Source: Actinomyces sp. (GTDB lineage Bacteria > Actinomycetota > Actinomycetes > Actinomycetales > Actinomycetaceae). From it: a DNA stretch of 38,411 bases. Under the pieces are notes generated by a model that was given only the letters and a program-made list of their open reading frames with translations, had not been told where the DNA came from and made no database searches. A program made the translations under genes and the position numbers. Shown here one piece after another: positions 1 to 38,411 of this stretch (position 1 is its first letter; each line of letters begins with the position of its first letter). The stretch covers positions 1-38,411 of the forward strand of contig JALCNR010000020.1 of NCBI GenBank assembly GCA_022649165.1. Direction: 5' to 3'.

Positions 1-361
1 TCCTCTCGGGCCGGATCAGGGTCCCCCGCCCATAGGCCAGGTCGAAGCCGACGCCCTGCGCGGTGACAACCAGCTCGCCGCGCGCCTCCCCGCCCGAGTC
101 GATCCAGGCGTTGACCCCCGCACGGCCGGTCACGATCAGGGGATCCCCTTTTTGGACCGAGATGAGGACATTGCGCGCCAGCTGATCCCAGCACCGCACG
201 GTGTACCAATGGGCCTCGCCCTGGACGAACTGGTTGCCGTCCGTCATGCGCCACGTGGACACCGCGAACCGGAACCGGACCGTGACTGTCCCGGCGCGGG
301 TGTCGTAGGCCTTCGGGATGCTGCCGACCCTGCCGCGCAGGGTGATCGTTGTCTCGCTCAT
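1..361 (-). CDS. ssb: Single-stranded DNA-binding protein (partial, C-terminus off the window)
   Basis: Reading the minus strand from an ATG at 361 gives an OB-fold SSB N-terminus: it begins MSETTITLRGRVG, then FRFAVSTWR, then HWYTVRCWDQLARNVL, and VQKGDPLIVTGR. The order of strands and the W-Y-x-V ... L-A-x-N-V block are those of bacterial SSB. About 120 residues are visible; the variable tail and any acidic tip lie outside the window. It would bind ssDNA in replication and repair. The gene follows orn on the same strand. Its Shine-Dalgarno GGAG (about 371-374) is 9 nt before the ATG and lies in the 3' arm of a large hairpin (371-421). It could be a secondary SSB paralogue rather than the replicative one: it is not next to rpsF/rpsR/rplI in what is visible. 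Confidence 0.85.
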   Translation of the reverse strand, partial: MSETTITLRGRVGSIPKAYDTRAGTVTVRFRFAVSTWRMTDGNQFVQGEAHWYTVRCWDQLARNVLISVQKGDPLIVTGRAGVNAWIDSGGEARGELVVTAQGVGFDLAYGRGTLIRPER

Positions 362-370
362 CGCGCGCTT

Positions 371-421
371 CTCCATCCGTCCCCATCCGGCCTCGTGCCG
401 GATGTGGGGACCAGGATGGAG
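371..421 (-). promoter_or_regulatory. Large hairpin in the ssb 5' region, occluding its ribosome-binding site
   Basis: On the minus strand CTCCATCC (421-414) pairs with GGATGGAG (378-371). Inside it CCCC plus ATCCGGC pairs with GCCGGAT plus GGGG around a 5-nt loop. The distal arm contains the GGAG that serves ssb. No U-tract follows, so it is not an obvious intrinsic terminator of orn. Translational control by masking the RBS is inference. Confidence 0.5.
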
Positions 422-457
422 CGGACGCCGCGTGTCAGGACGTCGAGGGAGGGCGCA

Positions 458-525
458 CCTGTGGACGACCCAACCGCGCCTGGCCGGCCTGTGGATGGGT
501 GGCCTGCAAGCCGCACCTGTGGACG
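458..525. repeat. Three CCTGTGGA(C/T)G repeats at ~29-bp spacing between orn and ssb
   Basis: CCTGTGGACG begins at 458, CCTGTGGATG at 488 and CCTGTGGACG at 516, i.e. steps of 30 and 28 bp, close to three helical turns. The reverse complement (G/A)TCCACAGG contains the TCCACA core of GC-rich actinobacterial DnaA boxes (TTGTCCACA) but lacks the leading TT. The rest of the gap 362-620 shows no gene. Protein binding is inference. Confidence 0.4.
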
Positions 526-620
526 GGACCAGCCGCACGTCTCTCGCCTGCGAAGACTCCGGCGCGCGCAGCGCCGCCCTCGTCCGCCGCGGGAGAGGAG
601 GAAGCGAGCGGGCGCGGTGG

Positions 621-1295
621 TCAGGCTCCAGGCGTCACGATGCCCAGATCCTTGACCTCCTGGGCGATGCGGCGCGCGTCCGAGCGGGACGGGCCCTTCC
701 CCGCCGGCGGGAACAACGCGCGGCGGTAGTACTCGAGCTCCTGGATGGACTCCAGGATGTCGGCGAGCGCGCGGTGCCCGCCGTGCTTGTCGGGGGACTC
801 GTAGTAGGCCGCGGGGTACCAGCGCTTCGCGAGTTCTTTGACGGAGGAGACGTCGATGAGGCGGTAGTGGAGATGGTTGATGACCTCGGGCATGCCCACC
901 TCGAGGAACATCTTGTCGGTTCCCACGGAGTTCCCGGCGAGCAGCGCCTTCCCCGGCTCGGGGACGAGGCGCCGGATGTAGGCGAGCACCTGGCGCTGGG
1001 CCTCCTCCAGGGTGAGGCCGTCGGCGAGCTCGTCGAGGAGGCCCGACGTGGTGTGCATCGTGCGCACGAAGTCGTCCATGTGGTCCAGGGCCTCCCGGGG
1101 AGGGGCGATGAGGACGTCCAGGCCCGGATCGGCGATCCGCAGGTCGGCGTCCGTGACGACGACGGCCACCTCGATCAGCGCGTCCCTCTGGATGTCCAGG
1201 CCCGTCATCTCGCAGTCGATCCACACCAGCGGTTCGCGCAGGGGGCGCGGCGCGGGGGTCCCGGACGCGGCACCAGTCTCAATAGTCTCACTCAC
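621..1295 (-). CDS. orn: Oligoribonuclease (DEDDh 3'-5' exonuclease)
   Basis: Degrades 2-5-nt RNA fragments, including pGpG, to mononucleotides in the cytoplasm. The DEDDh exonuclease signature is clear: WIDCEMTGLD near the start (catalytic D and E), GNSVGTDKMFLEVGMPE with the central Asp, YRLIDVSSVKELAKRWYP, and HRALADILESIQELEYYR with the final His and Asp. I place the start at a GTG (1295) with GAGGG just upstream, giving 224 aa. An open frame runs another 49 codons upstream but is proline/arginine-rich and unlike the family. The product is slightly longer than the usual ~180-215 aa because of a short variable N-terminus. ssb follows on the same strand after 259 bp. Confidence 0.95.
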   Translation of the reverse strand: MSETIETGAASGTPAPRPLREPLVWIDCEMTGLDIQRDALIEVAVVVTDADLRIADPGLDVLIAPPREALDHMDDFVRTMHTTSGLLDELADGLTLEEAQRQVLAYIRRLVPEPGKALLAGNSVGTDKMFLEVGMPEVINHLHYRLIDVSSVKELAKRWYPAAYYESPDKHGGHRALADILESIQELEYYRRALFPPAGKGPSRSDARRIAQEVKDLGIVTPGA

Positions 1296-1339
1296 GCCCT
1301 CGAGTCTAGATGGATGAGGCGGGGTCACCGTCCTCGCCC

Positions 1340-1966
1340 TCACGGACGGATCAACGGCCACACCCACAGCGACCAGATGACCCACGTGACGACGAGGCCA
1401 CCCGCGTACGCGCCCGACGTGCGAGCGAGGCGGCATTGCCACGGCATGCGCAACGCCTTTCGCTCATCCCTGAGGAGCATGCCCACGGCGAGGAGAACCG
1501 GTGCGTGGACGCAGAGGAGCACCAAGGGCGCTGGCCAGTACGACGTGCCCTGCGCGTGCCGGGTGACATCGGTGGAGGAGTACGCGGTCACCTCCCACCA
1601 GATGGAGAACGCTGCGGTCAGACAGCGCAGGACGAGGAACCACCCGCAAGCCACTTGCCTGCCGACGGACGTGCTGAGGGCGCAAAGAGGGCCGAGGAAT
1701 CCGACCAGCGCGATGAAGGCCACGGTGAAGAGCATGTCCCACATCGAGTGCGGGCCGACGAGCGGGAGCCCCTCGATGATCGGATCCCCCGTTCCGGGTA
1801 CATCGGATGGCATCCTGGAGGCGCACCACAGCCCCACATATGAATACGGGATCACCGACATCGAGAAGAAGCATGCCAGGCAGGGCAAGGCAGCGGCCGC
1901 CAGCTTCCACAGCGCCCCGAGGAGGAACTCCCCGAGGTCCGCGGCCACCGCCCGCCAACGGGTCAC
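1340..1966 (-). CDS. Five-TM membrane protein co-translated with the DUF1906 gene
   Basis: A 208-aa polytopic protein of no recognised family. Hydrophobic segments are at about residues 15-37, 74-96, 105-127, 144-165 and 186-206, with a basic loop around 166-183 (DERKALR, CRLAR). The start is a GTG at 1966 that forms a GTGA overlap with the stop of the 812-aa gene, which argues for translational coupling and linked function. Possible roles are a membrane partner, an immunity-like protein or an exporter accessory for the upstream protein; none is shown by sequence. It is Cys- and Trp-rich for its size. The open frame extends far upstream in the shadow of the 812-aa gene, and that part should not be annotated. 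Confidence 0.7.
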   Translation of the reverse strand: MTRWRAVAADLGEFLLGALWKLAAAALPCLACFFSMSVIPYSYVGLWCASRMPSDVPGTGDPIIEGLPLVGPHSMWDMLFTVAFIALVGFLGPLCALSTSVGRQVACGWFLVLRCLTAAFSIWWEVTAYSSTDVTRHAQGTSYWPAPLVLLCVHAPVLLAVGMLLRDERKALRMPWQCRLARTSGAYAGGLVVTWVIWSLWVWPLIRP

Positions 1967-4401
1967 GACCGGGAATCCATCTCGGCCATCACGGACGCGT
2001 AGGCGCGTCCGAGGTCTCTGACCTGGTCCTCGTTCGGCATCTCCTTGGCGTCTGCCGCTGCCTGATACAATCCAGCGCTGACCCCATCCGGAATGGGGAT
2101 TCCCCCGACCTCCAGATCGGTCATCAGTGCGTAGAACGTGTCGGAAACCCTCTCCGGGGATCGGCCAAATCGTTGTTGGTAGAAGTCCCCGACGCGCTGG
2201 TAGGCGTTGCGCGTCATCATGGCGCGCAGATGGTCCGACAAATACCGGCTCCCACCGGCCAGCACGGTCTGGGCGATGAGACACGCATCCGCGTCGGCGA
2301 TGATGTCGTCGCGCGAGAACTTCCCTCCGTCCGAGCCAATCGAGCCGCTCGCCCAGTCGTCGAGAGGAGTTGACCCTCCCGCGGAGGTGTATCTCTCGTA
2401 GTCGCCCCACACGGAGAGGAGGTCGAGAGCCCAGCCGGCCAGGTCGCCCAGCAGATAGGCCTGGTTGGTGGAGTACGGGTCCAGGTCGATGTAGCCCAAG
2501 AAGGTCGCGGCGAAGTGCGGGGCGTCCAAGCCGATCTGGTCGAAATTGGAGCGTATCCTGAACGGCTGCCCGGTCCACGTTTCACCCGACGGCACCAGAT
2601 GGTCGTCGAAGTCGCCAATGGCATCGATGCTGCCTTGGAGGAAGTTGTCAGCGCCAATGAGCGATGCCGGATACGGGGTGATGGCCTTCCACAGGAGAGC
2701 CTTCTCGCCCACTCCATTCCAGTACTCCAGTTTTCTCAGGTAGTGCGCCACGACCGGTCCGATGTGAGACGTCGGAGGGATCGTCAAAGTACCGGTCTGC
2801 TGTTCGCACAGCGTCTCCGCCCGGCAGCACCATTCGTACATAATGTCGAACCCGGTGCCAAAGACGTCGGTGGATGTTCTGTTCTGCGGGGGCGTGGTCA
2901 CCTCGGCGAGGGCCACCGACTCCGCGCGGCGGGAGACCCTGACGCGGTCGACGTTGATTCCTGCCCGCATGACATCGACCTCGATCTGGTTGTACTGCCA
3001 GTTCTCGGGCATCGGGTACCCCATGTTCCCGGAGTACCCCCACGACGCGCCGGCTACATAGGACGCTTCAGAAAGACCCGCGTCCGCGACGGCCTGACAT
3101 ACCGCGCGCGTCCCGTAGACACCGACGCGGATCCTCGAGGTCAACGCGCCATCGGCGGACGCCTTGACGCCACTGAAATAGCTGAGAACAGCTGGCATCT
3201 GGTCAGATGTCGCATCCAAGTCGACTGCGAAGAACACGAGCTCGCCGTCCGGGAGATTCAGCGTTCGGGCCCGCTCCAGAGCTTCTAGGCCCTGGGCCAC
3301 ACCATTGGAAGAGGTGAAGTCGCCGATCTGGTTGTTCCAGCGTTGGTAGATCGGGACCAGACGCAGCCCCGCCGCCCGCATCCCATCGAGATCGCCGATG
3401 GAGATGAAGCCGGTTCCGCCCACCAGGTAGCGGCCGCCAATGTTGAACGGGGCCGCCGCCAGCGCGCGCGCCGAGCTCACAGTGAGCTGAGCGTTCGTGT
3501 CGAAGGCAGCACAGTCCAATCCGGTGTCCCCGCAAGAGACCAGCAGGCCGCACCACGTCGAGTAGTCGCCGCGGCCGGTCACGTTCATCTCCATGAAGCC
3601 CTGGAACTCTTCGGCCAACGCCGCAGTCGCCGAGTCGAAGGAGCCCGTGAACGGAGCACCCGAGTATCCATTGCACCGCAGCAAGCCCTGGAACAGCCGC
3701 ACAAAGTGATGCGAACCGTCAGAGTCGCCCGGGCCAACGGGGGCATCGCTTCGCAGCCCCGCGCGGGTCCCGGGTCCGTAGTTGCCGTTGGCAGTTCCGT
3801 CCGTCATCCCAATCTCGTACTGGACGCCGTACAAGAACGCTGTGAGAACCTGGCGCGAGAAGACGCCGTCGGCCGGGCACAGCGGAAAATCCTGGCGTGC
3901 GGCGTACTGGCCGTTGAGCCACTGCTGGACCGTCCTCACCGCTGCCACACCGCCGTAGAGCGTGAGCAGGGTCGGCGAGTCCATCGACAGAAGGAACATC
4001 ATGAACTTGAGATCCACATAGGGCCCCGCCGACCCCAAACCCAACAGCCCCCGGATGGTCGACAGTGAGTCCTCCAGATCGGCGAACGTGACCGGCCCCG
4101 CGATATCACGAGCCCCCGCATAGCCCTTGCACCACAATGATCCCGAGATGATCCTCAGGACGTTCAGCGGCGTACTACTGGAGGCATCCACTCGACCGAT
4201 CTGGGTCCTGAACGCCTCCTGAGTCTGCTCCCCGAAACCAGAAGCCACCGGCGAGATTCCTAGTTCATGCTGCAGACCACGTCGCAGACCGAAGATCGTG
4301 TTCCACCCGGTCACGTTATCCTCGACGAGGCGTACCCCACCTGGAACCGAACCGTACGTCTCGTTCAGCCAACGCTGAACAGACCGAATCTCGTCAGACA
4401 T
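1963..4401 (-). CDS. 812-aa DUF1906 (Rv2525c-like glycoside-hydrolase-like) protein with peptidoglycan-binding-like repeats
   Basis: Residues ~5-70, ~150-220 and ~230-290 look like divergent peptidoglycan-binding-like helical repeats (VQRWLNETYG, VQQWLNGQYA, VRLFQGLLRCNGYSG). Residues ~295-492 match the DUF1906/Rv2525c TIM-barrel fold: LDCAAFDTN, GGRYLVGG, LRLVPIYQRWNNQ, GELVFFAVDLDAT, RVGVYGTRAVCQAV, ASWGYSGN and NWQYNQIEVDV. The C-terminal ~310 residues are unrecognised, mostly helical, with HFAATFLGYIDLD and GDLAGWALDLLSVWGDY blocks. There is no signal peptide, which is unusual for a wall-directed fold. An ATG at 4401 with GGGAAG upstream is the start. The gene overlaps a five-TM gene by 4 bp and follows two small exported-protein genes. 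GC is lower than in flanking genes. Relatives of the barrel are associated with cell-envelope glycans; a substrate cannot be named. Confidence 0.8.
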   Translation of the reverse strand: MSDEIRSVQRWLNETYGSVPGGVRLVEDNVTGWNTIFGLRRGLQHELGISPVASGFGEQTQEAFRTQIGRVDASSSTPLNVLRIISGSLWCKGYAGARDIAGPVTFADLEDSLSTIRGLLGLGSAGPYVDLKFMMFLLSMDSPTLLTLYGGVAAVRTVQQWLNGQYAARQDFPLCPADGVFSRQVLTAFLYGVQYEIGMTDGTANGNYGPGTRAGLRSDAPVGPGDSDGSHHFVRLFQGLLRCNGYSGAPFTGSFDSATAALAEEFQGFMEMNVTGRGDYSTWCGLLVSCGDTGLDCAAFDTNAQLTVSSARALAAAPFNIGGRYLVGGTGFISIGDLDGMRAAGLRLVPIYQRWNNQIGDFTSSNGVAQGLEALERARTLNLPDGELVFFAVDLDATSDQMPAVLSYFSGVKASADGALTSRIRVGVYGTRAVCQAVADAGLSEASYVAGASWGYSGNMGYPMPENWQYNQIEVDVMRAGINVDRVRVSRRAESVALAEVTTPPQNRTSTDVFGTGFDIMYEWCCRAETLCEQQTGTLTIPPTSHIGPVVAHYLRKLEYWNGVGEKALLWKAITPYPASLIGADNFLQGSIDAIGDFDDHLVPSGETWTGQPFRIRSNFDQIGLDAPHFAATFLGYIDLDPYSTNQAYLLGDLAGWALDLLSVWGDYERYTSAGGSTPLDDWASGSIGSDGGKFSRDDIIADADACLIAQTVLAGGSRYLSDHLRAMMTRNAYQRVGDFYQQRFGRSPERVSDTFYALMTDLEVGGIPIPDGVSAGLYQAAADAKEMPNEDQVRDLGRAYASVMAEMDSRS

Positions 4402-4495
4402 CTAAGAATCTTCCCATTATCAGGCCTCCATCCGGAATCCTGCGAACTTGCAGAGACCCTGACGTCGGAGCGACGGCTGCCACTTATCGGCGGAC

Positions 4496-5161
4496 TCATT
4501 GCTGACAGGATGTGGTCAACACATACCTGGCGAACTCGACGTCCCCGGATTTGATTCGAGGAACGAGAGCTTCACGATCGACGTCGCCCAGTTCAGGGTT
4601 GTACTTTCGAACAACGTCCAGATCTGGGAATCGGCTGATTTGACGAATAGCTTCATCTTTTCGACTGACGTCATTGTCTTCCGAGGCCGACACAAATTCT
4701 CCGATCCACGCGCATTCCCAATTGACTGCCGCCAAAATGGCCACGTCGCCTTCCTTGGTCACAATTACGGCGCCATTTCCTCTGGTCGCACCCTCCGAAG
4801 AGCCCGGTGAACCTATCATCTCCCGTGTCTCTGGATTCTCCTGCGTCGAGCGGTAGACGATTTCCCCATCTTGTTGAGAGACGACCTCGGCGCCCACGGC
4901 CCAAGGGAGAAGATCGGCAACGGTGGGAGGAGTCACTCCCGGGGGATAGACTTCCTGAAACTCAGTGAGTTCTGTGTCGAGCGCCGAGATCTCGGGAGGT
5001 ATCGCAGCGTGCCTTTGATATACCTGCATCGACTCGCGCTTCGGCGTCGGTTCGCCCGCCTCCGACTTCGGCGCTAACGTATTGACCGACAGAACCGCAC
5101 CCCCAACGCACAGCAACACGGATGCCGTGACGACAAATAGCGCTTTCGATGAACGCCGCAT
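4496..5161 (-). CDS. Exported or membrane-anchored hypothetical protein
   Basis: 221 aa from the ATG at 5161, which has AGGGGTGG just upstream; a TTG start 10 codons earlier is also open. Residues ~1-28 form a signal peptide or signal anchor (MRRSSKALFVVTASVLLCVG then GAVLSV). No lipobox is obvious. The rest is acidic, extracytoplasmic and of no recognised family (WAVGAEVVSQQDGEIVYRS, GAVIVTKEGDVAILAAVNWE, a late Cys pair region ending TTSCQQ). GC is visibly lower than in neighbouring core genes, suggesting transfer. It lies 32 bp after another exported-protein gene and upstream of the DUF1906 gene, all on one strand. Confidence 0.6.
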   Translation of the reverse strand: MRRSSKALFVVTASVLLCVGGAVLSVNTLAPKSEAGEPTPKRESMQVYQRHAAIPPEISALDTELTEFQEVYPPGVTPPTVADLLPWAVGAEVVSQQDGEIVYRSTQENPETREMIGSPGSSEGATRGNGAVIVTKEGDVAILAAVNWECAWIGEFVSASEDNDVSRKDEAIRQISRFPDLDVVRKYNPELGDVDREALVPRIKSGDVEFARYVLTTSCQQ

Positions 5162-5193
5162 TTCCACCCCTTTTCCCTCAATTATCCTCAAGA

Positions 5194-5655
5194 TCAGTAG
5201 TGAATCGTTCCCCAGACGTATCGCGCGGTCTCATATCGCCCAGCTCCGCACGATCCCTGAATCTGAAATGCCATAACAAATTTACGATAGTCGTAGCTAG
5301 ACGATGGAAACGATTTCCAGGAATAACTTGTCGGAGAGAAATAGGTGGTTGCCCAAGCGCTTCCGTTTTCCGGATAGCGAAGTTGGACCTTGTCTCCGGC
5401 AGCCCCACCACAATAGGTCGACGACGTCGTGCCGTCACTCCGATACGTCGTCCCTCCGAGGTTCTCCCACGAAATCGCACCGGAGTAGTGTGCCCGCACT
5501 GTCGTGAAAACTGTCAGATCGCGGTAGTATGTCGCGCTTGTGCTTGCCGAAGCAGCGGCGGTCGGGTCGCTCGCACCCGCCACGACTCCGACAGACATGA
5601 CGAGCGCAGCCGCAACCAACGCGAGACGTCGAAACTTGCCACGACGAGCGTTCAC
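5194..5655 (-). CDS. Small secreted protein, function unknown
   Basis: 153 aa from a GTG at 5655, preceded by AAGGAAG at good spacing. A basic N-terminus (NARRGKFRR) followed by LALVAAALVMSVGVVAGAS and an AxA-rich stretch is a Sec signal peptide, probably cleaved near ASDPTAAASA. The mature part is ~110 aa, rich in Ser, Thr and Tyr, with two Cys (STYCGG, QGSCGAG) that could pair, and ends ARYVWGTIHY. It matches no family I recognise; a bacteriocin-like or envelope role is possible but unsupported. Base composition (many AT-rich stretches) is unlike the ~70% GC neighbours. Confidence 0.6.
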   Translation of the reverse strand: MNARRGKFRRLALVAAALVMSVGVVAGASDPTAAASASTSATYYRDLTVFTTVRAHYSGAISWENLGGTTYRSDGTTSSTYCGGAAGDKVQLRYPENGSAWATTYFSPTSYSWKSFPSSSYDYRKFVMAFQIQGSCGAGRYETARYVWGTIHY

Positions 5656-5821
5656 CGTCGAACTTCCTTTTGCAGGGCTTCTTGACAAACATTGTTCATC
5701 TGTCGAACGACGGAGCGGGAACAACCTCGGACAGAACCAGCACCTGTAGCCTCAGAGCCATGGTATCCGTTACCCCTCAGTCAGATCAACCCCATATCCA
5801 CCGTTCTCCGGACAGTCCCCA

Positions 5822-6297
5822 CTCAAACCGATCTACCAGGCCGTGAACGAGGACGCCGCGCTCGAGGCGCTGACCGAGTTCGCCGACTCCGACCTCGGCA
5901 AACGCTACCCGTCAGCGGTGAAGACGTTCCAGGACGCGTGGGATCGGTTCACCCCGTTCCTCGCGTTCCCGCCCGAGCTGCGCCGGGTGATCTCTCCCCC
6001 GCACGCGGGGTACCCCCTCCACCAACGCGATCGAGTCGCTGAACTATCAGCTGCGGAAAGTGACCAAGTCCCGCGGCCACTTCCCCCAACGACGCCGCCG
6101 CGGTCAAGCTGCTGTGGCTGGCGATCTGCAACATCGAGGACAAACGAGCACGCGACCGACTCAAGGAACGCGGCAAGCCCTCCGATCAGCGACGCGCCGA
6201 ACCCCGCCTCGTCGAGGGCGCCGTGACGACGAAATGGAAAATGGCCCTCGAACAGTTCGCCCTGGCCTACCCCGACCGCATCGAACCCTACCTGTGA
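5822..6297 (+). pseudogene. IS256-family transposase, C-terminal fragment with palindromic insert
   Basis: About 155 C-terminal residues of a mutator-type (IS256) transposase survive. Frame one reads LKPIYQAVNEDAALEAL, then FADSDLGKRYP and FTPFLAFPPELRRVI. After a ~25-bp GC-rich palindrome (5994-6018) the homology resumes in another frame as TNAIESLNYQLRKVTKSRGH, then a 1-nt-type shift at a CCCCCAAC run, then AAVKLLWLAICNIEDKRARD and FALAYPDRIEPYL ending at a TGA (6295-6297). The N-terminal two thirds, including the first two catalytic Asp, are missing. A typical IS256 right end follows (to ~6341). This copy is nonfunctional. Confidence 0.85.
5994..6018. repeat. Palindromic mini-insert, copy A
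   Basis: CTCCCCCGCACGCGGG followed by GTACCCCCT interrupts the transposase exactly before the conserved T-N-A-I-E-S-L-N block. It contains the self-complementary pieces CCCCGC/GCGGGG and GGGGTACCCC. A near-identical sequence (copy B, 19193-19220) interrupts a second, different IS256-family transposase at the equivalent codons. Confidence 0.7.
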
Positions 6298-6972
6298 TCA
6301 AACCGATACCAAGCCGCTTACACAAAAGCCTTGACACCCTCTGTCGGCGCGCACCTGGCCGATCAGGGCGGAGTCGGACGTGTTGCCCGGCCAGGACCAC
6401 ACCCGTACCGGGATCCCCTCACGGGTGACAGCCATCCCGATGATGACCTGGGGCAGGTCCTCACGGGAGTCCTTCGACTCGCCCCAGGTGCGGAACCTGA
6501 CCGCCTTGACCGCCCCGCCCGGCACACCGCCCTCGCCGCCGCAGATGCCGTCGCCCTCGTCGCCGGTGACGGCGTGGCCGTGGTCGTCGCGCCAGACGGG
6601 CTCGTCGGCGGTCTCGGTCTCGAAGGACGTCGAGGTCGTGTCGAAGAACAGCACGTCGACCTCGAGGTTGAGCAGGTCGGTGACCTGGTAGTACACCCGC
6701 TTGGCGAAGGTGGCCTCGACGTCGTGAAGCCAGTCCATCGCCCGGTAGCAGGCCTCCTCCTCGACCTGCCCGGCCGCGCCGGCGGGGCCGGGGATGAACA
6801 CGTCGTGGTTCATCCACTCCGCCGCCGCGAACTTCGAGGACGGGGCCAGGGCCCGGTTCGCGACCAGGGAGAACACCGCCCTCGACGTCGAGCGCTTCCG
6901 GAGCGGGTCCCACGTGTTGTGCGCGAGCTGCACGTACGTGTTCTTCCCACTCTTCACTGTCCGCACGAACAT
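6298..6972 (-). pseudogene. IS1634-family transposase, truncated and internally deleted
   Basis: The N-terminus MFVRTVKSGKNTYVQLAHNT is that of IS1549/IS1634-type transposases. It jumps straight to VFSLVANRALAPSSKFAAAE, so roughly 100 residues normally in between are deleted. It then continues YYQVTDLLNLEVDVLFFDTT (catalytic D region), GESKDSREDLPQVIIG, and VRVWSWPGNTSDSALI. The family sequence stops at ...VRADR (about 6342); the last ~14 codons are read through the IS256-type terminal repeat to a chance TGA at 6298. The C-terminal half with the remaining catalytic residues is lost. It was evidently broken by the neighbouring IS256-type element. Confidence 0.85.
6317..6341. repeat. Right terminal inverted repeat of the IS256-type fragment
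   Basis: Twenty nt after the transposase stop, the reverse strand reads GAGGGTGTCAAGGCTTTTGT then GTAAG, the style of IS256-family termini. Immediately beyond 6341 the IS1634-type transposase sequence begins, so this end marks the insertion junction. The left end of the element is not present in recognisable form. Confidence 0.6.
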
Positions 6973-7437
6973 GACTAATACGCCCACCAGCCGCACAATC
7001 ACCCAACGACACGACGCGATCGTGTATCTATGGCAACTGGAGCCGGACTATCCACAACCACACCCGACCTGCGGCATTACCCCACAGGCGTACCTAGAAC
7101 AGCCGAATTACGCGGAACGCCTGTGTTCGATGACGACCATCTGATCGCGGCCGACGCACGGCCCACCGTCATGGGCTCGGTTGACTCGGCAGAGCCGTGC
7201 ATCCGTATCCTGGCGGCAGAATGGGCCGACACGCACGAATGCGCCAGAGGGGAGGAACGCGAGCACACCGACGCGGCATAGCTCCACCACCACAATCAGC
7301 ATCGACCCCACACTGGCATCAACGACCAGACACCCTCAAGCCGCGTTCACGCTCATGGGGAAATACAGTGAGCGTGGGTCGCGAAGATCTCCCCCTCTCA
7401 GCTCAACCGTTCGCAACGTCCCGAGAAAGTACCCCGA
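6973..7437. other. 465-bp stretch without a supported gene
   Basis: Lies between the IS1634 fragment and ilvA. It has mixed, mostly lower GC. An 83-codon open frame on the plus strand (7030-7281) has no recognisable homology, no good ribosome-binding site and frame-shadow composition. The distal part must hold the ilvA promoter and, presumably, the left end of the IS1634 element; neither could be pinned down. Confidence 0.5.
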
Positions 7438-8730
7438 ATGCCCGACATCTCCCTGCCCGTCACGCCTGCCGACGTGCAGGCGGCCGCCTCCGCGCTTGAC
7501 GGCGTTGTGCGCCGCACCCACCTGGGCCGCTCCGAGCGACTCACCGATGCGATCGGCGTCAACGTCCTCCTCAAACGAGAGGACCAGCAGAAATGCAGGT
7601 CCTTCAAGGTCCGCGGCGCCTTCGCGCGCATCTGCGCCCTCGCCCCGGAGGAGCGGCGGCTCGGCGTCGTCGCCGCCTCGGCCGGCAACCACGCGCAGGG
7701 CGTCGCCTACGCCTGCTCCCACTTGGGCATCAACGGCACCATCTATCTGCCGTCGAACACGCCGCGGCAGAAGCGCGAGGCCATCGCCGCCATCGGGCGC
7801 GGCCGGGTCGAGCAGGTCATCGTCGACGGTCCCTTCGACCGGGCGAACGCTCTCGCCCAGGAGACGGCGCGGGCGACCGGCCGCGTCTACATCCACCCCT
7901 ACGACGACCCGGTGACGATCGCGGGCCAGGGGACGATCGGGGTCGAGCTGGCCGAGCAGATGCCGGAGAACGCCTCCTGCGTCCTCGTCCCGTGCGGTGG
8001 GGGCGGTCTGCTCGCCGGCGTCGCGACATGGCTCGCCCACGCGCGCCCGGGCCTGCGCATCCTGGGGGTCGAGCCGGAGGGGGCGGCGTCGATGCGCGCC
8101 GCCCTGGACACAGGAGCCCCCGTGGCCCTGGAATCGGTCGACCCCTTCGTCGACGGCACTGCGGTGGGAACGGCCGGCCGTCTCCCGTTCGAGGTCGTCC
8201 GCCGCCTGGTCGACGACGTGCTCACCGTGCCGGAGGGCGCCGTATGCACCGAAATGGTGAGCCTCTACCAGTCCGATGGCATCATCGCGGAACCGGCCGG
8301 GGCGCTGGCGAGCACCGCCGCCCGCCTCCACCTGTCGAGTCAGGGGGACCGCGCGCGGATCCTCGGTCCGGACCTGGCCGATGGTCCGATCGTCTGTCTG
8401 GTGTCCGGGGGGAACAACGACCTCACGCGCTACGCGGAGGTCATGGAGCGCTCGCTGCGCCATGAGGGACTGCGGCACTACTTCATGGTGACGTTCCCCC
8501 AGCAGCCCGGGGCCCTGCGGATGTTCCTCGACGACGTCCTGGGCCCGGGCGACGACATCGTCCATTTCGAGTACACGAAGAAGAACAATCGCGAGTCCGG
8601 GCCGGCGCTGGTGGGCATCGACCTCGGCGCCCGGGAGGACATCGACGGCCTGCGCCGACGCATGGAGGCCTCGCCCATGCACGTCGAGGAGATCCCGGCC
8701 GGCTCGGCCGCCTACCGGCTGCTGATCTGA
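7438..8730 (+). CDS. ilvA: Threonine ammonia-lyase (threonine deaminase), biosynthetic
   Basis: PLP enzyme converting threonine to 2-oxobutanoate and ammonia, the first step of isoleucine synthesis. 430 aa. The PLP lysine is in KCRSFKVRGAF (K57), the substrate loop is SAGNHAQGVAYA (~81-92), and the PLP phosphate-binding glycine loop is PCGGGGLLAG (~186-194). SGGNNDLTRYAEV follows near 322. The C-terminal ~85 residues (YFMVTFPQQPGALRMFLDDV) form one ACT-like domain, as in the short-form actinobacterial enzyme; feedback control by isoleucine/valine is expected from the family. The ATG at 7438 begins the conserved region. It stands alone, next to a transposon graveyard upstream, and converges with the mur operon downstream. 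Confidence 0.95.
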   Translation: MPDISLPVTPADVQAAASALDGVVRRTHLGRSERLTDAIGVNVLLKREDQQKCRSFKVRGAFARICALAPEERRLGVVAASAGNHAQGVAYACSHLGINGTIYLPSNTPRQKREAIAAIGRGRVEQVIVDGPFDRANALAQETARATGRVYIHPYDDPVTIAGQGTIGVELAEQMPENASCVLVPCGGGGLLAGVATWLAHARPGLRILGVEPEGAASMRAALDTGAPVALESVDPFVDGTAVGTAGRLPFEVVRRLVDDVLTVPEGAVCTEMVSLYQSDGIIAEPAGALASTAARLHLSSQGDRARILGPDLADGPIVCLVSGGNNDLTRYAEVMERSLRHEGLRHYFMVTFPQQPGALRMFLDDVLGPGDDIVHFEYTKKNNRESGPALVGIDLGAREDIDGLRRRMEASPMHVEEIPAGSAAYRLLI

Positions 8731-8760
8731 AGCGCCGCCGGCCCCGCTCCTCCCCCGGTG

Positions 8761-9273
8761 TCAGTGGCGGAGGAGGAGCACGGGGTCGCCGGCGGAGACC
8801 GTGGCGGCCTCGGTGGGCGTCACCGCGGCGAGGTCCGTCCCGCCCAGGACGACCACGATCGTGACGGGGTAGTACCCGGCGTCGCGCACGGTCGCGAGGT
8901 CCACCGTGGCCAGGAGGTCCCCGGCCGCCACCCGGGCACCCTTCTCGACCCGGGGAGTGAAGCCCCTGCCCTGCAGTCTGACCGTGTCCAGGCCGATGTG
9001 GACCATGACCTGCGTCCCGTCCTCCGCGACGATGCCGAAGGCGTGGCCGGTGGGGAACGCCGTGGCCAGCGTGCCTCCGACAGGGGCCCGCACCTCCCCG
9101 GAAGTCGGTGCGATCCCCACGCCCGGGCCGAGCATCCCGGAGGAGAAGACCTCGTCGTCGACCTCGGCGAGGGGCACGACGGTGCCGTCGACGGGGGCGA
9201 GGACCGTGTCGCCGGGCGCGGGCGCGATGTCCGCGGGGCCGGTGCCGGGGCGGTGGCGCCGCACGATGCTCAT
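8761..9273 (-). CDS. crr: PTS sugar-specific EIIA component, Glc family
   Basis: 170-aa soluble EIIA(Glc)-type phosphocarrier: VLAPVDGTVVPLAEVDDEVF, FPTGHAFGIVAEDGTQVMVH, and IGLDTVRLQGRGFT. The family's two active-site histidines are H77 (TGHAFG) and H92 (VHIGLDTV, the phosphorylated one). It accepts phosphate from HPr and passes it to an EIIB domain. Here it is the last gene of the MurNAc operon and its ATG overlaps the mupG stop (ATGA), so its natural partner is probably MurP, which lacks its own EIIA. It may also serve other EIIBC proteins in the cell. SD GGAG lies 7-8 nt upstream, inside mupG. Confidence 0.92.
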   Translation of the reverse strand: MSIVRRHRPGTGPADIAPAPGDTVLAPVDGTVVPLAEVDDEVFSSGMLGPGVGIAPTSGEVRAPVGGTLATAFPTGHAFGIVAEDGTQVMVHIGLDTVRLQGRGFTPRVEKGARVAAGDLLATVDLATVRDAGYYPVTIVVVLGGTDLAAVTPTEAATVSAGDPVLLLRH

Positions 9274-10451
9274 GGGGTTCTCCTGTCTGTCTGCTCATGG
9301 GAGGGGCGCTCTGTCGCGCCGGTCGGCGAGGCCGATCGAGGCGACAACGCCAGACGCTGGTTCCCTCCGGCCAGGTCGACCAGGCGACGGCTGGCGACGG
9401 GGACGCGGCCGAGGACGGCGACCCACGGGTCGCCCGGCAGGTCGGCGCGGGTCAGGGCGATCTCCCCGCGGTAACGGCCCGCGGCGTCGAGCTCGACGGT
9501 GAGGGATCCCCGCGGCCGCGGCTCCCCTCCGCGCAGGCCCGTGAGGTCCACGTCCCTCAGCCGGGCGCGCGAGCCCCGGAGGCGGACGAGGTACTGGGCG
9601 TCATCGGGGCGCGTGGCGTCCGGGGCGGCCAGCTCCGCCGCGAGGGCCGGGCCGATGGGTTGCCCGGCGTCGAGGACGACGGGCACCTCGAGCACGCGCT
9701 GGCGGATCCACCGGCCGATGCGCCGCCAGGTGCCGGCGGCCAGCGCCGGGTCGCCGACGAGCACCTGGTCGCAGCCGCAATCCTCCAGGACGAGCAGCTG
9801 GACCAGGGGGTCCGCGTCGCGGAGGTCCTCGATGGTCGGCAGTCCGGCGCGCAGGGGTCCACGGCGTCGCGCGTCGCCGGAGAGGAACGCGCCGACGAGC
9901 TGGCCGGCCTCATGCCAGTCGCGCGCCGAGTCCCTCACCGCCTTCTCGGACAGTCCGGTCCAGGTGCGCGGGTAGTAGTTGTGGAGCGCCAGCGCGGCGG
10001 AGGGGTCGTCCGGGTCCGAGGGACGCGGCTCGGCGCTTCCCCCGGTCCCCGAGGCGGGGCGTGACCCGGGGACGGCCGCCTGCGCGGCCTGCGCGGGGAC
10101 GACGGTCGAGGCGTTGAACGCCACCGGGAGGACGCGGGCGATGCGCGCCGACTCCTCCAGGGTGTAGCCGTTGTCCAGGCGCACGCGGGTGACGCCGAGG
10201 TCGCGCAGGACGGTCCAGGGGTCGTCCCCGAAGGCGGCGGTGACGCGGGGCTCCACGTCGGCGATGAGATTCATGCCCCGATCGCGGGCCAATCCCGCGA
10301 TCGCGGCCGCACGCTCGCGGACCATCGCGGGGTCGTCCTCGGGGATGTGGAGCGAGGTGAAGACGGTGCCGGCGCCGGCCTCGGACGCCGCCGCGAGGGT
10401 GCCGCGGGCGACGTCGAGCTCGGCGGGGAAGACGCTGACTCCCAGTGTCAT
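9270..10451 (-). CDS. mupG: MupG-family 6-phospho-N-acetylmuramidase (DUF871)
   Basis: 393 aa. The N-terminus MTLGVSVFPAELDVARGTLA, with TVFTSLHIPEDDP, GMNLIADVEPRV and VTRVRLDNGYTLEE, matches the DUF871/MupG TIM barrel; the middle has LALHNYYPRTWTGLS and GAFLSGDARRRGPLRAGLPT. The C-terminal ~100 residues (IGPALAAELAAPD, GGEPRPRGSLTVELD) are the family's second, cyclophilin-like domain. In Staphylococcus aureus MupG hydrolyses MurNAc-6P-GlcNAc, freeing GlcNAc and MurNAc-6P for MurQ. The operon context (EIIBC upstream, EIIA downstream, 4-bp overlaps with both, MurQ nearby) fits the same job here. A low-complexity insert (GSRPASGTGGSAEPRPSD) lies around residues 120-140. Confidence 0.88.
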   Translation of the reverse strand: MTLGVSVFPAELDVARGTLAAASEAGAGTVFTSLHIPEDDPAMVRERAAAIAGLARDRGMNLIADVEPRVTAAFGDDPWTVLRDLGVTRVRLDNGYTLEESARIARVLPVAFNASTVVPAQAAQAAVPGSRPASGTGGSAEPRPSDPDDPSAALALHNYYPRTWTGLSEKAVRDSARDWHEAGQLVGAFLSGDARRRGPLRAGLPTIEDLRDADPLVQLLVLEDCGCDQVLVGDPALAAGTWRRIGRWIRQRVLEVPVVLDAGQPIGPALAAELAAPDATRPDDAQYLVRLRGSRARLRDVDLTGLRGGEPRPRGSLTVELDAAGRYRGEIALTRADLPGDPWVAVLGRVPVASRRLVDLAGGNQRLALSPRSASPTGATERPSHEQTDRRTP

Positions 10452-11917
10452 CGCGCGGCGGGAACCGGCCCGGCGTCGGAAGCCACGGGATCCGCCTCCG
10501 CCGGGAACGAGGAGGCGACCTCGGCGACGACGGTGTCGGAGACACCGAAGAGGCGCGTGGCCAGGTAGCCCGCCAGGTAGGCGGCCAGCAGCCCGGCCCC
10601 GTAGCCGGCGGCGGCGCCCGGCCACCCGTGCGAACCGGTCAGCAGCGGGAACAGCGACAGGTCCGACACGCCGATGGCGACCGCGCCCACGGTGACGCCC
10701 AACTGGTTGAACAGGCCGACCGTGAGGCCGCCGAACGCCCCGCCGACGCACGCGGTGATGAATGGGCGCCCCAGGGGCAGGGTGACGCCGTAGATCAGCG
10801 GCTCGCCGATGCCGAGGAACCCGGCCGGCAGGGCGCCCTTGATCGCGCGGGTGAAGGTGCGGTTCGCCCGGAAGCGCTGCCACAGGGCCAGGGTGGCGCC
10901 GATCTGGCCGGCACCGGCCATGGCGAGCACGGGAAGGAGGATCGTCATGCCCTGCTGCTCGATGAGCGTGGTGTGGATCGGGGTGAGCGCCTGGTGCATG
11001 CCGGTCATGACGACCGGCAGGAACAACCCGCCCAGGACGAAGCCGGAGATCGCGCCGCCGTGTGTGAGCAGCCAGGACACGCCGGTGCCGATGGCGGAGG
11101 CGAGCCAGCCGGTGACCGTCATGATGACGAGGACCTGCAGCAGGCCCGCGATGACGACGCTGACCAGCGGGACGACGATGATCGCGATGACGTCGGGGCA
11201 CCACGAGCGCGCCCACCTCTCGACGTGGGCGATGAGGATGCCGCCGACGAGGGCGCCGAGCACGCCTCCCTGGCCGGTCGCCAGCGTGACGCCGAAGACC
11301 GTCACATTGGCGACGGCGGCGGAGATGATGATCGCGCCGATGACGCCGCCGAGGATCGGCGTGCCCCCGAACTCCTTCGCCGCGTTCATGGCGACGAAGA
11401 GGGGCAGGGCGCCCATGAATCCGGCGGAGAGGACGCCGATCAGCGGCGTCCAGGCGGCCAGGCCGGGCGCGGCGCCGCTGGTCACCAGGTTGCCCAGGAT
11501 GCCGTTGATGCCGGCGATGAGGCCGCAGGCGATGAGCGCGGGGATCAGGGGCACGAAGATCGCGCTGATGCGGCGCAGCAGGCGCGTGGCGGCGTTGTCG
11601 TTCTTCGCGCGGGTCTGCGCGTGGACCTCCTCGGACCGGGCCTTGAGGTCGATGCCGCCGGAGGGCGCGGCCGGAGCGCCCATCTCCTTGGCGACGCGGT
11701 CGACCAGGCCCGGTCCCAGGACGATCTGGAGGGAGTCCGCCTGGACGACAACGCCGATGACGCCGTCGCGGGCCTTCAGCGCGGGGACGTCGACGGAGCC
11801 GGGGTCTCCGACCGTCACGCGCAGGCGAGTCATGCAGTTCTCGAGGTCTTCGATGTTGGTGTCGCCACCGAGCAGCCGCTCGATGTCGTGGGCCAGTGCC
11901 CTGGCGTCGGTTGCCAT
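10448..11917 (-). CDS. murP: PTS N-acetylmuramic acid-type transporter EIIBC
   Basis: 489 aa. The N-terminal EIIB domain has the phosphorylated cysteine in LENCMTRLRVTV (C28). A linker (~80-115) leads to the EIIC membrane domain with about ten hydrophobic segments (IFVPLIPALIACGLIAGING, GGTPILGGVIGAIIISAAVA, GFLGIGEPLIYGVTLPLGRP). The GIGEPLIYG loop is the conserved sugar-binding EIIC motif of the glucose/sucrose superfamily. Imports and 6-phosphorylates MurNAc or MurNAc-GlcNAc (by context). No EIIA domain is fused; crr in the same operon supplies it. The ATG at 11917 has AAAGGA upstream, 41 bp after murQ; its stop overlaps mupG by 4 bp. Substrate assignment rests on murQ/mupG linkage. Confidence 0.88.
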   Translation of the reverse strand: MATDARALAHDIERLLGGDTNIEDLENCMTRLRVTVGDPGSVDVPALKARDGVIGVVVQADSLQIVLGPGLVDRVAKEMGAPAAPSGGIDLKARSEEVHAQTRAKNDNAATRLLRRISAIFVPLIPALIACGLIAGINGILGNLVTSGAAPGLAAWTPLIGVLSAGFMGALPLFVAMNAAKEFGGTPILGGVIGAIIISAAVANVTVFGVTLATGQGGVLGALVGGILIAHVERWARSWCPDVIAIIVVPLVSVVIAGLLQVLVIMTVTGWLASAIGTGVSWLLTHGGAISGFVLGGLFLPVVMTGMHQALTPIHTTLIEQQGMTILLPVLAMAGAGQIGATLALWQRFRANRTFTRAIKGALPAGFLGIGEPLIYGVTLPLGRPFITACVGGAFGGLTVGLFNQLGVTVGAVAIGVSDLSLFPLLTGSHGWPGAAAGYGAGLLAAYLAGYLATRLFGVSDTVVAEVASSFPAEADPVASDAGPVPAAR

Positions 11918-11958
11918 GGTGTGTCCTTTCCTGGGGGAGGGGTGGGTGGGGAAACGGA

Positions 11959-12888
11959 TCAGTGGGCCAGGGAGGGATCGGGGCCGAGGGCGGCCCGCAG
12001 GCTTCCCTCCGCCGATCTCAGCCGCTCCCGGGCGGCGAGGGCGTCCACGCCGGCCATCAGCATGAGGGCGGCGGTCTTCGCCTCCCCGCCGGCCTCTGCC
12101 AGCGCGCGGCGGGCGGCGCCCAGGTCGACGTCGGCGATGTCGGAGACGATCGTGACGGCGCGGGCCTCGAGCTTCGCGTTCGTGGCCCGGACGTCGACCA
12201 TGCGGTTGCCGAAGGTCTTGCCCAGCCGCACCATCGTGGCCGTCGAGATCATGTTGAGGACGAGCTTCTGCGCCGTCCCGGCGCTCAGCCGTGTGGAGCC
12301 CGCGACGACCTCGGGACCGGTGACGACCTCGAGGGGGATGTCGGCCGCGTGCGCCAGCGGCGATCCCGCGGTGCACACGAGGGCCGCTGTGGCCGCTCCG
12401 AGCTGGCGGGCGCGGCGCACGGCCGCCACCGTGTAGGGCGTGCGGCCCGACGCCGCGATCCCCACCACGGTGTCGGATGGCCCGACCCCCAGGGCGGCGA
12501 CGTCGGCGGCCCCCGCCGGCTCGTCGTCCTCGGAGCCCTCGACGGCGGTGCGCAGCGCGGCGTCGCCGCCTGCGATGAGGCCGATGACCGTGGACGGGTC
12601 CGTGCCGAAGGTCGGCGGGCACTCCGAGGCGTCGAGCACGCCGAGGCGTCCCGCCGTTCCGCAGCCCGCGTAGACCAGCCGTCCGCCCGCCCGCAGGGAG
12701 GCGGTGGCGGCGTCGACGACCTGGGCGATCTCGGGCAGCGCGCGGGCGATCACCGGGGGGATGGTCGCGTCCTTCCTGTTCATCGTCGTGACGATCTCCA
12801 AGGCGGACATGCGGTCCAGGGCCGCGAACTCGGCCGAGACCTTCTCCGTCTCCAGACGGGCGATGTCCTCGGGCGTGGGGCCTGTCAT
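11959..12888 (-). CDS. murQ: N-acetylmuramic acid 6-phosphate etherase
   Basis: 309-aa SIS-domain enzyme that removes the lactyl ether from MurNAc-6P, giving GlcNAc-6P and D-lactate. Signature: GRLVYAGCGTAGRLGVLDAS followed by ECPPTFG, with the catalytic Glu at 89, and AVEGSEDD with the second catalytic Glu at 117. SGRTPYTVAAVRRARQLGA and STRLSAGTAQKLVLNMIST are the second SIS half and phosphate-binding loop. The common family reading GAGTS appears here as GCGTAG (Cys and Ala substitutions). The ATG at 12888 has GAGGAG upstream, 57 bp after murR. Confidence 0.95.
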   Translation of the reverse strand: MTGPTPEDIARLETEKVSAEFAALDRMSALEIVTTMNRKDATIPPVIARALPEIAQVVDAATASLRAGGRLVYAGCGTAGRLGVLDASECPPTFGTDPSTVIGLIAGGDAALRTAVEGSEDDEPAGAADVAALGVGPSDTVVGIAASGRTPYTVAAVRRARQLGAATAALVCTAGSPLAHAADIPLEVVTGPEVVAGSTRLSAGTAQKLVLNMISTATMVRLGKTFGNRMVDVRATNAKLEARAVTIVSDIADVDLGAARRALAEAGGEAKTAALMLMAGVDALAARERLRSAEGSLRAALGPDPSLAH

Positions 12889-12945
12889 CGGGGTCCTCTC
12901 CTCTGTCTCTTCTCTGCGGATGTCGGATCGGGGTCCCGCCCTCGT

Positions 12946-13827
12946 TCAGTGGAGCGGGTCGACCACGGCCCGTGTGGCGGCCAGCAGGGCGCGCGAGCGG
13001 GCCGGATCGACGCGCATGACGGCCAGGCACAGGGCGTCCGAGGCGAACATCTGGCCGATGCGCGAGGAGGTCGCGCCGGGCCGGACGCCCGCCTCCTGCC
13101 CCTGGGAGGTGCGCAGGACGAAGTCGCACAGTCCGGCGAGCGCGGTGTGCGACCGGGAGACGAGGCCGATGACCGGCACCCCCCTGTCGCGCATCGCCCG
13201 CGCGACCTCGAGCACGTCCTCCGTGGTGCCCGAGTGGGACACGAGGACCGCGGCGTCGTCGCCGGACAGAGCCCCGGAGATCGCGAGCGCGTCATGCCGG
13301 TCGGCGCTGACGTGGGACAGCACGCCGATCCGGTCGAGCTTGGCGGCGAGGTCCCGGGTGACCAGCTGGGAGGCTCCGACGCCGAACATCACCAGGCGGC
13401 GGGCCGCGTGGATGCGGGCGGCCACCGCCTCCAGCAGGTCGGGATCCAGCAGCCGGGAGGCCTCCGCGAGGGTGCGGCGCTCCTCCGCGGCGAGCTTGCG
13501 CAGGAGGTCGGCGGTCGTGTCGGACCAGGAGATCCCGGGCAGGACCACGCCGTCATCCGCTCCCGGCCCGCGCCCCGTGCCCGTCGGCAACGTCGCGAGG
13601 GCGACGCGCAGCTCCTTGAAACCGGATAGGCCCAGGCGCCGGGCGAGGCGTGTCACCGAGGCCGTGGACGTCCCAGTCGCCTCGGCGATGGAGCCGATCG
13701 TCTCGGTGGCGTGGGAGTCGGGTGCGCCGAGGAGGTACGTCGCGACCCTGGCCAGGGAGGAGGGGCCGCTGGTGGCGACCTCGCGCAGGACGGCGGCCAG
13801 CGCGTCGGGTGCTGGTCGGGTGTCCAT
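12946..13827 (-). CDS. murR: RpiR/MurR-family transcriptional regulator with SIS sensor domain
   Basis: 293 aa. N-terminal RpiR helix-turn-helix at ~44-72 (IGSIAEATGTSTASVTRLAR, GLSGFKELRVAL) and a C-terminal SIS domain (~120-280: RRLVMFGVGASQLVTRDLAA, LVSHSGTTEDVLEVARAMRD) that binds a sugar phosphate. By analogy with E. coli MurR it should respond to MurNAc-6P and repress the operon it heads. I choose the ATG at 13827 because AAGGAG lies 5-6 nt upstream; another start six codons earlier has no such site. Family members can be activators, so the sign of control is inference. Confidence 0.9.
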   Translation of the reverse strand: MDTRPAPDALAAVLREVATSGPSSLARVATYLLGAPDSHATETIGSIAEATGTSTASVTRLARRLGLSGFKELRVALATLPTGTGRGPGADDGVVLPGISWSDTTADLLRKLAAEERRTLAEASRLLDPDLLEAVAARIHAARRLVMFGVGASQLVTRDLAAKLDRIGVLSHVSADRHDALAISGALSGDDAAVLVSHSGTTEDVLEVARAMRDRGVPVIGLVSRSHTALAGLCDFVLRTSQGQEAGVRPGATSSRIGQMFASDALCLAVMRVDPARSRALLAATRAVVDPLH

Positions 13828-13965
13828 GGTCGCTCCTTGTGCCATCCGGGGGCTCCCCGCGCCGGCCCGGTCGGACCGGTCGCTGCCCGGAACGGCCGGG
13901 CGATCGGGTCGATCTGCCGGTTCTCGCGGGCGGGCGCCGTGGTGGTCTCCGGCACAGTATGACCC

Positions 13966-14002
13966 AGAAATTCATCTGATGGAAGTCAAACTGAAATTCT
14001 TC
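13966..14002 (-). promoter_or_regulatory. Candidate murR-operon operator/promoter: paired GAAATTC repeats
   Basis: Within an otherwise GC-rich leader, AGAAATTCATC (13966-13976) and TGAAATTCTTC (13992-14002) form a 26-bp-spaced direct repeat. In the operon direction each reads GA(A/T)GAATTTC, a near-palindrome of the GAA...TTC type bound by RpiR/MurR regulators. Between them, on the minus strand, is TTTGACTTCC, a possible -35. The AT-richness and placement ~140 bp before murR support a control region; the remainder of the gap 13828-14168 shows no gene. Confidence 0.45.
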
Positions 14003-14168
14003 TTCACATCCGGTGTCCGGATTGTGACGTCAGGACGCGGCCCGCTGCGGGGACCCGTACCCGTCGGGCATCCCTTGCTGTCGCAGGATCTCCGCCATGT
14101 CTGCGCGCAGCCCCCGAGGATGGTCGGAGCAGGGCCGCATCAGCGCGGCTCCCGGCCTTCTTGGGGCG

Positions 14169-14618
14169 TCAGGCGGCGAGGGCGTGGCGACGGGTGCGCA
14201 CGACGCGCACCCCGGGGGCGGAGTTGAAGCGGTAGCCCTCTCCGCGCACCGTGGTCAGCAGATCGGCGACGTCGAGCTTGCGGCGCAGGCGGCGGATATG
14301 GGCGTCGACGGTGCGGGACTCCGCGTCCAGCCCGCGGTCGCGCCACACCGTGGAGAACAGCTCCTCACGGGACACCGTGCGGTCGGCGTTGCGGGCCAGG
14401 TGCGCCAGGAGCGCGAACTCCTGCCGGGTCAGGTCCACGAGGCGGCGGTCGATCCGCACCGTGTTCTCGTCCAGGTTCACGGTCACCGCATTGGAGAGAC
14501 GGAGGTTGTCCAGGACGGCGAGGAAGTCGTCCAGGGAGTCTGCGGCCTCCGATGTGGGGGCCGCCGGAGGGCGGGATGTGCCGGAGACGGGACGGGCAGG
14601 GGTGTCAACGAGAGCCAT
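14169..14618 (-). CDS. Orphan OmpR/PhoB-type winged-helix regulator (no receiver domain)
   Basis: About 149 aa. Residues ~40-135 are a complete OmpR-type effector domain: NLDENTVRIDRRLVDLTRQE, FALLAHLARNADRTVSREEL, FSTVWRDRGLDAESRTVDAH, IRRLRRKLDVADLLTTVRGE, GYRF. No phosphoacceptor receiver domain is present, so control is not by a cognate kinase. The start is uncertain: ATG at 14618 or GTG at 14651; neither has a clear SD. It follows metE on the same strand, separated by a Met/Cys-rich mini-ORF and a strong inverted repeat. That context suggests a regulator of sulfur amino-acid genes (inference). Confidence 0.8.
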   Translation of the reverse strand: MALVDTPARPVSGTSRPPAAPTSEAADSLDDFLAVLDNLRLSNAVTVNLDENTVRIDRRLVDLTRQEFALLAHLARNADRTVSREELFSTVWRDRGLDAESRTVDAHIRRLRRKLDVADLLTTVRGEGYRFNSAPGVRVVRTRRHALAA

Positions 14619-14681
14619 GTGAGTATCCGATGTGTCGGGCCGCGCACCCACTCGTCATGGTGGGCTCACTCAGGCGGCAGT

Positions 14682-14708
14682 CTGATTGGGGTCTGGGTTT
14701 CCAATCAG
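14682..14708 (-). promoter_or_regulatory. Perfect 8-bp inverted repeat at the stop of the Met/Cys mini-ORF
   Basis: CTGATTGG (14682-14689) and CCAATCAG (14701-14708) are perfect inverted repeats around an 11-nt spacer. On the transcribed (minus) strand the 5' arm contains the TGA stop of the mini-ORF 14705-14752. No U-tract follows, so this is more likely an attenuator/anti-attenuator stem or an operator than a classic terminator. Confidence 0.55.
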
Positions 14709-14752
14709 CGGCACATTCGCGCACACATGCCACCCATGGGGCGGCATGTCAT
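14705..14752 (-). CDS. Candidate Met/Cys-rich leader peptide upstream of the winged-helix gene
   Basis: Fifteen codons, MTCRPMGGMCARMCR, then TGA: four Met and three Cys. It starts 14 nt after the metE stop without an obvious SD, so reinitiation or coupling is possible. Its final codons CGA ATG TGC CGC TGA match those of the mini-ORF before metF (CGA ATG TGC GCC TGA). It also contains an inverted repeat (ACATGCC 14725-14731 against GGCATGT 14743-14749), and CATG palindromes by themselves create ATG triplets, so some of the Met richness could be incidental. Its function as an attenuator is inference. Confidence 0.45.
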   Translation of the reverse strand: MTCRPMGGMCARMCR

Positions 14753-14766
14753 CAGCGCGAAATCAC

Positions 14767-17196
14767 TCACAGGTCAATGCTCCCCGCCGGCCGGACCCCG
14801 GTCAACGTCTGGTCCGCATCGTGGGACTGCGTGAACGCAGGCCTGCGGGCAGCGGCGGCGCCGATCCGCTCCCGCACCGTGCGGGCCGCCTGCACCAGGT
14901 TGCGCAGGGTCGCCTCCGTCTCCGGGTAGGCGCGGGTCTTCAGACCGCAATCCGGGTTCACCCACAGCTGGTGGACGGGCACGGTGCGCGCAGCCGCCCC
15001 GATGAGGCCTGCGAGCTCCTCGGCGGACGGCACGCGCGGGGAGTGGATGTCCCACACGCCCGGCCCGATCCCTCGGGCGAACCCGTGTGAGGCCAGCTCG
15101 GGGAGGACCTCCATCCGCGAGCGCGCCGCCTCGATGGACGTGACGTCGGCGTCCAGGCCCGCGATCGCGTCGAGGATCTGCCCGAACTCGGAGTAGCACA
15201 GGTGCGTGTGGATCTGCGTGTCGGGCCGAACGCCCGCCGTGGCCGCGCGGAAGGCGCCGACGGCCCAGGCCAGGTAGTCGGCGTGACGCGACGCCTCCAG
15301 GGGGAGGAGCTCGCGCAGAGCCGGCTCATCCACCTGGATGACGGGTGTGCCCGCGTCCTCCAGGTCGGCGACCTCGTCGCGCAGCGCCAGCGCGATCTGG
15401 TCGCCGACCTCGGACAACGGGATGTCCTCGCGGGGGAAAGACCAGGCGATGATCGTGACCGGGCCGGTCAGCATCCCCTTGACGGGGCGGGCGGTGAGCG
15501 ACTGGGCGTAGGCGGTCCATGGCACCGTGATCGGCTCCGGCCGCCAGACGTCGCCCCACAGGATCGAGGGGCGGGTGCACCGCGAGCCGTAGGACTGCAC
15601 CCAGCCCTCCCGGGTGACGGCGAATCCGGCGAGTTGCTCGGCGAAGTACTGGACCATGTCGTTGCGCTCCGGCTCGCCGTGGACGAGGACGTCGAGGCCG
15701 ATCTCCTCCTGGAGGGCAATGACGCGGGCCACCTCCGCCTTGATGCGCGACTCATAGGCGGCATCGTCGAGCTCGCCGCGGGCGTGGGCGGCGCGCGCCC
15801 GGCGGATGTCGGCGGTCTGCGGAAAGGATCCGATGGTGGTGGTGGGCAGGTCCGGCAGTCCCAGCCGCCGCGCCTGGGCCGCCTCGCGCACCGGGTAGCC
15901 GACGCGAGTGCGATCCGCCTCCGTGAGCGAGGCGACGCGGGTGCGGACGGCAGGCACGCACACCCCGGGGGCCTCGGCCCGCTCGGCCAGGACCTTCTGC
16001 GAGCGGGCGATCTCGGAGGCGATCGCGCCGCGTCCGGCTCGCAGTCCGCGCGCCAGCGTGGTGACCTCCCCCACCTTCTGGTCGGCGAAGGCCAGCCAGT
16101 CGTGCAGCGCCGTGTCGAGGACCGGGTCCTCCCAGTGCTCCAGCGCGGTGTCGTGGGGGACGTGCTGCAGCGAGGTCGAGGTCGCCACGGCCGTGCCCGA
16201 CGCCCCTGATGACTCCGCCACCCGCCGGAGCGCCTCCAGGCGGTCCGCCGCCTCCGCGAGATCTGCGGCCCAGATGTTGCGCCCGTCGACGACGCCGCCG
16301 ACCAGGGTGGTGCCCGCGAGCGCGCGCGGTCCGGGCGCCTCGGGCACCCCCGCTCGCACGAGGTCCAGGTGGATCGCCTCCACCCCGGCCGCCGCCAGGG
16401 CGGGCAGGGCCGCTGCGCCGTCCCCGTAGGGCGTGGTGACCAGCAGCGCGGGCCGGGGCCCGGCGTCGGGGGCGGCGAGCCGCCGGTAGGCCCGACCCGC
16501 GGCCTCGATCAGGAGGCCGCGCGGCGTCGGCAGGTTGTCCGAGACCAGCGCCGGTTCGTCGAGTTGCGCCCAGGGCGCGCCGGCCTCGGCCAGGAGGGCG
16601 AGCGCCGCCCGGTAGGCGGCGACGACCTCGTCGAGACGCTCCAACGGCGACCATCCCTCCGGGGACCCGTCGGCGGCCTTGGCCAGGGCGAGGAGCGTGA
16701 CGGGCCCGACCAGCACGGGGCGCGTGGTGACTCCCCATCCGAGCGCCTGCGCGAAACGGTCGACCACCGTGCGGTCCGTGAGGCGGATCGGAGTGTCCGG
16801 ACCGATCTCGGGGACGAGATAGTGGTAGTTCGTGTCGAACCACTTCGTCATCTCCAGCGGCGCCACCGTCGCGTCGCCGCGGGCCAGCGCGAAGTGGAGG
16901 TCGAGGCCCTCCCGGCCGGCGAAACGCTGGGGAACGGCGCCGATGAGGGAGATCGCGTCGAGCACCTGGTCATAGAGGGCGAAGGTCTCCGGGATGGAGG
17001 CGTCGTCGCGCCCCAGGCCCAACTCGATGAGCCGTTCGTGGGTGGCGTGGCGCAGTTCGGCCTCCGCGGCGTGGAGCCCGTCCGCGTCCAGCCGCCCGGC
17101 CCAGTGGGCCTCCACCGCCCGTTTGAGTTCGCGTCCGCGTCCGATGCGCGGGTAGCCCAGGATCGTCGCGGCGGGGAAGGGTGTGGTCGTGGTCAT
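14767..17196 (-). CDS. metE: Cobalamin-independent methionine synthase
   Basis: 809 aa; transfers the methyl group of 5-methyltetrahydropteroyl-tri-L-glutamate to homocysteine, making methionine. The start is the ATG at 17196 with AAGGAC upstream; the conserved N-terminus is ILGYPRIGRGRELKRAVEAH. N-terminal barrel: EMTKWFDTNYHYLVPE. C-terminal catalytic barrel: TTTIGSFPQTADIRRAR, VLVHGEPERNDMVQYFAEQL, GSRCTRPSILWGDV, GPVTIIAWSF and IQVDEPALRE. Zinc/homocysteine ligands are visible in IHTHLCYSEF (His, Cys) and NPDCGLKTR (Cys), as the family requires. It lies 62 bp downstream of metF, which makes its methyl donor, so metF-metE is an operon. Confidence 0.96.
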   Translation of the reverse strand: MTTTTPFPAATILGYPRIGRGRELKRAVEAHWAGRLDADGLHAAEAELRHATHERLIELGLGRDDASIPETFALYDQVLDAISLIGAVPQRFAGREGLDLHFALARGDATVAPLEMTKWFDTNYHYLVPEIGPDTPIRLTDRTVVDRFAQALGWGVTTRPVLVGPVTLLALAKAADGSPEGWSPLERLDEVVAAYRAALALLAEAGAPWAQLDEPALVSDNLPTPRGLLIEAAGRAYRRLAAPDAGPRPALLVTTPYGDGAAALPALAAAGVEAIHLDLVRAGVPEAPGPRALAGTTLVGGVVDGRNIWAADLAEAADRLEALRRVAESSGASGTAVATSTSLQHVPHDTALEHWEDPVLDTALHDWLAFADQKVGEVTTLARGLRAGRGAIASEIARSQKVLAERAEAPGVCVPAVRTRVASLTEADRTRVGYPVREAAQARRLGLPDLPTTTIGSFPQTADIRRARAAHARGELDDAAYESRIKAEVARVIALQEEIGLDVLVHGEPERNDMVQYFAEQLAGFAVTREGWVQSYGSRCTRPSILWGDVWRPEPITVPWTAYAQSLTARPVKGMLTGPVTIIAWSFPREDIPLSEVGDQIALALRDEVADLEDAGTPVIQVDEPALRELLPLEASRHADYLAWAVGAFRAATAGVRPDTQIHTHLCYSEFGQILDAIAGLDADVTSIEAARSRMEVLPELASHGFARGIGPGVWDIHSPRVPSAEELAGLIGAAARTVPVHQLWVNPDCGLKTRAYPETEATLRNLVQAARTVRERIGAAAARRPAFTQSHDADQTLTGVRPAGSIDL

Positions 17197-17258
17197 CGTG
17201 GTTGTCCTTGCGTGGTCGGTGGTGCGGGCGGGGGGACGAGGGCGCAGCGGCGGCACGC

Positions 17259-18188
17259 TCATGGAACCGGGTCGAGCAGCCCCAGCCGTTCGAGGAGGAG
17301 CAGCGAGGGTTCGGCCTTGTTGAAGGTGTAGAGATGGAGGCCCGGCGCTCCGCCGTCCAGGATGCCGCCCGCCAGGCGGGCGCCCTCGTCGACGCCGAGG
17401 CGCAGGGCGTCGGTCCCCTCGGCGGCGGAGAGGGCGTCGAGGAGGGCGCGCGGGGCCTCGATGCCAGTGAGGTCCTGGGTTCGGCGCAGGCGGGAGGGAT
17501 CGGTGGGCGGGAGCAGACCCGCCACGATCGGGATGGTGACGCCGCTGGCGCGGGCCCGGTCGACGAAGGAGAGGTAGGTGTCGGCCTCCCAGAAGAGCTG
17601 GGTGATGGCGAAGCTGGCACCGGCCGCCTGCTTGACGAGGAGCCGCTCGACCTCCTGGTCGGCGGTGGTGCCGGCTGCCGGATTCCCGGCGGGGAACGTG
17701 GCGACGGCGATGGTGAGCGGGCGGACGGCGGCGCGCAGGGCCGCACCGGGGTGCTCCTCGCAGCGGCGACGCTCGAGACGGCGGATGAGGGTGACGAGTT
17801 CCGTGGCGCTCGCGACCTCGCCGGAGGCGGGCCTCCAGTGGGGGTCCCCTGCCGGCGGGTCGCCGCGCAGCGCGAGGAATGCGCGCACTCCGGCGTCCAG
17901 GTAGTCGGAGACCACCCGGGCGATCTCGCCTGGCGACGTCCCCACGCAGGTCAGGTGCGCGATGGGCGGGACGGGCGTGGAGGTGACGAGTTCGGAGACG
18001 ACGCTGCGCGCGCTCGCGCGGTCGCGGCCGGCCGCGCCGTATGTGACGGACATGAAGTCGGGGCGCGCGGCCACGAGGCGGCCGACGGTCGCCCAGAACC
18101 TCGGGGCGGCGTCGGGGTGGCGCGGGGGCATGACCTCGAAGGAGACGGTGGTGGGCTCGTGCCCACGGGTACAGTGCGCGTTGGTCAT
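17259..18188 (-). CDS. metF: 5,10-Methylenetetrahydrofolate reductase
   Basis: 309 aa from the ATG at 18188 (a start 12 codons earlier is open but outside family homology; neither has a strong SD). Flavoprotein TIM barrel: TVSFEVMPPRHPDA at the start, PDFMSVTYGAAGRDR, PIAHLTCVGTSPGEI, AFLALRGDPPAG (FAD/folate loop), FAITQLFWEADTYLSFVDRA, and PIVAGLLPPTD. It reduces 5,10-methylene-THF to 5-methyl-THF, the substrate of MetE encoded next. Relatively compact and N-terminally divergent compared with E. coli MetF. A Met/Cys-ending mini-ORF (18262-18333) lies 73 nt upstream and may control both genes. Confidence 0.93.
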   Translation of the reverse strand: MTNAHCTRGHEPTTVSFEVMPPRHPDAAPRFWATVGRLVAARPDFMSVTYGAAGRDRASARSVVSELVTSTPVPPIAHLTCVGTSPGEIARVVSDYLDAGVRAFLALRGDPPAGDPHWRPASGEVASATELVTLIRRLERRRCEEHPGAALRAAVRPLTIAVATFPAGNPAAGTTADQEVERLLVKQAAGASFAITQLFWEADTYLSFVDRARASGVTIPIVAGLLPPTDPSRLRRTQDLTGIEAPRALLDALSAAEGTDALRLGVDEGARLAGGILDGGAPGLHLYTFNKAEPSLLLLERLGLLDPVP

Positions 18189-18261
18189 GGGGTGTCCGAT
18201 GTGCGGGGCCGGGCGCGCGAACACCGTGCAGACCGGCCGAAGGACGGGGGGAAGAGGATCC

Positions 18262-18333
18262 TCAGGCGCACATTCGCATTCGCACGCGCACGTCGCCGCG
18301 CACAGCGGCGGTGGGGGCGGTGCGAGCGGTCAT
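18262..18333 (-). CDS. Candidate Met/Cys leader peptide upstream of metF-metE
   Basis: Twenty-three codons from ATG 18333 to TGA 18262. The first half is Ala/Thr-rich (MTARTAPTAAVRG), the end is RVRMRMCA. The last codons are GTG CGA ATG CGA ATG TGC GCC TGA: two Met and one Cys flanked by the rare Arg codon CGA, directly before the stop. CACCAT then 6 nt then ATG resembles a leaderless promoter-start arrangement (CANNNT, weak). The stop runs into the palindrome GAGGATCCTC. The 10-mer GCGAATGTGC recurs exactly, in the same reading frame, at the end of the mini-ORF after metE. A Met- or Cys-responsive attenuator is inferred. Confidence 0.5.
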   Translation of the reverse strand: MTARTAPTAAVRGDVRVRMRMCA

Positions 18334-18481
18334 GGGCCAATGGTGGACGACGGCCGCTGCGCCCGGCAGGGGTGTCCACCAGATGGGACCATGTAACGTC
18401 GTGAGGGAGGACTCGCCCGGTTGGGGCGCGCCGGGCAGCCGGGATATCCTTGTTCCCGGTCCGGACGCATGTCCGTTCCGC

Positions 18482-18554
18482 GCCTCCGTAGCTCAATGGA
18501 TAGAGCACCGGCCTTCTAATCCGTAGGTTGCGAGTTCGAGTCTCGCCGGGGGCA
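18482..18554 (+). tRNA. tRNA-Arg (anticodon TCT)
   Basis: 73 nt with a full cloverleaf. Acceptor GCCTCCG pairs with CGGGGGC (one T-G wobble) plus discriminator A; the D-arm is in TAGCTCAATGGATAGAGCA; the anticodon arm CGGCCTTCTAATCCG has anticodon TCT; the T-arm GCGAG-TTCGAGT-CTCGC is perfect. CCA is not encoded. It reads AGA codons, rare in this GC-rich genome. It borders a run of IS debris (18637-23000), as tRNA genes often mark insertion hot spots, but no duplicated tRNA 3' end was found in the window. Confidence 0.95.
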
Positions 18555-18573
18555 CCCACCGCACAAGTGAGCT

Positions 18574-18592
18574 TGCCCGGGTTTTTCGGGCA
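18574..18592 (+). terminator. Possible hairpin terminator after tRNA-Arg
   Basis: TGCCCG-GGTTTTT-CGGGCA forms a 6-bp GC stem 20 nt beyond the tRNA. The T-run is in the loop, not after the stem, so it is not a standard intrinsic terminator; position is the main support. Confidence 0.3.
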
Positions 18593-18636
18593 CCTGGTGT
18601 AGCGGCACCGGGTGGTCTTGCGGAAAGGTGTTGCTT

Positions 18637-18798
18637 GTGAGTGCGGGAGCAAGCAAGGCGTGTAGCGGTCAGCGTCGCAAGTTCACCGCCCAATACCCTC
18701 ACGAGGCGGCCCGCCTGGTCATTGACTCGGGGCGGACGATCGGTGCGGTCGCCGCCGAGCTGAGGGTGCCACCAGCCGGGCTGCGAAGCGTCCGGTAA
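18637..18798 (+). pseudogene. IS3-family OrfA remnant
   Basis: A 53-codon frame from GTG 18637 to TAA contains RRKFTAQYPHEAARLVIDSG followed by RTIGAVAAELRVP, the N-terminal helix-turn-helix of IS3/IS911 OrfA transposase proteins. Homology stops at PPAGLRSVR and no OrfB is present. Residues after the recognition helix (usually SLGRWV) are altered. A degraded fragment downstream of tRNA-Arg. Confidence 0.7.
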
Positions 18799-18957
18799 AG
18801 GACCTCTTGGCGGACGACCTCCGCCGTCACCGGAACGTCCGATGAAGAGTCCCTCAGAGCAACCAGGCGCACCAGCGCATCCCCAAGTTGCGCCGTGAGA
18901 GGGGTCAAGTCCTGTGGTGTGGTGTGGTGTGGCGGTGGGTGGTCCTTCTGGTGTTGG

Positions 18958-20228
18958 TTAGGCGGTGAGTTCGAGGTCGGGGTCGGTGCTCGCCTCGCTT
19001 CCGGTGTCGGGGATGAGGGTGAGTTGGCTCTTGGCGAGGATGTCGAGGCTGGGGTATCGGCGGCCCTCGGCCCATTCGTTGGTCTGCTCGGCGAGGGCGG
19101 CGCCGATGAGGCGGGTGATCGCGTCGCGGTTGGGAAAGATGCCGACTGAGTCCGTGCGGCGGCGGATCTCCCGGTTCAGTCTCTCGTTGGGGTGGGGGTA
19201 CCTCCCGCTTGCGGGGGAGTGGACCAGATCTGCTGCCAGAGGCCTTCGGGGAACCCGGTGAACGCGAGGATGTCCGCGCGGGCGGTGTCGAGGTGGTCGT
19301 GCGCGTCGGGGAGTTTCTGGTCGACGTAGTCCAGGAGCCGGTCGAACTGGGCGTTCACGCTCTTCGCGTCGGGTTGGTCGTAGACAGAGTGCAGCATCGC
19401 CTTCTCCGCCGGCCACATGGCCTTCGGGGTTACCGACATCAGGTTCGCTGCGTAGTGGGTGCGGCAGTGTTGCCAGACCGCTCCGGGCAGGTTCGCTGCG
19501 ATGGCCTCCACCAGGCCCTGGTGGGCGTCGCTGGTGACCAGGCGCACCCCGTCCAGGCCGCGGGCGACGAGGTCGGCGAAGAAGGAGTTCCAGGCCGGGC
19601 CGGTCTCGCTGGTCGCGACCCGCAGGCCGAGGACTTCGCGGCGTCCGTCGCGTTCACGCCGGTCGCGACCAGCACGACCGCGTTGATCACACGGCCGCCT
19701 TCGCGGACCTTCATCGTCAGCGCGTCGGTGGCCACGAAGGCGAACGGGCCCGCGTCGCCGAGGGGCCGGTGGCGGAACTCCTCGACGTGCTCATCGAGCC
19801 CGGCCGACATCCGGGAGACCTGCGACTTCGACAGCGAGTGGATCCCGAGGGTCTTGACGAGCTTGCCCATCCGGCGGGTCGAGACCCCGGCGAGGTAGCA
19901 GTCCGCGACGACCGTGATCAACGCGGTCTCGGCCCGCTTGCGGCGCTCCAGCAGTCACTCCGGGAAGGTAGGTGCCCTGCCGCAGCTTCGGGATCGCGAC
20001 GTCGATCGTCCCGACCCGGGTATCCAGGTCGCGGTGTCGGTACCCGTTGCGCTGCGCCACCCGGTCCGGGGACGCCTGCCCCCATTCGGCGCCGGCCACG
20101 GCGTCCGCGTCGGCGGACAGCGGCGAGTTGATCATGGTCTGCAGCAACTGCCGCATCAGATCCGGCGACGAGTCAGCGAGGACTTCACCGAGCAAGCGGG
20201 CAGGGTCGACAATATGAGGTGCGGTCAT
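18958..20228 (-). pseudogene. IS256-family transposase with three frame breaks
   Basis: Nearly full-length but split into four frames. The N-terminus starts at ATG 20228 (MTAPHIVDPARLLGEVLADS, NGYRHRDLDTRVGTIDVAIP). A break near 19960 is followed by ITVVADCYLAGVSTRRMGKL, IHSLSKSQVSRMSAGLDEHV and FVATDALTMKVREG (catalytic D). A break near 19650 is followed by GVRLVTSDAHQGLVEAIAAN (catalytic D). A third break is at the palindromic insert 19193-19220, then PNERLNREIRRRTDSVGIFP (catalytic E) and a C-terminus ending PDLELTA at a TAA (18958-18960). All DDE residues persist, but no single product can be made without frameshifting. Confidence 0.88.
19193..19220. repeat. Palindromic mini-insert, copy B
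   Basis: On the transposase strand CTCCCCCGCAAGCGGG then AGGTACCCCC separates WS from PNERLNRE, replacing the expected S-T-N-P codons. It is the same sequence as copy A (5994-6018) apart from A/C and a 2-nt AG difference, at the equivalent site of a different IS256-family transposase. Confidence 0.7.
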
Positions 20229-20565
20229 CGTGAAAATGCCTTTCGAGTGGGATGTAAGAGTTTCCTCGAAGGATCACACGGTGACCGCTCTCACGCCGCA
20301 AGCGACCAGCTGGCCACCAAGGGCCACACCACCCCAAAGGGGCACGACTGAAGGCCGACCTGCTCGGGCGTGAGGGCAGCCCGCCGCGAGCGCAGGAAGG
20401 CTGCGAATTCGCCGCTCCAGGCAAAACTATCCTTGCCAGTACCAGTCAGAGCCGGGCCTGTTTTGGCATTCCACGGGGCACGGGCGAGTGATGTTCTAGA
20501 TAGGTAAGCCCCGACGCCACGTCGGGACGGACATCCACCGATCCTCGTGTCAAGGAGCTCTTCTC

Positions 20566-21336
20566 ATGACAACTCAGATTTCTCTTCCTCTCGACGGCCG
20601 CGTCGCGGTCGTCACCGGCGCCTCCAGCGGCATGGGTGAGGCCACTGCCGAGCACCTCGCGTCGCTCGGCGCGAAGGTGGCCGTCATCGCTCGCCGCGCT
20701 GACCGTCTCGACGGGGTCGTCTCGCGCATCCAGGCCGCCGGTGGCGCGGCGCTCGCCCTCGCCGCTGACGTGGCGGACATCGCGGCCATTCAGGCCGCCG
20801 TCGACCGCGTCGACGCAGAGTTCGGCGGTGCCGACCTGCTGTTCAATAACGCCGGCGTGATGCTGTTCAACGCCGCCGAGACCCTCGACGTCCAGATCGC
20901 CCAGCGCGAGCTCGACGTCAACGTTACCGGCGTCACGAACGTCATCGCCGCCTTCACCCCGCAGCTGATCCGCTCCGCCGAGCAGCGCGGTGTCGCCGAC
21001 ATCATCAACACCTCCTCGGTGGGGGCGACCTCCGTGCTGGCCGCGTTCTCCGTCTACGCCGCCTCGAAGGCGTTCGTGTCGCACCTGTCGCGCAATCTGC
21101 GCGCTGAGCTCGGCGCAAAGAAGGTCCGCGTCTCGGTCATCGAGCCGGGCCTGGTGGACACCGAGCTGTCCGAGCACCTCGGCAACGACCAAGCCAAGGC
21201 CGCCGTGGAGGAGTTCAAGCAGGTCATGTCGCTCAAGCCGCAGGACATCGCCGAGACCGTCGGGTTCATCGCCTCGCTCCCGGCCCGGGTCAACCTACCT
21301 CACGTCGGCATCATGCCCACCGGCCAGCCCGCCTGA
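20566..21336 (+). CDS. Short-chain dehydrogenase/reductase, first of a tandem pair
   Basis: 256 aa, classical SDR. NADP-type Rossmann motif TGASSGMGEA (~17-26) with IARRADRLD after strand two, NNAG (~94-97), active-site region INTSSVGATS (Ser) and YAASKAFVSHLSRNL (Tyr, Lys). EPGLVDTELSEHL follows as the substrate loop. AAGGAG lies just before the ATG. The substrate is unknown; the family includes many stress- and xenobiotic-linked oxidoreductases. It is ~65% identical by eye to the next gene, which follows after 113 bp, so the two arose by tandem duplication. They sit between an IS256 copy and an IS5 remnant, suggesting acquired cargo. The upstream gap 20302-20565 shows no gene and presumably carries the promoter. 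Confidence 0.9.
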   Translation: MTTQISLPLDGRVAVVTGASSGMGEATAEHLASLGAKVAVIARRADRLDGVVSRIQAAGGAALALAADVADIAAIQAAVDRVDAEFGGADLLFNNAGVMLFNAAETLDVQIAQRELDVNVTGVTNVIAAFTPQLIRSAEQRGVADIINTSSVGATSVLAAFSVYAASKAFVSHLSRNLRAELGAKKVRVSVIEPGLVDTELSEHLGNDQAKAAVEEFKQVMSLKPQDIAETVGFIASLPARVNLPHVGIMPTGQPA

Positions 21337-21449
21337 CCCCGCGCGCTATGACGCCCGGGCGCGGGTGGCCGCTCGCGTCTCCGCGCGGTCACCCGCCCCC
21401 CGGGCCACGCTGCACCCATCCCTCCCACGTTCTTCCTTCGGAGCAACTC

Positions 21450-22217
21450 ATGACAGCTTCTCTTCCTCTCGACGGCCGCGTGGCGGTCGTCACCGGCGCC
21501 TCCAGCGGAATGGGTGCGGCCTCGGCCGAGCGCCTGGCCGCGCTCGGTGCCCGCGTGGTCGTGATCGCGCGTCGCGCTGATCGCCTCGACGGCCTCGTGG
21601 CACGTGTCCAGACGGCGGGCGGCACGGCGCTGGCCCTGGCGACCGACACCACCGACACCGCGGCGATCGAAGCCGCGGCCGCCCGTGTCCAGTCCGAGCT
21701 CGGCGGCGCCGATCTGCTGTTCAACAACGCCGGCGTCATGCGCTCGACCCCCGCGACCGGCCTCGACGGGTCGCAGTGGCAGCATCAGATCGCGGTCAAC
21801 GTGAACGGGCTGGTGAACACCCTCGCCGCGTTCACCCCGCAGCTGGTCGCTTCCGCCGCCGAGCACGGCGTCGCCGACATCATCAACACGTCCTCCGTCA
21901 CCGCGAACCAGGTCGAGGGGGCTTATCCGGTCTATGCCTCCACGAAGGCGTTCATCTCGCACCTGTCCCGCAACCTTCGAGCCGAGCTGGGCGCCAAGAA
22001 GATCCGGGTCACTGTGATCGAGCCCGGCCTGGTCGACACCGAGATGGTCGAGAGCCAGGCCACCAACGAAGGTGCTCACGCCTTCTTGGAGGCGGCCAGG
22101 GCGCAGTTCGACTGGCTCGCCCCGGACGACATCGCCACCGTCGTCGGCCACGTCGCGACCTTGCCCGCGCACATGAACCTCCACCGGATCACCGTGATGC
22201 CGACCGGCCAGGCCTGA
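21450..22217 (+). CDS. Short-chain dehydrogenase/reductase, second of a tandem pair
   Basis: 255 aa from ATG 21450 with GGAG 6-8 nt upstream; an open frame extends 34 codons further but is proline-rich linker sequence. Motifs: TGASSGMGAASAERLAALGA, FNNAGVM, INTSSVTANQVEGAYPVYAS with TKAFISHLSRNL (Tyr-x3-Lys in YASTK), EPGLVDTEMVE. Both pair members share the N-terminal SLPLDGRVAVVTGASSGMG and the C-terminal ending MPTGQ(P)A. They differ mainly after NNAGVM (LFNAAETLD against RSTPATGLDGSQW), the region near the substrate pocket, so substrate range may have diverged. They could act as a heteromer; this is not shown. Confidence 0.9.
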   Translation: MTASLPLDGRVAVVTGASSGMGAASAERLAALGARVVVIARRADRLDGLVARVQTAGGTALALATDTTDTAAIEAAAARVQSELGGADLLFNNAGVMRSTPATGLDGSQWQHQIAVNVNGLVNTLAAFTPQLVASAAEHGVADIINTSSVTANQVEGAYPVYASTKAFISHLSRNLRAELGAKKIRVTVIEPGLVDTEMVESQATNEGAHAFLEAARAQFDWLAPDDIATVVGHVATLPAHMNLHRITVMPTGQA

Positions 22218-22430
22218 ACCGGCAGCCGCGCTCCGTCACCACTCCCACCCCGCCCGCTCTGGGCACCAAGGACGATTCTCGTCTCGGTTTCCCGGGCCAG
22301 CCGGGGTGTGCTCATCGTAGAGGCGCAGCAGCGCCTGGTAGGTGTCCCGCATCGAAGGTGCCGGGGGCGGCGGTAACCCCCCTCCCGGTGAGCAGAACCC
22401 TGACCGCGACCGGCAGTTCTCCTGGCCACC

Positions 22431-23000
22431 ATGGGCAATTCCTACAGGCCGTTGACACGGGAACAGCTCTGCCTGGACGCATCCGCGAAAACGGTCGGCC
22501 TCGAACTCGACAAACCTCATCGTGGACGGGTGCCTCGTGAAAGCGTCCTGCGACGGCGAAGCCACAGGCAAGTTCCCAACAGACCGCGGCAAACAAGGCA
22601 CGACACGTTCCCTCGGTCGGAGGCCAAGGGCCTGCCCAGCCGGATCGCGATTCACCTGGACGCCGGCCACGACTCGAAGAAGACCCGAGATCTACTGGGC
22701 ACTCTCGAATGCGACGACATGCTCTCCGAAAAGGGCGAGCCCCTCCACACAGGCACGCGCCGAATGGTGAAGCGCACGAATTCATGACACAGCCGAGGCT
22801 TTCACAGACTGTCCTACCGCACCGAGCATCGCACCCGCGTCATCGCCGCGTTCATTCGTCTCGCCACCACCATCATCACCACCCGACAACTCACCCACCG
22901 AGCCTGGACCACCCACAACCATGACCGACCGGCGGAACCTCCAAGTGACGTCGGAAGGCGGAGCGCGCAAGGACATCGATCGACGCGCCTGCAGAGTTGA
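22431..23000 (+). pseudogene. IS5-family transposase remnant with frameshifts, deletion and a nonsense codon
   Basis: Fragments of an IS5 (IS427/ISL2-like) transposase can be read in shifting frames: LTREQLCLDASAKTVGLELD, then after +1 A, LIVDGCLVKASCDGEATGKF and PTDRGKQGTTRSL. After another shift with an internal deletion comes IAIHLDAGHDSKKTRDLLGT, then VKRTNS, TGA in place of the usual Trp codon, then HSRGFHRLSYRTEHRTRVIA and AFIRLATTIITTRQLTHRAW. The last frame runs to a TGA at 22998-23000. The N-terminus and first catalytic Asp region are incomplete. Clearly dead. Confidence 0.8.
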
Positions 23001-23190
23001 TGAGCAGATATCCGACCGCGTGGAGTTGTCAATACCGGAGGCGCTCAACCTGGTCGCTTCCTTGAGCGCGGGCGTCGCCACTCCAAGAACGCCCGCCGCG
23101 GGACCATGACACCCATGGTCGCCGCAGAAGCCCCTGCTGGCCGTCGTCGTCCTCGTCCTGGGCGTGACGTCGTGACACTTGCGTCGGGCG

Positions 23191-23592
23191 TCAGGTGAGT
23201 TGCGCGACGAGGTTCCGGACACGGGTCTCGATGCCGTCCCGGATAGCGCGCACGGCCTCGAGGGACTGTCCGGCGGGATCCTCGAACTGCCAGTCCTCAT
23301 AGCGCTTGCCGGGGAAGACGGGGCAGGTGTCGCCGCAGCCCATCGTGATGACGACATCGGCCGTCCCCACGGCGTCGGGGGTCAGCAGCGCGGGGCGCTC
23401 GCGGGCGAGGTCGATGCCGATCTCGTTCATCGCGGCGATCACGGCCGGGTGGAGCCTGTCGGCTGGTTCGGTCCCCGCCGACTTCACGTCGATCCGGCCG
23501 TGGGCGAGGTGGTCGAGCATGGCGGCGGCCATCTGCGAGCGCCCGGCGTTGTGGACGCAGACGAACAGGACGCTCGGAATGGTGTCGGCCAT
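23191..23592 (-). CDS. arsC: Arsenate reductase, low-molecular-weight phosphatase type
   Basis: 133 aa with the LMW-PTP P-loop VCVHNAGRSQMA: nucleophile C12 and R18 of CX5R. MGCGDTCPVFPGKRYEDWQF carries C86 and C90, and FEDPAG the general-acid Asp. This is the thiol-coupled arsenate reductase family; in actinobacteria the relay is often mycothiol. It converts arsenate to arsenite for export. No arsR, ACR3 or arsB gene is adjacent, so the operon is incomplete here: upstream is a surface-protein gene on the same strand, and downstream is IS5 debris, which may have removed partners. The ~190 bp between it and the IS5 remnant holds no gene I recognise. Confidence 0.9.
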   Translation of the reverse strand: MADTIPSVLFVCVHNAGRSQMAAAMLDHLAHGRIDVKSAGTEPADRLHPAVIAAMNEIGIDLARERPALLTPDAVGTADVVITMGCGDTCPVFPGKRYEDWQFEDPAGQSLEAVRAIRDGIETRVRNLVAQLT

Positions 23593-23717
23593 GGCCCCTC
23601 ACTCGCTGCGGGAGCGGATCGGCGGAGAGCTGATGCCGTTCCATCTTCGCGCCGCCGTCCCAGAACAGCAAGGCCCAAGCCGGGGGCGAGGCGGGGTGTC
23701 CACCGACGCGCATCCGC

Positions 23718-26700
23718 TCAGCGCTTCCCGGGCCGCCTCACCGCCAGCAGCGCCCCGGCCGCGAGCAGCGCGGCCGCGGCGAGCGCGAGGGCGCCCGCGC
23801 CGGTCCCCGTGTCGGACAGTCCCCCGCCCCCGGCGGCGCCGGAGGTCGAGGAGCTCGGAGACGGGGCGGGGGACGACGTAGGCGTCGGGGTCGGCGTGGG
23901 ACCGGGGGCCGGGGCCACGGTGTTCGTCACCGTGATCGCCGCCTCCCCCGGCTGCTCGGAGGCGGTCACCGACACTCCGAGATCGGGCTCTCCGTCCCAT
24001 TCCAGACCCGGGCCCGGAGGTCCGGGCTCGTCCTCGCCGAGGACGACGCAACTCGACGTGCGCGGGATGCCCGCATCGCCCGCCGACGTCCACGCCTGCC
24101 CCGCGGGGACGGGACCCCACGCACCGGTGGCCGTCTCGTCGTCCGAGGTGCCGGTCACGGCGTCGGGCCCCGGATAGACGCACCGCCACTGCCCGGCGAA
24201 GGTGAGGGACGGGTCAGGGGTCCCCTCGCCCGCGATGGCCTTGGTGACCGTGAAGCCGCCATACAGGCGCGTCAGCCGGTTCGTCACCGTGATGACGCCG
24301 GTCCCGCCCTCCGGGATGGTCACCGGCCCGTCGGGGTCGACGACCGGGGCCTCCCACTGCCAGGAGCCGTCGGGCACGGGAGGCAGCTCGTCCTGGGTGA
24401 TCGTGCACGCGGAGCCCGCTGGGACGTCGAAGGGACCGGCGGACTCTCCGAACGCCGCCGACCAGTCGCCCCCGGCCGCCTCCTCTCCGTCCAGGGTGCA
24501 CGAATAGCGGCCCTCCACGACGATGTCCTCGGCCCAGTCGGGAGGGTCGCCCCCCTCGTACTCCTCGTTGACGACCAGCTGCCCCAGGGACCTCGTCGCC
24601 GTGTTCGTCACGGTGATGGTCGCCACCTGGTCCTTCGCGACCGTGACGCGCCCGGACGCCGGATCGTAGCTCTGCTCGCCCCACGTCCACGAGGCGTCGG
24701 GGAGCCCGCCTGCGGGGGTGCCCTCGACGGCGGTGCACTCGCTGCCCGCGGGGATCCGGTCGGGGGCCTCCGAGCCCTCATCGGGACGGAGGCCGGCGGG
24801 CCCGGTCCCGGTCACGCTCCACGTCCCCGACGCGACGGTCGCGTCGTTCAGCCGGCACGAGTACGTCCCGGCGAACCGGGTCTGCGTGCCGGAGGGGACG
24901 GAATCGTCGTAGGCCTTGACGATGGCGAGCGCTCCCAGGGACTGCGTGGCCGAGTTGGTCACGGTCAACGTCGTCGCCCCGGCGATCGGGACGCCGCCCG
25001 TGCCGATCGTGTGCCCGCCCGCGGTGTAGACGGCCGGCTCCCACTGCCAGGAGGCGTCCGGCAGATCGGCCGCATCCGGGGCGTCCTCGGTGACGCGGCA
25101 GTAACTGGTGACGGGGATCCGGGCGGCATCGCCGCTGGTCTGGATGAGCACCGCCTCACCGGATCCGGTGACGCTCCACGTGCCCTCGGCGACCACGGCC
25201 GGTCCCGTGCCGAGCAGGCAGGTGTAGGCGCCGGTGTAGGTGACGTCCGGGGGAGCGCCGTCTCCCAGTGCCTTCTCGATCCCCAATGAGCCGAATGACT
25301 GGACCGCCGCGTTCGTGACGATGACGGAGGCCGTGTCGCCAGCCGCGATGGAGACGACTCCGCCTGCGGGGAGGTATCCGGGATCGCTCCAGTTCCATGA
25401 CCCGTCGGGAAGGGCTCCGGCGGAGGGCGTCTCCTCCACGACTGTGCATTCGCTCCCGGCGGGGATGGCGTCGGGAGCCGGGCTGCCGTCGGCGGCGGTG
25501 AGGGCGGCCTCGCCGGTCCCCGTGACGCTCCATGTGCCGGACGCCGAGGGCTGCCCGCCGTAGGCGCACCGGTAGGAGCCGGTGGAGGAGGCGTCGGCCG
25601 CCCAATCCGGGGCCGCTCCCGACCATGCCTTGGTGACGGCCAGCGCGCCGGTGAGGTGGGCGGCCGAGTTCGTGACGGTCACGGTCGTGGGGTCGGTGGA
25701 GTCGGGGATCGCCACGCTCTGGGAGGGCGAGTACTCCGGATCCCCCCAGGTCCAGCCGGCGGGGAGGTCGCCGGAGGGAGCGGTCTCGGTGATCGTGCAT
25801 GAGGCCCCCTGGCGCACCGTGATCGGCCCGTAGGCGCCGCCGGCGGTGGCGGACCACTCGCCGGACCGGGTGGTCCCGTCGAGCGTGCACGCCCACGTGC
25901 CGGTGAACACCTTGCCGTTGGCCTCGGCGGGCTCGGCCCCTGAGAAGGCCTTGTGGATCGTCAGTGTGGTGAGCGCCTGGTCGACCGCGTTCGTCACCCT
26001 CAGCACGAGGGCGTCCGGGTCAGAGGTGTCGAAGTCGATCGACGGCGTCCCCCAGTGCCACGAGGAGTCGGGCACGGCGTCCGGCGCGGGCTCGTCCTCG
26101 GTGGCCGTGCACGCGGCGGCCGCATCGATGGGGCCGGGCGCCGGGGCCAGCGTGGCCGCGCCCAGGCCCGTGACGGACCAGGTCCCGGTGGCCTCGACGG
26201 TGTCCCCGATCATGCAGGTGTAGGTCCCGGTGAAGGTCGTGTCGGCAACGAAGGAGGGGATGGAGCCGGTGAACGCCTTGACGACGGAGAACTGCGCGGT
26301 CGAGTGGGAGGCCGTGTTCGTGACCGTCATCGTCCGCGTCTGCCCGGCGGCGATGACGACGCTCCCGGCGCGCGTGCCACCGACCGCGAAGTCGGGCGCC
26401 CCCCACGCCCAGGCCGCGCTCGGGAGATCGCCGGCGGCGGGCGCGTCCTCGTCGATCACGCACGTGGCGCCCGCCACGATGGCGTCCGCGGCCGGGCTCC
26501 CCGCATCCGGGGCCAGCGTGGCCGGGCCGGTGCCGGTGACCGACCAGGTGCCCGAGGCGACGGCCTCGTCGCCCAGCCTGCACACGTAGGTCCCCGTGAA
26601 GACGACGGAGCCGAGGGTCGACGGCTCCTCACCCGTGTAGGCCTTCGTGATGGCGAGGACACCGGTGGGGTCGTCGACGACGGCTCCGAGGCTCACGTCC

Positions 26701-28745
26701 GTCTGCGAGGGGCCAACGGAGAAGGTCCGTGTGCTGGTGGAGCTGATCGCGTAGCCGGGCGGCGGGACCGTCTCCGCCAACGTGTAGGCGCCCCACACGA
26801 GCCCCTCGACGCGGAACGCCCCGTCGTCGGGATCGACGTCGGGCGCGGTGTTGTCGGCGACGACCAGATCGCCGCCGGGGCCGGTGAGCGTCCAGGTGGA
26901 TCCGCCCAGCGCTTCGCCCTGCTCGTCGGTCTTCTCCCAGGTCGTCGAGCCGGCCTGCGGCGTGTTCGTCACGGAGCACTCGACCCGCTGCCCGTCCGCC
27001 AAACTCACCTCGCCGCCGGTGACGGGCACCGTCGCGCCTCCTTCGGCCCGGCAGGTCCATCCCTGGGCCGTGGGCGCGTACCCGTCCGGGCCTGCCTCCA
27101 GGAGCGTGTAGTCGCCCGAGGCGAGGGCTCCCGTCACGCCGGTGGCGCCGCTGAGGGTCTCCGCCCCCTCAGCGGTGAGCGTCCACTGGCCGGCGTCCTC
27201 CAGCGGCGTGTCCCCGGCGACGCCGTCGGGGTCAGCGACGGTCTTCGTCAGCGTGAGGCGGGGGCTCGCCGCGTCCGTGTTGGTGAAGGTGCACTGGATC
27301 GCACGGGCGGTGCTGGCGATCTCGGAGTCGCCCTCGTGGGGTGTCAGCGTGACGCGCCACTGTCGGGACCCGTCGGTGGTGGCGACCGGGGAGACCGCCG
27401 GCTCGTAGCTGCTGTCGAGCAGGTCGACGCACGCCATCGTCGTGTCGTAGTCCCCCAGGTCCGCGCCCGCGCCCGACTCCGAGATGAAGTAGTCGCGCGA
27501 GTCCTGCACCGTGGTGCCCTCGACCGTGCGCACGAGGATCGGGACCGGGCCGACAGTCGCCTCCTGGACTCCGGTGGCGGTCCCGCTGGTCGTCGCCGGC
27601 TCGCCGATCTCCGGTCCCGTCGCGCTGTTGTCGCGGATCGCCAGGAGCGTGAACTGGTCGTCGGGCTGGTACCTGTGCTCGATGTCCTTGACGACCGTCA
27701 ACGAACTCGGGGTCGCGCAGCTGGCGAGATCCGTCGTCCGCCCTCCCCCGCCCAGCGGCACGGACCCGATCGTGGTCGTCGTCTCCCCGGTCGAGGGGTC
27801 GATGCGGTTGAGCGTGCCGTCCGTGTAGGACAGGTACAGGTACCCGTACTGGCCGAAGGCCAGGCCGACGGCGTTGCCGCCGGCCTGCGCGGGTGCGAGT
27901 CCCGCGACCGCCTTCCCCACCAGGTCGGAAGACTGCCCCGGGACGTCCGGCATCTGCGCGCGCGGCACGGTGAAGACCGAGCCGACGGAATCGGTGCGGC
28001 TGATGACGAAGACCAGGTTGCCGTACTGGTCGAAGGCCATGTCCCCGCTGTTGCCTCTCACGCCGGGCGCGGTGATCGACCCGGCGAGCCACACGTTGTG
28101 CGGGTAGTCAGGATCCGGCGATCCGTCCGGGAGCGTCGGATCCCCCTCCGGGGCCTCCGGGTCGTAGGCGACCAAGTCCATGGTCTCGGTCGCCAGATCC
28201 GCGTCCTGGACCGAGGTCGCGAAGTAGTAGATGCCGGTGGCGGGGTCCACGGCGCCATGGCGGGCGATGTGGTCGGCGCCCGGGTCCCACACGTTCCACG
28301 GGATCCGCACCGACTCCAGTGTGTCGCTCAGGAGGTCATAGACGTAGATCCTGCGCAGCGAGTCCTCCGAGTCGATCGTCTCCCCCGCACGGCGGTCGAT
28401 GCTGTGGGAGACGAAGTAGAACCGTTCCCCGTCGCCGCTGATGCCCAGGCCGTTGAGCTGCTGGGTGAGCCGGTCGGCACCCGTCGAGAGGTCGACCGCG
28501 ACCGCTGTGGCGCCCGTCGTCACGTCCACCCGCTCGATGCGGTTGCTGCGTCCCGTGGGGTCGTCGGTGCCCGAGGGCGACCCGTTCTCGCTGTGGAGGT
28601 TGTAGATGAAAGGGCTGTCCGGAGCGCAGTTCGCCACGTCCGCCGCGGCGGCGTTCGCCGGCGGGTCCCCGGCGGCGACGTCGAGCACGGCCGTCCCGGC
28701 GATCAGGGCGAACACGGCGATGGACGCTCCCAGTTGTTGTCTCAC
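23718..28745 (-). CDS. 1675-aa wall-anchored surface protein with eight DUF5979 repeats and an LSDTG sorting signal
   Basis: GTG start at 28745 with GGAGG seven nt upstream. A signal peptide is at ~1-34 (ASIAVFALIAGTAVLDVAAG). Residues ~40-340 resemble a beta-propeller/NHL-like module (RIYVYDLLSD, GNSGDMAFDQYGNLVFVIS, GLAFGQYGYLYLSYTDGTLN). Residues ~345-690 are Cna-B/SpaA-like beta domains (GEALGGSTWTLTGPGGDL, GAYTLAETVPPPGY). Eight DUF5979-type repeats of ~100 aa follow, each opening like LAITKAYTG, with FTGTYxC, GTWSVTGTG, a second Cys before a TEDxP motif, a W-x-W pair and ending TVTNT. The end is a Pro/Thr/Ser wall-spanning stretch, LSDTG (1643-1647), a hydrophobic helix and RRPGKR. LSDTG replaces the usual LPxTG Pro with Ser. 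Probably an adhesin or fimbria-like protein of the cell wall; its ligand is unknown. Confidence 0.88.
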   Translation of the reverse strand: MRQQLGASIAVFALIAGTAVLDVAAGDPPANAAAADVANCAPDSPFIYNLHSENGSPSGTDDPTGRSNRIERVDVTTGATAVAVDLSTGADRLTQQLNGLGISGDGERFYFVSHSIDRRAGETIDSEDSLRRIYVYDLLSDTLESVRIPWNVWDPGADHIARHGAVDPATGIYYFATSVQDADLATETMDLVAYDPEAPEGDPTLPDGSPDPDYPHNVWLAGSITAPGVRGNSGDMAFDQYGNLVFVISRTDSVGSVFTVPRAQMPDVPGQSSDLVGKAVAGLAPAQAGGNAVGLAFGQYGYLYLSYTDGTLNRIDPSTGETTTTIGSVPLGGGGRTTDLASCATPSSLTVVKDIEHRYQPDDQFTLLAIRDNSATGPEIGEPATTSGTATGVQEATVGPVPILVRTVEGTTVQDSRDYFISESGAGADLGDYDTTMACVDLLDSSYEPAVSPVATTDGSRQWRVTLTPHEGDSEIASTARAIQCTFTNTDAASPRLTLTKTVADPDGVAGDTPLEDAGQWTLTAEGAETLSGATGVTGALASGDYTLLEAGPDGYAPTAQGWTCRAEGGATVPVTGGEVSLADGQRVECSVTNTPQAGSTTWEKTDEQGEALGGSTWTLTGPGGDLVVADNTAPDVDPDDGAFRVEGLVWGAYTLAETVPPPGYAISSTSTRTFSVGPSQTDVSLGAVVDDPTGVLAITKAYTGEEPSTLGSVVFTGTYVCRLGDEAVASGTWSVTGTGPATLAPDAGSPAADAIVAGATCVIDEDAPAAGDLPSAAWAWGAPDFAVGGTRAGSVVIAAGQTRTMTVTNTASHSTAQFSVVKAFTGSIPSFVADTTFTGTYTCMIGDTVEATGTWSVTGLGAATLAPAPGPIDAAAACTATEDEPAPDAVPDSSWHWGTPSIDFDTSDPDALVLRVTNAVDQALTTLTIHKAFSGAEPAEANGKVFTGTWACTLDGTTRSGEWSATAGGAYGPITVRQGASCTITETAPSGDLPAGWTWGDPEYSPSQSVAIPDSTDPTTVTVTNSAAHLTGALAVTKAWSGAAPDWAADASSTGSYRCAYGGQPSASGTWSVTGTGEAALTAADGSPAPDAIPAGSECTVVEETPSAGALPDGSWNWSDPGYLPAGGVVSIAAGDTASVIVTNAAVQSFGSLGIEKALGDGAPPDVTYTGAYTCLLGTGPAVVAEGTWSVTGSGEAVLIQTSGDAARIPVTSYCRVTEDAPDAADLPDASWQWEPAVYTAGGHTIGTGGVPIAGATTLTVTNSATQSLGALAIVKAYDDSVPSGTQTRFAGTYSCRLNDATVASGTWSVTGTGPAGLRPDEGSEAPDRIPAGSECTAVEGTPAGGLPDASWTWGEQSYDPASGRVTVAKDQVATITVTNTATRSLGQLVVNEEYEGGDPPDWAEDIVVEGRYSCTLDGEEAAGGDWSAAFGESAGPFDVPAGSACTITQDELPPVPDGSWQWEAPVVDPDGPVTIPEGGTGVITVTNRLTRLYGGFTVTKAIAGEGTPDPSLTFAGQWRCVYPGPDAVTGTSDDETATGAWGPVPAGQAWTSAGDAGIPRTSSCVVLGEDEPGPPGPGLEWDGEPDLGVSVTASEQPGEAAITVTNTVAPAPGPTPTPTPTSSPAPSPSSSTSGAAGGGGLSDTGTGAGALALAAAALLAAGALLAVRRPGKR

Positions 28746-28918
28746 CTGGCACCTCCGTCAGCGCTTCCGCGGAGGATCGCCGCGGCACTTGAACGGTCAC
28801 GTTGTCGATAGTGATCCTAGACACATCTCGGCTGTTGAGGCCAGCGCCCGGGCCCGGACGGCCGGCTCAGGCGCTGCCGCCAGAAGGCACGCTCCTCGCC
28901 CGCGAATATGCCCCGACG

Positions 28919-29848
28919 CTACCGGCGCTTCCGCGCCCATTCGCCGTAGGTGCCGCCCTCCCAGGTCCAGGCCGTCGGCCCGTTGCACGAGTGCCCGATG
29001 GCGATCGCGCCGGCACCGGAGGGCGTGGTGAAGGCGATGTCCCGGGTGAGGCGCCCCCGCCCGCGCTCGACCAGGATCGAACCGTCCGCGACGAAACCGT
29101 CGTACTGGGCCTTGTAGGCGGCATAGGACCGTTTCGTCGCGGCGGTGCGCCCGGTGTTCTCCCATTCGGGGACCACCCGGGATCCTGCGAGCAGCACGAA
29201 GTCCTCCCCCTCCACCCGGGCGCGGGCGTCGACGCCGCGGCGGGGATCGACCAGGGAGAAGACCGGCGACGAGGGCGTCCCTCCTGTGCGGGGCGGCGGA
29301 GCCTCGACGGGCGCCGGCCCGCGCCGCGCGGCGATGGCGGTGATCCCCAGGACGGGCAGGATGATGCGGAGCTGGTCCAGGAAGGCCTCGACGTCGGAGA
29401 CCTGCGCCTCGGGGATAGGAGGCGCTCCGGGGACCAGCGTGCCGGCCATCAGCGTCTCGTCCGCGGCGGCGGCCCGTTCCACGAGGCGCGCCTGCAGGGA
29501 GGCCCAGTGAAGGTCGGTGAGGGCGTCGTCCGCCGCGGTGACGAGGACCATCCGGTCCCATGGCCCCCCGCCCGGCAGGCCCGGTCCCGCGCCCCCGGAA
29601 CCGCCCGTCAGCTCCGAGATCGGGCCGATCCCCCAGCACGACTGGCCGGATGGGTCCCCTGGCGGGCCTTGGCGGTCGCCGACCAGCAGATACAGACCGG
29701 CGCCGCGCGCCTCCGGGCGGCGCAGCGCCTCGTCGAGGCGCTCGCGCGGCGCCACCAGCACGCAGCCCGTCCACCCCGCGACGCGCGCGGTGGTCATGCC
29801 GCCGGGCACGCCGTCGACGAGGAACAGCTCGATGCGCCTCCCCGTCAT
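28919..29848 (-). CDS. GIY-YIG nuclease-like protein with C-terminal DUF4357
   Basis: 309 aa from ATG 29848 (weak SD GACGGGG). The N-terminal ~150 residues resemble a GIY-YIG core (IELFLVDGVPGGMTTARVAG, GAGLYLLVG, ALTDLHWASLQARLVERA), although the first signature is degenerate (GLYLLVG for GIY/YIG). The C-terminal ~100 residues are DUF4357: EGEDFVLLAGSRVV, YAAYKAQYDGFVADGSILVE, TTPSGAGAIAIGHSCNG, TAWTWEGGTYGEWARKRR. Proteins of this architecture are common in actinobacteria, with unclear biological role; nuclease activity is unproven. Upstream of the adhesin gene on the same strand but separated by 173 bp that include the adhesin promoter. Confidence 0.75.
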   Translation of the reverse strand: MTGRRIELFLVDGVPGGMTTARVAGWTGCVLVAPRERLDEALRRPEARGAGLYLLVGDRQGPPGDPSGQSCWGIGPISELTGGSGGAGPGLPGGGPWDRMVLVTAADDALTDLHWASLQARLVERAAAADETLMAGTLVPGAPPIPEAQVSDVEAFLDQLRIILPVLGITAIAARRGPAPVEAPPPRTGGTPSSPVFSLVDPRRGVDARARVEGEDFVLLAGSRVVPEWENTGRTAATKRSYAAYKAQYDGFVADGSILVERGRGRLTRDIAFTTPSGAGAIAIGHSCNGPTAWTWEGGTYGEWARKRR

Positions 29849-29949
29849 GACGGCGACCCCGTCGGGCGCGCCGGGCGCGCCGTTCCCTTGCCCTGTGATG
29901 ACACGTCTCGAAGTATCCCACGGGTGACGTGCGGCTTCGCCGCCCCCTC

Positions 29950-30678
29950 TCAGGCGCCGGGCGTCCCCATCCAGGCGGTGAGCCCCTCCCCGACCTGGAG
30001 GCCCGCCCGGCGGTGCAGGCGGATCGACGCCCCGTTGCCCGCCTCGATCTGTGAGCATGCGACGGGCGCCCCGGCCAGCACGCGGGCTGTCATGCGGGTG
30101 AGGAGCATCGTCCCGAGACCCCGACGGCGCCAGCCGGGCAGCACGTGGAGCAGACCCATCGAAGCGTCGTCGTGCAGTCCCACGAACCCCGCGGTCGCTC
30201 CCTCCAGCTTCGCGGCCCACAGTGTGCCGTCCCGGGCGCGGGCGCGGGCGTAGGCGCGCCCCGACTCCGGATAGAGGTCGAGATCGGGCGAGGACGGACC
30301 CACCGGGGAGATCTCCGCCCCCGCCACGGCGGGGGCTTGCGCCCGCCAGCCCGTGCGGGCCACGGCCATGACGTAGTGGGCATCGGCCTTCAGCCCGAAC
30401 CGGCGTGCGATGGCGGGCTCCCCCTCCGCGGGGAACACCTCGCACTGGCTGACGCCGTGCAGCCCAGCGACCAGGGGATCCACCGCGTCCGCGTCCCGAG
30501 CCATGACGAACCACGTGTCGCTGGGCAGGTCGTGGACGACGACGCCCCACGGTCCCGCGGCCTCGATCCAGCCGTTCCCCCGGCGCAGCGATTCGATCGC
30601 CTTCGCGTGGTCGAGGGGGTTGCGGGCGAGGAACGCCTGCGCCTCCTCCCGGCTGCCCGCCGGCGCCGACCGCCCCAT
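29950..30678 (-). CDS. GNAT-family N-acetyltransferase
   Basis: 242 aa from ATG 30678. The acetyl-CoA-binding motif A is LHVLPGWRRRGLGTMLLTRM (~180-200), followed by ACSQIEAGNGASIRLHRRAG and GLQVGEGLTAWMG, the usual C-terminal strand-helix-strand. The N-terminal ~120 residues form a second, degenerate GNAT-like half (WGVVVHDLPSDTWFVMARDA). No SD is visible; CACACT then 7 nt then ATG is compatible with a leaderless transcript. The substrate is unknown. Divergently transcribed from pdxK; the ~206-bp gap holds both promoters (a TACCGT -10-like hexamer on the plus strand near 30802). Confidence 0.8.
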   Translation of the reverse strand: MGRSAPAGSREEAQAFLARNPLDHAKAIESLRRGNGWIEAAGPWGVVVHDLPSDTWFVMARDADAVDPLVAGLHGVSQCEVFPAEGEPAIARRFGLKADAHYVMAVARTGWRAQAPAVAGAEISPVGPSSPDLDLYPESGRAYARARARDGTLWAAKLEGATAGFVGLHDDASMGLLHVLPGWRRRGLGTMLLTRMTARVLAGAPVACSQIEAGNGASIRLHRRAGLQVGEGLTAWMGTPGA

Positions 30679-30884
30679 GACGGCCAGTGTGGCACGTCCC
30701 GGCACCGCCGCCCTCGTCCGGGAGTCCCGCCGGGGAGAGTCGGCTCGTGTCACGCGGCGTCGGATGCCGGGCACGGGCGCGCTCCCCGGCGCCCGGTGGC
30801 CTACCGTGGTCCCCGACGGGCGGCCGTCTCCCTGCCCCGTCCTGTCCTCGTCCGTCTCTATCCCGTTTCCCGAAGGAGTCCGCC

Positions 30885-31685
30885 ATGACCCAGCCACCTG
30901 TGACCTATGTGATCGCCGGATCCGAGGCGACCGGGGGCGCCGGCGTGCAGGCGGACCTGCGCACGCTCCAGGAGTACGGCGTCTATGGGGCGGCGACGCT
31001 GACCTGCCTGGTGTCTTTCGATCCCGAGGACGGCTGGAACCACCGCTTCGTCCCGGTCGACGCCCAGACGATCCGCGACCAGGCCCAAGCGACGCTGGCG
31101 GATTGGACGCCGGCCAGCGTGAAGATCGGGATGCTCGGCACCGTGGAGACCATCCGGACCGTCCGCGACATCCTCTCCGCCGCGAAGCTGCCGAACGTCG
31201 TGTGCGACCCCGTGCTCATCTGCAAGGGGCAGGAGCCCGGTGCCGCGCTGGACATCGACACCGCGCTGCGCGCCGAGGTCCTGCCGCTGGCGGATCTCAT
31301 CACGCCGAACTACTTCGAGACCTGCACGCTGGCGGGTGTGGAGTCCATCGACTCCCTCAAGGCTCTGGGGGACGCCGCCAAGCGCATCGCCGACGAGTCC
31401 GGCACTGCGGTCCTGGCGAAGGGCGGGCTCTCGATCCCGGGCGACGACGCCGTCGACGTCCTGTGGGACGGGGCCGAACTGGTGCGCTACTCGCGTCCGA
31501 AGGTCGCGGGCGCCTCCGTGTCGGGCGCCGGGGACTCCCTGGCCACCGCCGTCGCGGCGGGGCTGGCCTCCGGGGCCTCCCTGCGCGATGCCATCGAGTC
31601 CGCCAAGCAGTTCGTCACCGACGGCATCCGGCGCAGGATCTCGGCGAAGACGCCTTTCGACGTCGTGTGGCAGTCCGCCCGTTGA
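30885..31685 (+). CDS. pdxK: Pyridoxine/pyridoxal kinase of the ThiD fold (PdxK/ThiD family)
   Basis: 266-aa ribokinase-superfamily enzyme. The start is ATG 30885 with GAAGGAG six nt upstream. VIAGSEATGGAGVQADLRTL and QEYGVYGAATLTCLVSFDPE with GWNHRF resemble the Bacillus subtilis PdxK subgroup (there NSWNH). VKIGMLGT, NVVCDPVLICKGQEPGAALD, ITPNYFETCTLAG and the ATP/anion-hole motif SGAGDSLATAVAAGL complete the fold. It phosphorylates B6 vitamers or hydroxymethylpyrimidine; sequence alone favours PdxK because of the FDPEDGWNH segment and the isolated location away from thi genes, but ThiD activity cannot be excluded. Confidence 0.85.
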   Translation: MTQPPVTYVIAGSEATGGAGVQADLRTLQEYGVYGAATLTCLVSFDPEDGWNHRFVPVDAQTIRDQAQATLADWTPASVKIGMLGTVETIRTVRDILSAAKLPNVVCDPVLICKGQEPGAALDIDTALRAEVLPLADLITPNYFETCTLAGVESIDSLKALGDAAKRIADESGTAVLAKGGLSIPGDDAVDVLWDGAELVRYSRPKVAGASVSGAGDSLATAVAAGLASGASLRDAIESAKQFVTDGIRRRISAKTPFDVVWQSAR

Positions 31686-31780
31686 CTCGGGGGCGAGGAC
31701 GGTGGCGGCGGCCCCATCCCCGGATGCCGGCCCCGCCTCGAACGGGGTGCCGCCGGCCTGGCGCCCCAGGCGGTCGACCC

Positions 31781-32626
31781 TCAGCCGCGCCGGTCGCGGC
31801 CGACGCGCCAGTATCCGCAGAAGCCGATGTCGTCCTTGTCCACGCCGCGCTCGGCCACCAGATGGCGGCGCGCGCCCGTGGGGAGTTGCTGTTCGCCCGC
31901 GATGAACGCGTAGAACGGCCCATCCCCTTCCGGCAGCTCGGTCGACGCGAGCGCCTCGGCCGCCGCCCGTCCGGGGACCTCATGGGGGTCGTTCCGCACG
32001 ATCCACCGCACCTCCAGCCCCTCGGGCCGGGCGAGGTCCTGGGCGTCCTCCCGTGCGGGTATCTCGACGAGGGCGGAGCCGCGGGTCCCGCCGGGCAGTG
32101 AGGCGCAGATGCCGGCGATGGCCGGAAGGGCCGTCTCGTCCCCCACCAGCAGGACGCGCTCCGGGGGCCGGCGGGGGTTGAAGCCCGTCCCCTCGTCGAT
32201 GAGGGCGACGTCCTCGCCGGGCTCGGCCGCGAGCGCCCATGCGGGTGCGGGCCCCAAGCCGCCGTCCGGAGCGCGGTGGATGACGAAGTCGACATCGATC
32301 TCCGCGCCCCCGGACTCCCCCAACTCGCGGAACGCGCGCACCGTGTAGCTGCGCATGACGGGGCGCTGTTCCTCCGGGATGCGGAGGAGCTTGAGATAGC
32401 CGAGCATCTTGTTCGCCTTGGCGGGAACCCGTTCCAGTCCGTCCCCGCCGTGGACGGGCAGGAAGAGTCGGAACCACTGGTCGAATCCCATCGGGGTGAA
32501 GCGGGCGATGTCCCCGCCGCCCAGGGTGACGCGCATCCAGTGCTCGGACAGGCGGCGCGTCGCGAGCACCGTGAGCCGGAGCAGGTCCTGTGTCTCAGGC
32601 AGAGCCCGTCGACTGTGGTGGGGCAT
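31781..32626 (-). CDS. Siderophore-interacting protein (NAD(P)H-dependent ferric-siderophore reductase)
   Basis: 281 aa, SIP/ViuB family. The FAD-binding domain has MRSYTVRAFR (92-97 RSYTVR) after an N-terminal barrel (MRVTLGGGDIARFTPMGFDQ). The NAD(P)H-binding domain has VLLVGDETALPAIAGI, FIAGEQQLPTGARRHLVAER and the C-terminal FCGYWRVG. Reduces imported ferric siderophore in the cytoplasm to release iron. A DtxR/IdeR-like box lies 65 bp before the ATG, predicting repression by iron. No transporter is adjacent. Confidence 0.92.
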   Translation of the reverse strand: MPHHSRRALPETQDLLRLTVLATRRLSEHWMRVTLGGGDIARFTPMGFDQWFRLFLPVHGGDGLERVPAKANKMLGYLKLLRIPEEQRPVMRSYTVRAFRELGESGGAEIDVDFVIHRAPDGGLGPAPAWALAAEPGEDVALIDEGTGFNPRRPPERVLLVGDETALPAIAGICASLPGGTRGSALVEIPAREDAQDLARPEGLEVRWIVRNDPHEVPGRAAAEALASTELPEGDGPFYAFIAGEQQLPTGARRHLVAERGVDKDDIGFCGYWRVGRDRRG

Positions 32627-32690
32627 CGGTGGTCCTTGTCGCTCGGCGCGTGGGGGCGGCGCCGCCCTCGTCCCGGGCCGACACCATGGG

Positions 32691-32709
32691 AAAGCTTAGC
32701 CTTACCTCA
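32691..32709 (-). promoter_or_regulatory. DtxR/IdeR-type iron box upstream of the siderophore-interacting protein
   Basis: AAAGCTTAGCCTTACCTCA matches the 19-bp consensus TTAGGTTAGCCTAACCTAA at about 14 positions, with TTAGCCTTACCT nearly perfect. The surroundings are strongly GC-rich, so the AT-containing motif stands out. It lies 65-83 bp upstream of the start codon, compatible with overlap of the promoter. Confidence 0.7.
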
Positions 32710-32773
32710 TTCCCAGCACCAGGGCGGGTCCTCTCCGCCGATCCCCGGCACGGATCGGCGGGCACGGGCACGG

Positions 32774-32804
32774 AAAAGGCCCGGCGCCTGACAGGCACCG
32801 GGCC
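32774..32804 (-). terminator. Intrinsic terminator of rpmF
   Basis: On the minus strand GGCCCGG-TGCCTG-TCA-GGCGCCGGGCC folds into a long GC stem (32804-32778) followed at once by TTTT (32777-32774), 20 nt after the rpmF stop. Confidence 0.8.
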
Positions 32805-32823
32805 GCGACCGCGATCGGGACGC

Positions 32824-32994
32824 TCAGTCCTCGACCGTCAACAGCCCGTTCTTGTATGCCTTCGCCAGGCGGCGCGGCACGCGGATCTCCCGGCCGGCGA
32901 CCTTGACGGTGTTCAGCTCGGTGAGATCGGCCTTCCATGCGGACCGGCGAGTGCGGGTGTTGGCTCGGGACATCTTGCGCTTGGGAACTGCCAT
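32824..32994 (-). CDS. rpmF: Large ribosomal subunit protein bL32
   Basis: 56 aa: [20 protein letters not shown] at the N-terminus, then [20 protein letters not shown] and LLTVED. It is the bL32 form without the zinc ribbon (no Cys at all), as in Mycobacterium and other actinobacteria. ATG 32994 is preceded by GAGGAG. It is monocistronic, with a strong terminator 20 nt downstream. Absence of Cys means it does not depend on zinc, unlike Cys4-type bL32. Confidence 0.93.
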
Positions 32995-33156
32995 GGCCCT
33001 ACCGCTCCTCTACTCTCGTGGTGGACGTGACGACTTGCCGATGTCCAACTCTGCCACGCAGGAATGTCCGCGGGCCAGCTCCCGGGCCCCTGGGGCCTGT
33101 GAGATCGCTCGCGCACCGGCAACCGGAGAAGTCTATCACTGGCAGGATGGACGCCG

Positions 33157-33846
33157 ATGGCCTCCCTGACGACTCTGCGCGCCGGTACGCAGCTCACCCA
33201 CGAGATCGAGGTGCGCCGATCCCGTTTCGCCGCCACGCTGGCACGGACCGACACCGTCGCCCAGGCGCGCGCCCTGGCCGACTCCGTGCGCGCGGCCTCC
33301 CCCGGTGCGCGCCACCACTGCACGGCCTGGATCGTCGCGCAGGAGGACGCCCAGCCGGCCACTCACTCCAGCGACGACGGCGAACCCGCCGGCACCGCCG
33401 GCACGCCGATGCTCGATGTCCTGCGTTCCTCAGGCCTGTGCAATGTCACCGCCGTGGTGACGCGGTGGTTCGGGGGAGTCCTCCTGGGCACGGGAGGCCT
33501 GGTGCGCGCCTACTCCTCCAGCGTGTCGGAGGCGCTCGCCCGAGCCCCGAAAGTCCTGCTGCTGGATCTGCCCGTCGTCGTCGCCCGTCTCTCCCCCGCC
33601 CAGGCGGGCCGCGTCGAGGCCGAGTTGCGTGCGTCGGGAGCGCGCATCCTCGGCGTCGCGTGGGGCCAGGACGTCGTCCTGCGCGCCGCCCCCGGCGGCG
33701 GCGCACCGGGATCCTCCGGCCGCCCGGTCGACGAGGACGGCGCCGCCCTGCGCGCCCGCATCCTCGAACTCACCGGCGGCGAGGCCCGGTGCGCCCTCGG
33801 AGAGCGGGCCGTCTGCGAAGTGGACGCCGCCGCGCCCCGGCCGTAG
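33157..33846 (+). CDS. YigZ/IMPACT (UPF0029) family protein
   Basis: 229 aa. N-terminal Impact domain: EIEVRRSRFAATLARTDTVA, HHCTAWIVA, then SSDDGEPAGTAGTPMLDVLR, NVTAVVTRWFGGVLLGTGGL and VRAYSSSVSEAL, the family's most conserved region. The C-terminal ~80 residues are the DUF1949-like domain, with a Gly/Pro-rich insert (PGGGAPGSSG). Function in bacteria is not settled; eukaryotic IMPACT regulates Gcn2. ATG 33157 lies 10 nt after AGGATGG. Its TAG stop (33844-33846) is part of the TAGGGT hexamer likely to be the -10 of the next transcript. Confidence 0.9.
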   Translation: MASLTTLRAGTQLTHEIEVRRSRFAATLARTDTVAQARALADSVRAASPGARHHCTAWIVAQEDAQPATHSSDDGEPAGTAGTPMLDVLRSSGLCNVTAVVTRWFGGVLLGTGGLVRAYSSSVSEALARAPKVLLLDLPVVVARLSPAQAGRVEAELRASGARILGVAWGQDVVLRAAPGGGAPGSSGRPVDEDGAALRARILELTGGEARCALGERAVCEVDAAAPRP

Positions 33847-33849
33847 GGT
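33844..33849 (+). promoter_or_regulatory. -10 element for the cys leader transcript (leaderless geometry)
   Basis: TAGGGT matches TANNNT and lies exactly 6 nt before the GTG of the leader ORF, the spacing seen for leaderless actinobacterial transcripts. The same TANNNT-N6-start layout occurs before the gene at 35633. Alternatively GGGTGG could act as a Shine-Dalgarno. Confidence 0.5.
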
Positions 33850-33855
33850 GGATTC

Positions 33856-33939
33856 GTGACCACGACCATCTCCGCGCCGCGTCCACGTCGGACGCGGTCC
33901 TGCGCGCCCGTGGTCCACCTGTGTGTCGTCTGTCTCTAG
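33856..33939 (+). CDS. Cys-rich leader peptide upstream of cysK-cysE
   Basis: Twenty-seven codons from GTG 33856 to TAG 33939. The peptide begins [15 protein letters not shown] (GTG read as Met) and ends [12 protein letters not shown], so three of its last twelve residues are Cys (TGC, TGT, TGT). Cys-rich uORFs upstream of sulfur-assimilation genes are established in mycobacteria as cysteine-responsive attenuators, and annotated as putative leader peptides in other actinobacteria. A 9-bp GC stem begins at the stop codon. Ribosome stalling at Cys codons when Cys-tRNA is scarce would change folding and expression of cysK-cysE. Confidence 0.75.
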
Positions 33940-33978
33940 GGCGGATGGCCTTCGCGACTCGTCTTCCGTCATCCGCCC
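33939..33978 (+). promoter_or_regulatory. Attenuator-type hairpin between the cys leader peptide and cysK
   Basis: GGGCGGATG (33939-33947, starting with the G of the leader TAG) and CATCCGCCC (33970-33978) are perfect inverted repeats with a 22-nt loop. The loop contains CGACTCG (33955-33961), which is complementary to CGAGTCG at 33995-34001, giving a mutually exclusive alternative pairing. cysK starts 65 nt beyond the hairpin with GGAG before its ATG. No U-tract is present, so a Rho- or translation-linked mechanism is more likely than intrinsic termination. Confidence 0.6.
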
Positions 33979-34042
33979 CGTCGCGCCCGCATGCCGAGTC
34001 GATCCGTTGTTCCCTTCTTCCCGTTCCCGACAGGAGACCCTC

Positions 34043-34975
34043 ATGACTTCCATCGCCGCCGACGTCACCCAGCTCATCGGCCGCACGCCCCTCGTGCGCA
34101 TCAACCGCCTCACCGACCCTGCCGCCACGGTCGTCGGCAAGGTCGAGGCCACCAACCCGGCGGCCTCCGTCAAGGACCGCATCGCGGCCGCCATCATCGA
34201 TGCCGCCGAGGCTTCCGGACAGCTGGCCCCCGGCGGCACCGTCATCGAGGCGACGTCCGGCAACACGGGAGTGGCCCTGGCCATGGTCGGCGCCGCGCGC
34301 GGATACAAGATCGTCATCGCGATGCCCTCCTCGATGAGCGTCGAGCGGCGCATGCTCATGCGGATCTTCGGGGCGGAGCTGGTCCTCACCGATCCGAAGG
34401 ACGGCATCAAGGGCGCTGTCGCCGCGGCGGAACGGATCCGCGACGAGCGGCCCGGGTCGATCATCGCCTCCCAGTTCACGAACCCCGCGAATCCCGCGAT
34501 CCACCGCGCGACCACGGCCGAGGAGATCTGGGCCGACACCGACGGCGGCGTCGACATCGTCGTCGCTGGCGTGGGCACCGGCGGCACGATCTCCGGGATC
34601 GGCTCGGTCCTCAAGGAGCGCAAGCCCGGCGTCCAGATCATCGCCGTCCAGCCCGCCGAGTCCCCGATGCTCACCGGCGGCGCGGGCGCCCCCCACGGGA
34701 TCCAGGGCATCGGCCCGAATTTCGTCGCCGAGACCTACGACCCCTCCGTCGTCGACGAGGTCGTCGATATCGACACGCCCTCGGCGCTGGCCTTCGCCCG
34801 CCGGGCCGCGGCCGAGGAAGGGCTGCTGGTCGGCATCTCCTCCGGCGCGGCGCTGGCCGCCGCCGCCCGGGTGTCCGCCCGTCCCGAGAACGCCGGTAAG
34901 ACGATCGTCGTCATCCTCCCCGACACCGGAGAGCGCTACCTGTCGACGAAGCTCTTCGACGACCTGCGCGACTGA
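34043..34975 (+). CDS. cysK: Cysteine synthase A (O-acetylserine sulfhydrylase)
   Basis: 310 aa; PLP enzyme making L-cysteine from O-acetylserine and sulfide. The PLP Lys is K44 in [13 protein letters not shown]; substrate loop [13 protein letters not shown]; phosphate loop [27 protein letters not shown] before the C-terminal [20 protein letters not shown] and [16 protein letters not shown], all typical. ATG 34043 has CAGGAG upstream. Its stop overlaps cysE (TGATG), so the two are co-translated. The cysE product CysE ends in Ile, as required for docking into the CysK active site. Likely controlled by the Cys leader upstream. Confidence 0.96.
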
Positions 34976-35583
34976 TGTTGCCCAACCCTCTCCGGGCCTG
35001 GAACGTCCTCCGGGAGGATCTGGAGACGGCCAGGCGGCGCGACCCCGCCGCCCGCTCGAAGGTCGAGGTCGCGCTCACCTATCCGGGGGTCCATGCCCTG
35101 TGGAGCCACCGCGTGGCCCACTCGTTGTGGATCCGCGGCGCGAGGCTGCCGGCGCGGGTCCTCTCGGCGGGCGCCCGGGTGCTGACGGGAGTCGACATCC
35201 ACCCGGGCGCCCAGCTGGGTCGCCGCCTGTTCATCGACCACGCCACGGGCGTCGTCATCGGCGAGACGGCCGAGGTCGGCGAGGACGTCGTGATCTTCCA
35301 CGGCGTCACGCTGGGCGGCGTGTCGATGAGTCCGGGCAAACGCCATCCCACCGTGGGCAGCCACGTCCTGCTGGGGGCCGGCGCGAAGGTCCTGGGACCG
35401 GTCGTCGTCGGCGATGACGCGAAGATCGGCGCGAACGCCGTCGTCACGAAGGATGTTCCCGCCGGCTCGGTCGCGCTGGGCGTGCCTGCGCGCGTGCGTC
35501 CGACCTCGCGCCCCCAGGAGCCCGACGCCGACCTCATCGTCGACCCGAACCTCTACGCCGAGGATCCCTCGCTGTACATCTGA
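34975..35583 (+). CDS. cysE: Serine O-acetyltransferase
   Basis: 202 aa, the short bacterial form. Left-handed beta-helix hexapeptide repeats run from ~70: GVDIHPGAQLGRRLFIDHAT, GVVIGETAEVGEDVVIFHGV, TLGGVSMSPGKRHPTVGSHV, VLGPVVVGDDAKIGANAVVT and KDVPAGSVALGVPARV. The N-terminal helical part (ARSKVEVALTYPGVHALWSH) is trimmed compared with E. coli CysE. The C-terminal residue is Ile (PSLYI), consistent with formation of the cysteine synthase complex with CysK. The start codon shares one base with the cysK stop. Confidence 0.95.
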   Translation: MLPNPLRAWNVLREDLETARRRDPAARSKVEVALTYPGVHALWSHRVAHSLWIRGARLPARVLSAGARVLTGVDIHPGAQLGRRLFIDHATGVVIGETAEVGEDVVIFHGVTLGGVSMSPGKRHPTVGSHVLLGAGAKVLGPVVVGDDAKIGANAVVTKDVPAGSVALGVPARVRPTSRPQEPDADLIVDPNLYAEDPSLYI

Positions 35584-35632
35584 GTCCCGCGAAGCCCGCC
35601 CCGATGTGTCCCACATCACCTAGTCTGGGATC

Positions 35633-36166
35633 ATGACTCAGCGAACGTTACGGGCGCGGCTGGAGGCGCTGGCCGAGGCCGAGCGGCCCCCGGGCCTCGA
35701 GCTGGCGACGCTGACGCGCTACGACATCCCGGCCCTGGCCGCCCTGCACCTGGTCGCCTACGACTCCCCCGAGATCGCCGAGAACCTGTGGGAGGCCACC
35801 GACGAGCTGCGCATGGCGTTCGACGGAGCCTTCGGCGCCCCCCGCGACGACTCCTTCATCGGGGCCTGGCAGGATGGGGAGCTGGTGGGCGCGGTCCTCT
35901 GCGTGACGGAGGCCGACCTCGAGGACGCCCCGCCCGGCCCCTACATCATCGACACCATGGTCGCACCGGACCACCGACGCCGCGGCATCGCGACCGCGCT
36001 GGTCCTCGAGCTGGCCAGGCGCTGCCGGGCGTGGGGCTACGAGGAGGTCGCGCTCAACGTCGACATGCGCGCCGCCCCCGGCGCGGCCAGGCTCTATGAG
36101 CTCGTGGGCTTCGACGACGACGCGCCGGCGGACCAGGGAGCGACGGACTCCGGGACGCCCGGCTAA
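35633..36166 (+). CDS. GNAT-family acetyltransferase (leaderless)
   Basis: 177 aa. Acetyl-CoA site: IIDTMVAPDHRRRGIATALV then LELARRCRAWGYEEVALNVD and ARLYELVGF, a standard GNAT core. The N-terminal part (LATLTRYDIPALAALHLVAY) begins the fold. Upstream, TAGTCT then 6 nt then ATG gives a leaderless promoter geometry (35621-35633). The substrate is unknown. Its stop overlaps that of the convergent nei gene by 4 bp. Confidence 0.88.
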   Translation: MTQRTLRARLEALAEAERPPGLELATLTRYDIPALAALHLVAYDSPEIAENLWEATDELRMAFDGAFGAPRDDSFIGAWQDGELVGAVLCVTEADLEDAPPGPYIIDTMVAPDHRRRGIATALVLELARRCRAWGYEEVALNVDMRAAPGAARLYELVGFDDDAPADQGATDSGTPG

Positions 36167-37068
36167 CGCTGGCAGGACGGGCACCAGAAGAGGCGCCGCC
36201 CCTGCATGGCCTGCTCCCGCACGGGCGTCCCGCAGCGCAGGCACGGCCGGCCGGTGCGGTGGTAGACGTACCAGCGCGACGCCTCGGGATCGCCCGGCAG
36301 AGGCGGCTCGGGCGCGTCCCCGGGGTCCACGGTCTCAATGCGCCCGGCCTCCAGGCCGTGCGCCATCAGCCGGCAGACGATGTCCCAGAGCGCGCCCAGC
36401 CTGGTCGGGGACACCCGGTCGCCGCGCCTCAGAGGGGAGACGCCCGCCAGGAACAGCGACTCTGCCCGGTAGATGTTGCCCACGCCCGCCACGATCGACT
36501 GGTCCATGACCAGCTCACCCACCGCGCGGCGACGGGCGCGGACGCCGTCGACGAAGCGCCGCCGGGCCGCCCCGTCGGTGGAGGCGCCCGGGGCCAGTGG
36601 ATCCGGGCCGAGCGCCGCCTCGACGGACCGGCGCTCGGCGTCCGAGAGCAGTTCGCACCGCGTGGGCCCGGAGAGGTCGGCGACCCCGTGGTCCGTGGAC
36701 AGCCTCACGCGGACCTGGCCGACGGGCTCGGGCGGGCGCCAGGCGCCCTCCCTCGGGGAGACGGCCTCCACCGGCACGCGGGGCGCCCCGATGGAGGGCG
36801 GCGCCGCGAAGTCCTCGTCGCCCGCGAAGCGCCACGATCCGTACAAGCCCAGATGGACGTGCAGCCAGAGCAGCTCCGCCGGGGGCGCCCCCGCGAAGCC
36901 GACGAAGAGGTGCTTGCCCACGGCGTGCGCCCCCGCCACCGTCCGCCCGTCGATCCGGGCGGCCGAGGCCGCGAACCGTCCCTGCGGGGAGGACACACGG
37001 CATGCGCGGCCCGCGAACTCCTGGTCGAAGGTGGCGGCGAGCCGGTGGAGGACGTCTCCCTCAGGCAT
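36163..37068 (-). CDS. nei: Endonuclease VIII-type DNA glycosylase (Fpg/Nei family)
   Basis: 301 aa, closest in pattern to mycobacterial Nei1. The N-terminal catalytic PE is in MPEGDVLHRLA; SSPQGRFA and GKHLFVGF (Lys) follow; HVHLGLYGSWRF; helix-two-turn-helix MDQSIVAGVGNIYRAESLFL; C-terminal zinc finger CLRCGTPVREQ...FWCPSCQR with the lesion-reading Arg in QGRRLFW. Removes oxidised pyrimidines and nicks the abasic site. The fifth residue is Asp (PEGD, as in many Nei) rather than His. It lies 15 bp downstream of leuS on the same strand, probably cotranscribed. Confidence 0.93.
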   Translation of the reverse strand: MPEGDVLHRLAATFDQEFAGRACRVSSPQGRFAASAARIDGRTVAGAHAVGKHLFVGFAGAPPAELLWLHVHLGLYGSWRFAGDEDFAAPPSIGAPRVPVEAVSPREGAWRPPEPVGQVRVRLSTDHGVADLSGPTRCELLSDAERRSVEAALGPDPLAPGASTDGAARRRFVDGVRARRRAVGELVMDQSIVAGVGNIYRAESLFLAGVSPLRRGDRVSPTRLGALWDIVCRLMAHGLEAGRIETVDPGDAPEPPLPGDPEASRWYVYHRTGRPCLRCGTPVREQAMQGRRLFWCPSCQR

Positions 37069-37083
37069 GCGGCGGCGCGGCTC

Positions 37084-38411
37084 TCACGCCTGCGGGGGGA
37101 CGACGTTGACGAGCCTCGGCGCTCTCACGATCACCTTGAGGGGATCGCGCCCGTCCAGGATGCGGCGCACCGGGTCCGTCGCCAGGGCGAGCCCGCGCAG
37201 CTCCTCCTCGCCGATGGAGGGCGCGACCTCGAGGCGGGCGCGGACCTTGCCGCCCACCTGCACGATCGCCGTCACCGTCTCCTCGACCAGCAGGGACTCA
37301 TCGGCCACCGGGAACGGCTCGCGCGCGAGCGAGTCCCCATGGCCCAGGCGCGACCACAGCTCCTCGGCGATGTGCGGGGCCACGGGGGAGACCATGAGCA
37401 CCAGCGGCTCGATCGCCTCCCTCGGCACCGCGGACAGCCCGGTGAGGTGGTTGTTGAGCACGATGAGCTTCGCGATCGCCGTGTTGATGCGCATGTGCTC
37501 GTACTCGACCGTGACATCGGCGATCGTGCGGGCCAGCAGCCGGCGCGTGGCCAGGTCGGCGGGCTCGTCGGTGACGGTGACCCGGCCCGTTTCCTCGTCG
37601 AGGACGTTGCGCCACAGGCGCTGGAGGAAACGCTGGGAGCCCACGGCCGCGCGCGTGTCCCAGGGGCGCGAGATGTCCAGCGGCCCCATCGACATCTCGT
37701 AGACGCGCAGGGTGTCCGCCCCGTACTGGTCGGCGAAGTCGTCGGGGGTGACGATGTTCTTCAGGGACTTCCCCATCTTCCCGTACTCCTGGGTGACGGG
37801 TTCGCCGTGCCAGGTGAAGCCGGTCCGGGCGTCGCCCTCGACCTCCTCGGCGGGCACATAGGCGCCGCGCGCGTCCCGGTAGGCGTAGGCCTGGATGTAG
37901 CCCTGGTTGAACAGCTTGTGGAACGGCTCCGACGCGGAGACGTGTCCGAGGTCGAAGAGGACCTTCTGCCAGAAGCGCGAGTAGAGCAGGTGGAGCACCG
38001 CGTGCTCGACGCCGCCGACGTAGAGGTCGGTGCCGCCGGAGGCGCCGGGGGTGCGCGGCCCCATCCAGTAGGACTCGTTCGCCGGGTCCGCGAGCCGCTC
38101 GGCGTTGTCGGGGTCCGTATAGCGGATCTCGTAGGAGCACGACCCCGCCCAGTTCGGCATCGTGTTCGTGTCGCGGCGGTAGGTCTGCAGGCCCTCCCCG
38201 AGGTCGAGGTCGACGGTCAGCCACTCCGTGGCCCGGGACAACGGCGTCTCGGGCGTCGAGTCTGAGTCCTCCGGGTCGAAGGTGCGCGGCGAGAAGTCGT
38301 CGACCTCGGGCAGCGTGATGGGGAGCATGTCCTCGGGCAGGGCGTGGACGCGCCCGTCCTCGCCGTAGACCACGGGGAAGGGCTCCCCCCAGTAGCGCTG
38401 GCGGCTGAACA
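37084..38411 (-). CDS. leuS: Leucyl-tRNA synthetase (partial, N-terminus off the window)
   Basis: The C-terminal ~440 residues are visible. From the window edge: [19 protein letters not shown], the class I insertion [40 protein letters not shown] and [20 protein letters not shown], signature KMGKSLKN (KMSKS with Gly for Ser), [16 protein letters not shown], and the anticodon-binding domain ([20 protein letters not shown]) ending VPPQA. Charges tRNA-Leu. The stop at 37084 is followed after 15 bp by nei. Confidence 0.97.

Follow-up and report, generated by a model that had tools for sequence, protein, structure and literature searches.

Why do two very short open reading frames (ORFs) with the same ending lie beside the methionine genes of an Actinomyces genome, one before the first of these genes and one after the last? 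The window analysed here, 38,411 nucleotides of contig JALCNR010000020.1, carries on its minus strand, in this order, metF (5,10-methylenetetrahydrofolate reductase, 17259-18188; PF02219 above cut-off, TIGR00676 at 212 bits and thus below its 294-bit cut-off), metE (cobalamin-independent methionine synthase, 14767-17196; PF01717 and PF08267, with NF003556 above cut-off) and a gene for a stand-alone OmpR-type winged-helix protein of 149 amino acids (14169-14618; PF00486). Ahead of metF lies an ORF of 23 codons with an ATG start (18262-18333, minus strand; peptide MTARTAPTAAVRGDVRVRMRMCA), which ends R-M-R-M-C-A-stop, its last codons being CGA ATG TGC GCC TGA (R-M-C-A-stop, 18262-18276); the second ORF, ahead of the winged-helix gene, ends A-R-M-C-R-stop with the codons CGA ATG TGC CGC TGA (R-M-C-R-stop, 14705-14719, minus strand). 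From leader stop to gene ATG the distance is 73 nt for metF (ATG at 18188) and 86 nt for the winged-helix gene (ATG at 14618).

The preliminary description of this DNA had placed both ORFs on the minus strand with these endings, and we find them there, at 18262-18333 and, as then delimited, at 14705-14752 (peptide MTCRPMGGMCARMCR). It had also pointed to a 10-mer common to both in the same frame. The pattern CGAATGTGCNNNTGA has two matches in the whole genome of 2,796,595 bases, both of them the window mini-ORFs, against none for the reversed control, and where the window has two occurrences, 100 shuffles give 0.00 on average. The winged-helix leader, described as 15 codons long, stands as an ORF but not in its ATG start at 14752: the start is probably a GTG at 14770, since the relatives L062-L065 have GTG starts and are equal in length to the resulting peptide of 21 codons, VSDFALMTCRPMGGMCARMCR (14705-14770, minus strand). 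This probable GTG overlaps the stop codon of metE (GTGA, 14767-14770), so that coupling of the winged-helix leader to metE translation is possible. The position of the winged-helix gene after metE, together with the shared leader, suggests that its product may be a sulfur regulator. Searches of Pfam and NCBIfam gave no match for the metF leader of the window and the leaders of three relatives, the 15-residue window leader being too short for such a search. The same genome has three matches to TIGR01326, yet no third CGAATGTGCNNNTGA site.

Within the genus, a wider pattern, CGAATGTGYNNNTGA, is present in all 35 genomes, with 81 sites against one for the reversed control. Counting identical sequences once leaves 76 distinct sites, some of which were not fetched apart; the winged-helix gene follows 31 of them, metF 14, metY 8, and metX and a cystine-type solute-binding protein one each, such that 55 of the 76 stand before the winged-helix gene or a gene for methionine or sulfur and 21 do not. 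The metX (L034) scores above its NCBIfam cut-off and the metY (L037) above the TIGR01326 one; the cystine-family cut-off is not reached by the binding protein (L111). The preliminary description had proposed a comparison of the regions upstream of orthologous genes, and in that comparison the ending is largely kept. Orthologues of the winged-helix gene were detected in 33 of the 35 genomes (E<=1e-25), and in all 33 an R-M-C-X-stop ORF lies 83-125 nt upstream of the start codon (examples are MTTFANPMCCPCGGMMSRMCM, MTAFEMRMCRPMCGSMCSRMCM and MTFNATMTCRPMCGSMCSRMCM, each followed by a stop). metF was detected in 23 of the 35 (E<=1e-40), with an R-M-C-X-stop leader in 16. The other seven metF leaders comprise four that end R-M-R-X-stop (L335, L339, L341 and L350, in which Arg replaces Cys but CGA ATG is kept at an unchanged distance from the stop), one that ends R-M-P-R-stop, one in which R-M-C-S is followed by two additional codons and one that is unreadable. 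With Cys exchanged for Arg in four leaders and for Pro in one, Met is the more constant of the two before metF; the proposal of a Met/Cys leader family before methionine genes is supported in its conservation, including members before metX and metY, and not in the constancy of Cys, which five metF leaders lack. In one genome (L099, G165), two tandem R-M-C-M-stop leaders, at 581 and 780 and hence 199 nt apart, precede a single winged-helix gene.

Members of the family are also found outside the genus, where we searched 213 genomes of the family with CGAATGTGYNNNTGA and 297 genomes of the order with CGNCGNATGTGYNNNTGA. In the former search 119 of the 213 genomes had a match, and 50 sites outside the genus were read (30 as listed and 20 picked for repeated letters, together a part of all matches): 14 lie before metY, one before metF (L163) and the others before no recognised methionine gene. 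From the order search 70 loci were read, 30 as listed and 40 picked mostly for repeated letters, again a part of all matches. The metY leaders have 7-9 codons and occur in six families of the order (f1, f8, f9, f12, f13 and f20), with the peptides MFRRMCR, MFLRRMCR, MSRRMCR, MTRRMCR, MQTRRMCR, MLCNRRMCR and MSRRMCT, each followed by a stop. In family f19, two Arthrobacter records and a single uncultured Micrococcales bin, winged-helix relatives are preceded by leaders whose last residues before the stop read CCRMC[RA], MRRMCA or CMRMCR. At the level of the class, 17 of 296 genomes matched, namely the window, nine from f19 and seven that seem incidental; an ORF of winged-helix type lies behind eight of the nine f19 matches (Pfam was used to check one), and the ninth is cut short by the end of its contig.

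Surveys that started from the genes give a measure of how far the leaders reach. Among winged-helix relatives in other genera (L167-L226 without L187, 59 loci, 10 of them with no start), the RMC ending was found in L169 and L189 alone of the 49 read; L185 came up in another scan, over L165-L227. A pattern-free survey of metY, which found the gene in 107 of 119 genomes and took the best-scoring 30 loci, eight of them unreadable by motif, recovered the RMC ending in only four of 22 readable loci (L362, L363, L372 and L373, the latter two doubtful); the metY leader is accordingly clade-bound. In family f9, the leader is present in each of the four genomes sampled that carry metY; of four genomes without metY three lack the site and one has a different site. 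A further leader-like ORF, ending SSVDVSSMCRCLCRMCR and a stop, occurs in two genomes of g22 (L149 at 487, L154 at 521) with no recognised gene directly behind it, and is perhaps another sulfur leader.

Several signals point to translation of these ORFs from a start at the very 5' end of the message. Although the scan did not require one, an in-frame ATG stands 3-5 codons before the Arg of RMC in all 53 distinct metY sites, and of the ATGs in the 30 nt upstream of the metY-leader motif 57 share its frame and 9 do not. A -10 box 6-8 nt before a start codon is, by the usual rule, the mark of a leaderless mRNA. TANNNT occurs at that spacing before the ATG in 45 of the 53 metY leaders, against two matches over 26 more distant positions (0.08 per position), so that by this rule most metY leaders would begin leaderless mRNAs. 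The boxes before the genus leaders were read by eye and are weak in the window: a -10-like CACCAT (18340-18345, minus strand) stands 6 nt before the ATG of the metF leader, which fits the boxes before the leaders of relatives and suggests a leaderless start, and the winged-helix leader has a candidate leaderless promoter, TTGACC, 17 nt and a weak -10 element GAGCAT (14777-14805, minus strand), which ends 6 nt short of the probable GTG start. A consensus scan gave no sigma-70 site at either of these two candidates.

The composition of the leaders is consistent with coding, and the pattern of substitutions lends coding no support. Among 24 distinct winged-helix leaders (of 33, identical sequences counted once), Met and Cys make up 103 of 391 codons of the leader body in frame (26%), against 49 of 367 (13%) and 19 of 367 (5%) in the other two frames. 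In the third-position test of the same leaders there is no excess of silent changes (pN/pS 0.81-0.90), and the rate of difference is 0.36 at position 3 against 0.41 and 0.40 at positions 1 and 2. The codons at the ending are fixed in part. Arg is encoded by CGA in 53 of 53 metY leaders, some of which came from a search pattern that itself prescribes CGA; where the base was left free, CGA is found in all 10 metY sites among 30 loci. At X, where the residue varies across leaders (R, M, I, S, A, N, F, T), 47 of the 53 metY leaders have CGC. The winged-helix, metF and metY leaders alike are small ORFs that contain end-product codons and keep a steady position ahead of their genes, one of the features of leader-peptide attenuators of amino-acid genes.

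The region between the winged-helix leader and its gene contains conserved helices, as seen in an alignment of 28 distinct 5' regions (of 33, identical sequences counted once). Helix P1 is a hairpin that includes the leader stop codon (14682-14708, minus strand; arms 14701-14708 and 14682-14689), with 95.9% of cells paired and three pairs doubly changed; P2 (14639-14675, minus strand) holds an inner hairpin (14660-14665 with 14646-14651), with 79.1% of cells paired and three pairs doubly changed; and P3 (14627-14638, minus strand), CCGA-CACA-TCGG, lies 8 nt before the start codon, with 91.0% of cells paired. The arms of P3 read CCGA/TCGG, CCGT/ACGG and CCAAA/TTTGG in relatives, and in P1 UUGAC/GUCAA is changed to UCGAC/GUCGA and UCAAC/GUUGA. 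Taken together, P1-P3 have 88.6% of cells paired, compared with 12-39% when the helices are slid. Doubly changed cells number 30 where shuffles have 8.8, and the covariation score is 0.182 where they have 0.098, figures that overstate independence as the sequences are related; the further pair types, 15 against 15.9, are not above the shuffles. CACATCG before the winged-helix start of the window was considered as a complement of the leader and dropped, being the loop and one arm of P3.

In the window, the winged-helix 5' region folds at -73.1 kcal/mol (z -3.63) into P1, P2, P3 and a long-range helix, P0, whose 3' strand (14619-14625, minus strand) adjoins the winged-helix ATG and whose partner (14764-14770) is formed by the first codons of the leader. 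Pairing between leader and start region exceeds that of shuffled leaders in 23 of the 28 winged-helix regions (base-pair probabilities; Wilcoxon p 0.0004, uncorrected for kinship and likewise overstating independence). The leader bases that pair most strongly belong to AUGUGUAU, the Met-Cys-X codons, in 18 of the 28, where they face AUACAC or a similar sequence ahead of the start; in five (the window and L062-L065), GUGAG at the leader start pairs with CUCAC; and the remaining five have mixed or no leader partner. A double change in this pairing, GUGCAU with AUGCAC, is found in L072. When the winged-helix leader is masked in folding, the openness of the start region rises by more than 0.05 in 20-22 of the 28 and falls in 1-2; masking of the metY leader gives no consistent opening of the start (7-11 up and 5-6 down of 53). 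The RRMC codons of metY leaders pair with GCACGTTCGGC just after the stop, by 9-12 bp in 28 of 41 regions, the other 13 being without the pairing; the 12 genus loci, in which the post-stop region differs, are excluded from this count. The metF region of the window folds no better than shuffles (z -0.75).

We hypothesize that the mini-ORFs are conserved leaderless leader peptides that report the supply of Met, and usually also of Cys, to the genes behind them. The reading of these leaders as attenuators, to which as a whole we give a probability of roughly two in three, starts from the observed conservation, place, frame, promoter spacing and helices of the leader family. Transcription would begin at or next to the leader start codon, as the -10 boxes indicate, and a 70S ribosome would initiate there and travel to Arg(CGA)-Met-Cys-X-stop. 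If Met- or Cys-tRNA were scarce, it would wait on those codons, and they or their neighbours appear to form one side of an RNA pairing: for most winged-helix mRNAs in the genus the predicted partner is the stretch immediately ahead of the start codon (P0), with the stop codon held in P1, and for most of the metY mRNAs examined it is the segment just after the stop. The waiting ribosome would cover the pairing strand, the start region would open and the gene would be translated; with Met and Cys plentiful, the ribosome would leave, the pairing would close and output would fall. We are less sure of this direction, and of control at the level of translation, than of the attenuator reading itself. 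In the window and in L062-L065, P0 uses the first codons of the leader, such that a ribosome waiting on R-M-C would not directly cover P0; in this clade a queued or starting ribosome at the leader start would have to act on P0. More tentatively, at rather less than even odds, the leaders may constitute an attenuator class in which the sensing codons, R-M-C(-X), double as the antisense strand that shuts the winged-helix start region or folds with the metY post-stop segment, a class that would span six families and several methionine genes, include ORFs of 7 codons on leaderless mRNA, and extend to the pathway's own regulator.

The same leaders might instead act on transcription, through a terminator or Rho. 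This possibility, which we think doubtful though well short of negligible, overlaps the attenuator reading, as the latter leaves the level of control open. The metY spacers, at roughly 125-310 nt, offer enough room for it, and in many metY regions a CGTGCGC-like segment further downstream complements GCGCACG after the stop (seen by eye and uncounted). No intrinsic terminator-like site, however, lies in 14600-18450 of the window, the one sequence scanned for such sites, and in the winged-helix regions the pairing partner adjoins the start codon.

An arrest peptide is unlikely, yet accounts for part of the evidence. TnaC arrests the ribosome at its stop codon with Trp, and nascent R-M-C-X might similarly halt translation at the stop codon, either alone or with bound Met, Cys or S-adenosylmethionine, in which case codon supply would not be the signal. 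The motif is short and stands one codon before the stop in all 33 winged-helix leaders, it is kept in 7-codon ORFs with a single internal Met and a single Cys (MFRRMCR and stop), and the constant CGA of the metY leaders would suit a peptide that arrests the ribosome. Peptides of 7 codons, however, barely enter the ribosome exit tunnel, X varies throughout and Cys varies in the metF leaders; moreover, the CGA, the CGC and the fixed spacing can also be accounted for by RNA pairing, the fixed CGA and CGC codons of the metY leaders being explained by pairing with the post-stop segment.

It is about as improbable that the conserved element is an RNA or a protein-binding site with no need of translation, the ORF being incidental. 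Nucleotides are kept beyond what the peptide demands (CGA, and CGC at X), the helices carry compensatory changes, and the third-position test is negative, as such an element would have it. Against it stand the in-frame starts in 53 of 53 metY sites, with the nearest ATG 3, 4 or 5 whole codons away, the promoter spacing of leaderless messages and a Met/Cys excess confined to the reading frame. A riboswitch for S-adenosylmethionine, or another Rfam riboswitch, was considered and dropped, tRNA being the only Rfam family to match at gathering score in the window and 19 loci. The negative third-position test has a parallel among known leaders, as PMC9094748 describes mycobacterial Cys regulatory short ORFs that as a group fail a codon-bias test unless their Cys codons are removed. 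Chance we dismiss, even though two short motifs can coincide in one window and 21 of the 76 genus sites look incidental, given that both genome sites of CGAATGTGCNNNTGA fall at these two loci, that genus matches outnumber the reversed control 81 to 1 and that all 33 winged-helix orthologues have the leader.

Classical attenuators such as trpL, hisL and ilvL combine a leader ORF rich in end-product codons with competing helices. The present leaders share the end-product codons and the competing RNA helices, but differ in that no intrinsic terminator was found in the window, in being very short and in that the sensing codons are themselves the pairing strand in many members. The nearest described case is metL of Streptomyces lividans TK24, according to PMC8079986 a leaderless leader peptide of 29 codons before metNIQ that ends RCMCRRMCAF-stop and has no typical intrinsic terminator. 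Like the present leaders, metL is leaderless, precedes methionine genes and has R-R-M-C near its end; unlike them, it has two codons rather than one from Cys to stop, a different target and a length of 29 codons, and it is described from one species. The window leaders have M-R-M-C and A-R-M-C in place of the R-R-M-C of metL, which is found in 52 of 53 metY leaders. Two patterns built on the end of metL, R-R-M-C-A-F-TGA and M-C-R-R-M-C-A, match one and none of 296 class genomes, so that the likeness may be one of ending without common descent.

The polycysteine attenuators of mycobacteria (Canestrari et al. 2020, as presented in PMC9031893 and PMC9094748) are likewise leaderless short ORFs whose codons signal an amino acid to downstream genes, with contiguous Cys codons; the present leaders mostly have a single Cys near the stop together with Met, and methionine genes behind. 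Contiguous Cys codons near the stop are absent from the window and metY leaders, while some relatives have CC further up. The Cys leader peptides that PMC1262725 predicts for Mycobacterium, Propionibacterium and Bifidobacterium resemble ours as short ORFs before sulfur amino acid genes with no conserved terminator hairpin, and differ in their runs of Cys codons near the stop. That survey of Actinobacteria, by its own account, detected no RNA structure conserved ahead of methionine operons, a gap that a widespread Met/Cys leader family, if true, would fill. Among the matches listed in the open-licence PMC literature (subscription papers are mostly outside it), no title or abstract names an R-M-C-X-stop family. 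R-M-C-X-stop leaders occur before methionine genes in many actinobacteria and probably let the cell sense a shortage of Met or Cys through a slowed ribosome. If so, the leader would be a marker for genes of the methionine pathway and their regulator, and the 7-codon leaders would be minimal objects with which to study how a leaderless ribosome senses one or two codons.

Further upstream, a loose motif, GTTACA, GTCACA or a near form, is found in 12 of 14 metF and 15 of 26 winged-helix upstream regions; it lies at 18392-18397 (minus strand) in the window and 89-131 nt before R-M-C in relatives, often at -115 to -117, and the window's own winged-helix upstream region has no site of this type. The element is possibly an activator site, perhaps for the winged-helix protein. 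Several overlapping ORFs at 18958-20228 of the window (minus strand) resemble what we take to be pieces of an IS256-type transposase.
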